Under the pieces are notes generated by a model, which saw only the letters and a program-made list of their open reading frames with translations, was not told the DNA's origin and did no database searches. The translations under genes and the position numbers were made by a program. From NCBI RefSeq assembly GCF_009617585.1, contig NZ_WIXI01000045.1, forward strand, positions 248,001 through 312,000: 64,000 bases of DNA. Reading direction: 5' to 3'. Positions 1 to 64,000 of the stretch are shown here, in pieces (the first letter of the stretch is position 1; each line of letters starts with the position of its first letter). Source of the stretch: Endobacterium cereale. Its GTDB lineage: Bacteria; Pseudomonadota; Alphaproteobacteria; Rhizobiales; Rhizobiaceae.

Positions 1-200
1 TCGAGAACGGCGAAAGCACCGAGGAAAATCTCGAAAAGGCGCTGGCCCTGATCACCAAATATAACGGTCTCAAGGACACGATTGCGAGAGCGAAGCACTA
101 TGGCACGATTGCCAGCGACGCACTCGCCCCGTTGCCCGATTCCGCTTACAAATCAGCGCTTCTCGAGGTCATCGATTTCTGTATCGACCGGGTAAACTGA
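1..200 (+). CDS. Polyprenyl diphosphate synthase, C-terminal fragment (5' end outside window)
   Basis: The frame entering at base 3 runs 65 codons to TGA at 198-200. It reads like the last helices of a long-chain (octaprenyl-type, IspB-like) polyprenyl diphosphate synthase, which builds the ubiquinone side chain by adding isopentenyl units to an allylic diphosphate. Visible landmarks are NLEKALALITKYNG, AKHYGTIA and the ending DFCIDRVN. The catalytic DDxxD motifs lie upstream of the window, so the call rests on the C-terminal pattern and on ispE nearby at 2459, which supplies the same pathway. About 146 bases separate it from the next gene; they include a 12-base direct repeat (gccattctgtcg) but no clear terminator. 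Confidence 0.75.
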   Translation, partial: ENGESTEENLEKALALITKYNGLKDTIARAKHYGTIASDALAPLPDSAYKSALLEVIDFCIDRVN

Positions 201-346
201 CACCTGTCGGCAGATTGAACGGACAAGGCAGGTCCCGCGATATTCTTGCGGACCTGCTTCAAAAAAGCCATTCTGTCGTGAATCATCGGCACTGATACCT
301 TCGGCGGCCATTCTGTCGCCCTGCGCTTTTCATGAGAGGCACTTTT

Positions 347-2443
347 ATGCGGCAGCAATTCGCCCTTCGTCTGCTTTCCGGCGCGGCTTTCGCCGCAGCC
401 CTCATGCTGGGTGGTCAGGCGCTTGCCGCCGCCGGCAATGAAAAGCCGGCGACAGAAGAGGCCCAGACCTTCAATGCCGGAAAGGTCAACACCTTCTCCG
501 GCGCATTCCTGGCCGCACGCACGGCCGATGTGGATCACGATTATCCCAACGCCATCACGCTGTATCGCAAGGCTCTGGAACTGGAGCCGGCCAATACGGA
601 AATCCGCGAGCGGCTGATGCTGTCGCTGCTGATGAGCGGTGATTTCGATGGGGCGCTTCCGATCGCGCAGGACCTGAAGGCCGATGAGGCGGTGGAGCGC
701 ATTACCATCATCGTTCGCGGGCTGGACGATATCCGCAACAAGAAATTTTCTGAAGCTGAAAAGCTTCTGACCTACAAGGGCACCAACGATCTCGACCGCA
801 TCACCCACACGCTTTTGGCAGCATGGGCGCGTGTCGGTGCCGGCAAGGGCAAGGAAGCACAGGCGCTGGTGCGCGGCATCAAGGGCCCGGCCTGGTTCAA
901 GGTGTTTACCGATTACCATCTCGGCGCCATGGCGCTGGTTGCCGGCGACATCAGCGCGGCACGTTCCAGCCTGACGGCGGCGATCACCAATGACGATGGC
1001 GTCGCCACCACGCCCGACACGTTCATGCGCGCGATCATGGCACTCGCACGTCTTGAAGCATCGCAGGGCAACAAGCAGAAGGCGTTGGACACGATCGCGG
1101 TCGGCGACCGGCTGATCAGCAATTACGCGCCGCTCAAGGCCTTGCGCCAGAGCATCGAGGCCGGCGACAAACCCGACCAGCAGGTGACCACCGCAACCGA
1201 GGGTGCTGCATCCGTGCTGTTTTCCGTCGGCGGTGCACTGAACCGCCAGGGCGCGGAAGAAATGGTGTCGCTCTACCTGCACATGTCGCATGCGCTGGAT
1301 CCGAAAAGCGCCGACACGCTGATCATGCTCGGCGGTATTGCGGAAAAGCTGGAACAGCCTAAACAGGCGATCGCTCTTTATGAAAAGGTGCCGGCGGATT
1401 CGCCGATGCGCCGCATTTCCGAACTGCAGCTGGGCCTGACGCTTGCGCAGACCGGTGAAGTGGACAAGGCCCGCGAGCACCTGAAAAACCTGATCACCTC
1501 CGACCCGACGGACCTGCGCAGCTATCTTGCCTATGGCGCGGTTCTTTCCGACGCCAAGGACTACAAGGCGATGGCGGAGAATTACGACAAGGCTGCCGAG
1601 GTGATCGGCCCGATTGCCCGGCCAGCCGACTGGACGATCTTTTTCCAGCAGGGCATCGCCTATGAGCGCCTGAAACAGTGGGACAAGGCCGAGCCTGCCT
1701 TCCGCAAGTCGCTGGAGCTGAACCCGGAACAGCCGCAGGTTCTCAACTATCTCGGTTATTCCTTCGTCGACATGAACCGCAATCTCGATGAGGGCATGGC
1801 AATGATCCGCAAGGCCGTGGATGCACGGCCGGATGACGGTTACATCGTCGATTCGCTCGGTTGGGCGCATTATCGGCTTGGCCAGTTCGACGAGGCCGTG
1901 ACGGAACTGGAGCGCGCCGCGCAGCTGCGTGCAGGCGACGCCGCCATCATCGACCACCTGGGTGATGCCTACTGGCGCGTGGACCGCAAGCTGGAAGCCA
2001 ATTACCAGTGGAAGCGCGCGCTGACGCTGGAGCCGGAAGAAGCGGAAATTCCAAAGATCAAGGCGAAGATCGAAAACGGCCTGCCGGAGCTCGACGCGGC
2101 AGAGCTGGCGGCGATGAAGGCAAAGGCGGCAGCCGCTGCGGAAAAGCCTTCAGAGACGGCGCCGGCCGCCACACCACCGACGGAAACCGCACTTGTCACC
2201 CCTCCGGCCGATGGCGCGGTCAAGCCGACCAATTACACGGTCAATCCCGGCGACACGCTGTGGAAGATCGCGCATGAGGCACTTGGCGACGGCGACCTGT
2301 TCATCGAGCTGATCAAGGCAAACCCGCGTCTGCGCCGCAACCCGAACCGGATCTTTCCGGGTCAGGTTCTCGACCTGCCGGGTGTTACCGCCCCTGCCAC
2401 TGACCCTGCCATTAACCCTTCGTCGGCACCTGCCGGCAACTGA
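347..2443 (+). CDS. Exported TPR-repeat protein with C-terminal LysM domain
   Basis: A 698-residue protein. ATG 347 is preferred over the in-frame ATG 332 because GAGAGG sits about 8 bases before it and it opens directly on a signal peptide (MRQQFALRLLSGAAFAAALM, then an AxA-like site). Most of the length is helical repeats with TPR signatures, such as YPNAITLYRKALELEPAN near residue 70 and WDKAEPAFRKSLELNPEQP near 450. After an Ala/Pro/Thr-rich linker a LysM domain (YTVNPGDTLWKIA to FPGQVLDLPG) occupies about residues 627-679. LysM binds peptidoglycan glycan strands, so the protein probably scaffolds partners at the periplasmic wall. It lies 15 bases before ispE and may be co-transcribed with it. 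The partners and exact role are unknown. Confidence 0.8.
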   Translation: MRQQFALRLLSGAAFAAALMLGGQALAAAGNEKPATEEAQTFNAGKVNTFSGAFLAARTADVDHDYPNAITLYRKALELEPANTEIRERLMLSLLMSGDFDGALPIAQDLKADEAVERITIIVRGLDDIRNKKFSEAEKLLTYKGTNDLDRITHTLLAAWARVGAGKGKEAQALVRGIKGPAWFKVFTDYHLGAMALVAGDISAARSSLTAAITNDDGVATTPDTFMRAIMALARLEASQGNKQKALDTIAVGDRLISNYAPLKALRQSIEAGDKPDQQVTTATEGAASVLFSVGGALNRQGAEEMVSLYLHMSHALDPKSADTLIMLGGIAEKLEQPKQAIALYEKVPADSPMRRISELQLGLTLAQTGEVDKAREHLKNLITSDPTDLRSYLAYGAVLSDAKDYKAMAENYDKAAEVIGPIARPADWTIFFQQGIAYERLKQWDKAEPAFRKSLELNPEQPQVLNYLGYSFVDMNRNLDEGMAMIRKAVDARPDDGYIVDSLGWAHYRLGQFDEAVTELERAAQLRAGDAAIIDHLGDAYWRVDRKLEANYQWKRALTLEPEEAEIPKIKAKIENGLPELDAAELAAMKAKAAAAAEKPSETAPAATPPTETALVTPPADGAVKPTNYTVNPGDTLWKIAHEALGDGDLFIELIKANPRLRRNPNRIFPGQVLDLPGVTAPATDPAINPSSAPAGN

Positions 2444-2458
2444 CGCGGCAGGCAAAGC

Positions 2459-3349
2459 ATGACCGAAATGCCCCCGGTGACGCAGGCGAGCGAAGTGGCG
2501 CGAGCCAAGATCAATCTCGCGCTGCATGTCACCGGCCGGCGTGCCGATGGTTATCACCTGCTCGACAGTCTGGTGACCTTTTGCGAAACCGGCGACCGGC
2601 TGGAGATTGCTGAAGCGCAGGAAAACAGCTTTTCCGTTTCCGGCCCTTTTTCCGCAGCGCTGGGCGCGCCCACCGATAATCTGGTGCTAAAGGCGCGGGA
2701 CGGGCTGCGTCAGCGCCTCGCTGCTGCCGGTATCATCACCGGCCCGGTTGCTATCCATCTCGAAAAAAACCTTCCCGTCGCGTCCGGCATCGGTGGCGGT
2801 TCTGCCGATGCAGCCGCCGCGCTGCACGGACTGTTGCGCGTCTGGAAGGCAGATCTGGAGCCGCAGGAGGGCAAGGCGCTTCTGCTGTCTCTGGGTGCCG
2901 ACGTGCCCATGTGTTTTGTCGGCACGCCGCTTGCCGCACGTGGCATCGGCGAGGACATCACGCCCCTGCCGCAGATGCCGGCCATGGCGCTGGTTCTTGG
3001 CAACCCGCTGATCGGAGTTTCGACGCCCGCCATCTTCAAGGCGCTGGAACGGCGCGACAACCCGCCTGTCGGCGCGCTACCTGCTTTGTCAGACCTCGGG
3101 GGCTGGATCGACTGTTTGTCCGCCCTGCGCAACGATATGGAACCCGCGGCAACAATGCTGGTGCCGGAGATCGCCACGCTGCGCGCCATGCTCGATGCCG
3201 AGGGTGCGCTACTGTCACGCATGTCCGGCTCGGGCGCCACCTGTTTCGGCATTTTCGAGACCATCGAAAAGGCAAAGGATGCGGCGGCAAAGCTGCGCCG
3301 CCAACGGCCGGACTGGTATTTCTGCGCCACCAGTACCATGTCTGCCTGA
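2459..3349 (+). CDS. ispE: 4-diphosphocytidyl-2-C-methyl-D-erythritol kinase
   Basis: A 296-residue cytoplasmic GHMP-family kinase that phosphorylates the 2-hydroxyl of CDP-methylerythritol in the MEP isoprenoid pathway. The N-terminal substrate region (ARAKINLALHV...DGYHLLDSLV) contains the expected catalytic Lys and Asp-Gly-Tyr-His. The GHMP glycine loop PVASGIGGGSADAAAAL lies near residue 107, and the third motif MSGSGATCFGIF near 257. Length is normal. ATG 2459 follows GGCAGGCAAAGC. It starts 15 bases after the TPR/LysM gene and 52 bases before moaB, all on the plus strand. The flanking polyprenyl synthase fragment uses the product of this pathway. Confidence 0.95.
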   Translation: MTEMPPVTQASEVARAKINLALHVTGRRADGYHLLDSLVTFCETGDRLEIAEAQENSFSVSGPFSAALGAPTDNLVLKARDGLRQRLAAAGIITGPVAIHLEKNLPVASGIGGGSADAAAALHGLLRVWKADLEPQEGKALLLSLGADVPMCFVGTPLAARGIGEDITPLPQMPAMALVLGNPLIGVSTPAIFKALERRDNPPVGALPALSDLGGWIDCLSALRNDMEPAATMLVPEIATLRAMLDAEGALLSRMSGSGATCFGIFETIEKAKDAAAKLRRQRPDWYFCATSTMSA

Positions 3350-3400
3350 CCTCGCCACAGCTACACATCTACCGCCACACGCCATGCAGGGAGAAACCCC

Positions 3401-3955
3401 ATGAACCGGATCGACGAAAGCCGCCCCTTCATTCCCGTCGGCATTGCCGTGTTGACCGTGTCCGACACGCGGACGCTGGCAGACGACCGCTCCGGCGACA
3501 CGCTGGTTGCCCGCATCACTGAGGCCGGCCACGTCCTCAAGGGCCGCGCCATCGTGCCCGACGACAAGAAACAGATCGCCGCGCAGGTGAAGGCGTGGAC
3601 GCAGGATGACGCGATCGACGTCGTCATCACCACCGGCGGCACTGGCTTTACCGGCCGCGACGTCACACCTGAGGCCATCGAGCCGCTGTTCGAAAAGCGC
3701 ATGGACGGCTTTTCGGAAGTGTTTCACCGGATTTCCTACGACAAGATCGGCACCTCGACCATCCAGTCGCGCGCCACCGGCGGCGTCGCCAATGCCACCT
3801 ATATCTTTGTGCTGCCCGGCTCTCCCGGTGCCTGCAAGGATGCCTGGGACGGCATCCTGAAACCGCAGCTGGACTATCGCCACATGCCCTGCAATTTCAT
3901 CGAGATATTGCCGCGGCTGGACGAACATCTGAAGCGTGGCACAGGAAAAGCCTGA
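3401..3955 (+). CDS. moaB: Molybdenum cofactor biosynthesis protein B
   Basis: A 184-residue member of the MoaB/MogA family, which adenylylates molybdopterin or assists metal insertion during molybdenum cofactor synthesis in the cytoplasm. The substrate loop TTGGTGFTGRDVTPEAI near residue 78, the start of the fold (GIAVLTVSDTRTLADDRSG) and the loop VLPGSPGACKDAWD near 148 are all present. Length and the lack of MoeA domains favour MoaB over a larger fusion. CAGGGAGAAACCCC gives a strong ribosome site before ATG 3401. No other moa or moe gene is in the window. The gene ends 2 bases before the convergent gene at 3958-4470. Confidence 0.9.
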   Translation: MNRIDESRPFIPVGIAVLTVSDTRTLADDRSGDTLVARITEAGHVLKGRAIVPDDKKQIAAQVKAWTQDDAIDVVITTGGTGFTGRDVTPEAIEPLFEKRMDGFSEVFHRISYDKIGTSTIQSRATGGVANATYIFVLPGSPGACKDAWDGILKPQLDYRHMPCNFIEILPRLDEHLKRGTGKA

Positions 3956-3957
3956 GC

Positions 3958-4470
3958 CTATCCCCGTGCCGCCCAGGCGGGCACCATTTCGCTGATCAGC
4001 GTGAACGGCTTCTGGTGCAGGGCCAGCTGTTCCAACGCCATGCCGGATTTGGCCAGCGCGATCGCCTGTTTCTTCGGCAGGACAAAACCGTATTCGAGCG
4101 GCGGCACACGACGGCTGAGCCGCTTGAAAAGCGAAGGGCGATGATTGCGTGACGGCGAAAATTTTGCCGGCTGCCTGTTCATGGCCAGATGCTCGCCAAG
4201 CTCGTCGATCCAGCCGATCTGCGGACGCGCACCGGCTTGCATCAACAACAGCCATTCGCCTCGCACGGAACGAACGATGTCCTTGATATCCCAATGGGTA
4301 TGGAACCGGCAACCGGCGGCATCAGCCACCCGCGCGGAGGCATCATGCGAACCGTGGTCGAGCACCACGACATCGCTCACAAGCCCTTCCACGGCACCTG
4401 CCACCAGCACAGACAGTGTCTGTGCCAGTTCGGTTTCCTGATCACGGCATTCCATAAGGACAGTCAGCAT
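3958..4470 (-). CDS. Small glycosyltransferase family 2-like protein
   Basis: A 170-residue protein whose first half resembles the nucleotide-sugar-binding half of GT-A (family 2) glycosyltransferases: MLTVLMECRD at the start, a strand ending VVLDHGSHDAS (residues about 38-48) and VRGEWLLLMQAGARP near residue 70, where the GT2 DxD usually sits. The DxD itself is not present (the segment reads LLMQAGARP), and the protein is only half the usual length, so activity is doubtful. The C-terminal half (PSRNHRPSLFKRLSRR) is basic and not recognisable. It is transcribed away from the radical SAM gene and converges on moaB. The substrate is unknown. Confidence 0.55.
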   Translation of the reverse strand: MLTVLMECRDQETELAQTLSVLVAGAVEGLVSDVVVLDHGSHDASARVADAAGCRFHTHWDIKDIVRSVRGEWLLLMQAGARPQIGWIDELGEHLAMNRQPAKFSPSRNHRPSLFKRLSRRVPPLEYGFVLPKKQAIALAKSGMALEQLALHQKPFTLISEMVPAWAARG

Positions 4471-4602
4471 TTGTGACAGTTAGCGCATTGCAGCATGAAA
4501 GGCCACTCGCGGTTTCTCGCAATTTTGTTCTTGCAATGTTCTCATTGGTGGGATAGGAATTTTGTCATTGCAGAGGCGCCTCGCCGGCTGCGGGAGATTC
4601 CG

Positions 4603-5760
4603 ATGAACGAGCTGTCAGACTTGAGGCAGGGTGCGCTGGCACCTGGCCATACGGCAGATATTGCCAACGCACTGGTGAGCGCTTCCGGTCTTCGGATCGA
4701 GATAGACCGCCGGCGCGGACGTGGTGCGGGCATCAACCCGAGCGGCCGTTTCGAGGAACAGCGCCGCGAAACCTTCGACGATGGCTGGCAGTCGCTGGAA
4801 GAGCTGGAACCGTTCCGCACCGAGGTTCAGATCGAAAAGCCACGCACGGCGATCACCCGCAATGACTCACCCGATATCGGCTTCGACCGTTCGATCAACC
4901 CTTATCGCGGCTGCGAGCATGGCTGCATCTACTGCTTTGCCCGCCCCACCCACAGCTATATGGGCCTGTCGGCGGGGCTGGATTTCGAGGCAAAACTGTT
5001 TGCCAAGCCTGATGCGCCGCGCCTCCTGGAGCGTGAGCTCAGCCGTCCGGATTACAAGGTGCGGCCGATCGCCATCGGCACCAATACCGACCCCTACCAG
5101 CCGATCGAGAAGGAATGGCGCATCATGCGTCAGCTTCTCGAAGTGCTGCAGAAAGCAGGACACCCAGTCCTGATCGTCACAAAAGGATCGCTGATCACCC
5201 GTGACATCGACATTCTTGCGGACATGGCCACCAAGGGGCTGGCCAAGGTGGGAATTTCGGTGACGACGCTCGACCGCAAGCTGGCCCGTTCCATGGAGCC
5301 GCGTGCCGCCACGCCGTCGCGGCGGCTGGAAACGATCAAGGCACTGACCGAAGCCGGGATTCCGACAGCGGTGATGATGTCGCCGGTCATTCCGGCGCTC
5401 AACGACCACGAGATCGAACGGGTGCTCGAGGCGGGCCATGCGAGCGGCGCGCGCGAGGCAAGCTATGTGCTGTTGCGTCTGCCGCTGGAAGTGAGCCCGT
5501 TGTTTCGCGACTGGCTCTTGCAGAACTACCCTGACCGCTACCGGCATGTGATGAACCTGGTACGCTCGATGCGCGGCGGCAAGGATTACGATGCCGACTT
5601 CACCAAACGCATGAAGGGCGCCGGTCCCTATGCCTGGCAGATCGGCCGCCGTTTCGAGATGGCAACCAAGCGACTGGGTCTCGCCCGGCGCGGCATGTCG
5701 CTGCGCGACGATCTGTTTGTCCGCCCGGATGGAGGGGGCGTGCAGCTGTCGCTGCTCTGA
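4603..5760 (+). CDS. PA0069-family radical SAM protein (SplB-like)
   Basis: A 385-residue radical SAM protein. The cluster motif CEHGCIYC (C-x3-C-x2-C) lies near residue 106, followed by FARPTHSYMGLSAGLDFE, the signature of the PA0069/SplB-related family found in many proteobacteria. Its reaction is not established; relatives of the fold repair spore photoproduct, but this family has no proven substrate. ATG 4603 is chosen because CGGGAG lies six bases upstream and residues before it (from 4495) do not look conserved. It is divergent from the glycosyltransferase-like gene and followed by a hairpin at 5782-5815. Confidence 0.85.
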   Translation: MNELSDLRQGALAPGHTADIANALVSASGLRIEIDRRRGRGAGINPSGRFEEQRRETFDDGWQSLEELEPFRTEVQIEKPRTAITRNDSPDIGFDRSINPYRGCEHGCIYCFARPTHSYMGLSAGLDFEAKLFAKPDAPRLLERELSRPDYKVRPIAIGTNTDPYQPIEKEWRIMRQLLEVLQKAGHPVLIVTKGSLITRDIDILADMATKGLAKVGISVTTLDRKLARSMEPRAATPSRRLETIKALTEAGIPTAVMMSPVIPALNDHEIERVLEAGHASGAREASYVLLRLPLEVSPLFRDWLLQNYPDRYRHVMNLVRSMRGGKDYDADFTKRMKGAGPYAWQIGRRFEMATKRLGLARRGMSLRDDLFVRPDGGGVQLSLL

Positions 5761-5781
5761 CCTTTCAAAAGTTCAAAAGAA

Positions 5782-5815
5782 TTCGACACGGTCCACCGCC
5801 GCTTTCCGTGTCGAA
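5782..5815. terminator. Inverted repeat after the radical SAM gene
   Basis: A perfect 10-bp stem (TTCGACACGG / CCGTGTCGAA) with a 14-base loop, 22 bases after the radical SAM stop. A-rich sequence follows on the plus strand, so the U-tract is better for minus-strand transcription. A second, imperfect palindrome (CCCCGGCT...AGCCGGGG) covers about 5818-5872 before rnhB. Confidence 0.5.
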
Positions 5816-5907
5816 AAACCCCGGCTCCCGCTGCCCCTTGCGGGAACGTTGCCGCCGTTCAAGCCGGGGCTTGCAGGAGATCGGGTCGGCGTGCGATTTT
5901 CGCCGCC

Positions 5908-6576
5908 ATGAAAAAAAGCACGCCGCCCGATTCTCCCAAACTGTTTGATGACCTGCCGCTGAGACCCGATTTCAGCATTGAGGACGCCGCACGCCGCGAA
6001 GGCCTGTGGCCGATTGCCGGTACAGACGAAGCCGGACGTGGCCCACTGGCCGGTCCGGTGGTGGCCGCTGCCGTCATTCTCGACCCTAACAATATTCCGG
6101 CCGGCCTGAACGATTCGAAAAAACTCAGCCTGAAACAGCGCGAAAAACTGTTCCAGGAGATCATCGAGACCGCTGAAGTGTCGATCGCCTCCTCCGGTCC
6201 CCGCCTGATCGACCAGCGCAATATCCTGCGCGCCAGTCTCGATGCCATGCGACGCGCTGTGGCGGGGCTCGTCACGCCCCCTGCCCTCGTCCTGTCGGAT
6301 GGTCGCGACGTCGTGCCCGGCATCACCTGCCACGGCCGTGCCGTCATCAAGGGGGATGCCCGCTCCGTCTCGATCGCCGCGGCCTCCATCGTCGCCAAGG
6401 TAACACGAGACCGTATGATGGTGCGTGCCGGCATCGTCTATCCCGTCTACGGCTTCGAGGGCCATGCGGGGTATGGAACGGCGCAGCACAGGGGGGCAAT
6501 CGAGGGCCATGGCCCGTGCGTGCTGCACCGGATGAGTTTTCGGCCGCTGAAGAAGGATGGGGTCGTGGTGGAGTGA
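5908..6576 (+). CDS. rnhB: Ribonuclease HII
   Basis: A 222-residue cytoplasmic endonuclease that cuts RNA in RNA/DNA hybrids and at single misincorporated ribonucleotides. The first catalytic segment [20 protein letters not shown] (Asp-Glu pair) is near residue 36, the substrate segment [16 protein letters not shown] near 70, and the Asp-bearing segment [11 protein letters not shown] near 128, followed by [19 protein letters not shown]. Length is normal with a short N-terminal extension. In rhizobia rnhB is, from memory, close to the atp F0 operon; here two orphan genes (6681-8188) separate them. Confidence 0.95.
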
Positions 6577-6680
6577 CCACGCGACGGCACGACAGCGCGT
6601 CAAGACCAGCGCTGACTACCCACGACTGTAAAACTCCTCTTAAACTCATTCCCATACACCCGCGATGACATCCCGGCGTA

Positions 6681-7313
6681 ATGGAACGAAAAATGCGCGA
6701 TAAACTGTCTTCCGCACTTCGCGCATCGGCCAAGGGCAGCGGGTGGACGGCAAGACGTGATCTATTGACCAGACGGGTCGACAATTCGGTTCTGGCTATA
6801 CATCCGCGCAGAGGCGCGCCCGATATCTTCGAGTTCCGAGCCAAGCCATTGGCATGGGACGATCTTCTCTGGTCGACCCTCCAGATTGACGGCAATGAGA
6901 AACTGCCTGCCAGTTTTCGGTTCACCGGCGCATTCACATGCGACACACCGGCTCTCGACCATATGGATTTTGTCAGAACCAGCTCTCCCGAAGCGCTCGC
7001 GTCCCAGATGCTTTCGTTTGCCCGGAACTGCCATGGAAAGCCTGCCCTGTGGAAGGATTATGATCTGAACGATGTGATAGCCGCCGAACCTCGGCATGAG
7101 CCTTATCGCTATCATCAGACATGCGTGCTTGACCGCATTTGCGCAGGAGGCCGTCAAGCTGCGCAGATGATTTGTAGTGATGTGCTCGCCGGCGCCTTGG
7201 ATTGCAGGATCACCTTGAGCGCCATCGACAAACAGATGCCATTGGATGCGACAGGAAGAAGGCCGTCGCTGAACTTCTTCGAGCTTGCAAAGATCTGGCT
7301 GAGCCGCAATTGA
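6681..7313 (+). CDS. Orphan protein of unknown function
   Basis: A 210-residue open frame that I do not recognise. It has no signal peptide or membrane segment, a basic N-terminus (MERKMRDKLSSALRASAKG) and scattered aromatic and cysteine residues (CHGKPALWKDYD near 115, CVLDRICAGGRQAAQMIC near 148). An alternative start at 6693 is equally plausible; no strong ribosome site decides. Codon use is more mixed and more AT-rich than in the neighbouring rnhB and atp genes, which fits acquired DNA. It lies 104 bases after rnhB and converges on the membrane-protein gene at 7400. It may be a lineage-restricted gene. Confidence 0.5.
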   Translation: MERKMRDKLSSALRASAKGSGWTARRDLLTRRVDNSVLAIHPRRGAPDIFEFRAKPLAWDDLLWSTLQIDGNEKLPASFRFTGAFTCDTPALDHMDFVRTSSPEALASQMLSFARNCHGKPALWKDYDLNDVIAAEPRHEPYRYHQTCVLDRICAGGRQAAQMICSDVLAGALDCRITLSAIDKQMPLDATGRRPSLNFFELAKIWLSRN

Positions 7314-7344
7314 CGAGCGACACGCCGGCCTGTCACGCCAACCA

Positions 7345-7413
7345 AACAAATAGGTCGGTGTTACCACCCGGCTTTATGAAATTCATCCTGACACGTCGAT
7401 CAGTTCAAACGCG
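7345..7413. repeat. Decayed copy of the atpF 3' end and terminator (repeat copy A)
   Basis: About 65 bases here align with 8226-8293, with shared runs such as accacccggcttt, aaatt and tcgatcagttca. In both copies the minus strand reads codons ...R-L-N then TGA, followed by the hairpin region. The hairpin stem here (GTCGGTG / CACCCGG) is broken, whereas copy B is perfect, so this looks like the decaying duplicate. Confidence 0.7.
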
Positions 7414-8188
7414 ACCTGAAATCCGCTTGCGGTTCGCATGCGACCCAGTCCCTCTTGCGTTCCACAAAACGTTGTCTGCGTATCGACCAACGCGCCCAAG
7501 TTTCTATGCGACCGTCGCGGGAAAACGCGAGATATGGCCTGTCGTACTTCGACAGCGAAAAGAAGCCGAGATCGGCGGACGTCGCCTGCCGCTTTGGCCA
7601 TATCGGGATACTGATGCACCATGGCCGTCCCTGCGCCAGTTTTTCTGCCTCTTCCAGAATACGAAAAGACTGCCCGGAGCCTACGAATGAAATTACCGTC
7701 AGCACCGACAAGGCGGCGCCAAGAGGAATGCCGACGGCAAGATGGCGTCTTGCGATATAAAAAACACTCGCGGCGGATAACCCCGCTGCCAACCCCACGC
7801 CCAGATCAAGCGCACGGCCGCCGCCGCTTCCGCCAAGAACGTCAGCCAGGCAGATCGTCAGCACGACACCGCCGATCGCACCAACAAAAATCAGAAGGGG
7901 AACATCCAGCCAGGCCGTTTTTTCACCGATGAGCGCATCCACGTTCAGCCAGCCGAAATAGGCCGCGATGCCGAGCCGGACGGTGAAAACGACACCGAAA
8001 AAGCCCGCCACGGGCAACAGTTCCAAGGCCTCAGCAACTTCAGGCACAGGCGCCTGCATCAGCCGGAACGCCACCAGTGCGAGAAGCGACAGGCCGGCCG
8101 TTCGCCACATGAAACGCAACGGCAGGAATGGGCTGACCACAGCCAGAACCAGAAATGAAACAAGGAAAAACATGATGAGTTCAGACAT
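7400..8188 (-). CDS. Multi-pass membrane protein of unknown function
   Basis: A 262-residue protein. ATG 8188 is preferred; the upstream TTG at 8230 falls in the U-tract of the atp terminator. About six hydrophobic helices fill the first 180 residues (for example ELIMFFLVSFLVLAVVSPFL, TAGLSLLALVAFRLM, VGAIGGVVLTICLADVLGG). The remaining cytoplasmic tail is polar and aromatic (FFSLSKYDRPYLAFSRDGR near 205). The last residues, RSRLN, mirror the AtpF ending TRLN because this 3' end lies in a duplicated segment of atpF. No family is recognised. Starting 43 bases after the atp terminator, it may depend on read-through from the atp operon or on its own weak promoter. Confidence 0.6.
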   Translation of the reverse strand: MSELIMFFLVSFLVLAVVSPFLPLRFMWRTAGLSLLALVAFRLMQAPVPEVAEALELLPVAGFFGVVFTVRLGIAAYFGWLNVDALIGEKTAWLDVPLLIFVGAIGGVVLTICLADVLGGSGGGRALDLGVGLAAGLSAASVFYIARRHLAVGIPLGAALSVLTVISFVGSGQSFRILEEAEKLAQGRPWCISIPIWPKRQATSADLGFFSLSKYDRPYLAFSRDGRIETWARWSIRRQRFVERKRDWVACEPQADFRSRLN

Positions 8189-8230
8189 AAGCCAGACTGA
8201 AATGGATTTTTTCCGAAGCCAAACCAACAA

Positions 8231-8258
8231 AAAAGCCGGGTGTCACCACCCGGCTTTT
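8231..8258 (-). terminator. Rho-independent terminator of the atp F0 operon (repeat copy B)
   Basis: A perfect 12-bp stem, AAAAGCCGGGTG / CACCCGGCTTTT, with a 4-base loop (tcac), sits 23 bases after the atpF stop on the minus strand and runs into a T-rich tract. The surrounding segment (about 8226-8293) is repeated in decayed form at 7345-7413. Confidence 0.9.
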
Positions 8259-8281
8259 CAAATTTCAATCTGACCGATCGA

Positions 8282-8767
8282 TCAGTTCAGGCGCGTCTTC
8301 ACCTGGGCAACGGCGTCGGAAAACAGCGCGTTGCGGGTGGCTGCGTCGGCCTTCGCGGCGATCACCTTTTCGGCAGCAGCGACAGCCAGATCGACGGCAG
8401 CTGCGCGGACGGAACCGATCGCGTCGGCTTCGGCCTGCTTGATCTTCTGTTCCGAAAGCGCGTTGCGGCGCGCAACGAATTCTTCCGTCTTCTGCTTTGC
8501 CTCGGCGGTCAGCGCAGCGGCTTCGCGTTCGGCAGCTGCCACGATGTTTGCGGCGTCTTCTTCGGCTTCCTTGCGCTTCTTCTGGTATTCAGCGAGCAGC
8601 GCCTGGGCTTCTTCACGAAGACGCTTGGCTTCGTCCAGTTCGGAGCGGATGTTGTCGGCGCGCTTGTCGAGCGAGCGGCCCATCATGCCCGGAACCTTAA
8701 GATAGGCAACGAGCGCGAGGAAAAGGATCAGGCCGACGAGAGCATAAAATGTTGCATCAAAAGCCAT
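8282..8767 (-). CDS. atpF: ATP synthase F0 subunit b
   Basis: A 161-residue b subunit of the peripheral stalk of F1F0 ATP synthase. One membrane helix at residues about 5-25 (FYALVGLILFLALVAYLKV) is followed by a long, highly charged helix rich in Glu, Lys, Arg and Ala (about 35-145), typical of the right-handed coiled-coil stator. It begins three bases after the b' gene stop. Photosynthetic bacteria and alphaproteobacteria carry two b-type subunits forming a heterodimer; this is the second of the pair. The operon terminator follows at 8231-8258. Confidence 0.93.
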   Translation of the reverse strand: MAFDATFYALVGLILFLALVAYLKVPGMMGRSLDKRADNIRSELDEAKRLREEAQALLAEYQKKRKEAEEDAANIVAAAEREAAALTAEAKQKTEEFVARRNALSEQKIKQAEADAIGSVRAAAVDLAVAAAEKVIAAKADAATRNALFSDAVAQVKTRLN

Positions 8768-8770
8768 GGA

Positions 8771-9394
8771 TCAGGCTCCCTGCTTGGCGGCAGCGACCGC
8801 GGTCTTGATCTCGGCGTCGGTGGCTTTGCCACCGATCAGCTGATCGACGATGGCGGAAGCGGTTTCCGAAGCGATGTCGCCAACGTTTGCGAAAGCCTTT
8901 GCCTTGATCTCGCCAATGCTGGCTTCGGCGGCTTTCAGCTTTTCAGCCAGTTCAGCCTCGATAGCGGCGCGATCGTTCGCTGCCTTGGTCTTGGCAGCTT
9001 CGCGGGCGGCGTCGGCAATGCCGGCACCCTTGGCGCGTGCTGCTGCCAGTTCCTTTTCGTAGGTCTCGACGGCTGCATCGGCTTCGGCCTGCAAACGGTT
9101 TGCCTCGGAAAGGTCGGCGGCGATGCGGTCATGGCGATCCGACAGGATGCCTGCCAGACGGGGGCCGAGAACCTTCTGGATCAGAAGGAAAAATACGCCG
9201 AAAGTGATGACGAGCCACAGAAGCTGCGAAGCAAAATGGGCGCTGTCAAAGGGCGGGAATACGCCGCCAGCATGGGCGCCATCATGAGCAACACCCGTTT
9301 CGGTATGCACTTCGCCCGCGGGAGCGGCGCCCGGTGCAACCGGCGTCTGTGTGGCGTCCGGCGCGGTCTGCGCATGTGCCGGTGTCACGAGCAT
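8771..9394 (-). CDS. atpG: ATP synthase F0 subunit b'
   Basis: A 207-residue b' subunit, partner of AtpF in the stator stalk. An N-terminal Ala/Pro/His-rich segment precedes the membrane helix (about residues 58-78, [20 protein letters not shown]) and a long charged helix ([20 protein letters not shown]). Three start codons sit in a row (GTG 9400, ATG 9397, ATG 9394); the GGAG at 9401-9404 gives normal spacing only to ATG 9394. The N-terminal extension before the helix is usual for rhizobial b'. The symbol atpG is used for b' in some genomes and atpF2 or atpX in others. Confidence 0.9.
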
Positions 9395-9482
9395 CATCAC
9401 CTCCAGGTGGAATTCGAATATCGAAGATGGCGGCCACCCTCAAAGGGGCCGCCGCCATCCGTATGCAATCAATCGCCGCGAA

Positions 9483-9710
9483 TTAAACTGCGAAAAGCAG
9501 CAGAAGCGCGATGAGCAGCGAGAAGATGCCCAGAGCTTCCGTAACGGCGAAGCCGAATACCAGACGGCCGAACTGGCTGTCAGCGGCAGACGGGTTGCGC
9601 AGGGCGCCAGACAGGTAGCTGCCGAAGATGTTGCCGAGGCCGAGGGCCGTGCCGGCCATACCAAAGCAAGCGAGACCTGCGCCGATGAACTTTGCTGCTT
9701 CCGCTTCCAT
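9483..9710 (-). CDS. atpE: ATP synthase F0 subunit c
   Basis: A 75-residue proteolipid forming the proton-turning ring. It has two membrane helices around a polar loop (RNPSAADS near residue 39); the proton-binding carboxylate is the Glu of AVTEALGIF near residue 59, and the first helix carries the small-residue face [20 protein letters not shown]. Length is typical. The gap to atpB (9711-9779) carries a good ribosome site (AAGGAGATCATC) before the start. Such leaders help produce many c subunits per complex. Confidence 0.95.
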
Positions 9711-9779
9711 GATGATCTCCTTAGAATGGGTGTTGCGGCTGATGACTGACGCCTTCAGGACGCCAATGGGTAGTTATCC

Positions 9780-10532
9780 TTAGTGCCCGCCGGGGTGAAC
9801 TGCGTCATTGAGGTACATGCAAGTCAGTACCGCGAAGACGTAGGCCTGGAGGAAGGCAACGAGGAATTCGAGACCGGTGATAGCAACGGTCATGATGAGG
9901 GGCAGAATCGCGCCGCCGATACCGATCGGGCCGAGAGCCGCGAGCGAGACGATGAAGCCTGCGAAAACCTTGAGCGTGATGTGACCTGCGAGCATGTTCG
10001 CGAAAAGACGAACGGAGAGCGAGATCGGACGCGACAGGAAGGAAATGATTTCGATCATGACAACCAGCGGCAGAAGAATGCCCGGAATGCCCGACGGCAC
10101 GAACACTTTCAGGAAGTGGAAACCGTGCTTGTAGAAGCCGTAACCAACGACCGTGCCGATAACGAGAACGGCGAGCGCGAAGGTGACGATGATCTGGCTG
10201 GTGATCGTGTAGAAATACGGGAACAGGCCCAGCAGGTTCGCGGTCAGAACGAACATGAACAGCGAAAAGACCAGCGGGAAGAACTTCATGCCGTGGCTGC
10301 CGGCGCCTTCGCGCAGCATGTTGGCGATGAATTCATAAGACATTTCGGCAACCGACTGCGCACGGCCCGGAATCAGGCTCTTGGAAGCGGATGCGAAATA
10401 CAGGAAGCCGGTGGCGACCGCGACGGTAGCAACCATGAACAGCGATGCATTGGTGAACGACAGGTCAACGCCGCCGATCTCGATCGGAACGATCTTGGAG
10501 ATCTGGAACTGATGGATCGGATCGTTTGCCAC
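9780..10532 (-). CDS. atpB: ATP synthase F0 subunit a
   Basis: A 250-residue membrane subunit forming the two proton half-channels against the c ring. GTG 10532 is chosen: AGAGGG lies about 9 bases upstream and the product begins ANDPIHQFQ, the usual rhizobial start; a longer frame to 10589 has no support. The essential Arg lies in the helix [14 protein letters not shown] near residue 170, with the partner residues of the last helix in [17 protein letters not shown]. About six helices are visible. It follows atpI by 72 bases in the operon atpI-atpB-atpE-b'-b. Confidence 0.95.
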
Positions 10533-10604
10533 CGCTTGCCCTCTTCCTTCGCCGCGAATATCGCGCTTTGTATTCTCTTGTATAACCAAACGGCTTTTCG
10601 CCGA

Positions 10605-10964
10605 TCAGTCCTTGTTCGCTTCATCCTTTTCGGAAAACGGCGACGGCGCCACCATTCCGACAGAACGAAGTACGTTCAGTACACCGGCACAGAAACCAAG
10701 AAGGAGCAGGATAATCAGCCCCCACGGCTTCGACGCCGGCCAAACCAGTCCAAGGACGTAGCCCAGCATAGCGCCAACCGCGATCGCAGCTATGAATTCG
10801 GAGGATATTTTCAGTCCGAGGGCCATGCCTTTGCGGCTCGCCTCCGACTGCTCTTCCCTCGCCACCCCTGCCGCGTCGTCCGTACGTTTTCCCGCAAGTT
10901 CCGCGGTCAAACGCTTTCGGCGCTGCTCCAGACCTTCGTCCCGGTCATCCGTCATTCGCGTCAT
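10605..10964 (-). CDS. atpI: ATP synthase subunit I (AtpI)
   Basis: A 119-residue accessory membrane protein. A charged N-terminal half (QRRKRLTAELAGKRTDD) is followed by two membrane helices (FIAAIAVGAMLGYVLGLVW near residue 57 and GLIILLLLGFCAGVLNVLRS near 80). AtpI helps c-ring assembly or Mg2+ supply in some bacteria and is not a stable part of the enzyme. ATG 10955 is an alternative start. It is the first gene of the F0 operon; the F1 genes are not in the window, the normal split arrangement in alphaproteobacteria. Confidence 0.85.
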   Translation of the reverse strand: MTRMTDDRDEGLEQRRKRLTAELAGKRTDDAAGVAREEQSEASRKGMALGLKISSEFIAAIAVGAMLGYVLGLVWPASKPWGLIILLLLGFCAGVLNVLRSVGMVAPSPFSEKDEANKD

Positions 10965-11184
10965 CCTCTCCCCATCTCATCCCGGCAAGCCGGTCCAGAG
11001 ATGCCTGGGCCCGAGGAAATCGCGCCTTCCGGCCCGTTTTGAAGTCGCCGCAACATAGTTTTGCCCGCCCTTATAGTCAAGGCGTTGCAGGCGCTTCATC
11101 CAGTACAAATTAACCGATGAAAAACATGAACTTAGGTGTTTTCGGGAGAGTCCGCGCCAAACTGGCGGGAAAATCGACGACCGC

Positions 11185-12411
11185 TCAACTCCAGCCGCCG
11201 CCATAGGTGCGGTAGAAGACATGCAGGCCGATGCGACCGACCTTCTGCATGGAACGAGCCCAGCCGGGGCGTACGTAGACGGCATGATAATGGGTGGCGG
11301 AACCGACTTCGGTCAGCCAGATCTTGCCGGCAGTGACGGCCATGGCAACCTCGCGGGCCATCTTCCAGTGCTCTTCCGAGCGGACGCGATCCTTGATATT
11401 GTCGCAGGCGAAGGAGAACTGGCAGCGGTTGCGCCAATCCTCGTTCTGGTAAACCACACCGCAGATCGTGTCGGGATAGGCCGGGTTGCGCACGCGGTTG
11501 AGGATAACCTGCGCGACCGCCGCCTGTCCTTTCACCGATTCTCCGCGTGCTTCGAAATAGATGCCGGAGGCAAGGCACTGCTGTTCCTTGGGCGAAAACG
11601 TCGCTGCCGGCAGCGCGGTTGCCGCCCAGGCGTGATCCTTGGGGCCGATCTCGGGAACGAAACGGCCGGCATTCGGATCGGATTTCGACGGGTCGGTCAG
11701 GATGGCATCAAACGGTGACTGGCGGGAATAATCGGGCTTGGCCGGTGCATAGGCGGTGGCGAGGATATCCGGGCTGGTGTTGGTGACCAGCTTGGCGATC
11801 ATCGGGTCCATGCCGCCATCGATAAGCTTGTCTTCCTTCTTGCGGAAATAGAAGGCGGCAAGCTCGACAGATTTTTCGCCCTTCTTCGGCTTTACGAAGG
11901 CGACTTTTTCCCCGCCCTTTTCCGGCTTGCTCAAGAGATAGCTGGTGCGCTGCAGAACAGAACCGGCAGTAAACGCCTTGGGCGGCTGCATGCGCTCCAC
12001 CGCCATGACACGGCCCTTCTTGGCGCCGCGGTTGACGCGCTCCTCGTCAGTCGTGCCGTCGCCGGGATTATCCTTTTCCGCATTCGTATTGCCGTTGCCG
12101 ACAAAGGCGACCTTGCGGCCATCCGGCAACTGCATGCCGGCATCACGCGCATTAGGAAAAGCCAGTTCGGCATTGTGGATGGAGCCCGCCGGGGAATTGG
12201 TCATGACCATGCGCCACTGGGCGCCGTCACGCTCGAAGCCGGACAGAAGATCGGTGAGATCGCCATTCGACGGAACGGCGGGGAACACCAGCCATGCAGC
12301 AAGGCCGAACACGGCGGGGGATGTCCACCCTTCCATACGGAACGAGGACTTGCGACGCAAAACGCTGATCGAACGCAAAACCGGGTACTCCACAAGGCAG
12401 GCCGCTGGCAA
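11185..12411 (-). CDS. Cell wall hydrolase with C-terminal SleB domain
   Basis: Up to 408 residues. The C-terminal 130 residues match the SleB/hydrolase_2 family: the catalytic Glu in GIYFEARGES (near 283), QAAVAQVILNRVRNPAYPDTICGVVYQ, and the closing SATHYHAVYVRPGWA (written here in short pieces). The family cleaves peptidoglycan glycan strands. An N-terminal hydrophobic stretch (AVFGLAAWLVFPAVP) is a membrane anchor or signal, followed by a long low-complexity linker. The start is uncertain: TTG 12411, GTG 12393 and ATG 12336 are all in frame and none has a convincing ribosome site. A 6-bp inverted repeat (TTAACC-N9-GGTTAA) lies upstream at 12458-12478. Confidence 0.85.
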   Translation of the reverse strand: MPAACLVEYPVLRSISVLRRKSSFRMEGWTSPAVFGLAAWLVFPAVPSNGDLTDLLSGFERDGAQWRMVMTNSPAGSIHNAELAFPNARDAGMQLPDGRKVAFVGNGNTNAEKDNPGDGTTDEERVNRGAKKGRVMAVERMQPPKAFTAGSVLQRTSYLLSKPEKGGEKVAFVKPKKGEKSVELAAFYFRKKEDKLIDGGMDPMIAKLVTNTSPDILATAYAPAKPDYSRQSPFDAILTDPSKSDPNAGRFVPEIGPKDHAWAATALPAATFSPKEQQCLASGIYFEARGESVKGQAAVAQVILNRVRNPAYPDTICGVVYQNEDWRNRCQFSFACDNIKDRVRSEEHWKMAREVAMAVTAGKIWLTEVGSATHYHAVYVRPGWARSMQKVGRIGLHVFYRTYGGGWS

Positions 12412-12629
12412 AACACAAAGCAGGCGAAGGCAAATCGATGCCCCTGAAGATGAATCATTAACCTTGATGAGCGGTTAACGTCCTTGGGCTCAAGCCTTGC
12501 AAACCCTGGCGTTTTAGCGTTTTCACACAAACGTCAGCGCGACGTGACCTTTAGGCCACGCCGCATACGAGACAAAAATGTGAAGAAAAACCGTGTGGTT
12601 ATCGGCTCGGCGGGGTTTGGCGCAAGCCG

Positions 12630-13604
12630 TTACAGCCAGCCCTTCCAGCGGAAGAAGAAAAACGGAATGACGGCAGACAGAACCATGGCGAACAAAGCCA
12701 GAGGGTAACCGATCGTCCAGCTGAGCTCCGGCATGTGTTCGAAATTCATACCGTATATGGAGGCGACCAGCGTCGGCGGCAGGAAGACAACGGAGGCGAT
12801 CGAGAAGATCTTGATGATCGCGTTCTGCTCGACACTGATCAGGCCGAGCGAGGCATCGAGCAGAAAGCCGATATTGCTGGAAACGAAGCCGGCATGTTCC
12901 GACAGCGTGGCAATGTCATGCGCCACTGTCTTGCACAGGTCTTCGATTTCCGGGTGATGGTGGATCTGCGGCACGTTCAAAAGGAAGGTCAGCATCCGCG
13001 ACAGCGAACCAAGACTGTCGCGCACCTTGCTGATCAGCCGGTGATGGGCGGCGATGTCGGCGAGCTTGTTCTCCAGAAACTGCGGCGGGCGACGCGTGGA
13101 GCGTGGCCGAAAGACTTCCTTCGACAACTCATCGATATGCACCACGGCAGATTCGAGGATTTCCGCCGTGCGGTCGGCAATGGTTTCGAGCAGGCGGGCG
13201 AGCAGCATCTTGCCCACCCACGGCGCCTCTGCGGGCTTGCGGCACAATTCGGCGGTGAACAGCTTGAACGATTTAGGATCGGCGTAACGCACCGTCACCA
13301 GCTTGCCGGCGGTGAGGATAAAGGCGATGTCGGTGATTTCGGGCGCTTCGGAATCCGCCTTCCAGACCAGCGAGGCGGTCATGAACACGGCGTTCTTTTC
13401 GATATAGAGCCGGCTGGAAGGCTCGAAATCCTTCAGTTCAGCACGCGTCGGGATTTCGATACCGAGAAGCTGTTCGACATGACGATCCTCTTCGGGTGTC
13501 GGATCGACCAAATCGAGCCAGACGATATCTTCGGCAAGTGCGGGAGGATTTTCTTCGGCGGTCAGAACAGTGACCGAACCGTGGGAATGATAGGCATTGA
13601 TCAC
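12630..13604 (-). CDS. corA: CorA-family divalent metal (Mg2+) transporter
   Basis: A 324-residue protein with a large cytoplasmic N-terminal domain and two C-terminal membrane helices. The family's selectivity motif YGMNFEHMPE lies near residue 286 at the end of the first helix (IASVVFLPPTLVASI); the second helix is PLALFAMVLSAVIPFFFF. The start is GTG 13604, with GGAGAG six bases upstream. Relatives import Mg2+, Co2+ or Ni2+, and some (ZntB) move Zn2+; the canonical GMN supports the CorA side. No Mg2+-responsive leader is evident. It is separated by 102 bases from the Mrp gene on the same strand. Confidence 0.92.
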   Translation of the reverse strand: MINAYHSHGSVTVLTAEENPPALAEDIVWLDLVDPTPEEDRHVEQLLGIEIPTRAELKDFEPSSRLYIEKNAVFMTASLVWKADSEAPEITDIAFILTAGKLVTVRYADPKSFKLFTAELCRKPAEAPWVGKMLLARLLETIADRTAEILESAVVHIDELSKEVFRPRSTRRPPQFLENKLADIAAHHRLISKVRDSLGSLSRMLTFLLNVPQIHHHPEIEDLCKTVAHDIATLSEHAGFVSSNIGFLLDASLGLISVEQNAIIKIFSIASVVFLPPTLVASIYGMNFEHMPELSWTIGYPLALFAMVLSAVIPFFFFRWKGWL

Positions 13605-13706
13605 GACAGTCTCTCCACGGCATCACCCGCATATACGATCGCAAAAACGGCGAAGGGAGAAGACGGTTCCCACCTCTCCCCCGAGCGCCTCTATTCAAAA
13701 ACGCCT

Positions 13707-14858
13707 TTATTCAAAGACGATTGCCGGAGCCTTCCGCTGTGGCCGCCCCGATACCTGTGCCCAGACAGCCGTGGCGATATCGCGGTAGATGGCAGCCGAC
13801 GGACCATCCGGCACGGCAGCGACGACCGGCGTGCCGGCGTCGGAACGTTCGCGGATTTCCATGGTCAGCGGTACTTCGCCGAGGAAGGGCACACCGATAC
13901 GCTCCGCTTCCGCCTTGGCGCCGCCATGGCCAAAGATGTCGTAACGGTTGCCGGTATCGGGGGCGAGAAAATAGCTCATGTTCTCGACGATGCCGAGAAG
14001 CGGGATTTCCACCTTGCGGAACATGTTCACGGCCTTGCGTGCGTCGATCAGCGCCAGATCCTGAGGGGTCGAGACGATGACGGCGCCGGCCAGCGGCACC
14101 TGCTGCGCCATGGTCAACTGCACATCACCGGTACCGGGCGGCATGTCGACGACGAGAACATCGAGATCACCCCAGGCGACTTCGCGCAGCATCTGCAAAA
14201 GCGCCGACTGGACCATAGGTCCGCGCCAGATCATCGCGGTTTCCTCATCGACGAGGAAACCCATGGACATGGCTTTCAGCCCGTAATTCTCCATGGGCTT
14301 GATGTATTTGCCATCGATCTGTTCGGGACGGCCGGAGATTTTCAGAAGTCTCGGAACGGAGGGCCCATAGATATCGGCATCGAGCAGGCCGACGCGCAGG
14401 CCATTGGCCTGAAGCCCGAGCGCGAGATTCACGGCAGTGGTGGATTTGCCGACGCCACCCTTGCCGGAGGCAACCGCGATGATGGCACCGACACCGGGCA
14501 CGCCCGATTTGGCAGGCCTTTGCGGGCCGCCCGCCGGCGGATGCGGATGCGCATGGCCGCCCGCAGGGGCAGACGGCTGCGGCCGCGGCGACGGGGCGGA
14601 TCCTGCCTTGCGATCGGCGGTCAGCGTGGCCAGCACGCCCTTTACACCGGGAATGGCTTTCACGATCCGCTCGGCGGCGGCGCGCAGCGGCTCCAGTTCC
14701 TGCGCGCGCTCTGCCGGCACACTGACGGAAAAATAGACTTTTGCATCGGAGATGAAGACATCCGAGACCATGCCGAGCGAAACGATATCGCCTTCGAGAT
14801 CCGGCCCGCGCACCTTCGAAAGGGTTTCGAGAACCTGCTCCTTGGTGACTTCCGCCAT
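13707..14858 (-). CDS. apbC: Mrp/ApbC-type P-loop ATPase (Fe-S cluster carrier family), CxxC motif absent
   Basis: A 383-residue protein. Residues 1-90 form a MIP18/DUF59 domain (VLETLSKVRGPDLEGDIVSL), followed by an Ala/Pro/His linker and a deviant Walker A loop VASGKGGVGKSTTAVNLAL near residue 130. The domain motif LVVDMPPGTGDVQL and the family segment GIVENMSYF near 290 are present. Where many homologues carry a C-x2-C that bridges a 4Fe-4S cluster between subunits, this protein reads LAPDTG. ATG 14858 follows GAGGTT at normal spacing. The protein probably still loads Fe-S clusters, but the missing cysteines are worth noting. Confidence 0.9.
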   Translation of the reverse strand: MAEVTKEQVLETLSKVRGPDLEGDIVSLGMVSDVFISDAKVYFSVSVPAERAQELEPLRAAAERIVKAIPGVKGVLATLTADRKAGSAPSPRPQPSAPAGGHAHPHPPAGGPQRPAKSGVPGVGAIIAVASGKGGVGKSTTAVNLALGLQANGLRVGLLDADIYGPSVPRLLKISGRPEQIDGKYIKPMENYGLKAMSMGFLVDEETAMIWRGPMVQSALLQMLREVAWGDLDVLVVDMPPGTGDVQLTMAQQVPLAGAVIVSTPQDLALIDARKAVNMFRKVEIPLLGIVENMSYFLAPDTGNRYDIFGHGGAKAEAERIGVPFLGEVPLTMEIRERSDAGTPVVAAVPDGPSAAIYRDIATAVWAQVSGRPQRKAPAIVFE

Positions 14859-14982
14859 GACCAACAACCTCTTCATCCATTCCCAAGCGCAACGGTGCGC
14901 CGCGCAGATTTACAGCGACGCTTATAGGTCGTGATTGCCATGAAGCAAATAAAGGAGAACCGGCAAATAAACAGGAATACAA

Positions 14983-15110
14983 AAAGAACCGCCGCCGGTT
15001 ACCGTGCAGGGCCATGAGAGGCGCACTGGCAACCGACGGCGGTTCTTCTCTTCTTTCGCGCCTCTTGGTGCGCTTCCAGTCCCCTCTGGACCTGCAGACA
15101 ATAATGCAGG
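14983..15110 (-). ncRNA. Candidate small RNA ending in a very strong intrinsic terminator
   Basis: Between the LuxR stop (15264) and the Mrp start (14858) lie 405 bases with no gene. On the minus strand a 16-bp stem (positions 14985-15000 with 15031-15046, one mismatch), extended inside the loop, is followed directly by TTTTT. Upstream, TTGAAC (about 15128-15133) and CATTAT with 18-base spacing could be a promoter, predicting an RNA of about 110-120 nt. The segment AGAGGCGC before the stem can also pair with GCGCCTCT in the loop, so two folds compete. Strand and ends are predictions. The element could instead be the terminator of the LuxR transcript. The rest of the gap shows nothing clear. 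Confidence 0.45.
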
Positions 15111-15263
15111 GATCGTGCCAGTTTGTTCAATAGCAAAAATAACGTTGTAAATCAGAAAGTTAATTATGATCGATCGTTACTTTTTGCGCATTGCAAATAA
15201 TGCACTGCGGGATGCGTCTGTTTTTTAAGCAGAAAAAAGGGAATGCTGCAGTGCAAAAGATGA

Positions 15264-16001
15264 CTATTTGATCAGCCCGACGCGCAATGCTTTTGCCACT
15301 GCCTGTGTACGGTTGACGGTATCGAGCTTTTTGGTTGCACGGTTGAGATAATGGTTCACGGTATGCTCTGACAGACCGAGAATACCGGCGATCTCGCTGC
15401 TGGTTTTGCCGGCGGCGGTCCAGTTGAGACAATCGAGCTCACGGTCGCTCAGTTGCTCGGTGACGCGGACATCAAGGCTGCGGATATCCGACAGGCGTTC
15501 GAACACGTGGATGGAAACATACATCAGTTCCATCATCTGCTGCCTGGAAAAGGCCGGGCCATCGCCGATGATCGACACGACGCCACGATGGCCGGCGATA
15601 TCGCTGACCGGGAAATAACCACCACGCACCAGATTGAAACGCTCAAACATGTTTTTGGCAACTGCGTTGCCGCTTGCCTTGACAACCTGCTCGAGATCAT
15701 AGGCGAAAGGAACGGAGGTGCGCCGCAGCTTGCGCACCAATGTGCTGTTGGTCAGCATCTTTGCCTGATCGAAGGCCGTGAGCAGTTCCGCCGGCCAATT
15801 GGTGATGATGGTGTTGCCAGCCAGTTCCGTTGCAGTCGCGGCCGGCAAGTTCATCACCATAAAAGCACGTTGACGGTAAGTTTCCGCCAGCCGCTTCATA
15901 AAGCGGAAGACGTCAAATTGTGTCTTAAGCGCAGGAATTTCGGTAATATCGACGCCCTCGGCCGCAGATGCGCCCAGATTTTCCATATCGATTTGTCTCA
16001 T
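15264..16001 (-). CDS. Orphan LuxR-type transcriptional regulator
   Basis: A 245-residue regulator. The last 65 residues form a LuxR/FixJ-type helix-turn-helix (LSDRELDCLNWTAAGKTSSE, then LGLSEHTVNHYLNRATKKL near 215). The N-terminal region has the size of the autoinducer-binding domain of quorum-sensing regulators (FDVFRFMKRLAETYRQ, and GGYFPVSDIAGHRGVVSI), but I cannot confirm the acyl-homoserine-lactone residues. No LuxI-type synthase is in the window, so it is an orphan. Start 16001 is preferred over 16064 and 15986 on context only. From memory, rhizobia carry an orphan regulator beside mrp-like genes in several genomes; that link is not checked. A candidate small RNA lies downstream. Confidence 0.85.
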   Translation of the reverse strand: MRQIDMENLGASAAEGVDITEIPALKTQFDVFRFMKRLAETYRQRAFMVMNLPAATATELAGNTIITNWPAELLTAFDQAKMLTNSTLVRKLRRTSVPFAYDLEQVVKASGNAVAKNMFERFNLVRGGYFPVSDIAGHRGVVSIIGDGPAFSRQQMMELMYVSIHVFERLSDIRSLDVRVTEQLSDRELDCLNWTAAGKTSSEIAGILGLSEHTVNHYLNRATKKLDTVNRTQAVAKALRVGLIK

Positions 16002-16199
16002 TTCTTGTCTTTTCGCTGTCGCTTGGCCACACAAAACCTGTGACCAGACCCCAAGCGCCCCCATTCGACTTTCGGTCGGCTGTTCACGAAAGGATTATCA
16101 CTCTATTCGCAATACGCCCGACAATGATGACACATGATTAGATTTGCAAACATTTGTTGTGTTTTCTCCGTAAAATTACGGGGAATTGACCGGACATGG

Positions 16200-17024
16200 T
16201 TATTGCCGCGGACCTAGACCGATATGAACATCCCGCGCGATCGCATCAGCCGCCACAAGAAGCGGGCCTGACCACGAATCCAGAACACCATCACCAATGC
16301 GATAGGCTGGAGCGGTGACGGAAACACCGGCCAGAATGTTCTGTTCCGCCACGTGGATGGATGTGGCGACACAACGAATGCCCGGCTGATGTTCCTCCAG
16401 ATCATAGGCAAAACCGCGCTTGCGGATGTCATGGATATCCGCAAGAAGCGAGGCGACATTCTCATGCGTGCTATCGGTAAATCGCTCGAAGCGTATGCCT
16501 TCGAGCCGCGCGCGGATCTCTGCATCCTCCAAAGCCGAAAGCGCCGCCTTGCCGACACCCGTGCAATAGGCCGGTGAGGCATTGCCAATCAGCGAATGCA
16601 TGCGCACCGCTTGCCGCGCTTCCACCTTGTCGAGATAAATGACTTCCGCTCCGCGCAAAAGCGCGAGATGCACGGTCTCGCCTGTCGCTTCGTGCAACAC
16701 TTGCAGATGCGCCGCCGCCAGTTGCCGGAACTCGTTGCGCGACCAGCTGCGCGAGGCAAGCCGCAGCAGACGCAATCCCGGCACATAGCCGCCATCGCCA
16801 TCCGTCTCGATCAACCCTTCCTCGACCAGATGCTTCAGTTGCCGGTGCAGCGTTCCACGGGGTTGCCCCGATGTTTTGAGGATATCGGTAAAGCGAAGCG
16901 ACCGCGGTGCTTCGGCAATCAGCTCGACCAACGCCATCGCCTTGCCGAGCGTGCCGGTATCGCCGCCGGAAACTGCCTTATGCTCTTCCCGTTCCGCCAT
17001 GCTGCGCCGTGCTGCCGCCCCCAT
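16200..17024 (-). CDS. IclR-family regulator of the galactose cluster
   Basis: A 274-residue regulator. The N-terminal winged helix-turn-helix (TLGKAMALVELIAEAPRSL to GTLHRQLKHLVEEGLIETD, residues about 25-75) is followed by the IclR effector domain (TGETVHLALLRGAEVIYLDK, GVGKAALSALED near 155, then GIRCVATSIHV near 228). IclR proteins usually repress a neighbouring catabolic operon until a pathway metabolite binds. The gene diverges from the SDR/dgoK/dgoA/lactonase operon across 104 bases that hold a promoter and an operator-like palindrome. Starts at 17024 and 17000 are both possible. Confidence 0.88.
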   Translation of the reverse strand: MGAAARRSMAEREEHKAVSGGDTGTLGKAMALVELIAEAPRSLRFTDILKTSGQPRGTLHRQLKHLVEEGLIETDGDGGYVPGLRLLRLASRSWSRNEFRQLAAAHLQVLHEATGETVHLALLRGAEVIYLDKVEARQAVRMHSLIGNASPAYCTGVGKAALSALEDAEIRARLEGIRFERFTDSTHENVASLLADIHDIRKRGFAYDLEEHQPGIRCVATSIHVAEQNILAGVSVTAPAYRIGDGVLDSWSGPLLVAADAIARDVHIGLGPRQ

Positions 17025-17031
17025 TGTCGTC

Positions 17032-17061
17032 TTGACATTTTTTCCTGCATAGCCGAACTAT
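17032..17061 (+). promoter_or_regulatory. Promoter of the galactose operon
   Basis: TTGACA (17032-17037) and AACTAT (17056-17061), spaced 18 bases, fit a housekeeping sigma promoter reading into the operon that begins at 17129. It overlaps the beginning of the IclR gene leader on the other strand. Confidence 0.6.
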
Positions 17062-17079
17062 TCCAAATAATCAAACAGT

Positions 17080-17096
17080 GTTCCAATTAACGGAAC
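17080..17096. promoter_or_regulatory. Likely IclR operator
   Basis: A perfect palindrome GTTCC-N7-GGAAC lies just downstream of the predicted promoter, the usual place for repression by an IclR protein. A related half-site pair (GAACTATTCC) covers 17055-17064. Binding is inferred from position only. Confidence 0.5.
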
Positions 17097-17128
17097 TCTA
17101 TTGTTCAGATGCCGCTCTGGAGGAGACC

Positions 17129-17899
17129 GTGCCGGCACTTCCTGCCCTTCATCCCGACCTTGCCGGACGTGGCGTGCTGATCACCGGCGGCGGCACCGGC
17201 ATCGGTGCGGCGCTGACATCGGCCTTTGCCGCGCAGGGGTGCCGGGTGGCATTCATCGATATTGCGGTGGAAGAAAGCCGGGCGCTGGCGAATGCCCTGA
17301 CGGCGACCTCGCAGCATCCGGTGCATTTCATCGAAGCCGATCTTTCCGACGTCGCCACCGCGCAGGATGGGGTGACTGAAGCGGCAAGGCTGCTGGGGCG
17401 GCTGGACATTCTGATCAACAATGCCGCCCGCGATGACCGGCATGATCTGGAGACGGCCAGCGACGACTATTGGGACCAAAACCTCGCGGTGAACCTGAAG
17501 CCGGTCTTCTTCGTGTCGCAGGCGGCGGTGCCATTCATGCGGCAGCAGGGCGGTGGCGCGATCGTCAACTTTTCGTCGATCGCCTTCATGCTCAACATGG
17601 GTGAACTGCCGGCATATGCAACCGCCAAGGCCGGCATTCTCGGCCTGACCAAAAGCCTTGCCGGCCGGCTGGGGCCGGACAATATCCGTGTGAATGCCAT
17701 TCTGCCCGGCATGATCGTAACCGAGAGGCAGAAGCGCCTGTGGCTGACGGACCAATCGATTGCCGCGATGATCGAGCGCCAGTGCCTGAAGCGCATGCTG
17801 GTGGCTGACGATCTGGCCGGACCAACCCTGTTTCTGGCCTCGGCGGCATCCGCCGCCATGACGGCCCAATGGATTATCGTTGACGGAGGAATTTTGTGA
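17129..17899 (+). CDS. SDR-family dehydrogenase, probable D-galactose 1-dehydrogenase
   Basis: A 256-residue short-chain dehydrogenase. The cofactor loop GGGTGIGAAL (TGxxxGIG type) is near residue 20, DILINNAA near 95, the catalytic Ser in NFSSIAFML near 147, and Y-x3-K in YATAKAGILGLTKSL near 160. GTG 17129 follows GGAGGAG; a longer frame from 17078 would cross the operator. The first gene of an operon with dgoK, dgoA and a lactonase gene, it probably oxidises galactose (or a related aldose) to its lactone. The next gene starts inside its stop codon (GTGA). The exact sugar is inferred from context. Confidence 0.8.
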   Translation: MPALPALHPDLAGRGVLITGGGTGIGAALTSAFAAQGCRVAFIDIAVEESRALANALTATSQHPVHFIEADLSDVATAQDGVTEAARLLGRLDILINNAARDDRHDLETASDDYWDQNLAVNLKPVFFVSQAAVPFMRQQGGGAIVNFSSIAFMLNMGELPAYATAKAGILGLTKSLAGRLGPDNIRVNAILPGMIVTERQKRLWLTDQSIAAMIERQCLKRMLVADDLAGPTLFLASAASAAMTAQWIIVDGGIL

Positions 17900-18831
17900 C
17901 GACATCTCCCGCTTACGCCGCAGTGGACTGGGGCACCAGCAGTTTTCGCCTGTGGCTGATCGATACCGAAGGCCAGGTTCTTGAAGAAAGCCGCAGCAGC
18001 GAAGGCATGACTACCGCGGCAAAGGCCGGGTTTTCCACCATTCTGGAAAGCCACCTCAGCGCCTTTTCGGCACCTGATGATTTACCCGTCATCATCTGCG
18101 GCATGGCCGGCGCGCGCCAGGGCTGGGTGGAAGCCGGCTATGTGGATGTGCCTGCCGCCCTTCCCGCCGTCCTGACCGCTGCCGCCGTGGTGCCTGACGC
18201 GAAACGCGATATCCGCATCCTGCCCGGCATTGCCCAGCGCGGCACGGCACCCGATGTGATGCGCGGCGAGGAAACGCAGTTGCTTGGCGCCCGCGACGGG
18301 TCGGTTATCGGCGAACAGCTGTTCTGCATGCCCGGTACGCATTCGAAATGGGTGCGGCTCTCTGGCGAAACGGTGACCGGGTTTGCCAGTTTCATGACCG
18401 GCGAACTTTTCGACGTCATCTCGAAAAACTCCATCCTCCAGCATGCGGTCAAGGATGCCGGGGATTTCGACGGCAGCCACCCGGTGTTTCTGGCAGCGAT
18501 CAAAAGCGCGTTCGACCATCCGGCGCGCGCCACCAATCTGGTCTTCACCGTGCGTTCCGGCCAGTTGCTGGACGGGCTGGACGCGACCGGGGCCGCCGCC
18601 CGTCTTTCCGGAACGCTGATTGGCGCCGAAATTGCCGGCGGCATGGCGGATGGCTGGCAGCGCAAGGAACTCGACGCACCGATCAAGCTGATTGCCTCCG
18701 GCCGCCTGCAAGACCTTTACGAAGCGGCGTTCGACGCCCTGAACCTTCCCTTTAACACGATAGACGCCGACGAGGCGGTGCGCCGCGGGCTTTCACAGGC
18801 GGCAAAAACCGTTTTCGGCGGCAACACTTAA
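17896..18831 (+). CDS. dgoK: 2-dehydro-3-deoxygalactonokinase
   Basis: A 311-residue kinase that phosphorylates 2-keto-3-deoxygalactonate at C6 in the De Ley-Doudoroff route of galactose use. The N-terminal ATP-binding motif AVDWGTSSFRLWL, the segments IICGMAGARQGWVEAGYVDVP and LPGIAQRGTAPDVMRGEETQ (given in pieces), and FCMPGTHSKWVRL are characteristic of the DgoK family. GTG 17896 overlaps the SDR stop by four bases, implying translational coupling. It stops 10 bases before the dgoA start used here. Confidence 0.93.
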   Translation: MTTSPAYAAVDWGTSSFRLWLIDTEGQVLEESRSSEGMTTAAKAGFSTILESHLSAFSAPDDLPVIICGMAGARQGWVEAGYVDVPAALPAVLTAAAVVPDAKRDIRILPGIAQRGTAPDVMRGEETQLLGARDGSVIGEQLFCMPGTHSKWVRLSGETVTGFASFMTGELFDVISKNSILQHAVKDAGDFDGSHPVFLAAIKSAFDHPARATNLVFTVRSGQLLDGLDATGAAARLSGTLIGAEIAGGMADGWQRKELDAPIKLIASGRLQDLYEAAFDALNLPFNTIDADEAVRRGLSQAAKTVFGGNT

Positions 18832-18841
18832 GGACATGACA

Positions 18842-19486
18842 ATGACCCGTATCCCCTTTCCGGAAATGCAGCGCCCGCTGGTGGCGATCCTGCGCGGCCT
18901 GAAGCCGACCGAAGCCGTCGCCGTTGTCGGCACACTGATCGAAGCCGGTTTCACCGCCATCGAAATCCCGCTCAATTCGCCCGATCCGTTCCGCTCCATC
19001 GAGATGGCAGCGAAAATTGCCCCGGCCGATGTGCTGATCGGTGCCGGCACCGTTCTCACCGTCGAGCAGGTGAATTCGCTTGAGGCCGCCGGTGGCAGGC
19101 TGATGGTGAGCCCGAATGTGGAGCCGGCGGTGATCGAAACCGCGGCAGCCAAGGGTATGGTGACCCTGCCCGGCGTCTTCACCGCGACCGAAGCACTGGC
19201 CGCGGCACGAGCCGGTGCGACAGGCTTGAAATTTTTCCCGGCAAGCGTGCTCGGCCCATCCGGCATCAACGCCATCCGCGCCGTATTGCCGCCGGAACTG
19301 GTGATCGCGGCCGTTGGCGGCGTGTCCGATGCCAATTTCGGCGAATATGTCGATGCCAACATCCTTGCCTTCGGCCTCGGCTCCAGCCTTTACAAGCCGG
19401 GCATGAGCGCCGACGACGTGGGCGAGCGGGCAAAAGTGACGATCGCGGCCTATGACGCGGCCATCGCGGCGAAAAAGGGAGGCTGA
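18842..19486 (+). CDS. dgoA: 2-dehydro-3-deoxy-6-phosphogalactonate aldolase
   Basis: A 214-residue class I aldolase of the KDPG/KDPGal family that splits 2-keto-3-deoxy-6-phosphogalactonate to pyruvate and glyceraldehyde-3-phosphate. The catalytic Glu is in FTAIEIPLNSP near residue 42, the substrate loop in GAGTVLT near 66, and the Schiff-base Lys in TGLKFFPASVLGPSG near 127. ATG 18842 has AAGGA eight bases upstream; ATG 18836 would be too close. It is followed three bases later by the lactonase gene. No fused dehydratase domain is present, unlike the original E. coli dgoA annotation. Confidence 0.94.
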   Translation: MTRIPFPEMQRPLVAILRGLKPTEAVAVVGTLIEAGFTAIEIPLNSPDPFRSIEMAAKIAPADVLIGAGTVLTVEQVNSLEAAGGRLMVSPNVEPAVIETAAAKGMVTLPGVFTATEALAAARAGATGLKFFPASVLGPSGINAIRAVLPPELVIAAVGGVSDANFGEYVDANILAFGLGSSLYKPGMSADDVGERAKVTIAAYDAAIAAKKGG

Positions 19487-19489
19487 GGC

Positions 19490-20380
19490 ATGACGGCGCA
19501 AAACATCCCGTTCAAGGGCACCGTGCTCTCATCCGCCACCAGCGAGCTCGGCGAAGGACCGACCTTCGATCCGCACGCGGCCAAGGCCTGGTGGTTCAAC
19601 ATCGTTGGCCAGGAATTGCATGAACTGGATACGGTGAGCGGAGAAACCCGCGTCCATCCGCTGCCCTTCATGGGCAGCGTGCTTGCCCGTATCGATGCCG
19701 GACGGCAATTGATCGCCTCCGACAAGGGCCTGTTCATTCGCGATACGGTGAGCGGCGAGTTTGCGCATTATGTCGATCTGGAAGCCGATAAGCCGGGCAA
19801 CCGTTCCAATGACGGCCGCGTTCACCAATCGGGCGCGCTCTGGATCGGCACGATGGGCCGCAAGGCGGAAGATGGCGCAGGCGCGATCTACCATGTCGCC
19901 AAGGGCCAGGTGACCAAACTGTTCGACAATATCAGCATCACCAATGCCATCTGCTTCTCGCCGGATGGCACGATCGGTTATTTCGTCGATACCAAGGTCA
20001 ATCAGTTGATGCAGGTGGCGCTTGATGCCGCAACAGGACTGCCGACCGGCCAGCCATCCGTGCTGATCGACAACAAGGGCGAGCCCGGCGGCATGGATGG
20101 CGCGGTGTGCGATGCCGAGGGAAAAATCTGGAATGCCCGCTGGGGTGCCGGCTTGTTGGATTGTTACGCACCCGACGGAACGCTGCTTGGCCGTTATGAA
20201 GTGCCGGTGAAACAGCCGAGTTGCCCGGCATTTTTCGGCGAGAATGCCGATCGTCTGCTGACCACATCCGCATGGCAGGGCATGGACGAAAATGCACGCA
20301 AGACAGACGCTAAGGCAGGCAATCTCGTCGACCTCGGCATCAGCGTCAGAGGCCGTTTCGAGCCGGACTACCTACTTTAG
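19490..20380 (+). CDS. SMP-30/gluconolactonase-family sugar lactonase
   Basis: A 296-residue six-bladed beta-propeller enzyme of the SMP-30/LRE family. Metal-binding positions are visible: Glu in SELGEGPTFD near residue 18, Asn in NRSNDGRVHQSG near 105, Asn in SITNAICFSPDG near 150 and Asp in PGGMDGAVCDAEG near 200. In this operon it most likely opens the galactonolactone made by the SDR enzyme, giving galactonate. GGGAGGCTGAGGC precedes the start. The family also contains gluconolactonases and arabinolactonases, so the exact lactone is an inference from dgoK and dgoA. Confidence 0.88.
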   Translation: MTAQNIPFKGTVLSSATSELGEGPTFDPHAAKAWWFNIVGQELHELDTVSGETRVHPLPFMGSVLARIDAGRQLIASDKGLFIRDTVSGEFAHYVDLEADKPGNRSNDGRVHQSGALWIGTMGRKAEDGAGAIYHVAKGQVTKLFDNISITNAICFSPDGTIGYFVDTKVNQLMQVALDAATGLPTGQPSVLIDNKGEPGGMDGAVCDAEGKIWNARWGAGLLDCYAPDGTLLGRYEVPVKQPSCPAFFGENADRLLTTSAWQGMDENARKTDAKAGNLVDLGISVRGRFEPDYLL

Positions 20381-20417
20381 CTTACTCTACTTAAAGTAGA
20401 ATCAATCGAAGGGACCT

Positions 20418-20457
20418 AACTTGCGGGATGATGAATTGTTCCGCAAGTTTTCGCCTA
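20418..20457 (+). terminator. Terminator of the galactose operon
   Basis: A perfect 9-bp stem, AACTTGCGG (20418-20426) with CCGCAAGTT (20441-20449), followed by tttt and further T-rich bases. A shorter palindrome, TCTACTTAAAGTAGA, lies at about 20386-20400. Confidence 0.7.
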
Positions 20458-20585
20458 TTTTTTAGTCATTAAAATCGGAACCAATTGCCTGATCCAGCCA
20501 TTCTCCTGTCGATCCGGCACGGGAAATCTTCCCTCACGAAGAGGGCGGAACCCGCGTCATCCACGACAAGAAAGGCAGGTTTGAT

Positions 20586-21194
20586 ATGAGCAAGATCCTT
20601 AGCACGATGGCAGCCGCAGCTCTGATGGCATCCACCGCGATTGCTCCGGCATTCGCCCAGACGACCGCGCCAGCCCCGGCGGCCCCCGCCGAACAGACGG
20701 CCCCCGCTGATACGATGGCGAAACCCGCAGCGCCTGCCATGAAATCGGCTGATGCCGGTGCCGCTGGCACCTATCTGACCGAACAGGCCGCCACGCAGGT
20801 CGCCGCCAGCGATTACATGGGCAAGTCGATCTATAATGCCGAAGACAAGAGCATCGGCGATGTGAACGACCTGATCCTGGAAGAAAACGGCGGCGTTGTC
20901 GCAGCCGTGGTCGGTGTCGGCGGCTTCCTCGGCATCGGTGAAAAGAATGTCGCCATTCCGATGGACAAGCTGACGGTGACGCGTGAAGAAAACAGCGTGC
21001 GCCTGACCACGACGGAAACCGCGGAATCGCTTCAGGCCGCTCCGAAATTCATGACGCTGGCCGAACAGCAGACCGCTTCCACCTCGGGTACGGATGCCAC
21101 GACGACGTCGTCGACCGCGGCTCCTGCAACCCCGGCGGCACCTGCCGCTCCGGCCGATAACGCCACTACCCCGGCAACGCCTGCCAAGCCATAA
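20586..21194 (+). CDS. Secreted PRC-barrel domain protein
   Basis: A 202-residue protein with a signal peptide (MSKILSTMAAAALMASTAIA...AFAQ). A Pro/Ala/Thr-rich segment (residues about 25-65) precedes a PRC-barrel domain at about 70-145 (DYMGKSIYNAEDKSIGDVND, GVVAAVVGVGGFLGIGEKNV, then a closing strand near LTVTREENSVRLTT). A second Ala/Pro/Thr tail ends the protein. PRC-barrels bind RNA, photosystem or matrix partners; exported ones are common in rhizobia and their role is unknown. The gene has its own upstream region and a terminator at 21242-21270. Confidence in the domain is good, in the function low. Confidence 0.85.
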   Translation: MSKILSTMAAAALMASTAIAPAFAQTTAPAPAAPAEQTAPADTMAKPAAPAMKSADAGAAGTYLTEQAATQVAASDYMGKSIYNAEDKSIGDVNDLILEENGGVVAAVVGVGGFLGIGEKNVAIPMDKLTVTREENSVRLTTTETAESLQAAPKFMTLAEQQTASTSGTDATTTSSTAAPATPAAPAAPADNATTPATPAKP

Positions 21195-21241
21195 CGGTTT
21201 TGCAAGCTGGACCGAGGGACCCGTTATAGGTCCAATTCGAA

Positions 21242-21270
21242 GGGCGGTGCTTTTGGCATCGCCCTTTTTT
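21242..21270 (+). terminator. Terminator after the PRC-barrel gene
   Basis: Stem GGGCGGTGC / GCATCGCCC with a 5-base loop (one G-U pair), followed by TTTTTT, 47 bases after the stop. It lies in the 336-base gap 21195-21530, which otherwise holds the palindrome at 21435 and no gene I can support. Confidence 0.85.
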
Positions 21271-21434
21271 CGTGGTTTTTGCCTATCCGGGTTTGAGCGC
21301 GGTGACTTGCAGAAGGGCGCGGCTCCTATCTCCGTCATTCCTTGTGCTCGTCACAGGAAACCAGCCGACGCGCGTCTGCGCGGCGAAAGTGTCTTTTCAA
21401 CTCAAGGACTTGGGCTGACTGGATCCTGGCTCAA

Positions 21435-21455
21435 CCCTCGGATTTAACCCGAGGG
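21435..21455. repeat. Short intergenic palindrome of rhizobial type
   Basis: CCCTCGG-N7-CCGAGGG, flanked by ggatcctggct on the left and ctggatgacg on the right. Its arms and flanks resemble those of the longer palindrome at 43028-43109, suggesting members of one dispersed intergenic repeat family. Confidence 0.5.
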
Positions 21456-21530
21456 CTGGATGACGCGGGAGAAGTTTCCCGCATCAGCTTCGACAGCGGA
21501 CGACGCATGGCGACACTAGCAGCCCACCCC

Positions 21531-23576
21531 TCACAACAACGAACACATCCGCAGCGCATCATAGATCGCCGCATGAATATTGCGGCTCGACACCGCATCA
21601 CCGATACGGATCAGATCGAAGTCCGCTTCCGGCATGGTTTGCGGCAAGGGTGCCCGCCGTTCGATCAACGCCGGATAATCCACTGCGCCAAGATTGCGCG
21701 ACAACGGTTTTAGCGCACGGTACAGTTCATCATTGGCCATGGTGCCGTGTTCGGCCACCACTTGCGCCACCCGTCGCTGCACATACACATCCGGTGCGAA
21801 ATCCGACGACAGCACCGCCACCAGCGCATTGCCATCACGCCGCACCGAATGGAGCCGGGTGTTGATCGTCACCCGCACATTCTTTTCGGCAAAGATGCGG
21901 GCATAGGGCACATGATTCATACCGCCCATTTCCGGTGCGAAAAACCGCTCCGGCGACACGACCTCCAGTTCCGAACCGGCGCGGGCAATCACTTCCGCAG
22001 CGCTCATGCCCTGATGGCCGCCATTGTCATCGAACAGCAGCACGGTTTCAGCCGGTTTGACGGCACCGGCGAGAATGTCCCAGCTGGAGGTCAACAACTC
22101 CTCGCCTGCTTCGATTTCCGGAAACTGCGCCAAACCGCCAGTGGCGACGATCACGAGGTCAGCGCCAAGCGCCGTCACATCCTCGGCTTCGGCATAGGTG
22201 TCGTAGGAAATTGTCACCCCCAGCCGTTCCAGCTCATTCAGTCTCCAGTCGATGATGCCGACCATTTCGCGGCGACGCGGGTTGCGGGTCAAAAGATTGA
22301 CCTGTCCGCCCGCCTCCCCCGTCGCCTCAAGCACGGTGACGACATGGCCGCGTTCGGCCAGAACCCGTGCCGCCTCCAGCCCTGCCGGACCGGCACCGAT
22401 GACGACGGCCTTGCGCGGCACCGCCGCTTCGTCGATCCGGTGCGGCATCATTGCCTCGCGGCCGGTGGCGGCATTGTGGATGCAGAGCGCCTCGCCGCCT
22501 TCATAGATACGGTCGAGACAGTAGGTGGCGCCGACACAGGGACGGATGCGCGCCTCCTCCCCCGCCATCACCTTGGCGACGATATGCGGATCGGCGATAT
22601 GGGCGCGGGTCATGCCGACCATGTCGAGTTTGCCTTCCGCTATGGCATGGCGGGCAGTGGCGACATCGGCGATGCGGGCAGCGTGAAAGACCGGGAATTT
22701 TGTGGCCGCCCGCACCTCACCGACAAAATCCAGATGCGGCGAGGCCCTCATGCCCTGGATCGGAATGACCTCGTTGAGCGCCGCGTCATGTTCGAGATGG
22801 CCACGGATAAGATTGAGAAAATCGATCTTTCCCGTATCGACAAGACATCGGGCGATCGCCAGACCTTCTTCCTTCGAAAGCCCCTTATCCCAGTCCTCAT
22901 CCGCCACCATGCGGATGCCGACGATGAAATCCGGGCCGACCACCTTGCGCACCGCATCAATGATCAGATGCGTGAAACGCAGCCGGTTTTCCAGCGAGCC
23001 GCCATATTCATCCTCCCGCCGATTGGTGGCCGGGGACCAGAAGTGGTCGGTCAGATGGCCGTAGGCTTCGAGTTCGATGCCATCCAGACCCGCAGCCTGC
23101 ATCCTTTGTGCCGCATCGGCATAATCTGAAACGATGCGCGCGATATCCCAATCCTCGATCTCCTTGGGAAAGGAACGGTGGGCCGGTTCACGGATCGGCG
23201 ACGGTGCAAGTACCGGCAGCCAGTCACCCTTGTTCCAGTTGGTGCGACGACCCAGATGCGTCAGCTGGATCATCACCGCCGTGCCGTACTCGTGACAGTC
23301 ATCGGCGAGCTTTTTCATCCAAGGCACGATCTCGTCGCGATAGGCATGCAGGTTGCCGAAGGCGGGCGGGCTGTCACGCGAGACGATGGCGGAGCCTGCG
23401 GTCATGGTGAGCGCGATGCCGCCCTTTGCCTTTTCGCGGTGATACAGCCGGTAACGATCGGTTGGCATGCCGCCTTCGGAATAGGCCGGTTCGTGCGCGG
23501 TGGACATGACGCGGTTTTTGAGTGTCAGGTGTTTCAGCTGAAATGGTTGAAGCAGCGGATCGTTGGACGCAAGCAT
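21531..23576 (-). CDS. Old-yellow-enzyme-type FMN/FAD Fe-S oxidoreductase, probable N-demethylase (DgcA/StcD type)
   Basis: A 681-residue protein built like 2,4-dienoyl-CoA reductase and trimethylamine dehydrogenase: an FMN TIM barrel (residues about 5-340, PFQLKHLTLKNRVMSTAHEP and EYGGSLENRLRF), a cluster region, then a Rossmann FAD/NAD domain (VIGAGPAGLEAARVLAERGH near 390). In this group, demethylation of dimethylglycine or N-methylproline (stachydrine breakdown) is known for DgcA and StcD. The cluster region reads C-V-G-A-T-Y-C, so the second of the four usual cysteines is Ala. GAGGGGAGA precedes ATG 23576. No Rieske demethylase or transporter partner lies alongside, so the substrate is uncertain. 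Confidence 0.82.
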   Translation of the reverse strand: MLASNDPLLQPFQLKHLTLKNRVMSTAHEPAYSEGGMPTDRYRLYHREKAKGGIALTMTAGSAIVSRDSPPAFGNLHAYRDEIVPWMKKLADDCHEYGTAVMIQLTHLGRRTNWNKGDWLPVLAPSPIREPAHRSFPKEIEDWDIARIVSDYADAAQRMQAAGLDGIELEAYGHLTDHFWSPATNRREDEYGGSLENRLRFTHLIIDAVRKVVGPDFIVGIRMVADEDWDKGLSKEEGLAIARCLVDTGKIDFLNLIRGHLEHDAALNEVIPIQGMRASPHLDFVGEVRAATKFPVFHAARIADVATARHAIAEGKLDMVGMTRAHIADPHIVAKVMAGEEARIRPCVGATYCLDRIYEGGEALCIHNAATGREAMMPHRIDEAAVPRKAVVIGAGPAGLEAARVLAERGHVVTVLEATGEAGGQVNLLTRNPRRREMVGIIDWRLNELERLGVTISYDTYAEAEDVTALGADLVIVATGGLAQFPEIEAGEELLTSSWDILAGAVKPAETVLLFDDNGGHQGMSAAEVIARAGSELEVVSPERFFAPEMGGMNHVPYARIFAEKNVRVTINTRLHSVRRDGNALVAVLSSDFAPDVYVQRRVAQVVAEHGTMANDELYRALKPLSRNLGAVDYPALIERRAPLPQTMPEADFDLIRIGDAVSSRNIHAAIYDALRMCSLL

Positions 23577-23760
23577 GCCATTCTCCCCTCACCATCACGG
23601 ATGAGGAGATAATCACGGACAGGCTTGGATATGGCGAGCGTCATCAGCGGCGCAAAATGTTCTTGCAGCGTCAGATTGTGAAAGAAGGGCGAAGCGCTGG
23701 TCGTCGCCGGACGATTGCATGCCGGTTGTCATCAGTCGGAATGATCGATGCCGGCAGTTA

Positions 23761-24378
23761 TCAACCGGCGATCAGCTCACGCTGAATGCGAAGCAACAAA
23801 CGCTCCACATCCCCTGCATATTCAACAGCACTGCGATTGGCGGGAACCTCAACCGGGAAAACTTCCGTCAAATCGCCATCAGCCCTGACCGCATCTATCC
23901 AATCCTGAATGACGCCAACATAAGCTTCCAGTGCCGTCAACGGATCGGGTGAGCAATCTGCCCCAGGAAACTCCGGCGGCATACCCGTCCAAATATAGGC
24001 ATGCGGCAAACCGGCATATGTTGCATTGGCAACCGCGTTTTCATCCACTTTCTGATCGTTCCATTTGGGATAAGGCCATTTCTGACCAACCACGACCCAG
24101 TGATATTCCGGAACTTTGTTATAAGCTTCGATGCGAAACAGGAAAACCCCGCAGAGGCCTCCAACGGTTAGGCCATGCCAGCATCCACGATTCTTTTTCA
24201 TCCATCTGAGGGAACTCGTATAGTCGTAAGCGATAGCCAGAAGGCGGCCTTCCTCGGAGCCATTCTCGAGAAGACTGCTCCATTCGCCAAGTTTGCGAAT
24301 GCCCTCGAACCCTGCTTCAGACGCTTCACTCTTCGCTGGATTCACTGAGATTTTGGAACGATCAAAGGAATTCATCAT
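23761..24378 (-). CDS. Orphan protein, possibly of an immunity-like family
   Basis: A 205-residue soluble protein starting at ATG 24378 or 24375; the reading frame remains open upstream but only as antisense to the EAL gene. The second half has a recurrent pattern I associate with unassigned proteins found near polymorphic toxins: HWVVVGQKWP, then AYIWTGMPPEFPGADC, a Trp in VIQDWIDAVRADGDL and a closing VFPVEVPANRSAVEYA. This is memory-based and weak. No toxin gene is nearby. Base composition is more AT-rich than the flanking genes, suggesting acquisition. It stands 38 bases after the EAL gene stop on the same strand. No function is claimed. Confidence 0.5.
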   Translation of the reverse strand: MMNSFDRSKISVNPAKSEASEAGFEGIRKLGEWSSLLENGSEEGRLLAIAYDYTSSLRWMKKNRGCWHGLTVGGLCGVFLFRIEAYNKVPEYHWVVVGQKWPYPKWNDQKVDENAVANATYAGLPHAYIWTGMPPEFPGADCSPDPLTALEAYVGVIQDWIDAVRADGDLTEVFPVEVPANRSAVEYAGDVERLLLRIQRELIAG

Positions 24379-24416
24379 TGGCTCTTGTGTCCCAAACGAT
24401 TGCCCTTTGTACCGTA

Positions 24417-25778
24417 TCAGGCGGTAATGCGTTCGATCCGGGCGAATTCGCGGTAATGCGCTTCGAGATATCTGAGCGTCGCCATGCTGTCGGCCGGCTT
24501 TCCGTAATAATAGCCCTGCCCCATGCCGCAGCCGAGCGCCTTCAGCTTTTCCGCTTCCTCGATCTGCTCGATGCCTTCCGCCACCACCTGCAGGTCGAGA
24601 CCATCGCACATGGCGACGATCGCCTTGATGATGTGTTCGGACGCACGGTCGGTGGTGATGCGCGACACGAAGGCGCGGTCGATCTTCACCTTGTCGAAGG
24701 TGAAATCGCGAAGCCGCCCGAGGCTCGACTGACCGGTGCCAAAATCGTCGAGCGAGATACGCACGCCGGCCTGGCGCAGTTCGGTGATGATGCGGTGAGC
24801 CGTATCGGCCGAGGTCATCACCGCCGTTTCGGTGATCTCCAGCTCGACACGGTTGGGATCAAGACCGACACGGGCAAGTGTTTGCAGCATGGACTGCGCC
24901 GTGCCCGGATCCATCAGCTGGGCCGACGAGAGATTGAACGAGAGAAACAGTTCTCGCGGCCATGCAAGGGCCGCTTCCGCCGCCTTGCGAAGAAGCGTTT
25001 CCGACAGTGCATCGATGAAGCCGCGCTCTTCGGCCAGCGGCACGAAAGCGGCGGGAGACACAAAACCGAGATCGGCATCAATCCAACGGGCGAGCGCCTC
25101 GAAACCGAGGACTGCGCCATCGCGCAGGCGCACGATCGGCTGGAAATGGACATCGACCGCATCGGCGATGATGGCATTGCGCAGCGCCTGTTCAAGCTGC
25201 GTGGCGCGCTTCATCTCCTGCGCAATTTCCTGGGAATAGACCGTGATCTGGCCACGACCGCGACGTTTCGAGCGGTAAAGCGCGGTTTCGGCGCTTTTCA
25301 GAAGCTCCTCGAATTCCTCGCCGGCAAAGGGATAGATGGCAAAACCGAAGGAGGAGGACAGGCGCACATTGCGGTCGCCGAGATCATAAGGGGCTGACAG
25401 CACGTCCTTGATCATCTGGCCGATGCGTTCGGCACCATTCTTTTCGAAGACCAACGGGAAAACGAAGGCGAATTCGTCGCCGTCGTGACGGGTGACTGTG
25501 GCGCCGTCGGGAATGCAGGCTTTCAGGCGATGACCGACCTGACAAAGGATCTCGTCGCCCGCTTCGGCGCCGAAAAGATCGTTAATGGGTTTGAAACCGT
25601 CGAGATTGGCGATGCAGATGGCAAATGGAGCAGGATCGTCGGCACGTTCAGCCGCCAGCATGCGCACCTTGTCGCGCATCCGGTAACGATTGCCCAAGCC
25701 CGTCAACGGATCGCTATAGGCCATAGCCTGTAGCTCGTTGTGGCTGACCTGAGGCAACTGGGCGCCTGCCAATTTCAT
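24417..25778 (-). CDS. GGDEF-EAL protein (c-di-GMP phosphodiesterase/diguanylate cyclase)
   Basis: A 453-residue cytoplasmic protein with a GGDEF domain (residues about 20-180) and an EAL domain (about 195-445). The GGDEF signature reads RHDGDEFAF near 98: the first Gly is Asp, so cyclase activity is doubtful. The EAL domain keeps GFEALARW near 222, the metal-site segments ELEITETAVM and DDFGTGQSSLGRL, and VVAEGIE near 395, so it probably hydrolyses cyclic di-GMP. ATG 25778 is preferred over the 25856 start; the frame opens only 7 bases after the PAS-REC gene, suggesting co-transcription. The two proteins likely form one signalling pair. Confidence 0.88.
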   Translation of the reverse strand: MKLAGAQLPQVSHNELQAMAYSDPLTGLGNRYRMRDKVRMLAAERADDPAPFAICIANLDGFKPINDLFGAEAGDEILCQVGHRLKACIPDGATVTRHDGDEFAFVFPLVFEKNGAERIGQMIKDVLSAPYDLGDRNVRLSSSFGFAIYPFAGEEFEELLKSAETALYRSKRRGRGQITVYSQEIAQEMKRATQLEQALRNAIIADAVDVHFQPIVRLRDGAVLGFEALARWIDADLGFVSPAAFVPLAEERGFIDALSETLLRKAAEAALAWPRELFLSFNLSSAQLMDPGTAQSMLQTLARVGLDPNRVELEITETAVMTSADTAHRIITELRQAGVRISLDDFGTGQSSLGRLRDFTFDKVKIDRAFVSRITTDRASEHIIKAIVAMCDGLDLQVVAEGIEQIEEAEKLKALGCGMGQGYYYGKPADSMATLRYLEAHYREFARIERITA

Positions 25779-25862
25779 TTCATGATCCCGTATCACCTTT
25801 AGGCTCAAAGGAGGATGAGATGAAAAGATTAAGAAAACCGTAGCGTGCGCATGCACAGCTGA

Positions 25863-27533
25863 TCAAACGGCGAGAATATCCGCGTCCTCGGCAGAATCAT
25901 TGCCACCCAGCCCGAGGGCGTTGAACACGGCCTCCACGGCATCGCTGCTGACGGGCTTGATCAGAACCGCATCCATGCCTGCCTGCTGGCATTGCTCGCG
26001 ATCATTCTCGAAAGCCGGCTGCAGCACGCCGATAACAACAGTGGCGCCGGAACCGCCCTCCAGCTCGCGAATGCGGCGGGTTGCCTCGAAACCGTTCAAG
26101 CTTGGCAGCGTGATATCCATCAGCACAGCACGCGGGCGCTGCTCCTGCCAGATGCGCACCGCTTCTGCGCCATCAGCCGCCACAATATAACGATAACCGA
26201 GCCCCTCAAGGATCTGCGAGAAGACGATCTGGTTGACGGCATTGTCTTCCGCCACGAGCACATCGATCTGCGACGAACCTTCGATCTGCCAGTCGTCGTC
26301 GGCGGCGGCGGCTTGCGACCGGCCCGACCGTTCGGCGAAATTGCGGGCGAGCGCCGCCATCAGATCGCCGCGTAGCGTGGACGGCGCCAGTGCCAGAAGA
26401 TCGATGCCGTATTCTTCGGTCGCCTTACAAAGGGTTGCCTGCATGGCGGGTTCGCAGAGAACCAGATCGACCGAAACATCCGCCTCAGCGGCAATATCCA
26501 GAAAAACTTCAAGCTCCGCTGCATCGTCGACCTGCGAGCAATCGATACCGGCTTCGAGCAGGATGGCAAGCGTATCCGATGCCAGGGCCTCATCCGCCGT
26601 CACCAGCAGGACGCGGCGGCCTTCCGGCATGGGCGGCGCGGGCCGCAGGGCCGCGGCCGCAGCTTCGTCGCTCATTCCGGAAGCGGAAAAATCGAGGCTC
26701 GGCACCGGATCGCTCGACGGCGCGGCAAAGTCGGCTTCGGCGAGCGCGGAAATATCGTTGATGACGGACACTACGAAATAGCGCCCCGGCTTGCCGATGC
26801 GATACCGGCTGGTGACAATCGAGGCCTCGCGGCCATCGGCACGGATCATCTGTTCCGGCGTGACCAGCGAATTACCGCTTTCCATCACCTGGCGGGCGGG
26901 ATCATCCAGCCGCTCGACGAAATCGTTCTTGTGCAGATCGGACAGCCGGCGGCCAAGGATGGCGGTGGCCGGCAGGCCATAGAGCGCGCAGGCCGCCTTA
27001 TTGACCGCGACGAACTGGAAATTGCGGTCCTTGACTAGGATCGGCACCGGCAGATTGTCGAGAATATCCTCCGTGACCTGCACGCGCTCCAGATCGGCGC
27101 GCCACTGGTCTTCGCGTTTCTTGGTCTCGGATACGTCCCGGACGAGGCAAACGCCGTAACCGGACGGCAGGCGGCGCTTGGTGTAGGAAATCCAGCGCTC
27201 AGGCCCGCAACGCTCCAGCGTTTCCGAGCGCTCCTTCCACAAGCTGGCGATCTGCTCGGCCACCCAGTCCTCGCGCGGCAGATGCGAACGATGCGGCCGC
27301 GACAGGGCGTCACGTCCGGAAAGTTTGCCCGTATCGTAGATCGACCCGAAGAAGTCGCGCATGCGGCCACCGGCGGCCGGCATGATTTTGGGGAAAAAAT
27401 TGCGCAGTTGCGGGCTGGCGAAAAGGATGAGGTCGTTGCGGTCATAGACAAGGAACGCGCCCGAAACGGATTCGGCAACGACGTCCAGCATGGCAGATTG
27501 AATGTTTGCGTCCTCGGACGTCAAATCATCCAT
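25863..27533 (-). CDS. PAS-PAS-receiver protein lacking a kinase domain
   Basis: A 556-residue signalling protein. Two PAS regions are visible: one at about 10-135 (SGAFLVYDRNDLILFASPQL...GYGVCLVRDVSETKKRED) and one at about 145-265 (PVPILVKDRNFQFVAVNKAA...YFVVSVINDIS). After an Ala/Pro linker comes a degenerate receiver-like segment (about 300-410, RRVLLVTADEALASDTLAIL), then a proper receiver domain at about 425-540 (IDVLVAEDNAVNQIV; phospho-acceptor Asp in AVLMDITLPSLNG near 469; Lys in DAVLIKPVS). No H-box or HATPase domain is present. ATG 27533 follows CAGGAG; GTG 27551 is an alternative. It precedes the GGDEF-EAL gene. Confidence 0.8.
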   Translation of the reverse strand: MDDLTSEDANIQSAMLDVVAESVSGAFLVYDRNDLILFASPQLRNFFPKIMPAAGGRMRDFFGSIYDTGKLSGRDALSRPHRSHLPREDWVAEQIASLWKERSETLERCGPERWISYTKRRLPSGYGVCLVRDVSETKKREDQWRADLERVQVTEDILDNLPVPILVKDRNFQFVAVNKAACALYGLPATAILGRRLSDLHKNDFVERLDDPARQVMESGNSLVTPEQMIRADGREASIVTSRYRIGKPGRYFVVSVINDISALAEADFAAPSSDPVPSLDFSASGMSDEAAAAALRPAPPMPEGRRVLLVTADEALASDTLAILLEAGIDCSQVDDAAELEVFLDIAAEADVSVDLVLCEPAMQATLCKATEEYGIDLLALAPSTLRGDLMAALARNFAERSGRSQAAAADDDWQIEGSSQIDVLVAEDNAVNQIVFSQILEGLGYRYIVAADGAEAVRIWQEQRPRAVLMDITLPSLNGFEATRRIRELEGGSGATVVIGVLQPAFENDREQCQQAGMDAVLIKPVSSDAVEAVFNALGLGGNDSAEDADILAV

Positions 27534-27825
27534 CAAAATCGACTCCTGCACCCCACAAACGCCCCGGCGAAAACCGGACCGCCAAGCCTGACAACCAACC
27601 GCTCCGGCCTCCGATTGCTGATAATGCGGTTTTCAAACTCCGCAGATCAGCGTTTTCGGCCGGGATGTCCATTCGGTGCACGGCACCTTCAGAAAGCGAT
27701 CGACAGGCATTATACCCAGCGCAGAAATAGCGCTTTTGTCTTAAAGTCGAATTAATCGTCGGATTTCTACCCTCCACTGAAACTGGCCCCTATGCAGCGC
27801 CGCTCGAATCCGGGAAAATGGCCAC

Positions 27826-29763
27826 ATGCCAGTCAAACTTCTTTCAGAAACGCTGATCAACCAGATCGCCGCCGGCGAAGTCATCGAACGCCCGGCCAGC
27901 GCCGCCAAGGAGCTGATCGAAAACGCCATCGATGCCGGCGCCACCCGTATCGAGATCGCCACTGCCGGTGGCGGCAAAAGCCTGATGCGCATCACCGACA
28001 ACGGATCGGGCATGAATGCGGCCGATCTGGAGCTTGCCGTGCGCCGCCACTGCACCTCCAAGATCGACGTCCATCTCGACGATATCCGCACGCTCGGCTT
28101 TCGCGGCGAGGCGCTGCCGTCGATCGGTTCGGTGGCGCGGCTGACGATCACCAGCCGCCAGCAGGGCGCATCGGAAGGTTATGAAGTCAGCGTTGTCGGC
28201 GGCAAGACATCGGCCGTCAAACCGGCGGCCGCGAACCCCGGTACGGTGGTGGAAGTGCGCGACATCTTTTTCGCCACCCCTGCCCGCCTGAAATTCCTCA
28301 AAACCGAAAAGGCCGAGGCCGGCGCGATTACCGAAGTGGTGAAGCGCATGGCGATCGCCTTTCCAAAAGTGCGCTTCGTGCTGTCGGGGCCTGACCGTTC
28401 GACGCTGGAACTGCCGGCCACCGGCGACGATCATCTTGCCCGCATGGCACAGATCCTCGGCGCCGAGTTCAAGGACAATGCCATCGAGATCGATGCGGCG
28501 CGCGAAGATGTGACGCTGACCGGTTTTGCGGGCGTGCCGACCTTCAACCGCGGCAATTCCGGCCATCAATACATGTTCGTCAACGGACGACCGGTGCAGG
28601 ACAAGCTGCTCCTGTCCGCCATCCGTGGCGCCTATGCCGAAACCATTCCGTCGGGACGGTACCCGATCGCGGTTCTGTCGATCGGGCTCGATCCGGCACT
28701 GGTGGATGTCAACGTTCACCCGGCCAAATCCGACGTGCGGTTCCGCGATCCCGGCCTTGTGCGCGGCCTGATCGTCGGGGCGATCCGGCAGGCCTTGGCA
28801 CGCGAGGGCGACCGGGCAGCCACGACCGGGGCGAGCGGATTGCTGCGGGCCTTCCGGCCCGAAGCGCCGGGCGGCTATCAGCCGCAGGGGTTTGCGGCGC
28901 AAGGCGATGGCAGTTCCGGCGGCTATGGCGGCTCAGCCACGGGAGGATCGGGCTTAGGTGGATCGGGCACGGGTAGCGCTGGCAGCGGTTTCGGCGGCGG
29001 CTGGTCGGCATCGCGTTATGCCTCCGCGTCAAGCCAGCCGTGGAACGCCGCAACATCACCGTCCCGCCCGTTTCAGCAGGCCGGTTTTGCCGAGCGGCAG
29101 GCGGGTTTCGACACCATGACCATGCCGAGCGCGCGGGCCGACCATTTCGAGGCTGCGGCGGTGTCTGAAGAGGCACCGATCCGCCATCGTCTGGGCGCGG
29201 CACGGGCACAGCTGCATGAAAACTATATCGTTGCGCAGACGGAGAACGGGCTTGTCATTGTCGACCAGCATGCGGCGCATGAACGACTTGTCTTCGAGGC
29301 GATGCGCAAGGCGCTGGATGCCGACCGGCTGCCCTCGCAGGTTCTTCTGATCCCCGAGATCATCGACCTGCCGGAAGAGGATTGCGACCGGTTGATGGTG
29401 CATGTCGATGGGCTAGACCGTCTGGGGCTGGCCATTGAACGGTTCGGCCCCGGCGCGATCGCCGTGCGCGAAACACCGGCCATGCTGGGCGAAGTCGATG
29501 CCTCCGACCTGATCCGCGATCTCGCCGACGAGGTGGCCGAGTGGAATACGGCGGGTGGACTGAAGGGCCGTCTGGAACATGTGGCGGCGACGATGGCCTG
29601 CCATGGTTCTGTGCGTTCGGGACGGCGCCTGAAGCCGGAAGAGATGAACGCGCTGCTGCGGGAAATGGAAGCGACGCCGGGATCAGGCCAATGCAACCAC
29701 GGTCGCCCGACCTATATCGAGCTGAAGTTGACGGATATCGAAAGATTGTTCGGGCGCAGTTGA
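27826..29763 (+). CDS. mutL: DNA mismatch repair protein MutL
   Basis: A 645-residue protein linking MutS mismatch recognition to strand removal. The GHKL ATPase is complete: [20 protein letters not shown] with the catalytic Glu, DNGSGM near residue 58 and [15 protein letters not shown] near 87. A Gly/Ser-rich linker (about 345-420) leads to the dimerisation domain, which holds the endonuclease motif [12 protein letters not shown] (DQHA-x2-E-x4-E, near 480) and ends [11 protein letters not shown]. Such MutL proteins nick DNA themselves and occur in bacteria without MutH. The start follows AAAATGGCCAC with no strong ribosome site. The gene is free-standing. Confidence 0.96.
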
Positions 29764-29958
29764 GTGTTTTGGCCAGTGCCGCTTGCGTGTTTAAGCCGCG
29801 TGAAGCGGTGCTGTCCTATTTGTATGAGGGCGGTGCGCCACACCCCCGATAATCTGACGGCACCTTCCAACGACACGCAACCCCTTCCCATCCACTCACC
29901 TTCGCGGTAATCACCATTTATGATTTTCGGATCAAAGATTTTCGGCAGGAGACGCAGG

Positions 29959-30192
29959 ATGAACCGTTTTGAAGGCGCAGGTTTTCGCGAGGCAAAACTT
30001 CGTTATCTCGACGGCGATTACCAGATCATCACCTCCGGTTCGTTCGTCATTTGCGCCATGACCGGCGCCAATATTCCGCTCGACGAACTGCGCTACTGGA
30101 GCGTGGCGCGGCAGGAGCCCTATGCCGATTGCGCTGCCTCGCTGGAAGCCGACAAACGCGCCGGCATCCTGCCCAATCAGAAACGCGCCTGA
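29959..30192 (+). CDS. DUF2093 domain protein
   Basis: A 77-residue protein of the DUF2093 family, found almost only in alphaproteobacteria and usually next to lpxK. ATG 29959 is preceded by CAGGAGACGCAGG, a good ribosome site, and the conserved residues start there (MNRFEGAGFREAKLRYLDGD, then CAMTGANIPLDELRYWSV). An in-frame ATG at 29920 gives a basic tail unlikely to be translated. It ends 6 bases before the convergent lpxK stop. Its function is unknown; the recurring neighbourhood hints at an envelope link. Confidence 0.85.
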   Translation: MNRFEGAGFREAKLRYLDGDYQIITSGSFVICAMTGANIPLDELRYWSVARQEPYADCAASLEADKRAGILPNQKRA

Positions 30193-30198
30193 TCTTTT

Positions 30199-31230
30199 TT
30201 ACCTGGCCTTGAGCAACCGTTGGCGGCAATTTGCAATCGCCGCATCGATGATGTGATGGGCCGCGCGCGGATCGTCGAACACCATGTCGATTTCGACAAC
30301 CGTGGTTTTATCCGCCAGTTCCTTCGCCTTGCCGGAATGCCCCGTCAGCCGCACCGCGTCCTTGGATGTGGTGACCGGCAGGAGATCCTGTTTCGCCGCG
30401 TCCTTCAGAAGATCCGCGATCTCGTCCTCGGTGAAATAATGATGATCGGGAAAGGCGCGACGCTCGACGATGGCGGCCCCGAGGCTGACCACCGTGCGAT
30501 AGAATTTTTCCGGGTCGGCAATGCCGACATAGGCAAACACATGCCGGTTGACCAGTGACGGGTCGGGGCGCGGCACGACCGAGGCCACGTGGATCTGCTT
30601 GCCTGCACGCGCTGCCTGCCGGACCAGTGCATCGGCAGCAGGGCCGTTGCCGACCTTGAGGATGGCGGACAGTTGATGCATCTGTTCGGAGATCGGCGCA
30701 CGCACGGGGCCGCCGGGGACGAGATGGCCGTTGCCGATGCCGCGATTGCTGTCGATCACCACAAGCGCAAAATCCAGTTCCAGCCTCGCGCTCTGGAAAC
30801 CGTCATCCATGATGATGATATCGGCGCCTTCCGAGACCAGCCTTTTCGCGCCATCGACGCGGCGACGGGAAATCACCGTCATCGCTTCACGGGCGAGAAG
30901 CAGCGCCTCGTCGCCCACCGCATCGGCGCGGTGGTGATGCGGATCGACCACGGTGACGACATCGAGCGAGCCACCGTAACCGCGGCTAAGGAAACCGGGC
31001 TTGAGGCCACGCGCAATCGCTGCGCGGGCAATGGCGATGGCAGTCGGGGTCTTGCCGGCGCCGCCGACAGTAAAATTGCCGATACAGATGACCGGAACGG
31101 GGACGCTGCCGCGCTTGGCGTTGCGCATGCGGCGGCCGGCAATGCGGCCGTAGAGGAAGGAAATCGGGGACAGGCCCCAGGCGCGCCAATCGGCCTTTGT
31201 CCACCAGAACGGCGGCGCTTCCGAAACCAT
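30199..31230 (-). CDS. lpxK: Tetraacyldisaccharide 4'-kinase
   Basis: A 343-residue inner-membrane-associated kinase that phosphorylates the 4' position of lipid A precursor (lipid IVA formation). The P-loop [20 protein letters not shown] is near residue 50, the second glycine-rich stretch [12 protein letters not shown] near 83, and [17 protein letters not shown] near 137. The N-terminal hydrophobic, aromatic segment ([20 protein letters not shown]) is typical of LpxK. It is last in the minus-strand set waaA-HAD-lpxK, 167 bases after the HAD gene, a gap with no recognisable feature. Confidence 0.94.
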
Positions 31231-31396
31231 TTTTCGTCTCTGCTCTTGTCTATTTTCGGCGAGAGCATTGCTGGCGATTTAACAATTGCCAGCAATGCTC
31301 TCGATTTCTGGTTTTACGTAATTCCGAACGCAAAACCGGTTGCCGCTTTTGCCGGAATTGCTTCAGAAACGGCAGAACCGACAAAAAGGCAAGGTT

Positions 31397-32110
31397 TTAC
31401 GGGAGGAGATCTTCAATCAGGGTAATATCCGCAAGTACGATGTCGGCGAGCGGCGACAATGTTTCGGTCGTGCCGGTACCGGTCAGCACCGCGATCCTGA
31501 GGCCCGCGCCTGCCGAGAGGCCGACATGCATGTCGTGGCTGTTGTCGCCGACCATGGCGACCTCCGACGGATCAACCCCAACGGCGCTGGCAAAGGCGAG
31601 CAACATGCCGGGTTCCGGCTTCACGCCATGGCCGCTGTCGTAACCGGTGACGAAATCGAGATATCGGGCGAAGTCGAACCGATCCGCCGTGGCGCGGATG
31701 GCAGCTTCGTTATCGCTTGAGGCAACGCCCAGTTTCAGCCCCCTCGCCTTCAGCTTTCCAAAAAAACCGGCAAGATCGGCAGCCGGCACGGAATAGTCGG
31801 CGGCGCGCAGGAAAAGCGCATCGAGCTTTTGCGTCAGGTCTTCTGCATCCAGCGGTGAGCCGACGGCAATCAGACCACGGGCGATATCGGCAGCACTTCC
31901 GGCTGCAAACAGGCTGTCAGCGCGCGTGTGGCCGGAGGCGTCATCCATGCCGCCCACATCGAGCAGGCGGGCTTCGAGTGCGGCATCGCCGTTGGCGGCA
32001 ATATGGGCCGCCTCGCGGTTTACCGGGCCCCAGCTTTCGTCATAACGCAGAAGCGTGCCGTCCTTGTCGAACAGGATAGCCTTGATCGCCGAAAAATCTG
32101 GATCCGTCAT
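31397..32110 (-). CDS. HAD-family phosphatase (phosphoglycolate phosphatase-like)
   Basis: A 237-residue haloacid dehalogenase-type phosphatase. The nucleophile motif LFDKDGTLLRYDESW is near residue 12, the Thr/Ser motif LGVASSDNEAAI near 128, and the final Asp pair in EVAMVGDNSHDMHVGLSAGA near 185. A helical cap domain lies between. It resembles phosphoglycolate phosphatases, though the substrate cannot be read from sequence. Its ATG overlaps the waaA stop by one base (TAATG), so the two are translationally coupled. It is not KdsC-like (too long, with a C1 cap), so a Kdo-8-phosphate role is unlikely. Confidence 0.85.
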   Translation of the reverse strand: MTDPDFSAIKAILFDKDGTLLRYDESWGPVNREAAHIAANGDAALEARLLDVGGMDDASGHTRADSLFAAGSAADIARGLIAVGSPLDAEDLTQKLDALFLRAADYSVPAADLAGFFGKLKARGLKLGVASSDNEAAIRATADRFDFARYLDFVTGYDSGHGVKPEPGMLLAFASAVGVDPSEVAMVGDNSHDMHVGLSAGAGLRIAVLTGTGTTETLSPLADIVLADITLIEDLLP

Positions 32111-33426
32111 TACTGTGCGGCAGTCTTGGGCTGAAGCGCGGCGGACACGGCGAGCGGATTGATATAGGGTTCCAGCGCCTTGACGGTGGCCGACAGCGCG
32201 CCACGCATGTCCTGAATGGCTTCCTGACCCGCATCGATCATATTGCGGCGGGCGATATCGTTGTTCAGCAAGTAATGCACGGCCTTGGCCAGCATTTCGG
32301 TATCGCGGATCATACGAGCGCCGCCCTTGCGGATCAGCTGCTGATAGGTTTCGCGAAAATTCTGGACATTGCTGCCGGACAGTATCGCGCAGCCGAGCAT
32401 GGCCGACTCAATGGGGTTCTGGCCGCCTTCGGCCGTCAGCGAGCGGCCGACAAAGGAGACTTCGGTGAGGCGCAGATACAAGCCCATCTCACCGATACTG
32501 TCGCCAAGGAAAATGTCGGTATCGGGCGTAATAACATCACCCCGGGAACGACGCGCGACCTTCAGCCCCTGCTCGACAAGTCCTGCCTCGATCTCGTCAC
32601 CGCGTTCGGGATGGCGCGGCACGATGATGGTGAGCTGGCCGTTGCGGGGTTTCAGTGCCTTGTGCACGGTGGCGGCGGCGGTTTCCTCGCCATCGAAGGT
32701 GCAGATGGCGGCCCATGTCTTGCGGTTGCCGATCTGTGCCAGATAGGCGTCGACGGCAGACTGATCAGCCGGCGGCGGATCGGTATCGCCCTTCAGATTG
32801 CCCGAGACCGTCACCGGCCAGGCACCGAGATCGCGAAAACGTTCCGCATCGACATCCGAACGGGCCACAACCAGAGCCATTTTGCCGAACAGCTGCTCGG
32901 CAATGCCGCCAAAACCCTTCCAGCGATCGAAAGACCGGTCGGAAATGCGGGCATTGACGCGGATCTGCGGAATGTGGCGGCGGGTGAGTTCGGCGATCGT
33001 GGTCGGCCAGATTTCGGATTCCGCCGTGATCGCCACATCGGGACGCCAGTAACGGATGAAACGCTTGATGGCGAATTTGACGTCGAGCGGTACATATTGA
33101 TGGATGACCTCATTGCCGAGGCGGTTTTCCACCAGAGCGGCCGAGGTGACCGTGCCCGTCGTCAGAAGAATATGAATGCCGCGGCGGCCGAATTCGCGGA
33201 TGAGCGGAATGACTGCAAGCGTTTCACCAACGCTTGCAGCGTGCATCCAGACCAGCGGCCCGAACGGGCGCGGCTGGCTGGCATAACCGAAGCGCTCCAG
33301 CCGGCGCTGTCGGTCTTCCTTGCCCTTGAAGGCGCGATAGGTCAGATAGCCGCCCGTCAACGGATAGGCGAGGACACCGACAACGCGGTATCCCGTCAAA
33401 GCGATGCGCGCCAAGCCTTTGCTCAT
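32110..33426 (-). CDS. waaA: 3-deoxy-D-manno-octulosonic acid (Kdo) transferase
   Basis: A 438-residue inner-membrane GT30 glycosyltransferase that attaches Kdo to lipid IVA. The membrane-proximal N-terminus has a hydrophobic stretch (VVGVLAYPLTGGYLTYRAF), followed by the donor-site segment VWMHAASVGETLAVIPLIREF containing the catalytic Glu (near residue 67, given as short pieces). The C-terminal lobe shows EMGLYLRLTEVSFVGRSL and GGQNPIESAMLGC, the family's sugar-nucleotide site. It starts the minus-strand set waaA-HAD-lpxK. Confidence 0.94.
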   Translation of the reverse strand: MSKGLARIALTGYRVVGVLAYPLTGGYLTYRAFKGKEDRQRRLERFGYASQPRPFGPLVWMHAASVGETLAVIPLIREFGRRGIHILLTTGTVTSAALVENRLGNEVIHQYVPLDVKFAIKRFIRYWRPDVAITAESEIWPTTIAELTRRHIPQIRVNARISDRSFDRWKGFGGIAEQLFGKMALVVARSDVDAERFRDLGAWPVTVSGNLKGDTDPPPADQSAVDAYLAQIGNRKTWAAICTFDGEETAAATVHKALKPRNGQLTIIVPRHPERGDEIEAGLVEQGLKVARRSRGDVITPDTDIFLGDSIGEMGLYLRLTEVSFVGRSLTAEGGQNPIESAMLGCAILSGSNVQNFRETYQQLIRKGGARMIRDTEMLAKAVHYLLNNDIARRNMIDAGQEAIQDMRGALSATVKALEPYINPLAVSAALQPKTAAQ

Positions 33427-33587
33427 CGCATCATCCCCTGATCCGTCACCATCGATGTCAATTGCCCAACCCTTAGCATATATTGCTTATAGCGCCCGCG
33501 TTCTGCTTTACAAATACGTCAAAAAAAGGGGGGCTGCAGTACAAGAACCGATAACCACAGGTATCGGTCCCAGCCGAAACGACAGTA

Positions 33588-33830
33588 TTAGAGACCGGTC
33601 GCCTTCGGATCGAGCAGGCGGTGCATATGCACGATGAAATAACGCATATGGGCGTTGTCTACGGTCTGCTGCGCCTTGGCCTTCCAGGCCGTGAGAGCAG
33701 AGGCGTAATCCGGGAAGATGCCGACGATATCAAGTGCCGACAGATCGCGGAACTGCACGTCGGTGAGGTCGGACAATTCGCCTCCGAAAACGAGGTGCAG
33801 AAGCTGTTTCTTTTCGGTGGTTCCGGTCAT
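33588..33830 (-). CDS. DUF4170 domain protein
   Basis: An 80-residue cytoplasmic protein of the DUF4170 family, small and restricted mostly to Rhizobiales and relatives. Conserved features are LHLVFGGELSDLTDVQFRDL, VGIFPDYASALTAWKAKAQ and the final YFIVHMHRLLDP. It sits between the inositol-monophosphatase and waaA genes on the minus strand, a recurrent arrangement in rhizobia as I recall it. The ribosome site is ATTGAGAGATTGAC, before ATG 33830. Function unknown. Confidence 0.85.
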   Translation of the reverse strand: MTGTTEKKQLLHLVFGGELSDLTDVQFRDLSALDIVGIFPDYASALTAWKAKAQQTVDNAHMRYFIVHMHRLLDPKATGL

Positions 33831-33904
33831 GTCAATCTCTCAAGGACGTGTGGGTCAAAAGGCCTGCCTTATTTGGCTGTCATTGAGGTATTTCACCCCA
33901 AAGG

Positions 33905-34699
33905 TCAACCCGAATGGGCTTGACGCAGCAGGCTTTTGATAACTGATTCGCCACCGGCAAAGAGCGTTGCGTGCTTCACGGTTTCGCGATTGTAAACGAG
34001 GCGGCTGTCATCGGTTTCCACAAGCCTGCCACCTGCGCGAAAAAGGATCAGGTCGGCCGCCGCCAGATCCCAGTCATGCGAGTTGCGGGCGACCAGCGTT
34101 CCGTCGATGCGGCCATCCGCGACCATCGCAAGACGATAGGCCAGCGACGGCACATGCTTCACCCGGCTGAGCAGCTTGCGGTATTCCGGCTCGAACTTGT
34201 TGACCATCTCGGCGGAGGCGGCAATGTTGAGCACCTTGTCCGGGTGGTGTTCGGCAACTGAAATGACTTCCCCGTTTTTCAGTGCCGGACCATCGAGGAC
34301 GGCATAAAATTCTTCCGACAAGGCCGGTGCAAACAGAACACCTGCTACCGGCGAGCCCTTGTGCACGACGGCAACGCTGACACACCAGTTGGTGGCGCCC
34401 TGGATAAACCCACGCGTGCCATCGATCGGATCGACCACGAAGACAGTTTCCGCCGACAGCCGTGCCGGATCGTCGTCGTTTTCCTCCGACAGCCAGCCAT
34501 AATCGGGCCGGGCCGCCCTCAACACACTGAGGAGGCGGTCGTTGGCGGCGAAATCGGCCGCGCTGACGGGCGATGCGCCCTCGTTCTTCCACCAGACTTC
34601 CGGCGACTGGCCGAAGAAACCAAGCGCAACCGCACCCGCCTGCCTTGCGGCATCACGGATGAGATCGAGATCGGCGCTCCAGCGGTCGCTTTCCATCAT
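33905..34699 (-). CDS. Inositol monophosphatase-family protein (3'(2'),5'-bisphosphate nucleotidase type)
   Basis: A 264-residue Li-sensitive Mg2+-dependent phosphatase. Metal-site residues are present: Glu in WLSEENDDD near residue 70, DPIDGTRGFIQG near 91 and HDWDLAAADLIL near 212. The family hydrolyses inositol phosphates, fructose-1,6-bisphosphate, histidinol phosphate or 3'-phosphoadenosine 5'-phosphate; sequence alone does not decide, but the CysQ-type is the commonest companion of pmbA in rhizobia. It starts just after the pmbA stop (34701), so the pair is probably co-transcribed. Confidence 0.85.
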   Translation of the reverse strand: MMESDRWSADLDLIRDAARQAGAVALGFFGQSPEVWWKNEGASPVSAADFAANDRLLSVLRAARPDYGWLSEENDDDPARLSAETVFVVDPIDGTRGFIQGATNWCVSVAVVHKGSPVAGVLFAPALSEEFYAVLDGPALKNGEVISVAEHHPDKVLNIAASAEMVNKFEPEYRKLLSRVKHVPSLAYRLAMVADGRIDGTLVARNSHDWDLAAADLILFRAGGRLVETDDSRLVYNRETVKHATLFAGGESVIKSLLRQAHSG

Positions 34700-34700
34700 G

Positions 34701-36047
34701 TCAGCGTCCGGCCAGCGTCATGCCCTCGATGGCGATGGTCGGCGAAGCAACACCGAACTTGCGGTCGATATCGTTTGCCGGCGTCAGCCGCATGAACATG
34801 TCTTTGAGATTGGAGGCGATGGTCACTTCCGAGACGGCAAAGGAAAGTTCGCCATTCTCGATCCAGAAACCGGTGGCGCCGCGCGAATATTCGCCGGTGA
34901 TCATGTTGGTACCCTGACCGATCAGTTCGGTGACGTAAAAACCGTTACCGATCTGACGGATCAGGTCCTGCGGGTCGATGTCACCCGGTTCCAGCGCCAG
35001 ATTGGTGGAGGCAGGCGTTACCGACGTGCCGCCGCGCACGCCACGGCCATTGGTCTGCAGGCCAAGCTCACGACCGGTGGAGGTGGAGAGGAACCAGTGC
35101 TTCAGCACACCGTCCTCGATCATCACCATACGCTCGCCCGAAACACCTTCGCCATCGAAGGGACGCGAGGATGAGCCACGCACGATCAGCGGATCGTCGG
35201 TGATGTGGAGGCCGGATTTCAGAACCTGCTGCCCCATCTTGTCGCGCAAAAAGCTGGTTTTGCGGGCAACAGAGGCGCCATTGATGGCGCCGGCAATGGT
35301 GCCGACGAAACCGCGGGCGATGCGCGGATCAAAAACAACGGTGACGTTGCTGCCGGTATCGACCTGGCGCGGATTGATGCGCTTGACCACCCGTTCCCCG
35401 GCGCGGCGGCCGATCAGCGCGGCATCGTCGAGGTCGGCGTAATAGAGGCGGCTGTCGAAATCATAGTCACGCTCCATCTTCGTACCTTCGCCGGCAATGA
35501 CGCTGACGGAATGGCCGAAACGACTACCCATGTAGGAGCCGGAAAAACCGTGCGAGGTGACGAGGACGAGACCGCCCGCTCCGGCAGACGCACCGGCGCC
35601 CGACGAATTGGTGACGCCCTGCACGTCCAAGGCGGCCTGCTCGGCGGCAAGCGCCGCATCCCGCAACTGGTCGGTCGAAACCTCCGTCGGATCATACAAT
35701 TCGAGATCGGGGTAGGTTTGGGCCAGATTGGCCTCGTCCGCCAGACAGGCATAAGGATCTTCCGGCGAAACCTTGGCCATCGATACGGCGCGTTCGGCCA
35801 GAACCTTGATATCGAAACCTGGATTGGCGGAAACGCTCGCCACTCGGTTGCCGACAAAAACGCGCAGGGCGAAATCGTCGCTTTCCGAAGCTTCCGTACC
35901 CTCCACCTTACCGAGGCGAACGCTGACGGAGCGGGAACTGGAGCGGATGACGACAGCATCGGCCTTGTCCGCGCCCGCCTTGATGGCGAGGTCGATCAGT
36001 TCGGAGGCGCGGGAGAGAAGATTTTCGGAATCGATTTCAGCGGACAT
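34701..36047 (-). CDS. pmbA: TldD/PmbA-family protein
   Basis: A 448-residue cytoplasmic protein of the TldD/PmbA family. In E. coli the TldD-TldE pair is a metalloprotease that matures microcin B17 and degrades the CcdA antitoxin. The family features are here: VSVRLGKVEGTEASESDDFA at the front, GSRFGHSVSVIAGEG in the middle and GAINGASVARKTSFLRDKMG near 255, plus the ending VSEVTIASNLKDMF. PmbA (TldE) lacks the HExxxH metal site that TldD has; no HExxxH is visible here, supporting the assignment. No tldD is in the window. Confidence 0.9.
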   Translation of the reverse strand: MSAEIDSENLLSRASELIDLAIKAGADKADAVVIRSSSRSVSVRLGKVEGTEASESDDFALRVFVGNRVASVSANPGFDIKVLAERAVSMAKVSPEDPYACLADEANLAQTYPDLELYDPTEVSTDQLRDAALAAEQAALDVQGVTNSSGAGASAGAGGLVLVTSHGFSGSYMGSRFGHSVSVIAGEGTKMERDYDFDSRLYYADLDDAALIGRRAGERVVKRINPRQVDTGSNVTVVFDPRIARGFVGTIAGAINGASVARKTSFLRDKMGQQVLKSGLHITDDPLIVRGSSSRPFDGEGVSGERMVMIEDGVLKHWFLSTSTGRELGLQTNGRGVRGGTSVTPASTNLALEPGDIDPQDLIRQIGNGFYVTELIGQGTNMITGEYSRGATGFWIENGELSFAVSEVTIASNLKDMFMRLTPANDIDRKFGVASPTIAIEGMTLAGR

Positions 36048-36156
36048 GTGCAGGCCTTTCGTTCCGAATCCATTTATTGTGCACTACATGACGCATCAAG
36101 GGCGTACCAGCGATTCTTAAGGGCCGCCCCGTTCACTCCTGCATGAAGAGCCCGCC

Positions 36157-37977
36157 ATGGCCGCGCCCGAAACCCTGTTTACCGAAACCCTGCTGCTGCT
36201 CGGCGGCGCGGTGCTGGCCGCACCGCTGTTCCGCAAACTGGGATTGGGCACCGTTCTCGGTTACCTGGCAGCCGGCGTTGTCATCGGCCCGATCCTGCAC
36301 ACCATTACGGACGCGGGCGAGGTTCTGCATGTCTCGGAACTCGGCGTGGTGTTCCTGCTGTTCATCATCGGGCTGGAACTGAAACCTTCGCGCCTGTGGC
36401 AGATGCGCGGCGACGTTTTTGTGCTCGGCACGGCGCAGGTGATGATCACCGGGCTGGTACTCTCGGGTCTGGCTTACCTCACCGGCATGGCCGGCTGGCG
36501 TGGCGGGCTGATAGCAGGTTTCGGTCTTGCGCTGTCTTCGACCGCCTTTGCGCTGCAGATTTTGGCCGACAACAGCGATACGAATACGCGCTATGGCCAA
36601 CGCGCCTTCTCCATCCTGCTGTTTCAGGATCTGGCGATCGTGCCGCTTCTGGCGCTCGTCACCATTCTTGGCGGCCCAAGCGAGGATACGACACCGATCG
36701 CGCAGGATTTTGCCGTGGCGATCGGCGCAATCGGCGCCGTGGTTCTGGCTGGTCGTTACCTGCTGACGCCGATGTTCCAGATCATTGCGCGTACCGGCGC
36801 GCGCGAAGTGATGATCGCCGCTGCCCTTCTCGTCGTGCTCGGATCGGCTGCCGCGATGCAGGCAGTCGGCCTTTCCATGGCGATGGGCGCGTTTCTGGCC
36901 GGCGTCATGCTGTCGGAATCCTCCTACCGGCACGAGCTGGAAGCGGATGTCGAGCCATTTCGCGGCCTGCTGCTGGCACTGTTCTTCATGGCGGTCGGCC
37001 TGTCGCTCGATCTTTCCGCCATCGCCAATAACCTGACGATCATCCTCACCGCCGTACCGCTGTTCATGCTGGTGAAGGCGGCGGTTCTCTACAGCATCTC
37101 GCGACTATGGGGTTCGTCGCATGCGGATGCGGTGCGTATCGCCTTCCTGCTGCCGCAGGGCGGGGAATTCGGTTTCGTGCTGTTCACCACCGCGACCGCC
37201 GCCGGTCTCCTGTCGCAGAGCGCAACGTCGCTGCTGATCGCCAGCGTGACGATTTCCATGGCGCTGACGCCGCTCGGTTCGCTTTTAGGTAAAAGGCTGA
37301 TCGGCAAGGAAGACGCGCAGCGCGAGGAACTGGAAGAGGATTTCGAGGGCGCCGGCGCCGATGTGCTGATCATAGGCTTTTCGCGTTTTGGCCAGATCGC
37401 CTCGCAAATCCTGCTGGCCGGCGGCCGGTCGGTAACCGTCATAGACGACAGCCCGGATCGTATCCGTCAGGCCGCATTGTTCGGTTTTCGCATCTATTTT
37501 GGCGATGGCACCCGCCGTGACGTGCTGCAATCGGCGGGTATCGAAAAGGCCAAGATCGTCGCGGTGCTGACCCAGAAGCGCGAAACCACCGACCGTATCG
37601 TTGACCTCATCGCCAAGGAATTTCCGAATACGCGCCTGTTCGTGCGCTCCTATGACCGCATCCATACGATCGAGCTGCGTGGCAAGGGCGTGGAATACGA
37701 ACTGCGCGAAACGCTGGAATCCGGCCTGCTGTTCGGACGCCGGACGCTGGAGGCGCTGGGCATGCCGGAAACGGATGCAGAGGCGATCGGCGACGACATC
37801 CGCAAGCGCGACGAACAGCGATTGCAGCTACAGGCCGTCGAAGGCATCGCCGCCGGCCGCGACATGCTGCACAATCAACCGGTCAGACCGGAACCGCTGA
37901 TGAAACCCAAACGCGGCAGTGTGGGGGAAGAGATTGCCGAGGAGGATGCGAAAAAGGTGGCGATCGGGAAGTGGTGA
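36157..37977 (+). CDS. CPA2-family potassium/proton antiporter (KefB/KefC type)
   Basis: A 606-residue transporter. About 12 membrane helices (residues 1-385) carry the CPA2 pattern (LGLGTVLGYLAAGVVIGPIL, then GLALSSTAFALQILAD). The cytoplasmic half is a TrkA-N nucleotide-binding domain at about 400-520 (ADVLIIGFSRFGQIASQILL; the usual GxGxxG is GFSRFG). The C-terminal tail (about 540-606) is charged. Kef systems release K+ under electrophile stress and are gated by glutathione adducts; no KefG/KefF partner gene is adjacent. It diverges from pmbA across 109 bases. The nearest family is Kef, but exchange of Na+ cannot be excluded. Confidence 0.87.
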   Translation: MAAPETLFTETLLLLGGAVLAAPLFRKLGLGTVLGYLAAGVVIGPILHTITDAGEVLHVSELGVVFLLFIIGLELKPSRLWQMRGDVFVLGTAQVMITGLVLSGLAYLTGMAGWRGGLIAGFGLALSSTAFALQILADNSDTNTRYGQRAFSILLFQDLAIVPLLALVTILGGPSEDTTPIAQDFAVAIGAIGAVVLAGRYLLTPMFQIIARTGAREVMIAAALLVVLGSAAAMQAVGLSMAMGAFLAGVMLSESSYRHELEADVEPFRGLLLALFFMAVGLSLDLSAIANNLTIILTAVPLFMLVKAAVLYSISRLWGSSHADAVRIAFLLPQGGEFGFVLFTTATAAGLLSQSATSLLIASVTISMALTPLGSLLGKRLIGKEDAQREELEEDFEGAGADVLIIGFSRFGQIASQILLAGGRSVTVIDDSPDRIRQAALFGFRIYFGDGTRRDVLQSAGIEKAKIVAVLTQKRETTDRIVDLIAKEFPNTRLFVRSYDRIHTIELRGKGVEYELRETLESGLLFGRRTLEALGMPETDAEAIGDDIRKRDEQRLQLQAVEGIAAGRDMLHNQPVRPEPLMKPKRGSVGEEIAEEDAKKVAIGKW

Positions 37978-38034
37978 GGGCACTCGACTCCTGATTGCAT
38001 TTCGATATCGTCGCCTCTCTCATCCGAGGCGACG

Positions 38035-38466
38035 ATGCCCAACACGCTTATCCTTCACCCAACCAATGGGACGTATTTTTTCGGCATTGTGCCAGAGAAG
38101 CGTGTGCGCGACTTTCTCATTCCCGGCGCACCGATCGTTTTAAAGCTTGGCAAACACGGCGGTCGTGGTGGCTTTGGCGTCCGGCACATATGGGCGAGGC
38201 ATGAACGTGAAGTACGAGCCAGAGGATACACACGCATTGAGGATGTCGCACGATATGTCGCGGAGATCGTCCGCCCCGGCTCGCCTATTTTTTGCGAATT
38301 CGCGCAACTGCGGGATGTTCGCATCACCGTTGTTCGCACAGCTACTGGAATCGCCGTCCTGGAACACAAGCAGGCCGGCAACGATTTCCATTATTCGGTG
38401 GTGACGGCATTCGCACAAAGAAACGCTCACGGCACCCGCATCGGCACAGTGAGCGATTATCGATAG
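38035..38466 (+). CDS. Small protein, possible BECR-fold (phage-type) nuclease toxin
   Basis: A 143-residue protein. The central part has the look of a PBECR/RelE-EndoU-like nuclease domain: GGFGVRHIWARHEREVRARG with two His near residues 44 and 48, RIEDVARYVAEIVRPGSPIF, and the closing strands AVLEHKQAGNDFHYSVVTAF and NAHGTRIGTV. I recall domains of this shape as toxins of phages and polymorphic systems, but this is an inference from memory. No antitoxin-like gene is adjacent; the upstream antiporter and the downstream patatin are ordinary. Composition is AT-richer than its neighbours. Alternatively it is a plain orphan. Confidence 0.5.
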   Translation: MPNTLILHPTNGTYFFGIVPEKRVRDFLIPGAPIVLKLGKHGGRGGFGVRHIWARHEREVRARGYTRIEDVARYVAEIVRPGSPIFCEFAQLRDVRITVVRTATGIAVLEHKQAGNDFHYSVVTAFAQRNAHGTRIGTVSDYR

Positions 38467-38681
38467 GCAAATGTGACAGTAGCAGCGTTTCCTAAGCTCA
38501 AGGGTTCGGAAACCACCCGAAGTGTCCTGTCGGCAGGCTTCCCGCAAAGCCCGGTCATCCTAGCGAGTGGGCACTGGCGCAGGGGCACACACTCGTCATG
38601 CTCTTTATGACATTGGCGATAGTACGCAGTTACACGCGAAAGTCAAGATTTCCAGGGTGTGTAGCGTAAAACCCCAAAGCC

Positions 38682-39563
38682 CTACCCGCTCGCCGCCACC
38701 TTCCACAAGGCATCCACCGAACGTTTCAGCTCATCCTTGATCTCGCTCGCCTCATCGAGAATTTCCCCGACCTTGTGGAAATCGAGAATGCCGAAACGGG
38801 CGACGCGGGGGCGCAGGAAAATGTGCGGCGGGTGCAGCTTCAGTTTCAGCGCGATACAGCCCTGCATCATCAACTGGCTGGAGCCGAACAGGCTGTCGAT
38901 GCGGTTGGGCATGTCGGTCCCATCGCCTTCCGGGCCGCCGACAACATCGACGGCGATGACGATATCGGCAAGATCGAGAAGATGATCATAGGGGATCGGG
39001 TTCAGAATACCGCCATCGACCATGATGCGACCATTGACCCGCACCGGCATGAACAAGGCCGGGATGGCAGCGGAAGCGGCAATCGCCGGAAGCAGTTCGC
39101 CTTCTTCCAGAATGACTTCCTTCTGGCCGTAATAATCCGTCGCGGTCACTTTCAGCGGGATATGCAGCGCGTCGAAATTTTCAGGGATGGCGGCGGGGAG
39201 AAACGCGCCGAGGATCGGTTCGAGATTGAAATGGCCGAGCTTGAAACCACCGATACGGTCGCGCATGCTGGCCGGCCCCAGCGCCCAAAGCCGGTTGGCG
39301 ATCAGGCGGCGATTGCCGACCGTCGCCCTGGTGTAATCACGGATTTCGCGGCCACGCATGCCGGCCGCCATGCCGGCGCCCATGATGGCGCCGATCGAGG
39401 AGCCGGCGATTGCCACCGGGCGGATGCCGAGTTCGTCCAGCGCCTCGATGATCGGGATATGCGAGATGCCGCGCGCGCCGCCGCCGCCAAAGGCGATCGC
39501 CACCCTTGGTTCTCCACCCGACTGAAATGCCGGAGCATGCGGGATGGAGAGGCGGGTGTTCAT
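38682..39563 (-). CDS. Patatin-like phospholipase
   Basis: A 293-residue cytoplasmic or envelope-associated hydrolase. The oxyanion loop GGGGARGISHIPIIEAL lies near residue 27, the nucleophile in AGSSIGAIMGAGMA (GxSxG) near 55, and the catalytic Asp in MVDGGILNP (DGG) near 182. The Ser-Asp dyad is intact. Bacterial patatins cleave phospholipids or act as esterases, and some are secreted effectors; nothing here suggests export. It ends at 38682 and begins 16 bases after the rsmD stop. Confidence 0.9.
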   Translation of the reverse strand: MNTRLSIPHAPAFQSGGEPRVAIAFGGGGARGISHIPIIEALDELGIRPVAIAGSSIGAIMGAGMAAGMRGREIRDYTRATVGNRRLIANRLWALGPASMRDRIGGFKLGHFNLEPILGAFLPAAIPENFDALHIPLKVTATDYYGQKEVILEEGELLPAIAASAAIPALFMPVRVNGRIMVDGGILNPIPYDHLLDLADIVIAVDVVGGPEGDGTDMPNRIDSLFGSSQLMMQGCIALKLKLHPPHIFLRPRVARFGILDFHKVGEILDEASEIKDELKRSVDALWKVAASG

Positions 39564-39578
39564 CTTGGACAGGTTTCC

Positions 39579-40139
39579 TCAGGCCGGCTGGTAACGGAAA
39601 AAATCGATCCGCGTATCGCCGAAATTGCGGCTTTCGAGCGGCTTGAAACAGGCATCCACCGTGACCGTTACATCGGTACGTTCTTCCAGAATTGCAAGCG
39701 CGCCCGGCGCGATCCAGCCGCCCTCATGGGCGGACAACAAAGCGGCTTCGCCAAGCCCCTTGCCATAAGGCGGATCGGCGAAAACGAACTGGAAAGGCTC
39801 GATATTGTTGGCAGTGCCAAGCTTTGTGGCATCGCGCCGCAGGATGCGGGCGCGGCCGTGCAGACCCAGACTCTCGATGTTTTCCCAGAGCAGGCCACGA
39901 CCTTCGACGCCATTCTCTACGAACAGCGCCGACCGGCAACCGCGCGACAGGGCTTCAAGCCCCACCGCGCCGGTGCCTGCGAAAAGGTCGAGGACGCGGC
40001 ACTGATCGATGGCCTCGGGATAGACGTGGCCGATGATGTTGAACAGGCTTTCGCGCGTCCGGTCGATGGTCGGCCGGATATCGTTCGTTTTCGGAGCGGC
40101 CAATGCGCGGCCGCGGAATTCACCACCTACAATCCGCAC
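39579..40139 (-). CDS. rsmD: 16S rRNA (guanine(966)-N(2))-methyltransferase
   Basis: A 186-residue SAM-dependent methyltransferase acting on assembled 30S subunits at G966. Family motifs: IRPTIDRTRESLFNIIGH (residues about 26-43), the SAM loop LDLFAGTGAVGLEALSRG near 62 and the catalytic DPPYGKGL near 130. Length is typical. It begins 6 bases after the stop of the pseudouridine-synthase gene (40146) and ends 15 bases before the patatin stop-start gap; the three minus-strand genes probably share transcription. Confidence 0.94.
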   Translation of the reverse strand: MRIVGGEFRGRALAAPKTNDIRPTIDRTRESLFNIIGHVYPEAIDQCRVLDLFAGTGAVGLEALSRGCRSALFVENGVEGRGLLWENIESLGLHGRARILRRDATKLGTANNIEPFQFVFADPPYGKGLGEAALLSAHEGGWIAPGALAILEERTDVTVTVDACFKPLESRNFGDTRIDFFRYQPA

Positions 40140-40145
40140 GTGGCC

Positions 40146-42404
40146 TTACCCTCTCGGCGTGCGCGGCTTGCCGCCCGCCGGACGGCCACCAGAACGCGGA
40201 GCACCCGGCTTTCCACCACTGGGTTTGCCGCCGAAGGATTTTCCGCCGCCGGGTTTACCACCACCGGGTTTGCCACGGCCACCGGAGGGCTTGCCGCCGA
40301 AACCGGGCTTGCCGCCGCCAAAACCGCCGGGCTTGCCGCCACGGGGACGATCACCCTGCGGGCGGTCGCCATACGGACGGTCACCGGCCGGACGCTCGGA
40401 GCGGCCTTCACCACCGAAGGAACGTGCCGGACGATCACCACGATCCGAGCCACCACGATCCGGGCGATCACCGCGCGGGCGGTCGCTGAACGGGCGGTCA
40501 CCACGTGGCTTGTCACCAAACGGGCGTTCAGCACGGGGGCGATCACCCTGTGGGCGGTCGCCATACGGACGGTCGCTGCGCGGACGGTCACCCTCTTCGC
40601 GCGGCTTGCGATCGAAACGGGGTTTGTCGCCGAAGGAGCGTTCGCCGCGTGGCTTGTCGCCATAAGGACGGTCGGAGCGAGGACGATCTCCTGCGGGGCG
40701 GTCGCCACGCGGCTTATCGCCAAAGGAACGGTCACCACGGGGTTTGTCGAACGAGCGCTCGCCATCACGAGCCGGACGGTCGCCACGCGGGCGATCACTG
40801 AACGGACGATCACCACGAGGCTTGTCACCGAAGGAACGCTCGCCACGGGGTTTATCGCCAAAGCTGCGGTCGCCGCGCGGCTTGTCGCCAAACGAACGCT
40901 CGCCGCGTGGCTTATCACCGAAACCACGGTCTCCGCGGTCGCCGCGATCACCAAAACCGCCGCGCTTGTCGCCGCGTTCCGGTTCCGGCGGGCTGTCGGC
41001 CCGGATCCAGTCGCTGTCGCCTTCGACGCGGTTGATCACGATGGGGCGGTCGTTCTGCGGAGCCGGCTTCTTGAACAGCTGCTCGGCCTCGGAACGCGCG
41101 GAAATCTTGCGGCCACGCTCATCGGTGGTCGGGCGCGCGCCGGGCGCCATCCACACGTTTGCGGTGCGGCTGGTACCGAGTGCCGGACGCTTCTTGGGAC
41201 GCTCCTCGCCTTCACCATCACGACCACGATCGGCAAAACCGCCGCGCGCAGGACCCTTGTTGCCAAAGCTCTTTGGACCACGATCACCACCGGCCTTGGG
41301 GCCACGCGGCTTGTCGCCAAAACGGTCGTCGGAGCGACGTTCAGCCGGCTTTTCCTGACCCCAGCCGCTACGCTCGGAGCGTTCAGCACGTTCCGGGCGC
41401 TCATTACGCTCAGCGCGCTCTGGGCGCTCCGAACGTTCAGGCCGTGCACCACGTGCCGGAGCCGGTGCCTCTTCGGCATCGACGGCGTTGCCGTAGATCG
41501 GCGCGTCGAAATTGGCCTTGGCATCGGCGATGAGGCGCGGACCGAGCTGATCACGCAGCATGCGGCCCTTGACCTCGATGACGCGGCCTTCTTCCAGATC
41601 ACCGAGCTGGAACGGACCGTAGGAGACGCGGATCAGGCGGTTGACCTCGAGACCGAGCGCGCCGAGCACGTTCTTGATTTCGCGGTTCTTGCCTTCGCGA
41701 AGACCCATGGTGATCCACACGTTGCGGCCTTGGGCGCGGTCGAGCGTGGCTTCGATCGAGCCGTAGAGCACGCCGTCGACGGCAATGCCGTCCTTCAGCG
41801 CGTCGAGCTTGGCCTGATCGACTTCGCCATGGGCGCGCACGCGGTAACGGCGCAGCCAGCCGGTGGTCGGCAGTTCGAGAACGCGCGACAGGCCACCGTC
41901 ATTGGTGAGCAGCAGCAGGCCTTCGGTGTTGATGTCGAGACGGCCGATGGACAGCACGCGCGGCAGGTCTTCCGGCAGGTTTTCGAAAACGGTCGGGCGG
42001 CCTTCCGGATCGGAATTGGTGGTCACCAGGCCGCCGGGCTTGTGATACAGCCACAGGCGGGTGCGCTCGACGCCACGGATCGGCACGCCATCGACTTCGA
42101 TCTTGTCTTCGAAGGTAACGTTGACGACCGGGGTTTCCAGCAGCTTGCCGTTGAGGGTGACGCGGCCTTCCATGATCATCCGCTCGATATCGCGGCGCGA
42201 TGCCACGCCGACGCGGGCAAGGATCTTGGAAATGCGCTCGGGCTTGCCCTCGGCTTCCACCGTGGCAGGGGCTGCCGGCAGCTTGCGGGGGGCTTTTTTC
42301 ACCGGTGCCGCCTCTGCCGCTTTCGGCTTCGGGTTGGACCGGGGCTTGATTTCGCGCTCGAAGGGTTTTTGCCCGCCGCGCTTCGGCTTGTCTTTAAAGC
42401 TCAT
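40146..42404 (-). CDS. rluB: RsuA/RluB-family pseudouridine synthase with a long Arg/Gly repeat tail
   Basis: A 752-residue protein, two to three times the family length. An S4 RNA-binding domain (ERISKILARVGVASRRDIER near residue 45-65) precedes the catalytic domain, with Asp in SIGRLDINTEGLLLLTNDG near 155 and KNREIKNVLGALGLEVNRLI near 225. In E. coli RluB makes pseudouridine 2605 of 23S rRNA. From about residue 300 the protein is a disordered tail of charged and glycine-rich repeats (units like GDKPRGERSF), ending in RSGGRPAGGKPRTPRG. The tail probably binds RNA non-specifically. ATG 42404 is used; the frame reaches 42452. Which of RluB, RluE, RluF or RsuA is meant is not fully certain. 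Confidence 0.88.
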   Translation of the reverse strand: MSFKDKPKRGGQKPFEREIKPRSNPKPKAAEAAPVKKAPRKLPAAPATVEAEGKPERISKILARVGVASRRDIERMIMEGRVTLNGKLLETPVVNVTFEDKIEVDGVPIRGVERTRLWLYHKPGGLVTTNSDPEGRPTVFENLPEDLPRVLSIGRLDINTEGLLLLTNDGGLSRVLELPTTGWLRRYRVRAHGEVDQAKLDALKDGIAVDGVLYGSIEATLDRAQGRNVWITMGLREGKNREIKNVLGALGLEVNRLIRVSYGPFQLGDLEEGRVIEVKGRMLRDQLGPRLIADAKANFDAPIYGNAVDAEEAPAPARGARPERSERPERAERNERPERAERSERSGWGQEKPAERRSDDRFGDKPRGPKAGGDRGPKSFGNKGPARGGFADRGRDGEGEERPKKRPALGTSRTANVWMAPGARPTTDERGRKISARSEAEQLFKKPAPQNDRPIVINRVEGDSDWIRADSPPEPERGDKRGGFGDRGDRGDRGFGDKPRGERSFGDKPRGDRSFGDKPRGERSFGDKPRGDRPFSDRPRGDRPARDGERSFDKPRGDRSFGDKPRGDRPAGDRPRSDRPYGDKPRGERSFGDKPRFDRKPREEGDRPRSDRPYGDRPQGDRPRAERPFGDKPRGDRPFSDRPRGDRPDRGGSDRGDRPARSFGGEGRSERPAGDRPYGDRPQGDRPRGGKPGGFGGGKPGFGGKPSGGRGKPGGGKPGGGKSFGGKPSGGKPGAPRSGGRPAGGKPRTPRG
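40370..40990. repeat. Tandem imperfect 30-base repeats in the pseudouridine-synthase tail
   Basis: Successive units of about 30 bases (10 codons; pattern G-D-[KR]-P-R-G-[DE]-R-[SP]-F) recur with drift across this stretch, e.g. around 40610-40700 and 40790-40920. They are coding, not a CRISPR array: no constant repeat separated by unique spacers. Slippage or recombination between units could change tail length. Confidence 0.75.
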
Positions 42405-42560
42405 TTGTTGTTTGCCTGAAGCGTGATGTGTCTCCGGCGAAATGCCGGACATATCATGTTGAGTTTAGGTCGCATCCTGCCCGTTGCCTTGTGCTTCGGG
42501 CGACGCAGGTTGAACCCGTCCTACCAGTTCGTGCGGATCGGGTTAAGAGGAAATCGCGCA

Positions 42561-43013
42561 ATGAGCGGGACAAATCGTTTCATGGACGAGGCTTTGGCCG
42601 AGGCAAAAGCCGCCGGAGAGCGTGGCGAAGTGCCGATCGGCGCCGTTGTGGTCATGGATGGACGTATCGTCTCGCGCGGCGGAAACCGGACGCGAGAACT
42701 GAACGACGTCACCGCGCATGCCGAAATCGTCGCCATCCGCATGGCCTGCGAGGAACTCGGCCAGGAGCGACTGACTGGCGCCGATCTCTATGTGACGCTG
42801 GAGCCATGCACCATGTGTGCCGCCGCCATTTCCTTCGCACGCATTCGTAGGCTGTATTACGGCGCACATGATCCGAAGGGCGGCGCGGTGGAAAATGGCG
42901 TGCAGTTTTACGCGGCGCCGACCTGCCATCATGTGCCGGATGTCTATGCGGGCCTGAGCGAAACGGCGTCGGCTGAAATTCTTACGGAGTTTTTTCGCGC
43001 AAGGCGGGATTGA
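42561..43013 (+). CDS. tadA: tRNA adenosine(34) deaminase
   Basis: A 150-residue zinc enzyme that makes inosine at the wobble position of tRNA-Arg (ACG). The zinc and proton-shuttle motif TAHAEIVAIRMA (H-A-E) is near residue 52, and the two zinc cysteines are in LEPCTMCAAAI near 81. ATG 42561 follows AGAGGAAATCGCGCA; the frame is open from 42423 without a good upstream start. It diverges from the pseudouridine-synthase gene. Length and motifs fit TadA rather than cytosine or guanine deaminases. Confidence 0.95.
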   Translation: MSGTNRFMDEALAEAKAAGERGEVPIGAVVVMDGRIVSRGGNRTRELNDVTAHAEIVAIRMACEELGQERLTGADLYVTLEPCTMCAAAISFARIRRLYYGAHDPKGGAVENGVQFYAAPTCHHVPDVYAGLSETASAEILTEFFRARRD

Positions 43014-43027
43014 AAAACGTTCCTCCC

Positions 43028-43109
43028 GTCATCCCCGGGCCTGTCCCGAGGATCTGCTGCGCTTCGATGTCTTGCGTGGTTAGATCCTCGGCTCAAGGCC
43101 GAGGATGAC
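43028..43109. repeat. Rhizobial intergenic palindromic repeat (RIME-like)
   Basis: An 82-base element bounded by GTCATCC and GGATGAC, with inner arms CCCGGGCCTGTCCCGAGG and CCTCGGCTCAAGGCCGAGG and a middle TCTGCTGCGC...TTAGATC. Elements of this shape, often called RIME-like, are dispersed in rhizobial intergenic regions. It lies between tadA and the lipoprotein gene and could fold as a hairpin on either strand, possibly ending both transcripts. Confidence 0.7.
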
Positions 43110-43176
43110 GACGGAGAGATTATCCGCACTCTCCCGCGAATGAAAATGGCCGGGAAAGATCCCGGCCATCAAATGC

Positions 43177-43806
43177 TTACTGGAACGGTTTCCACCACGC
43201 CGAATTCTGCTTGCCGTTGGATTCGGCTTCCTTCTTGCGACGGCGTTCCTTGACGCGTTCCGGTTCGCCGAGGTCATCCATATTTTCGGCCTGACGGTAT
43301 TCAGTCGGCGGATCGGTAAGGAAACGGCGCTGGCCAGTACCAACCGTATTACCGGCCTTGGCGTCTTCCTTGGCCTTGCGGAAGGCTTCCCATTTCTGGC
43401 TTTCGGTCAACTGACCGCCCTGCCCCTTGCCGACAGTCAGCGGCGAGACGTAACGCGGGTTGTTTTCGTTGGCGGCCGCTTCCTCGCGCAAGCGCTGGCG
43501 GGTTTCTTCCGGCGATTCCGTCCAGTTGGGATTGTTTTCGCGGTTCGCCATCGACTGCTGCGGCGCCGGCAGATCGCCAGGCCCCTTACCGGCGACAACG
43601 AGACCCGGACGCGGATTGTAACGCACGTCCTTCTTCTTGTCGCCGCCGCCGATGGAAACGGCGCTGCCAAGGTCGTCAGCCAGTTGTTCGGCCGCACTCT
43701 TGCTGGTTCCGTAGGTCGGGCTCTGGCATCCCGACAGGCCTGCAAGCACCGCGACGATGGCCGTTACACCAAGGCCGGAACGAAACACCCGTGACGTCTT
43801 CATCAA
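43177..43806 (-). CDS. Putative lipoprotein
   Basis: A 209-residue protein with a signal peptide ending in the lipobox LAGLSGC near residue 27, so it is probably lipidated and held in the envelope. The rest is polar, rich in Asn, Pro and Glu (ENNPNWTESPEETRQRLREE, then GTGQRRFLTDPPTEYRQ) with no recognised domain; the last residues are KKKEAESNGKQNSAWWKPFQ-like. Starts at 43806 and 43803 are equivalent. No function is known to me; such proteins are common in Rhizobiaceae. Confidence 0.75.
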   Translation of the reverse strand: MMKTSRVFRSGLGVTAIVAVLAGLSGCQSPTYGTSKSAAEQLADDLGSAVSIGGGDKKKDVRYNPRPGLVVAGKGPGDLPAPQQSMANRENNPNWTESPEETRQRLREEAAANENNPRYVSPLTVGKGQGGQLTESQKWEAFRKAKEDAKAGNTVGTGQRRFLTDPPTEYRQAENMDDLGEPERVKERRRKKEAESNGKQNSAWWKPFQ

Positions 43807-43969
43807 AACCCTTCCAGCCGCGCCCGTCCTTGACGCAAAACTCTATCGCTTTCGGCCTGACGGAAAAATCCGGCCAATTTCAGGCAGGATTAACGGATGA
43901 TGCACAGATGCGCAATCATCCGTCGCATTTGAATTCTCCATGAAAGCCTGACACGCCCAACCGTCGCCC

Positions 43970-44380
43970 CTACCAAGGTCTCTGCTCGCAAGCATATCGC
44001 TCGCCGTTGTAAACCATAGTGCCATGCGCGACGGCTACATATCGCATGTTCCTGAAGCTCCAGAGATAGACATTCTCCCCTTTGTAAACGGCTGCATGGA
44101 TCGGGATTGTATCGGGGCGGGATATGTTCAAGGCGGCGTTGGCCGATCTCAGCAAAAACGACAGCGCGCTCAGATCATACACATTGCCTGTGCAAAACGA
44201 CTCCGGCTCTCCAACCGAGTTCCGCACGCTGTAATCGGGAAAGACATACCTGAAGTCACTTCCAAACTGATCTTCCGCTACCCTTGAGAGAAGCAGATAA
44301 GGACTGAGCCAGATCAGGAACAGGCAACCGACAAAAGACACCGAAATCAAAGCGCTCACGATTAAATGTCTTACGGTCAT
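43970..44380 (-). CDS. Small membrane-anchored protein of unknown function
   Basis: A 136-residue protein with one N-terminal helix (VSALISVSFVGCLFLIWLS...) that anchors or exports it, and a soluble domain containing FRYVFPDYSVRNSVGEPESF, CTGNVYDLSALSFLLRSA and YNGERYACEQRPW. Two Cys (near residues 72 and 132) could form a disulfide. The gene is AT-richer than its neighbours. It has no recognised family. The 127 bases to ileS hold a terminator of ileS; the 163 bases on its other side (43807-43969) show nothing clear. Confidence 0.55.
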   Translation of the reverse strand: MTVRHLIVSALISVSFVGCLFLIWLSPYLLLSRVAEDQFGSDFRYVFPDYSVRNSVGEPESFCTGNVYDLSALSFLLRSANAALNISRPDTIPIHAAVYKGENVYLWSFRNMRYVAVAHGTMVYNGERYACEQRPW

Positions 44381-44449
44381 GGATCACCAAAGTTCAAAAG
44401 CATCTGCATGCAATGTTGCGGCTGGTTTGTCGGATATTGGACCAAAACA

Positions 44450-44487
44450 AAAAAGAGCGCGATCCAATGGACCGCACCCCTTTTTAA
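44450..44487 (-). terminator. Terminator of ileS
   Basis: On the minus strand the stem GGTGCGGTCC / GGATCGCGCTC (with several G-U pairs) is followed by TTTTTTGTTTTT, about 20 bases after the ileS stop. Confidence 0.7.
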
Positions 44488-44507
44488 TGTACCTGTTTCA
44501 GCGAAGC

Positions 44508-47414
44508 TTACAGCTTGCCGAGCTTGGCCAGCTCATGCAATGCCTCGGCATCACGCGCCGAAACGTCGGGATAAGTGGCATCAGAACCGACATCGGTCGT
44601 CACCCGCCACGAACGGGCGCATTTTACGCCTTCCGCAAGCTTCGGTTCGACCGAAACACCTGCCACTTCGGCCAGACGGAACGCGTCAGCCGGGCCTTCG
44701 CCCGACGTGATCGTGATGGCCGAGGTGATGCAGGTTTCCTCGAACTCTAGACCTTCCAGCGCCTTCAACAATTCGGCATCGGCAACGTAAACGACAGGCG
44801 CCGCTTCCAGCGACGAGCCGATACGCTTGTCCTTGCGCTCGATTTCGAGAGCGCCCGTGACAACCGAGCGTACCTTGCGGATCTTTGCCCACTTTTCGGC
44901 AACGGCTTCGTTTTTCCACTCGGCCGGGACATCGGGGAACTGTTCGAGGTGAACGGACACCGCATCCGGCTTCAAGGAAAGCCATGCTTCTTCCGTGGTG
45001 AACGGCAGCATGGGTGCAAGCCATGTCACCGTGCATTCAAAAATCTTGCGGATGACGGCGAGCGCCGCGCGGCGACGCAACGACGACGGGGCGTCGCAAT
45101 AGAGCGCATCCTTGCGGATATCGAAATAGAAGGCCGACAGTTCGATATTGCAGAAATCGATCAGCGCGCGGGCGATCTTCTTGAATTCGAACGCGTCATA
45201 CCCTTCGCGCACGACCTTATCCAACTCGGACAGACGGTGCAGCATCAGCTTTTCGAGTTCAGGCAGTTCCGCGTAGGCGATCTCTTCGCCATCGTCATGG
45301 GCCAGCGTGCCAAGCATCCAGCGGACGGTGTTGCGCAGCTTGCGATAGGCATCGACATTGGTCTGGATGATCGTCTTGCCGACACGCAGGTCTTCAGCAT
45401 AGTCCGACGTCATGACCCACAGACGCAGGATATCGGCGCCGGCATCCTTCATCACGTCCTGCGGGGCTACCACGTTGCCCACCGATTTCGACATCTTCTG
45501 GCCCTTTTCATCCATGGTGAAACCATGGGTGACGACCGTGTCGTAAGGGGCGCGGCCGCGGGTGGCAGCCGATTCCAGAAGCGAGGAATGGAACCAGCCG
45601 CGATGCTGGTCGGAGCCTTCGAGATAGACGTCGGCCGGCCATTTCAGGTCAGGACGATCTTCCAGCGTGAACGTGTGAGTGGAGCCGCTGTCGAACCAGA
45701 CATCGAGGATGTCCATGACCTGGGTCCACTTGGCGTGGTCGTGACCATTGCCGAGGAAACGATCCTTGGCGCCGGCAGCAAACCATGCGTCGGCACCTTC
45801 GGCGTCGAAGGCTTCCAGGATGCGGGCGTTGACGGCTTCGTCCTGCAGGACATTGCCGTCTTCATCGGCAAACACGCAGATCGGGACGCCCCATGCGCGC
45901 TGACGCGAAAGCACCCAATCCGGGCGCTGTTCGATCATGGCGCGCAGACGGTTCTGGCCGCTGATGGGCACGAAACGCGTGTCGTCGATCGCCTTTAGCG
46001 CACGGGTGCGCAGCGTCGTGCCATCGGCCAGATCCTTGTCCATATAGACGAACCATTGCGGCGTATTACGGAAGATGATCGGCTTTTTAGAACGCCAGGA
46101 ATGCGGATACTGATGCTTCAGGCGGCCACGGGCAAACAGTGCGTTGCGTTCGATCAGCGCCTTGATGACGCGGTCGTTCGCATCACCCTTCTTGCCGTTA
46201 TCATCCATGACGCGGCCACCCTCGAAACCGGGGGCGTCGGCGGTGTAAGTGCCACTGTCATCAACCGGGAACGGGATGCGCGGATCGACACCACGCGCTT
46301 CGAGTTCCTTGACGCTGGACATCCATGCATCAAAGTCTTCGCGACCGTGCGACGGTGCAGTGTGGACAAAACCGGTACCGGCATCGTCGGTGACGTGATC
46401 ACCGGCGAGCAGGGGGACAGGGAAGTCGTAGCCGAGATCCTTCAACGGATGCGCAGCATTGATGGCGCCGAGTTCTTCGGCGGAAACATCGCGCAGACGC
46501 TTGAAGGCGAGCTTTGCCTTGGCAGCGGATTCTTCCGACAGGCCATTGGCGAAGATCAGCTTTTCGCCCGGCTGCGGGCCAAAATCGTTGGCAGCCTCGG
46601 TGACCTCGTAGAGGCCGTAGGCGACGCGCGGCGAAAACGCGATGGCGCGGTTGCCGGGGATGGTCCATGGGGTGGTCGTCCAGATGACGACGTGGGCGTC
46701 AGCCAGTTCCGCAGAACCGGAAACCACCGGAAACTTCACCCAGATCGTGTCGCTCTCGTAATCGTGGTACTCGACCTCGGCTTCCGCCAGCGCCGTACGC
46801 TCGACGACCGACCACATGATCGGCTTCGAACCACGATACAGCTGGCCGCTCATGGCGATTTTCAGCAGTTCGCCGGCGATGCGGCTTTCGGCGTGAAAAT
46901 TCATCGTCAGATACGGGTTGTCGAAATCACCGACGATGCCGAGGCGCTTGAATTCTTCCGCCTGGATCTTGATCCACTTTTCGGCATAGGCGCGGCATTC
47001 CTTGCGGAATTCGATCATCGCGTCCGGCTGCTTCAGGTCCGGCTTGGCCTTGCCCTTGGCGCGGTAGTTTTCTTCCTCGATCTTCCATTCGATCGGCAGG
47101 CCATGGCAATCCCAGCCCGGAACGTAGTTGCTGTCGTAGCCACGCATCTGGAACGAGCGGGTGATGACGTCTTTCAGGATCTTGTTGAGCGCGTGGCCGA
47201 TATGGATGTTGCCGTTGGCATAGGGAGGGCCATCGTGCAGCACGAACTTTTCACGACCGGCGGCGGAAGCGCGCAGCTTCTTGTAAAGATCCATCTCGCG
47301 CCAGCGGGCAACGGTTTCCGGTTCCTTCTGCGGCAGGCCGGCGCGCATCGGGAATTCGGTTTCCGGCAGATAGAGAGTCTTCGAGTAATCGAGCTTTTCA
47401 ACGTTATCGGTCAT
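44508..47414 (-). CDS. ileS: Isoleucine-tRNA ligase
   Basis: A 968-residue class I aminoacyl-tRNA synthetase with an editing domain. The HIGH box is in [14 protein letters not shown] near residue 70, editing-domain landmarks in [17 protein letters not shown] near 246 and [16 protein letters not shown] near 342, and KMSKS in [16 protein letters not shown] near 638. ATG 47414 is preferred over a longer frame to 47495 because the product then begins with the standard [19 protein letters not shown]. Length fits the bacterial type without a C-terminal zinc finger. A 295-base gap to the antitoxin gene carries an operator-like repeat at 47680. Confidence 0.97.
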
Positions 47415-47679
47415 TTTGGGCAATCGTCTCTTGGCGCCGACAAGGGGGCGCGTGCGGGAAAATGTCGGTGGCGGAGGCGCGTGAACAAGCGCCAAAATCC
47501 CGGACCTTCCGGCCGCTGCTTACAGCGCGCGGAAAGCCGGGCCGATAATTCGTATGATCATCTTGATCTGGGCCGACCGGAAATCTGTCATGACCGCGGT
47601 TATTACGGGGTTTTATGGCGGAAAGGAAGGGGGAATTGGGCGACGATGCAATCTGGACTGTTGTGGTGACCGAGCATAT

Positions 47680-47699
47680 AACTGACTATCTGACCAGTT
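47680..47699. promoter_or_regulatory. Candidate operator of the Phd/VapC pair
   Basis: AACTG-N10-CAGTT, an inverted repeat just before the ribosome site (GGAGG, 47700-47704) of the antitoxin gene. Antitoxins of this type usually repress their own operon by binding such repeats. Inferred from position only. Confidence 0.5.
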
Positions 47700-47709
47700 G
47701 GAGGTTCGC

Positions 47710-47982
47710 ATGCCCGGAAAAGCTACCGCTCAGGATAACATCTGGAAGCTGGAGGATGCCAAGGCACGTTTCAGCGAAGTCGTACGGCGCGCCCGCAGCG
47801 AAGGTCCCCAACATGTAACCGTACGCGGGCAAGACAGCGTCGTCATCATTAGTACGGAAGAATTGGCAAAGCTGACCCAGCCCAAGCCGGAAAAACCTCT
47901 TGTCGAGTTCATGGAAAGCCTCGGCCTCCATACCCTGAACATCACGCGTGATGACGATCGTGGACGGGATGTCGAGTTGTGA
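47710..47982 (+). CDS. Phd/YefM-family antitoxin
   Basis: A 90-residue antitoxin. The start follows GGAGGTTCGC; the conserved Phd/YefM N-terminal DNA-binding part is visible (WKLEDAKARFSEVVRRARSE near 12-31, then GPQHVTVRGQDSVVIIS). The C-terminal tail (PEKPLVEFMESLGLHTLNIT) is the toxin-blocking region. It overlaps the toxin gene by four bases (GTGA). The pair interrupts a normal ileS-to-ribF neighbourhood. Confidence 0.88.
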   Translation: MPGKATAQDNIWKLEDAKARFSEVVRRARSEGPQHVTVRGQDSVVIISTEELAKLTQPKPEKPLVEFMESLGLHTLNITRDDDRGRDVEL

Positions 47983-48437
47983 ACGGCTGGCTGCTCGACA
48001 CAAATGTAATTTCTGCGCTGATCAACCCGAACGGCGCACCCTCGGTAAAACGATGGGCGGCAGGACAGTCGGAAGCACGTGTATTTATCAGCGTGCTGAC
48101 GCTGGCCGAGTATGACAAGGGTATCGAAAAACTTCCAGCAGACGACGAGAACCGCCATCGTTACACGGTCGCTCGAGATGGATTGGAGATGCGCTTTGCC
48201 GGCCGTACTCTATCGGTTTCGGATAATGTTGTCCGACGGTGGGGGAAGATCAGTGGTCGGATCAAGCTGGCAACACGTAATGCGCCGCCCGTCATCGATA
48301 CGCTTCTCGCCGCGACGGCGCTTGAACACGACCTCTATCTTGTCACGCCGAACAAGAAGGACGTCCTGAACTCGGGGGCAGCGGTATTCGACCCATGGGC
48401 TGACGAGTTGGCACTTTTTCCACTTAGACCGCTTTGA
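47979..48437 (+). CDS. PIN-domain toxin (VapC/FitB type)
   Basis: A 152-residue PIN-domain ribonuclease, the toxin partner of the upstream Phd-type antitoxin. Metal-binding acidic residues: Asp in LLDTNVISALINP near residue 7, Glu in LTLAEYDKG near 47 and Asp in VIDTLLAATALEHDL near 105, with the closing Asp region LVTPNKKDVLNSG. Targets of such toxins are often tRNA or rRNA. It starts with GTG 47979, and its stop is 3 bases from the convergent small gene at 48441. Confidence 0.88.
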   Translation: MNGWLLDTNVISALINPNGAPSVKRWAAGQSEARVFISVLTLAEYDKGIEKLPADDENRHRYTVARDGLEMRFAGRTLSVSDNVVRRWGKISGRIKLATRNAPPVIDTLLAATALEHDLYLVTPNKKDVLNSGAAVFDPWADELALFPLRPL

Positions 48438-48440
48438 CGA

Positions 48441-48680
48441 TCAATCCTTCGGATTGGCTTCCATCACCGCCCGCAGCGCATCATTGATGCGATCCTGCCA
48501 GCCGGGGCCGTCTTCCTGAAAATACTCGATCACCGCGCTGTCGAGCTTGATCGCCACCTGTTCCTTCACCGAAGGCGGAGCGCGTTTTTCCACGGCAGGA
48601 GCCGCCGCCTTCTTCACCGGTGCGAACAGGGCTTCGGCGGCATCCTTCGGGTTGGTCGGGCGGCGCGGGGTGGTGGCCAT
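48441..48680 (-). CDS. BrnA/DUF4415-like antitoxin-type protein without an adjacent toxin
   Basis: A 79-residue protein. The C-terminal half matches the DUF4415/BrnA antitoxin ribbon-helix-helix pattern (VAIKLDSAVIEYFQEDGPGW, then INDALRAVME); the N-terminal half is Ala/Pro/Lys-rich. BrnA normally represses and neutralises a BrnT RNase encoded just upstream, but no BrnT-like frame is adjacent: the next genes are ribF and, convergently, vapC. It ends next to vapC and starts 2 bases after the ribF stop, so it may simply be transcribed with ribF. Confidence 0.7.
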   Translation of the reverse strand: MATTPRRPTNPKDAAEALFAPVKKAAAPAVEKRAPPSVKEQVAIKLDSAVIEYFQEDGPGWQDRINDALRAVMEANPKD

Positions 48681-48682
48681 GG

Positions 48683-49687
48683 TTATTCTCCGTTTTTCGC
48701 AGTCTGCGCGAAAGCAATATCCCTGTCCACCGGGCCGAGCGGCTGAACACCTGACAGAAGCGCCCTCGCCTCTTCCTCGTCACGCTTGATCTGGGCGATC
48801 AGCGGGTCAAGCCCGTCGAATTTCGCCTCGTCGCGCAGAAAACCGAAAAAGGACACGGCGCAAACCTCGCCATAAAGATCGCCGGAAAAATCGAACAGAT
48901 AGGTCTCCAGAAGCGCCACACCGTTTTCCGTCACCGTCGGGCGGCGGCCATAGCTGGCAACACCATCATAAAGCTCGCCATTGGGGCGGCGGAAACGCAC
49001 GGCGTAAATGCCGTTGCGCAGTTCGGCCTCGCCCGGCAGCGACATGTTGGCGGTCGGGAAACCGATTTGGCGGCCGAGCTTCTGGCCATCGATGACTTCC
49101 GCTTCCACCGTATAACGATATCCGAGCAGGCCGGCGGCACCGACCATGTCGCCTTCAGCGATCAGCTCACGGATGCGGCTGGACGAGACGACATCAGCGT
49201 TTTCATCCCGAAAGGCATCGACCAGCGAGACGGTGAAACCGTGGCGCTCGCCCGATGCCATCAGGAAGGCCGGGCCACCTTCGCGGCCCTTGCCAAAGTG
49301 GAAATCGAAGCCGGTGACGACGGCACTTGCGCCCAGCCAGTCGATCAGGATCGTCTGGATGAATTCTTCCGCCGAGCGACCGGCAAATTCGCGGTCGAAC
49401 GGATATTCGATGACGGCGGAAAAACCCATCGCTTCGAGAATACGGGCTTTCAGCGGGGCTGCCGTCAGGCGGCAGACCGGCTGATCCGGTTTGAAGACGG
49501 TACGCGGATGCGGTTCGAAGGTCAGAACGAGGGCTGGCACGCCGCGCTCTTTCGCCAGCTCAAGCGCCCGTTCCAGCACGCTGCGATGGCCGCGATGCAC
49601 ACCATCGAAATTGCCGATGGCGATGACGCCGCCCTTGAGGTTTTCGGGCAGCGGGTCTTTTTTCTCATTGCGATGGAAGACGGTCAT
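48683..49687 (-). CDS. ribF: Bifunctional riboflavin kinase/FAD synthetase
   Basis: A 334-residue enzyme making FMN and then FAD. The N-terminal FAD synthetase (nucleotidyltransferase) has GNFDGVHRGHRSVLERA near residue 27 (HxGH-like) and the later segment SSSRIRELIAEGDMVGAAGL near 167. The C-terminal kinase has the flavin-site segment LGRQIGFPTANMSLPG near 208 and YLFDFSGDLYGE near 287. Length is typical. It starts 17 bases after the stop of the HAD gene. No FMN riboswitch is visible. Confidence 0.95.
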   Translation of the reverse strand: MTVFHRNEKKDPLPENLKGGVIAIGNFDGVHRGHRSVLERALELAKERGVPALVLTFEPHPRTVFKPDQPVCRLTAAPLKARILEAMGFSAVIEYPFDREFAGRSAEEFIQTILIDWLGASAVVTGFDFHFGKGREGGPAFLMASGERHGFTVSLVDAFRDENADVVSSSRIRELIAEGDMVGAAGLLGYRYTVEAEVIDGQKLGRQIGFPTANMSLPGEAELRNGIYAVRFRRPNGELYDGVASYGRRPTVTENGVALLETYLFDFSGDLYGEVCAVSFFGFLRDEAKFDGLDPLIAQIKRDEEEARALLSGVQPLGPVDRDIAFAQTAKNGE

Positions 49688-49704
49688 TGCGCAAACATTT
49701 CCGT

Positions 49705-50553
49705 TCAGGCCAGCCGTGGCATCCAGAATTTTGGCGTGGCATTTTCACCGGCGAGCCAGGCCTTCAGGATCGCTTCGTCCGTCTGACCGTCCACCGTGTA
49801 TTCGGCAGCATGGATGCCGCCGCTGATATAAAGCAGGTCGAGTTCTTGTGAAAGCGCACCGCGCACATCGGTCGGCATGCCGTCGCCGATCGCGAGGATT
49901 TTCGAGCGCTCCACCGGTCCGCGCGCCTGTTCGGCTTGCGCAATCGCCGCTTCGTAGATCGGGTGATGCGGTTTGCCGGCAATCTGGCTCTTGCCGCCGA
50001 GCTGTTCGTAATAGGCGGCAACGGCGCCGGCGCAGGGGATCATCTTGTGGCCGCGCTCGACGATCAGGTCCGGATTGGCGCAGATGAACGGCAGGTCGCG
50101 CTTGACCCATGCCTTCAGCATGTCGGTGTAATCTTCCGGCACTTCCTTCTCGTCATCGAAAAAGCCGGTGCAGACAATGCTCTCCGCCTCTTCGGCCGAG
50201 GTGACGGTGACGCCGAGATCATCGAGCAGGTTGATGTCGCGCTCAGGCCCGAGCAGAAACACCTTTTTCGGACCTTCGGCGATCAATTTGCGGGTGACGT
50301 CGCCCGATGTGACGATACGGTCATAGGTTTCGTCGGCAACATTGAGTGCCCGCATCTGGATGATGACATCGGCGGAGCGGCGTGGCGAATTGGTGATCAG
50401 AACGACGGTGGCGCCGGCCTTGCTGGCGGCCGCAAGCGCCTCGCAGGACTGCGGAAAGGCTTCCACGCCATTGTGCACGACGCCCCAGACATCGGAAAGA
50501 ACGACGTCATAGCCGCCGGTCACTTCGCTCAAGCTCTGGATACGCTGTGTCAT
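49705..50553 (-). CDS. TIGR01459-family HAD-type hydrolase
   Basis: A 282-residue phosphatase of the HAD class IIA type (NagD-like). The nucleophile motif DVVLSDVWGVVHNG is near residue 17, the second motif VVLITNSPRRSADV near 51 and the final GDGMPTDVRGALSQ near 222. It lies beside ribF and groESL in rhizobia as I recall. Substrate unknown; many relatives dephosphorylate sugar phosphates or nucleotides. Confidence 0.86.
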   Translation of the reverse strand: MTQRIQSLSEVTGGYDVVLSDVWGVVHNGVEAFPQSCEALAAASKAGATVVLITNSPRRSADVIIQMRALNVADETYDRIVTSGDVTRKLIAEGPKKVFLLGPERDINLLDDLGVTVTSAEEAESIVCTGFFDDEKEVPEDYTDMLKAWVKRDLPFICANPDLIVERGHKMIPCAGAVAAYYEQLGGKSQIAGKPHHPIYEAAIAQAEQARGPVERSKILAIGDGMPTDVRGALSQELDLLYISGGIHAAEYTVDGQTDEAILKAWLAGENATPKFWMPRLA

Positions 50554-50675
50554 GCCTGCTGCCCGTTCTTTTAAGAAAAATCAGGCGTTCATGTCGCAAA
50601 GCACAATGACGATGGCAAGGGCATTTGCTGTTCGCTGTCGATATTTCACCTCTGCGTCACATGCAAAGCTGCGGT

Positions 50676-52019
50676 TCACACAAGGCCTGATAGCCGCAGC
50701 GCCAGCCCGGCGAAGGCGCAGAACAAGAGAACCGGCACCAGGCCAAGCCGGAAGCGAAACAGCAGAAAAGCAGACAAAATGAACAGCGCGACGGCGGCGA
50801 GATCGATACTGGAGAGTACCGGCGACGAGACGGTGAGGCCGAGTGATGGCACGATCGGAAGTTTGACGACTTCGGCAAAAAGGACGTGCAGGCCGAACCA
50901 CAAAGCCAGATTGAGAATGACGCCAACGACGGCGGCGGTAATGGCCGACAGCGCCGCCGACATGACCGCGTTGCCGCGCAGCCGCTCGATGAAGGGCGCA
51001 CCGGCGAAGATGAAAATGAAGCTGGGCACAAAGGTTGCCCACGCCACCAGAACCGCGCCCAAAGCGCCGCCGGCGATGACGCCCAAGCCCGATGCCTCAC
51101 GAAAACCGACGAGGAAGCCGACAAAGGAAAGGACGAGAACCAGCGGGCCGGGCGTCGTTTCGGCGAGCGCCAGCCCATCGACCATTTCACCGGCACGCAG
51201 CCAGCCGTGATCTTCCACCGCAACCTGCGCCACATAGGCCAGAACCGCATAGGCACCACCAAAGGTGACCAGCGCCATGCGCGAGAAGAACGAAAACATT
51301 GCGGCCAGGCTTTCCGGCGCGGAAAGTGCCCAGAGCAGCAACAGCGGCGCCTGCCAGACGGCGATCCACAACAGCAGCGAAGCGACGGCGCGCAAAGGGC
51401 GACGCTTCTCCGGCAGGTCGGCCGACTGTGCCAGCGGCAAATCCGGCTTATCGCCCATCCTTGCGGCCACGAAACCGGCAATGCCGGCACCGAGCACGAC
51501 CAGCGGAAACGGCAGACCGAAGAAAAACAGCGCAACAAAAGCAAAAGCTGCGATGCCCCGCAAAAATCCGGTTTTCAGAGTTTTGCGGCCGAGCCGGATC
51601 ACCGCCTCGACGACGATCACCAGCACCGCCGCTTTCAGGCCGAAAAACAGGCCATCCAGCCATGCTGTTTCCTGCCAGATTGCATAAGCTGCAGACAGGC
51701 CGATCATGACGAACAGACCCGGGAGGATGAACAGCAGACCGGCGATGATGCCGCCTCTGATACCGCCGACCAGCCAGCCGATATAGGTGGCAAGCTGCTG
51801 CGCTTCCGGCCCCGGCAGCAGCATGCAGTAGTTCAGCGCATGCAGAAAACGCTCTTCGGAAATCCAGCGTTTTTCTTCTACCAGGCTGCGATGCATCATG
51901 CCGATCTGGCCGGCCGGACCGCCAAAGCTCAAACACCCGATGCGGGCAAAAACGCCGGTCAGTTCGGAAAGTGTGGGCCGCGTGCCAACCTGACTGTCTG
52001 CGCCGTCGAATGCCGTCAT
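50676..52019 (-). CDS. chrA: Chromate efflux transporter
   Basis: A 447-residue CHR-family membrane protein with two homologous halves. The first carries GCLSFGGPAGQIGMMHRSLV near residue 25, and the motif PGPEAQQLATYIGWL near 68; the second begins AVASLLLWIAVWQAPLLLLW and repeats the pattern with FGGAYAVLAYVAQ and TPGPLVLVLSFVGF. Long-chain CHR proteins export chromate in exchange for protons or sulfate. ATG 52019 is preferred over 52058. No chrB regulator is adjacent. The 122 bases between its 3' end and the HAD gene contain nothing clear. Confidence 0.9.
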   Translation of the reverse strand: MTAFDGADSQVGTRPTLSELTGVFARIGCLSFGGPAGQIGMMHRSLVEEKRWISEERFLHALNYCMLLPGPEAQQLATYIGWLVGGIRGGIIAGLLFILPGLFVMIGLSAAYAIWQETAWLDGLFFGLKAAVLVIVVEAVIRLGRKTLKTGFLRGIAAFAFVALFFFGLPFPLVVLGAGIAGFVAARMGDKPDLPLAQSADLPEKRRPLRAVASLLLWIAVWQAPLLLLWALSAPESLAAMFSFFSRMALVTFGGAYAVLAYVAQVAVEDHGWLRAGEMVDGLALAETTPGPLVLVLSFVGFLVGFREASGLGVIAGGALGAVLVAWATFVPSFIFIFAGAPFIERLRGNAVMSAALSAITAAVVGVILNLALWFGLHVLFAEVVKLPIVPSLGLTVSSPVLSSIDLAAVALFILSAFLLFRFRLGLVPVLLFCAFAGLALRLSGLV

Positions 52020-52208
52020 GTGTTCCCCTTGCCCTGCGACACTATGGCCACAAAACATTCCCTAAAAACGTCATGTAAAGGCCGTATGACGAAGCTTACG
52101 GGTTGTGACCATGCCGCGGCTACACTTCCTAGCCTGTGTTCAGACACAAGCGTTACGGTCATATAACCAGTATTGTTAGTTTCAAAACACATTCGGATAA
52201 GAACAAAT

Positions 52209-52733
52209 ATGCGCAGATCTGCAAAAGCAGCGTTGAGTCTCTCACTTTTTCTGGCGCTCGGAGCGACCCAGGCGGCTGCACAATCCGGCTTCTGCACGGG
52301 AAAAGTCCGAGATCTCAAGCTTGACCCCGCCATTGTGGGCGAAGGGTTTACCGTCGATCCCATGGATGACGGCTCTGCGCAGATCATATGCGCCGATTGC
52401 GCAGATACTCGCACGATCGCAATTTTTCTGGGCACCAACGATGACCGGGAACAGGGCTTGAGAGACGGCACTGTGACGGCTGATACCCTCACCGAGAAAT
52501 GCCTGAAAACCGGACCCAATTGCAGCGCAAAGACGTTTGTTGAAGGACCGTCTGTCGGTTACACGCTCGAAAACAAGTTTGGCGAAAAAGTCCAGCGCCG
52601 ATACGCCTTGTATAACGGCGGCAAGGTGTTGACCGTGAGAGGGACCGCGCCTCTGGCCGACCGGGAAAAGATTTCGGCCAACACCGAGGCTGTTTTCCGC
52701 TCGCTTCTGCCGCAGCTGCACTGCGGGGCATAA
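52209..52733 (+). CDS. Small exported protein of unknown function
   Basis: A 174-residue protein with a signal peptide (KAALSLSLFLALGATQAAAQ, cleaved near residue 24). Six cysteines (SGFCTGKV, IICADCAD, EKCLKTGPNCSAK, LHCGA) suggest disulfides in the periplasm. The rest shows LDPAIVGEGFTVDPMDDG and VRGTAPLADREKISANTEAV. Family not recognised. An ATG at 52173 is in frame but would give a non-signal N-terminus. The base composition is a little lower in G+C. It diverges from chrA and precedes groESL. Confidence 0.55.
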   Translation: MRRSAKAALSLSLFLALGATQAAAQSGFCTGKVRDLKLDPAIVGEGFTVDPMDDGSAQIICADCADTRTIAIFLGTNDDREQGLRDGTVTADTLTEKCLKTGPNCSAKTFVEGPSVGYTLENKFGEKVQRRYALYNGGKVLTVRGTAPLADREKISANTEAVFRSLLPQLHCGA

Positions 52734-52762
52734 TCACGTCGCGAGGCGTTAACTCTTGTCAC

Positions 52763-52781
52763 ACAGCGCCGTTAACGCTGT
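52763..52781 (+). terminator. Short hairpin after the exported protein gene
   Basis: ACAGCG-N7-CGCTGT followed by TT, 30 bases after the stop. The U-tract is weak, so it is a tentative terminator. Confidence 0.4.
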
Positions 52782-52824
52782 TTGGCGAGCCCAGCCAGCC
52801 TGTAGCGAAATTTTACGGGGCTTC

Positions 52825-52853
52825 CTTGACTCGGCTCTGACCCGGTCTTATCT
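52825..52853 (+). promoter_or_regulatory. groESL promoter
   Basis: CTTGAC (52825-52830) and TTATCT (52848-52853), spaced 17 bases, 92 bases before the groS start. The first element also resembles the CTTGAA heat-shock -35 box used by RpoH in alphaproteobacteria. Confidence 0.6.
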
Positions 52854-52861
52854 CGGTTGCG

Positions 52862-52888
52862 CTGGCACTCACATATGAGGAGTGCTAA
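52862..52888. promoter_or_regulatory. CIRCE element (HrcA operator)
   Basis: CTGGCACTC-N9-GAGTGCTAA. The consensus is TTAGCACTC-N9-GAGTGCTAA, so the right arm is perfect and the left arm has two differences. It lies just after the promoter and before groS, the standard position for HrcA repression. Confidence 0.9.
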
Positions 52889-52944
52889 CATCATCACGCG
52901 GGCCTCACCGGCCCGTCCATGTCATTTGATCGAGGGATTAGACA

Positions 52945-53241
52945 ATGACAAGCACAACTTTCCGCCCCCTGCACGATCGCGTTGTCGTCAAGCGCGTCGA
53001 GTCTGAAGAAAAGACCAAGGGTGGCATCATCATCCCTGACACCGCCAAGGAAAAGCCGGCTGAAGGCGAAATCATCGCTGTCGGCGCTGGCGCACGCGAC
53101 GACAAGGGCACGCTTGTTGCTCTCGACGTCAAGGTTGGCGACCGCGTTCTGTTCGGCAAGTGGTCGGGCACTGAAGTCAAGCTCGATGGCGTCGACCTTC
53201 TGATCATGAAGGAATCCGACATCATGGGCGTTATCGGCTGA
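52945..53241 (+). CDS. groS: Co-chaperonin GroES
   Basis: A 98-residue 10-kDa chaperonin that caps the GroEL ring. Conserved segments are [20 protein letters not shown] with the mobile loop [10 protein letters not shown] (residues about 22-31), [20 protein letters not shown] and the closing [13 protein letters not shown]. Length is typical. The start follows GAGGGATTAGACA. groL starts 68 bases later on the same transcript. Confidence 0.97.
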
Positions 53242-53291
53242 TTTTCAGTCGATCCTTCCTTTCGATAATCAGAAATCACCATTGAGCTTAA

Positions 53292-54953
<1,662 letters not shown>

Positions 54954-54996
54954 GACCGAAAGGTCTTATGTCTGAGCCAACCGGTTCAGAATACGG

Positions 54997-55024
54997 AAAG
55001 GGCGGTCGCAAGGCCGCCCTTTTT
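54997..55024 (+). terminator. groESL terminator
   Basis: A 9-bp stem AAAGGGCGG / CCGCCCTTT with an 8-base loop, running into TTTTT, 44 bases after groL stop. Confidence 0.9.
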
Positions 55025-55112
55025 CGTGTTTGATGCGCAAAACCGGTTGAGTGCAAGTTATTGTGCCCTAGATGCCTGATGGCATTGACGCAAGCAGAAG
55101 CTCCCCCATCGC

Positions 55113-55655
55113 ATGTCACTGACAATCCTGCCTTATGAAAACCTGCCGACCGGGACTGACCTGCAGACCTTTGAGACGGCGATCGGCTACCGCCTTCCGG
55201 ACGCCTACCGGCAATTTCTGCTCACCTATAATGGCGGCAGATTTCCCCAACCGGTGAATGCCCTTGAACAGGGGATCGCGCTGTGTTTTCCGGGCGAAAC
55301 CATCAGCCCCGAACTGGCCGAGATAGACTATTACGCCCCGGGCAATCTTTGGGACATTGCGCCGTTTTACGGACTTCTGCGCCAACCGGGCGACTATGGT
55401 GATATTGCCGAATTACACGCTTTCCGCTTCAAGGAGATGCCGCCCGAACTGCTTGCCATCGCAAGCCAGATGGGCAATGCCCAATATTTTCTCTGCCTCG
55501 ATGGAGAAAGGCGCGGCGAGGTTCTGTTCAGCTCCTATGAGACCCATCGCAAATATCGCGAGGACGAGCCGATCACGCAGGCTGATTTCGTTTGCGTGGC
55601 GAAAAGCTTTTCCGCCTTGTTTGAGAGTTTGGACTGGCGGCTTATTCCGGATTGA
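55113..55655 (+). CDS. SMI1/KNR4-family protein (probable immunity protein)
   Basis: A 180-residue soluble protein. The N-terminal half follows the SMI1/KNR4 (SUKH) pattern: FETAIGYRLPDAYRQFLLTY near residue 18 with the invariant-looking LP..YR.FL...NGG, and later YGDIAELHAFRFKEMPPELL and a closing FSALFESLDWRL. SUKH proteins are often immunity proteins against nuclease or deaminase toxins of polymorphic systems. It is first of three plus-strand genes (48 and 10 base gaps) after groL; no toxin is present. Confidence 0.75.
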   Translation: MSLTILPYENLPTGTDLQTFETAIGYRLPDAYRQFLLTYNGGRFPQPVNALEQGIALCFPGETISPELAEIDYYAPGNLWDIAPFYGLLRQPGDYGDIAELHAFRFKEMPPELLAIASQMGNAQYFLCLDGERRGEVLFSSYETHRKYREDEPITQADFVCVAKSFSALFESLDWRLIPD

Positions 55656-55703
55656 CGGCAGGCCCGGCAACAAAACCTCGAGCTCCCAGGTTAAGGCATC
55701 AAT

Positions 55704-56261
55704 ATGATTTACAGCATTTCCGGAAGTGACGACCACCCGCTCGGCCGGCTTCAAGCTGTTCGCGACGAAGAGTGCCGCGAGGCCATGTATAGCGGCGACA
55801 TCCATGTCGGGGATTTCGATGCGAATGCTATGAACCGCGACGATTTCCATTTCACCGACGTCATCGACAGTTTTTGCGTGCCGGTCTTCAACGCCCGTTT
55901 CAAACAGGCTTGCGAGGCACTCGCGCCGGGGGCGGTGGAGTTTCACCAAGTGCGGCTTGTCTGGGGCAAGGAAGACCTGCTCGAATGGGTGGGAGGCCAG
56001 ATCGAGGGGTTTTACGTCGTCCGGCCCAGGATCGTTGATATTATCGACGAAAACCTCACCCCGATGCGCTTCTGGCCGAAACTCAAGACATTCAAGCTTG
56101 AAGATTATGTCATCACGGCGCTTCCGCCACAGGCACTCGGCCTGTTCGTCGATCTCAAACGACCGCATCAATTCATGGTCACCGAGCCGATGAGAGAGTT
56201 GCTGCAGGCCAGCGGCATTCGCGCCAGATACTGGCCGTTGCCAGTCCATATCTCCCAATAG
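55704..56261 (+). CDS. Imm11/DUF1629-like protein (probable immunity protein)
   Basis: A 185-residue soluble protein. The middle and end resemble the Imm11/DUF1629 immunity family: EGFYVVRPRIVDIIDENLTP near residue 107 (the usual ...yvlNp...vvDciD...), KTFKLEDYVITALPPQALGLF, and the ending VTEPMRELLQASGIRARYW. The assignment is from memory of family patterns, moderately sure. Spacing to its neighbours (48 and 10 bases) suggests one transcript with the SMI1/KNR4 and the 129-residue genes. Confidence 0.6.
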   Translation: MIYSISGSDDHPLGRLQAVRDEECREAMYSGDIHVGDFDANAMNRDDFHFTDVIDSFCVPVFNARFKQACEALAPGAVEFHQVRLVWGKEDLLEWVGGQIEGFYVVRPRIVDIIDENLTPMRFWPKLKTFKLEDYVITALPPQALGLFVDLKRPHQFMVTEPMRELLQASGIRARYWPLPVHISQ

Positions 56262-56271
56262 GAACACGTCC

Positions 56272-56661
56272 ATGCATTTCCATCACGTCTTTGAAATCGA
56301 GACCGCCCTGTTTCAGGGCACTGCTTCGCGTCCGGGCGGGATCAACGAGATGATCGGCGGCGATGAAATGGCGGCCTGGCTGCAGGCCGCGCTGGTGGAG
56401 AAAGGGCTGAATTGCGGCGAGCCTTATGCAGAGGACCACGGATGGGATTTCGAGATCCGCCATGAGGGGGGCCGTTATCTCGTCGTCTGCTCCTGCGACT
56501 TTGAAACCGAGAGCGAGGCAACGCAACGGCATGCGGTGCAGGTGGCCCATCTGAAGGGCAACGCTATCGAACCCAACCCGGTTTTGAACCTCGTACGCAG
56601 TGTGCTTGAATCTGAGCCTGCCATGACGATCACCGCCGATGAGGCAAAACGTCGGCGCTAG
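56272..56661 (+). CDS. Protein of unknown function in the immunity-like cluster
   Basis: A 129-residue protein with no signal peptide. A segment EPYAEDHGWDFEIRHEGGRY and the following VVCSCDFETESEATQRHAVQ contain two close Cys and are rich in acidic residues, which suits a small immunity-type fold. I recognise no family. It begins 10 bases after the Imm11-like gene and ends in a hairpin at 56720-56747. Function unknown. Confidence 0.6.
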   Translation: MHFHHVFEIETALFQGTASRPGGINEMIGGDEMAAWLQAALVEKGLNCGEPYAEDHGWDFEIRHEGGRYLVVCSCDFETESEATQRHAVQVAHLKGNAIEPNPVLNLVRSVLESEPAMTITADEAKRRR

Positions 56662-56719
56662 ATTTCCCCCACAAGGCGCGGAATGTTGTCTCTATGCTTT
56701 GTTCAGAAAAATGATCGAC

Positions 56720-56747
56720 GAAAGGGCGGCATTCGTGCCGCCCTTTC
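56720..56747. terminator. Bidirectional terminator between convergent genes
   Basis: A perfect 12-bp stem GAAAGGGCGGCA / TGCCGCCCTTTC closed by a UUCG tetraloop. Very stable. There is no long T-tract on either side, so it acts as a bidirectional barrier. Confidence 0.75.
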
Positions 56748-56788
56748 GCATTGTGGGTATCGCTCCAAGGCCTTGCGGCGGTTTCCGT

Positions 56789-57994
56789 TTACACCTCGAC
56801 CACCTTGGCTCCCGCACCCCGACGCTGGATGGCAGGGGCACAAAACGTTGCCAGCGCGACCAGAACAAGCACGACGATCATCGCATTGCGCAGACCGTAT
56901 TCCTCGCCCACGAAACCCAGAAGCGGCGGGCCGACGAGGAAGGCGACATACCCCGCAACGGCTACGATTTTCACGCGGGCCGCACCGTTAGGGCCGGAAT
57001 CGCCGGCTGCCGAGAGCGCGACAGGAAAACCGAGCGATGCGCCGAGGCCCCACAAGATCACGGCCACTGCCGCCAGAGCCGGATGGCTGGCGAAGATGAC
57101 GATGGCGATGCCCGCCGCCCCGGTGACGGCGCTGACCGCCACCACGGCCGCCCGACCATAACGGTTGAGAAGCACGCCGCCGCCGAAACGGCCGACCGTC
57201 ATGGCGGTGGCGAAACCGAGAAAGACCATCGAACCGGCTGTCGGGCTGAAACCGTATTCATCGACCATCAGCAAGGGCAGCCAGTCGTTCGCAGCGCCTT
57301 CGGCGAGCGCCATCGCCAGAACAATGAAGCCTATCAGCAGAACGACCGGTTCTTTCCAGACGGGGGTGTGTCGGGCCGAACCATCCGTATGGGTGCCCTC
57401 GCCTTCCTGAACGACGGAAGTGACCGGGATATGCCTGATCGCGGTGGCGATGACCGGGATGCAGATCAGTGCGATCACCGCCATGTGCCATGCAACCGGG
57501 AAATGCAGGGCATTGAGAGCGATACTGATCAGGGCGCCAAAGACCGTGCCGAGGCTGAAAAAACCATGCAGCGCATGGAGAAGATGTTTGCCGGTGATGC
57601 ACTCCACGTCTGCGCCATCGATATTGACGGCGATTTCCGCCGCACCGACGCCAAGGCCGAAAAACGCCAAGCCCAGGGCAACCGTCAGCGACGATGCGAT
57701 CGTGACGCCGAATGCCAAAGTGGCCAGCGACAAGATGATGAAACAAAGCCCCGTGAACATCACTTTGCGTGTGCCGAAACGGCCGACCAGCGCGCCGGCA
57801 CTCAGGATGCCTGTCATCGAGCCGACGGACAGGCCGAACAGCACCGCTCCCATTTCGGCGATCGACACGCCGAGACTGTCACGGATGGCCGGGGTGCGTG
57901 TGACCCAGGATGCCATGGAGAGGCCGGGAATGAAGAAGAACGCAAACAATGCCAACCGGCGTTTCTGAATTGAGGTGGTCAAGAAAAACTCCAT
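56789..57994 (-). CDS. Major facilitator superfamily transporter
   Basis: A 401-residue membrane transporter with about 12 helices. The first loop carries the MFS-type GRFGTRKVMFTGL near residue 78 and the second half a repeat GRFGGGVLLNRYGRAAVV near 270. ATG 57994 is preferred over 58045. It diverges from a TetR-family regulator with a shared palindromic operator at 58013-58046, a layout typical of drug or sugar efflux pumps and their repressors. Substrate unknown. Confidence 0.85.
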   Translation of the reverse strand: MEFFLTTSIQKRRLALFAFFFIPGLSMASWVTRTPAIRDSLGVSIAEMGAVLFGLSVGSMTGILSAGALVGRFGTRKVMFTGLCFIILSLATLAFGVTIASSLTVALGLAFFGLGVGAAEIAVNIDGADVECITGKHLLHALHGFFSLGTVFGALISIALNALHFPVAWHMAVIALICIPVIATAIRHIPVTSVVQEGEGTHTDGSARHTPVWKEPVVLLIGFIVLAMALAEGAANDWLPLLMVDEYGFSPTAGSMVFLGFATAMTVGRFGGGVLLNRYGRAAVVAVSAVTGAAGIAIVIFASHPALAAVAVILWGLGASLGFPVALSAAGDSGPNGAARVKIVAVAGYVAFLVGPPLLGFVGEEYGLRNAMIVVLVLVALATFCAPAIQRRGAGAKVVEV

Positions 57995-58012
57995 CGGCCA
58001 CGTTAGGAACAA

Positions 58013-58046
58013 ATGTACACTTGCGCTATGTACGTTTGTACGCATA
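58013..58046. promoter_or_regulatory. Candidate TetR operator between divergent MFS and regulator genes
   Basis: Overlapping inverted repeats GTACA-N9-TGTAC (58015-58033) and TATGTAC-GTTT-GTACGCATA (58027-58046) lie in the 85-base gap. Arms resemble TetR-family sites. Binding by the adjacent regulator is inferred. Confidence 0.6.
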
Positions 58047-58079
58047 AGACGTCAAGGCGTGAATGAAGGGAATAGACAG

Positions 58080-58640
58080 ATGGCGGCAGAAGGATCTTCG
58101 GGCGGCAACAGGCGATATGATCCCGACCGCAAGGCGCGGATCATCGAGGCGACGCTGGAGGTCATTGCCGTTCAGGGTGTATCCGGCACCACACACCGGC
58201 GGGTGGCGGAAGCGGCCGACGTGCCGCTGGGCTCGATGACCTATCATTTCGCCAGCCTCGACGACCTGATCGAGCAGGCGTTTCTCAAACTCACGCAGGA
58301 GATCGCCCACCACTTCGACGCGGCGTTTCAAAAGGCGCAAACGGCAGAGGAAGCGCGTGAGGCAGTGGTGGACGTCATGTGCGGCTGGTTCGCCATGACC
58401 GAACGGAAAATGACCCTTATTCTGGAGCTATACGCCTATGTGGCGCGCAAGCCGGATATCCGCCACGTCATGACCGGATGGATGGCCAAGAGCCGGGAGG
58501 CGCTCGAGCGACATTTTTCGCCCGATGTGGCCACATCGCTTGACGCCATAATCGAGGGCGCAACGATCCACAATTTCATGTATCCCGAGGGGATACCGCG
58601 CGAGGCGGCCCGGCGCATCGTGGCAAAGCTGTCGAGCTGA
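58080..58640 (+). CDS. TetR-family transcriptional regulator
   Basis: A 186-residue repressor. The TetR helix-turn-helix is at residues about 16-62 (KARIIEATLEVIAVQGVSGT, TTHRRVAEAADVPLGSMTYH, with the closing YHFASLDDLIEQAF). The C-terminal ligand domain is helical (LILELYAYVARKPDIRHVMT). ATG 58080 is chosen by position relative to the operator; the frame is open from 57975. It probably controls the divergent MFS gene. Confidence 0.92.
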   Translation: MAAEGSSGGNRRYDPDRKARIIEATLEVIAVQGVSGTTHRRVAEAADVPLGSMTYHFASLDDLIEQAFLKLTQEIAHHFDAAFQKAQTAEEAREAVVDVMCGWFAMTERKMTLILELYAYVARKPDIRHVMTGWMAKSREALERHFSPDVATSLDAIIEGATIHNFMYPEGIPREAARRIVAKLSS

Positions 58641-58712
58641 CAAAACCCGTATGACGTCCGAAACATCATATTAGGTGACTATACTCGGCGTCATGACCTG
58701 CGCGGAGATGAA

Positions 58713-59243
58713 ATGGCTATCAGAAACTATCTGATCGAGGGCATCTCCGGCGCCGGCAAAACCTCGGTTGCGACGGAACTCGAACGGCGCGGTTACCATG
58801 TCATCCACGGCGATCGAACGCTGGCTTATAGCGGTGATCCACGAACCGGTGAACCACTAGAAAACACCGCGTGGCACACGAACAGTCACGATCCCGGCTT
58901 CGTTCACGCACATCACGTGTGGGATATAAACAAGGTTCGAACCTTGCTGGTCGACCAAAACCATCCGGTCTCGTTCTTCTGCGGCGGCTCAAGGAATTTT
59001 CATCAATTCATCGGCCTGTTCGACGGCGTTTTTGTGCTAGATATCGATGTCGAGACCTTGAAGAGCCGGCTTGCCGAGAGACCGGACGGCGAATTCGGCA
59101 GCAATCCGGGCGAACAGGCACTGATCCTGCGCCTGCACGCCACAAAAGAAGACATTCCCGCCAGTGCAGTGGCCATCAACGCGACACGACCGCTCGCATC
59201 TGTGGTTGATGATCTGCTGGCGAAATGCATCACCGGTTCCTGA
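58713..59243 (+). CDS. P-loop nucleotide kinase-like protein
   Basis: A 176-residue cytoplasmic protein of the AAA/shikimate-kinase-like P-loop fold. Walker A is LIEGISGAGKTSVATEL near residue 9; the Asp-rich segment VFVLDIDVETLKSRLAE near 113 resembles the Walker B and lid region of small-molecule kinases. The substrate is unknown; the protein is not a clear shikimate, gluconate or adenylate kinase. GGAG-ATGAA precedes ATG 58713. Its last 14 bases overlap the 3' end of the convergent lytic transglycosylase. Confidence 0.65.
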   Translation: MAIRNYLIEGISGAGKTSVATELERRGYHVIHGDRTLAYSGDPRTGEPLENTAWHTNSHDPGFVHAHHVWDINKVRTLLVDQNHPVSFFCGGSRNFHQFIGLFDGVFVLDIDVETLKSRLAERPDGEFGSNPGEQALILRLHATKEDIPASAVAINATRPLASVVDDLLAKCITGS

Positions 59244-60162
59244 ACACCGTGCATGGCACCGACACCGCCTTGATCGCCGCGCAGAGCTTGTCGGCTTCCT
59301 CGCGCGTTTCGCGGCCGATGCGTGCCGCATAACGCGGGCGATAACCGAAATTGCCGCCGCGCTGGCGTACGATCAGCGCACGCTCGACATTCAATGGCTC
59401 CGGCAACCGGAGGATGGCGCGCGTAAACAGCTGGTCGACAATGGCCGGGCGATAATGCGCGGCAAGCTGCACACCCCACGGCGCCCAATCGGCAGAGCCG
59501 GCAAACACCGGTTCATTCATTCGCCGTGTGTCGGCCAGCACGGTGCAGGCTTCAAGGAACGGGCGCTTTTCATCCAGCTCCGGTGCTGCCGTTTCGGGTG
59601 GTTTGTCCCGCCACATCTCGATCGTGGCACCTGTGATCGCAAAGACGTAATCGCGGGTTTCGATCGGCAGGCGCTCATTCGAGAGAAACCGCCCAAGACC
59701 GTTTTCTCCGGCATTATAGGCGGCGGCGGCATAGCCGAAATTGCCGAAACGGGTTTTCATCTCGCCCAGATAATTCGCCGAGGCATCGAGCGCCTCGATT
59801 GCATCGAAACTGTTGGAAAGCCCGCGCATGCGCGCCGTGCCGGGCATGAACTGGGCAATGCCCTCCGCGCCTTTTGGGCTGACTGCTTCCGGCCGGAACA
59901 GGCTTTCGCGCCAGATCAGCCGGGCGAAAAAGGCTGGCGGAACAGCATGGGCGCGGGCGAAATGTTCGATGGTGCGGCACAGATCGGTGTTGAATGTTTC
60001 GCGCCTCATGCAGAGCGTCGGCGAGGCATCGGGGCGTTCGTAGAGACATTTGTTCTTGTCCGGCGGTCCGGTCGGTTGCGCCGCCTCGGCCGGGCCGAAA
60101 ACTCCGGCCAGAAACAGCAGGGCACTGCCGGTCAACAACACGGATCTTCGCGCGAAACCCAT
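59230..60162 (-). CDS. Lytic transglycosylase (SLT domain)
   Basis: A 310-residue exported muramidase-like enzyme. A signal peptide (RRSVLLTGSALLFLAGVFG, then AEAAQP) is followed by the transglycosylase domain: the catalytic Glu in LIWRESLFRPEAVSPKGAEG near residue 82, QFMPGTARMRGL, and YAAAAYNAGENGLGRFL near 152. Such enzymes cut peptidoglycan to form 1,6-anhydro ends. A C-terminal region of about 120 residues is unassigned (RRGGNFGYRPRYAARIG). Its 3' end overlaps the P-loop gene by 14 bases. Confidence 0.9.
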   Translation of the reverse strand: MGFARRSVLLTGSALLFLAGVFGPAEAAQPTGPPDKNKCLYERPDASPTLCMRRETFNTDLCRTIEHFARAHAVPPAFFARLIWRESLFRPEAVSPKGAEGIAQFMPGTARMRGLSNSFDAIEALDASANYLGEMKTRFGNFGYAAAAYNAGENGLGRFLSNERLPIETRDYVFAITGATIEMWRDKPPETAAPELDEKRPFLEACTVLADTRRMNEPVFAGSADWAPWGVQLAAHYRPAIVDQLFTRAILRLPEPLNVERALIVRQRGGNFGYRPRYAARIGRETREEADKLCAAIKAVSVPCTVFRNR

Positions 60163-60403
60163 CCGGACCTGACACTCCCATGCGTTGATCGGACCCGGAT
60201 GGTAGCCGGTTTCGATCCGGGCGCAACGGTGCCTGAAAGGCGGTCCGTGTTTCGGGGCCCAAGCCCGGGCTTCGGGATATTACCTCACCCTCATGCTTCC
60301 TTAAAAAGGGTAATAACACCAATGGTTTTCGCGGAATATCCGGTTGTGTTTGCTCACCCACGCCCTAAATCTGCCACCAGGCGAGGATGGGACAAAAGAC
60401 GCC

Positions 60404-61129
60404 ATGAACAGGGCTGAGAAGACGAAGATCGCGCAAGGCGGATGGCCGTACCTGCTGTTTATCGTCGGCTGCTTTCTTCTCTATATCTGCGGCATCCATA
60501 TCGGCCAGATCGCAGCAATCGCACGTCCATGGCCGGAAAACATGGACGCGCTGTTGTGGAATGCGCCCTTCAGCGGGCGCGTATTTCGCGGCGCCGGAAC
60601 CGTCATTTTCCTGCTGTTCGCGACCGTGACGCTGGCCGGCCTTCAGGCGTTCCGATCACTGACCGACCTGATGGATGCCGCGCGGGATCGGCTGCAGGGG
60701 CTGGACAGACGACATGTCGCTGCCGTGATCGGCACTTCCATTTTTGGCCTGCCACTGCTCATCGGCGCCAGCATGTTTCTTCCCAAGCTTCTGATCGGCA
60801 TCGGTTTTCTCGTCCTTGGCGGAGCGCTGCTGATCAATATGGGAGTGGCCGGTTACGCCGTTCTAGCGGTTGCATGGGTCACGGCAGGCTCTATGCTGTC
60901 CGAAGACATGATGCGCCGCTCCTATGATCTTCATGAAGACTGTCGCCCCGGTGCACAGATCATGCTCAGAAGTAGCGAGCCCCTTGCCTGCTCATCCATT
61001 CAGGAACTCGGCCTCTATCACGGCGTGCTGATCCGCAGCGAAACGAAATCGACCTTCGTGCCGATCGATGAACTCGATCAGCAATCGGTGATCGAGGCGG
61101 TGGGGCGCATGGGCAATCTGCTGTTTTGA
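60404..61129 (+). CDS. Integral membrane protein, tandem paralog 1
   Basis: A 241-residue membrane protein with about five helices: near residues 15-38 (PYLLFIVGCFLLYICGIHIG), 63-82, 105-125 (AAVIGTSIFGLPLLIGASMF), 127-147 and 149-166. A polar tail ends in EDCRPGAQIMLRSSEPLACS, then LGLYHGVLIRSETKSTFVPI. ATG 60404 is preferred over 60344. It is a clear paralog of the next gene: matching first helix, the pattern RPxPEN after it, and the tail (C-x13-C, then xYxGVLxxxxxxxxFVPxxxxD). No family recognised. The 241 bases upstream (60163-60403) show no clear promoter. Confidence 0.7.
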   Translation: MNRAEKTKIAQGGWPYLLFIVGCFLLYICGIHIGQIAAIARPWPENMDALLWNAPFSGRVFRGAGTVIFLLFATVTLAGLQAFRSLTDLMDAARDRLQGLDRRHVAAVIGTSIFGLPLLIGASMFLPKLLIGIGFLVLGGALLINMGVAGYAVLAVAWVTAGSMLSEDMMRRSYDLHEDCRPGAQIMLRSSEPLACSSIQELGLYHGVLIRSETKSTFVPIDELDQQSVIEAVGRMGNLLF

Positions 61130-61167
61130 ACATGACTGACCACATCGCTTTTTTCAGGGACAAAACC

Positions 61168-61899
61168 ATGACGGCAGCAAACCCGACAGTGACCCGCTCG
61201 ACACCCTCGCGGTTTGCGCTGTGGCTGGTGTTTTTATGCGCGATCGCCTTCGTGGCAGGCATGCATGTCGGCATTATCGGCTCCCTTCGCCCCATGCCGG
61301 AGAACCGCGACGTGCTTGTGGAAAACGCCGTCGTGAGTTGGCTGACGCTGAAGCGGACTGGGCTGGCACTGGTCTTTCTGCTGTTCTGGGACCAGCTTTC
61401 GGTGAAAACCGTGGGGCTCGAACCGGAGACGGGACGGAAGACGCCGGGCCATGTGTTTCACCGGCTGCGCGATCTCGACAAGATGCTGATCACGCTCCTC
61501 GTTGCCCCTGCCCTGTTCTTCCTGCCCGCATGGTTCGCATTCGGAGGCCATGGCTTTGCCGCCGTTCTGATGGCGGCGATCGTGTTGTATTGCGGTCCGC
61601 TGTTCCTGCCGCTCGGCGCTCTTGGCCGCATTGCGCTCATGGCCCTGTGGTTTGCCATCGGCTGGACGGGCGCCGACCTGTTTGGCCGGGCGATGACGGA
61701 CGAGAGCACGGAATGTCAGGCCGCACTCGTGCTGAAATCTGGAGAAGCACTGCCTTGCGAAACCGTGATCGGCCTGCGCAATTACGAGGGCGTGCTGGTG
61801 GTGAAGGATGGCAGGTCGCGTTTCGTGCCGCTGGCGGATATCGATGCTGCCGCGCTGGGAAAAACGGTGCGCTGGGCCGCAGATGATCTGCTGCGGTGA
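61168..61899 (+). CDS. Integral membrane protein, tandem paralog 2
   Basis: A 243-residue membrane protein, paralog of the preceding gene. ATG 61168 has AGGGA about 7 bases upstream; ATG 61132 is also in frame. Helices mirror those of the first copy (ALWLVFLCAIAFVAGMHVGI near 14-35, LLVAPALFFLPAWFAFGG, MAAIVLYCGPLFLPLG) and the tail reads CQAALVLKSGEALPCETVIG, LRNYEGVLVVKDGRSRFVPL. Two Cys separated by 13 residues in the tail are conserved with copy 1. The pair lies 38 bases apart and probably forms one transcript. Function unknown. Confidence 0.7.
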   Translation: MTAANPTVTRSTPSRFALWLVFLCAIAFVAGMHVGIIGSLRPMPENRDVLVENAVVSWLTLKRTGLALVFLLFWDQLSVKTVGLEPETGRKTPGHVFHRLRDLDKMLITLLVAPALFFLPAWFAFGGHGFAAVLMAAIVLYCGPLFLPLGALGRIALMALWFAIGWTGADLFGRAMTDESTECQAALVLKSGEALPCETVIGLRNYEGVLVVKDGRSRFVPLADIDAAALGKTVRWAADDLLR

Positions 61900-62085
61900 A
61901 AACAGTTTTGGCGACACTGGCAACCAGATGAGCGCCGGCACACTGACGGAGACTTCGCATCGGAAAAGCGGCTTTCGCTGATCCTTGCAGACACGTCGGC
62001 AGGCTTTGCGAGGCCATTCGATGTCGTTGCCATGTCCGTCACGGCAGCAAAGACCAACTGGGCCTTCAGGCTGTTTGACGACTGA
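61900..62085 (+). other. Open frame continuing after the second paralog stop; possible remnant
   Basis: In the 282-base gap before the antiporter, the frame of the preceding gene stays open for 61 codons after its TGA and ends at TGA 62083-62085. It contains a passably coding stretch (FASEKRLSLILADTSAGFAR) but no start and no ribosome site. It could be a decayed 3' fragment or chance in G+C-rich DNA. No family recognised. Confidence 0.2.
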
Positions 62086-62181
62086 GCGCGCTGGCCAAGC
62101 AGCCGATCCGGCCTATCTGACGTCTATCACGATGCCGCATCCGCCCCGCCACATTGCCCTATTTGCCGTCAGGATCCCCGC

Positions 62182-63723
62182 ATGAGCTTTTTTGAAAGCC
62201 TGCTTATCCTTCTGCTCGTCGCCGTCGTGCTTTTGCAGTTTTCCCGGCGGCTCGGCGTCCCTTATCCTTCCATGCTCGCCATCGCGGGAGCCGCTGTCGC
62301 GCTGGTACCGGGCATGCCCTATATTGCCCTCGATCCGCATGTGGCGCTCGCCCTGTTCATCGCCCCTGCGCTCATGGATGCGGCCTTCGATTTTCCGGTC
62401 GGCACAGCGAAACGTTTCTGGCTACCGCTTCTTGTCTTTGCGATCGGCGGCGTCATCGTCACCGCCGCCTGCGTGGCCTGGATCGGCTGGGCTTTCGCCG
62501 GCCTGCCTTTTGCTGCGGCCCTCGTACTGGGTGCCATAGTGGCCCCGCCGGATGCGGCAGCGGCCACGGCGGTGCTGTCATCGATGACGATCCCGCGCGA
62601 CACCGACACGATCCTGCGCGGCGAGAGCCTGTTCAACGATGCTGCCGCACTTCTGATCTTCGATGCGGCGCTCGCCATCCAGTCGGCCGGAGGGGTCGAT
62701 CGCGAGGTGGCCTTGCACCTTGGCCTTGCGGTGCCGGGCGGCATCGCGCTTGGTCTGGCGGCGGCCTGGGCAGCACAGCGGCTGCGCCGTTTCGTGGCCG
62801 GCACGCTCGGCGGCATCGTGCTGCAATTCGTGCAGACGTTTCTGCTCTGGATCATCGCCGAACGGCTGGAACTGTCAGCCGTCCTTGCCATCGTCACCTT
62901 CGCAATGGCCATGGCGCGCAGCTCGCCCGGCCGCTCTTCCACCCGCATGCGGGTACAATCCTATGCGGTATGGACAGTGGTCGTCTTCGTGCTCAATGTC
63001 ATGGCGTTTCTGCTGATGGGCATGCAGGTGCGCGACATCGTGCGGGAAATGGAAGCCGGGCATCTCGGCCAGGCCATCGGCTTTGCGCTTGTCGTGATCG
63101 CGGTTGTGGTGGTCGTGCGCCTTGTCATTTGCTTCGGCTTCAACCGCATCCATGCCTGGTTCGTGGTGCGTCGCGGCGAGCCGGAACCGGCAACGGTGAC
63201 GCAATCCCTGCTGGCCGGGTGGTGTGGTATGCGCGGACTGGTGACGCTTGCAACGGCATTCGCCCTGCCCGCTGATTTTCCTCAGCGGGATATCGTGGTG
63301 CTGACCGCCTTTGCCGTGGTGCTGGCGACACTTGTCGTTCAGGGCCTGACGCTGACGCCGATCATTCGCTGGCTGAACCTTGATCGGCGTGAGGCGGGCC
63401 ATGGCGAGATGATTCATCTGCGCGGAAAGATCGCTCAGGCAGGCCTCTCGCGGCTCAAGGATATAACCGGGCCGGAAGCCGAACTCCTGCGCAGCAAATT
63501 TTCCATAGAGCGTACGGCCGTGTCCGACGAAACGGCAGAACAATCACTCAATGCCTATCGCAAGCTGGCATTGAAGGCGATCGCCGCCCAGCGGGAAAAG
63601 CTCGAATATTTGCGCTCCAAACATCTGGTGAATGTCGAGGAGTACAATTTTCTGCTGGAAGAGATCGACTGGCGCGAGCTTTCGGTGCTGCCGGCGGATG
63701 CGCGGCGGATCGAGGAAATCTGA
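62182..63723 (+). CDS. Na+/H+ antiporter (CPA1/NhaP type)
   Basis: A 513-residue antiporter. About 12 helices fill residues 1-410. Motifs of the CPA1 family are visible: APPDAAAATAVLSSMTIPRD with Asp near 116, RGESLFNDAAALLIFDAAL near 150, and GMRGLVTLATAFALP near 350. The C-terminal 95 residues are charged and cytoplasmic (IHLRGKIAQAGLSRLKDI and QSLNAYRKLALKAIAAQREK). It likely exchanges Na+ (or K+) for H+ across the inner membrane. Upstream neighbours are membrane paralogs of unknown function. Confidence 0.92.
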   Translation: MSFFESLLILLLVAVVLLQFSRRLGVPYPSMLAIAGAAVALVPGMPYIALDPHVALALFIAPALMDAAFDFPVGTAKRFWLPLLVFAIGGVIVTAACVAWIGWAFAGLPFAAALVLGAIVAPPDAAAATAVLSSMTIPRDTDTILRGESLFNDAAALLIFDAALAIQSAGGVDREVALHLGLAVPGGIALGLAAAWAAQRLRRFVAGTLGGIVLQFVQTFLLWIIAERLELSAVLAIVTFAMAMARSSPGRSSTRMRVQSYAVWTVVVFVLNVMAFLLMGMQVRDIVREMEAGHLGQAIGFALVVIAVVVVVRLVICFGFNRIHAWFVVRRGEPEPATVTQSLLAGWCGMRGLVTLATAFALPADFPQRDIVVLTAFAVVLATLVVQGLTLTPIIRWLNLDRREAGHGEMIHLRGKIAQAGLSRLKDITGPEAELLRSKFSIERTAVSDETAEQSLNAYRKLALKAIAAQREKLEYLRSKHLVNVEEYNFLLEEIDWRELSVLPADARRIEEI

Positions 63724-63726
63724 CAA

Positions 63727-63756
63727 AAAACGCCCGGGTCCTTTCGGAACCGGGCG
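63727..63756 (-). terminator. Terminator of the partial minus-strand gene
   Basis: On the minus strand, stem CGCCCGGTTCC / GGACCCGGGCG (one mismatch, GAAA loop) followed by TTTTTT, about 28 bases after the stop at 63784. Confidence 0.8.
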
Positions 63757-63783
63757 GCTGTATTCCTGTCGTGTCAGCGCGGA

Positions 63784-64000
63784 TCAGTAATAACCGCGAC
63801 CGTTATGGCTCTTGCGGTAGATATTGCGGTTGGCACGATCCTGCATGCGCTCGATCCGGCGGTGTTCGCTGCGGGTTATACGGCCATCGCGGGCAGCGGA
63901 GCGCTTGGCGCGATCGATGCGGTGCTGCTGGCGCTGCAGGTTACGATATTCGCGCGGCGTCAGGTCGCCACGGCGCGCGCTGCGGTGAATACGATAATCC
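63784..64000 (-). CDS. Small very basic protein, partial (start outside window)
   Basis: The last 71 codons of a minus-strand gene that continues past the window edge. The product is rich in Arg and His (RGDLTPREYRNLQRQQHRID, then RDGRITRSEHRRIERMQDRA), a pattern I recall from short periplasmic or surface proteins of Rhizobiaceae. It ends ...NGRGYY and has a terminator at 63727-63756. No function is assigned. Confidence 0.7.
   Translation of the reverse strand, partial: DYRIHRSARRGDLTPREYRNLQRQQHRIDRAKRSAARDGRITRSEHRRIERMQDRANRNIYRKSHNGRGYY

Follow-up and report, generated by a model that had tools for sequence, protein, structure and literature searches.

Minimal mobile elements of Neisseria are variable whole-gene cassettes that lie between two conserved genes and bring no mobility gene of their own; their criterion, in the available excerpts of PMC3898611, is that homologous recombination in the flanks is the only way of incorporation. 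Integrase-less hotspots of gene transfer between core genes have also been described (PMC5635113, as excerpted), and for the T6SS immunity arrays of Vibrio cholerae, homology-facilitated illegitimate recombination has been proposed as the origin of the stacked immunity genes (PMC5361080, likewise in excerpt). The abstract of PMC3240628 reports this type of recombination from competent bacteria of three species and, as an infrequent event, from conjugation in E. coli.

The gap between atpF and rnhB that we describe here, in a 64,000-nucleotide stretch of DNA from Endobacterium cereale (the window) and in related genomes, resembles the excerpted description of minimal mobile elements in its position between two conserved genes (80/80 named loci; 56/57 genus genomes), in holding different whole-gene cassettes across genomes, and in a cargo without a mobility gene (40 cargo ORFs). 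It differs from them in that species and not strains are compared, with homologous exchange deduced, and in that additional flanking-gene ends persist in several of the slots. Compared with the hotspots as excerpted from PMC5635113, it is one small slot of up to ~2 kb. With the V. cholerae arrays, as far as the excerpts of PMC5361080 describe them, it shares the addition of a new module, the retention of parts of the old allele and the presence of truncated parts; however, what is retained here are the ends of the housekeeping genes on either side, and nothing points to an immunity function. A genomic island that an integrase had placed at a gene end would have an integrase gene and near-identical attachment repeats; in the window, Pfam shows no integrase, and the repeats are 77% identical. 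A literature search on atpF and rnhB in rhizobia returned no relevant paper, and the locus seems undescribed in the literature searched; the kind of event is already known.

The two flanking genes are adjacent and convergent in 80/80 named loci, with a gap of 75 to 2258 bp. In the window, the slot is bordered on one side by rnhB (ribonuclease HII; 5908..6576, plus strand; Pfam RNase_HII, E 3.8e-38) and on the other by atpF (F0 subunit b; 8282..8767, minus strand; Pfam ATP-synt_B, E 2.8e-22), which is present in 57/57 genus genomes. Because rnhB is convergent with atpF in the relatives as well, no operon has been split, contrary to an earlier note on this DNA, which had rnhB separated from the atp operon. 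The nearest named loci by AtpF are those of isolate AFS080716 (94%; G074), Neorhizobium sp. JUb45 (93%; G013) and N. huautlense (86%; G033), and the organism was accordingly taken as a Neorhizobium. The slot was surveyed in 56/57 genus genomes (G021, with atpF near a contig end, was left out): the gap is ≤220 bp in 21/56, so that relatives with a short junction, which the earlier note had proposed to look for, do exist; it is 221-500 bp in 5/56 and >500 bp in 30/56. Genus slots of at least 300 bp hold 42 cargo ORFs in 29 clusters, called mechanically and some of them probably spurious. The 40 cargo ORFs outside the window match families such as GST (6 members), HAD, GNAT, nucleotidyltransferase, EutQ-like cupin and DUFs in Pfam; in all, they match 24 Pfam and 8 PHROG families, none of which is a recombinase, and Pfam finds none in the two cargo genes of the window either. 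On comparison of these sequences, the gap is a slot that holds different small gene cassettes in Neorhizobium and relatives. A cargo family of ~100-120 aa occurs in the slots of four genus genomes (L158, L168, L143 and L054, in the last as DNA similarity) and adjoins the scars that are described below for G025 and G035.

The window carries the 3' end of atpF twice, both times on the minus strand, as the earlier note had claimed. Copy B (8218..8295) is the functional end of the gene with its terminator, and copy A (7337..7413) matches it with 77% identity over 78 columns (E 3.0e-9 in a search against the whole genome, which is ~99% complete; E 1.9e-13 in a search within the slot only). The ungapped alignment covers 63 nt at 75% identity, with a spacing of 882. 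That the likeness is due to chance between two unrelated terminators is hardly credible: a core, AAGCCGGG...CCCGGCTT, is indeed common to other terminators after atpF in the genus, but the similarity also takes in the end of the coding sequence, the stop codon and the spacer, and the alignment that the earlier note had called for reaches a local score of 43, against 16 for the best of 2000 dinucleotide shuffles. There is also no comparable third copy in the ~99% complete genome, where the next match is a 19-base stretch (E 0.23).

The two terminators are in very different condition, and here, too, the first description of them was accurate. The hairpin of copy B (8231..8258) has a perfect 12-bp stem, a 4-nt loop and a T run on both strands; on the minus strand, a stretch of 51 nt has a folding energy of -23.4 kcal/mol (z -5.0), and the corresponding stretch of copy A one of -6.7 kcal/mol (z +0.97), so that the hairpin of copy A (7350..7376, minus strand) has decayed. 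When the whole genomes of the genus (57) were searched with copy A, the listed matches with E < 0.01 were, itself aside, atpF 3' ends; foremost among them were that of G074, a sister species (84% over 51 bp, E 3.5e-9), and the window's own copy B (77%, E 3.7e-9). Among the matches listed, copy A is about as distant from its own copy B as from the atpF end of any other genome. Judged from these matches, copy A is an extra atpF 3' end with stop codon and decayed terminator. Downstream of terminators A and B the similarity ends within a few bases, and the sequences differ. Rfam gave nothing in 6300-8900. A 16-base exact match to tRNA-Asp(gtc) lies at 7324-7339, with paired matches in nearly all genus genomes listed; it is probably due to chance, because its E value is about 0.5 per genome.

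Between the two copies lies a gene for a membrane protein (7400..8188, minus strand, ATG at 8188; 262 aa), which ends inside copy A: its stop codon (7400-7402) is the TGA of copy A and the counterpart of the AtpF stop. The suggestion that its last residues are borrowed from AtpF holds for approximately the last 3-7 residues and not beyond. Homologues occur in 3/56 other genus genomes at 39-43% identity, and only one of them, in Neorhizobium sp. JUb45 (G013), is located at the atpF-rnhB junction. The JUb45 gene encodes 435 aa, ~170 residues more than the window version, and has no copy A at the junction; its C-terminal domain is also present in a 381-aa homologue (G067; 26% over 111 aa, E 7e-12) and has only a chance-level match in the window (E 0.71). 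The resemblance of the window protein to its relatives continues as far as a conserved Cys (residue 251), beyond which the reading frame enters copy A. With the longer gene and no copy A in JUb45, the membrane gene was most likely cut by copy A, rather than both having arrived as the single, target-copying insertion that had been envisaged before. The earlier note had held that the same gene with an unrelated 3' end in a close relative would speak against a duplication; JUb45 has such a gene, but the homology between copy A and atpF stands all the same. Against cutting, two homologues elsewhere are short as well: one in G031 has 279 aa, and a distant one in G188 stops soon after the conserved Cys, so that a short form of this protein need not be a broken one. 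The G031 homologue may itself have been cut; read by eye, the sequence downstream of it (L038, around 4790) lacks the C-terminal domain in any frame.

Window and JUb45 are 93% identical in AtpF and 90% in RnhB, and 39% in the membrane protein. The membrane gene is thus far more divergent than its neighbours, and the two copies may represent separate acquisitions. The protein has no usable family in Pfam, NCBIfam, PADLOC or PHROGs, and patterns back-translated from it recovered no relatives in genome contigs. An AlphaFold model, built from two sequences, was too poor to be used (mean pLDDT 42.1) and was set aside.

The second cargo gene of the window (6681..7313, plus strand; 210 aa) is without a known family: its protein matches nothing in Pfam, NCBIfam or PADLOC, and nothing beyond weak matches in PHROGs, where the two cargo genes together gave two weak matches of unknown function (E 0.009 and 0.023). 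Neither cargo protein has a tblastn match in plasmids. Among the 57 genus genomes, the 6681-7313 gene is present in one, its own; among 394 family genomes (own included), its protein has a weak relative in G328, with 34% identity over residues 3-133.

These features could be explained by a site-specific integration at the atpF 3' end, in which a mobile element duplicated its target in the manner of genomic islands that insert at gene ends, and copies A and B are attachment repeats, and direct repeats of a gene end do flank a gene of limited distribution here. We nevertheless consider this very improbable. Neither the slot of the window nor the Pfam matches of the 40 cargo ORFs include an integrase or transposase, the repeats are only 77% identical, the slot of JUb45 has cargo without such a repeat, the second novel gene sits outside the repeats, and the scars in other genomes include ends of rnhB. 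Of the two origins first offered for the repeat, tandem duplication or target-copying insertion, the former is a rival of lower probability and the latter lacks support.

We favour, with a probability of about 0.6, the reading that two slot alleles are stacked end to end in the window and that copy A is their scar. Exchange of slot alleles would proceed through recombination in the conserved flanks, with no integrase encoded by the alleles themselves. Allele 1 would comprise atpF, its terminator (copy B) and the membrane gene, now cut short; allele 2 would comprise a second atpF 3' end with terminator (copy A), the 6681-7313 gene, which we read as its cargo, and rnhB. Incoming DNA with allele 2 would have formed a homologous join on the rnhB side, and its atpF end would have been joined illegitimately inside the membrane gene, by homology-facilitated illegitimate recombination. 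The scar would then have supplied the last few codons and the stop of the shortened membrane gene, and the redundant terminator of copy A would have decayed afterwards. A single join event would in this way account for the cut gene, the extra atpF end on the same strand and the new gene together. The join between copy A and the membrane gene is non-homologous. A homologous join on the other side is not visible, because the rnhB of the window groups with its clade, that is, with close relatives (support 100/99); tree and identity give no sign of a distant donor for it. A replaced rnhB, which we had expected beforehand, was rejected, as identity over rnhB and splB shows none. It counts against stacking that a lone allele of atpF, the 6681-7313 gene and rnhB is found in none of the 57 genus and 394 family genomes, so that a source of the second allele was not found among them.

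Extra ends of the flanking genes are present in other slots, too. Slots were scanned beyond each atpF's own terminator with one profile for the end of atpF and one for that of rnhB; the scan took in slots >150 bp (40/56 in the genus; 111/136 in all, a total that counts some genomes twice). In the genus, 4/40 scanned genomes have such ends inside the slot: the window and three others (G008, G025 and G035). Extra atpF ends score 45 bits in G008, 31 bits in G035 and 25 bits in the window, and extra rnhB ends 93 bits in G025 and 38 bits in G035; the next-best real matches reach 4.3 and 3.6 bits, and ten shuffled slot sets ≤7.3 bits. All of the extra ends have the same orientation as the corresponding flank. 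Matches in L124 (17.3 and 12.1 bits) and L069 (6.7 bits), which lie right after the skipped 75 bases, were taken as own terminators.

The clearest scar is that of G025, in which alleles are stacked. From extended positions 977-1478, through cargo into ~120 nt of rnhB, its slot aligns continuously with G028 (81% over 512 bp) and G004 (72% over 503 bp); positions 1530-2187, with other cargo that leads into the present rnhB, align with G016 (66% over 661 bp). In G035, the order is cargo, rnhB end, atpF end, cargo, rnhB. That the window arose in the same way is our inference, as are the direction and the enzymatic mechanism of the transfer.

The alternative that has to be taken most seriously starts from an old tandem duplication at the locus itself, which would have doubled the atpF 3' end with its terminator and perhaps some of the slot. 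The copy would then have decayed, and the arrival of the 6681-7313 gene would be a later event; copy A could be explained in this way without a foreign allele. Copy A being no farther from copy B than from the atpF ends of other genomes is in its favour, and AU tests do not reject remnant and own end as sisters, either in the window (A+B, p-AU 0.41) or in G025 (0.35), G035 (0.44) and G008 (0.39). These trees rest on ~110-160 columns, and with p-AU values of 0.35 to 0.44 stacking and local duplication both remain compatible with them. In the alignments, the own end ranks only 8th (G025) and 22nd (G035) among the matches of the rnhB remnants, other genomes being closer; for the atpF remnants it ranks 1st in the window and in G008, and 4th in G035. 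The remnant of G008 thus resembles the atpF of its own genome most, and both copies there are followed by the same sequence rich in palindromes, so that this second atpF end looks more like a local duplication. In the window, on the other hand, the different sequence beyond A and B means that duplication alone is insufficient, and that gene loss and gain are needed too; whole alleles stacked in G025 and G035 are a further argument against it. In view of the closeness of A and B, the AU tests, the missing lone orphan allele and the lack of a distant rnhB donor, a plain old duplication keeps roughly a quarter of the odds. In a Rhizobiaceae MAG (L064, 4483-5190), the slot has a second atpF end that seems to have arisen by local tandem duplication, along with GC-rich palindromic elements that occur repeatedly.

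If stacking is correct, the scars would document in the sequence itself how cassettes accumulate between core genes in the absence of a mobile element: slot alleles would usually replace each other and sometimes stack, keeping the end of the adjacent housekeeping gene. A search for scars of this kind at further junctions of core genes could indicate how frequently incoming DNA is joined illegitimately. They would also be a warning for annotation: a gene with borrowed terminal codons may be the cut version of a longer one. By analogy, and as a doubtful extension, the ends of atpF and rnhB might serve as docking borders of an integrase-free cassette array, in which alleles are swapped and repeatedly added, each leaving a datable flank-end scar, and the housekeeping terminator would be comparable to the attachment site of an integron.

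A different kind of change is seen in N. huautlense (L071). Its atp operon is only 69-84% identical to the window (compared with positions 8500-11000); for splB/rnhB and the final part of atpF, the identity is mostly 82-94%. The operon looks as if it had been swapped for a divergent allele, and the mosaic identity along it is consistent with homologous recombination in the flanks.
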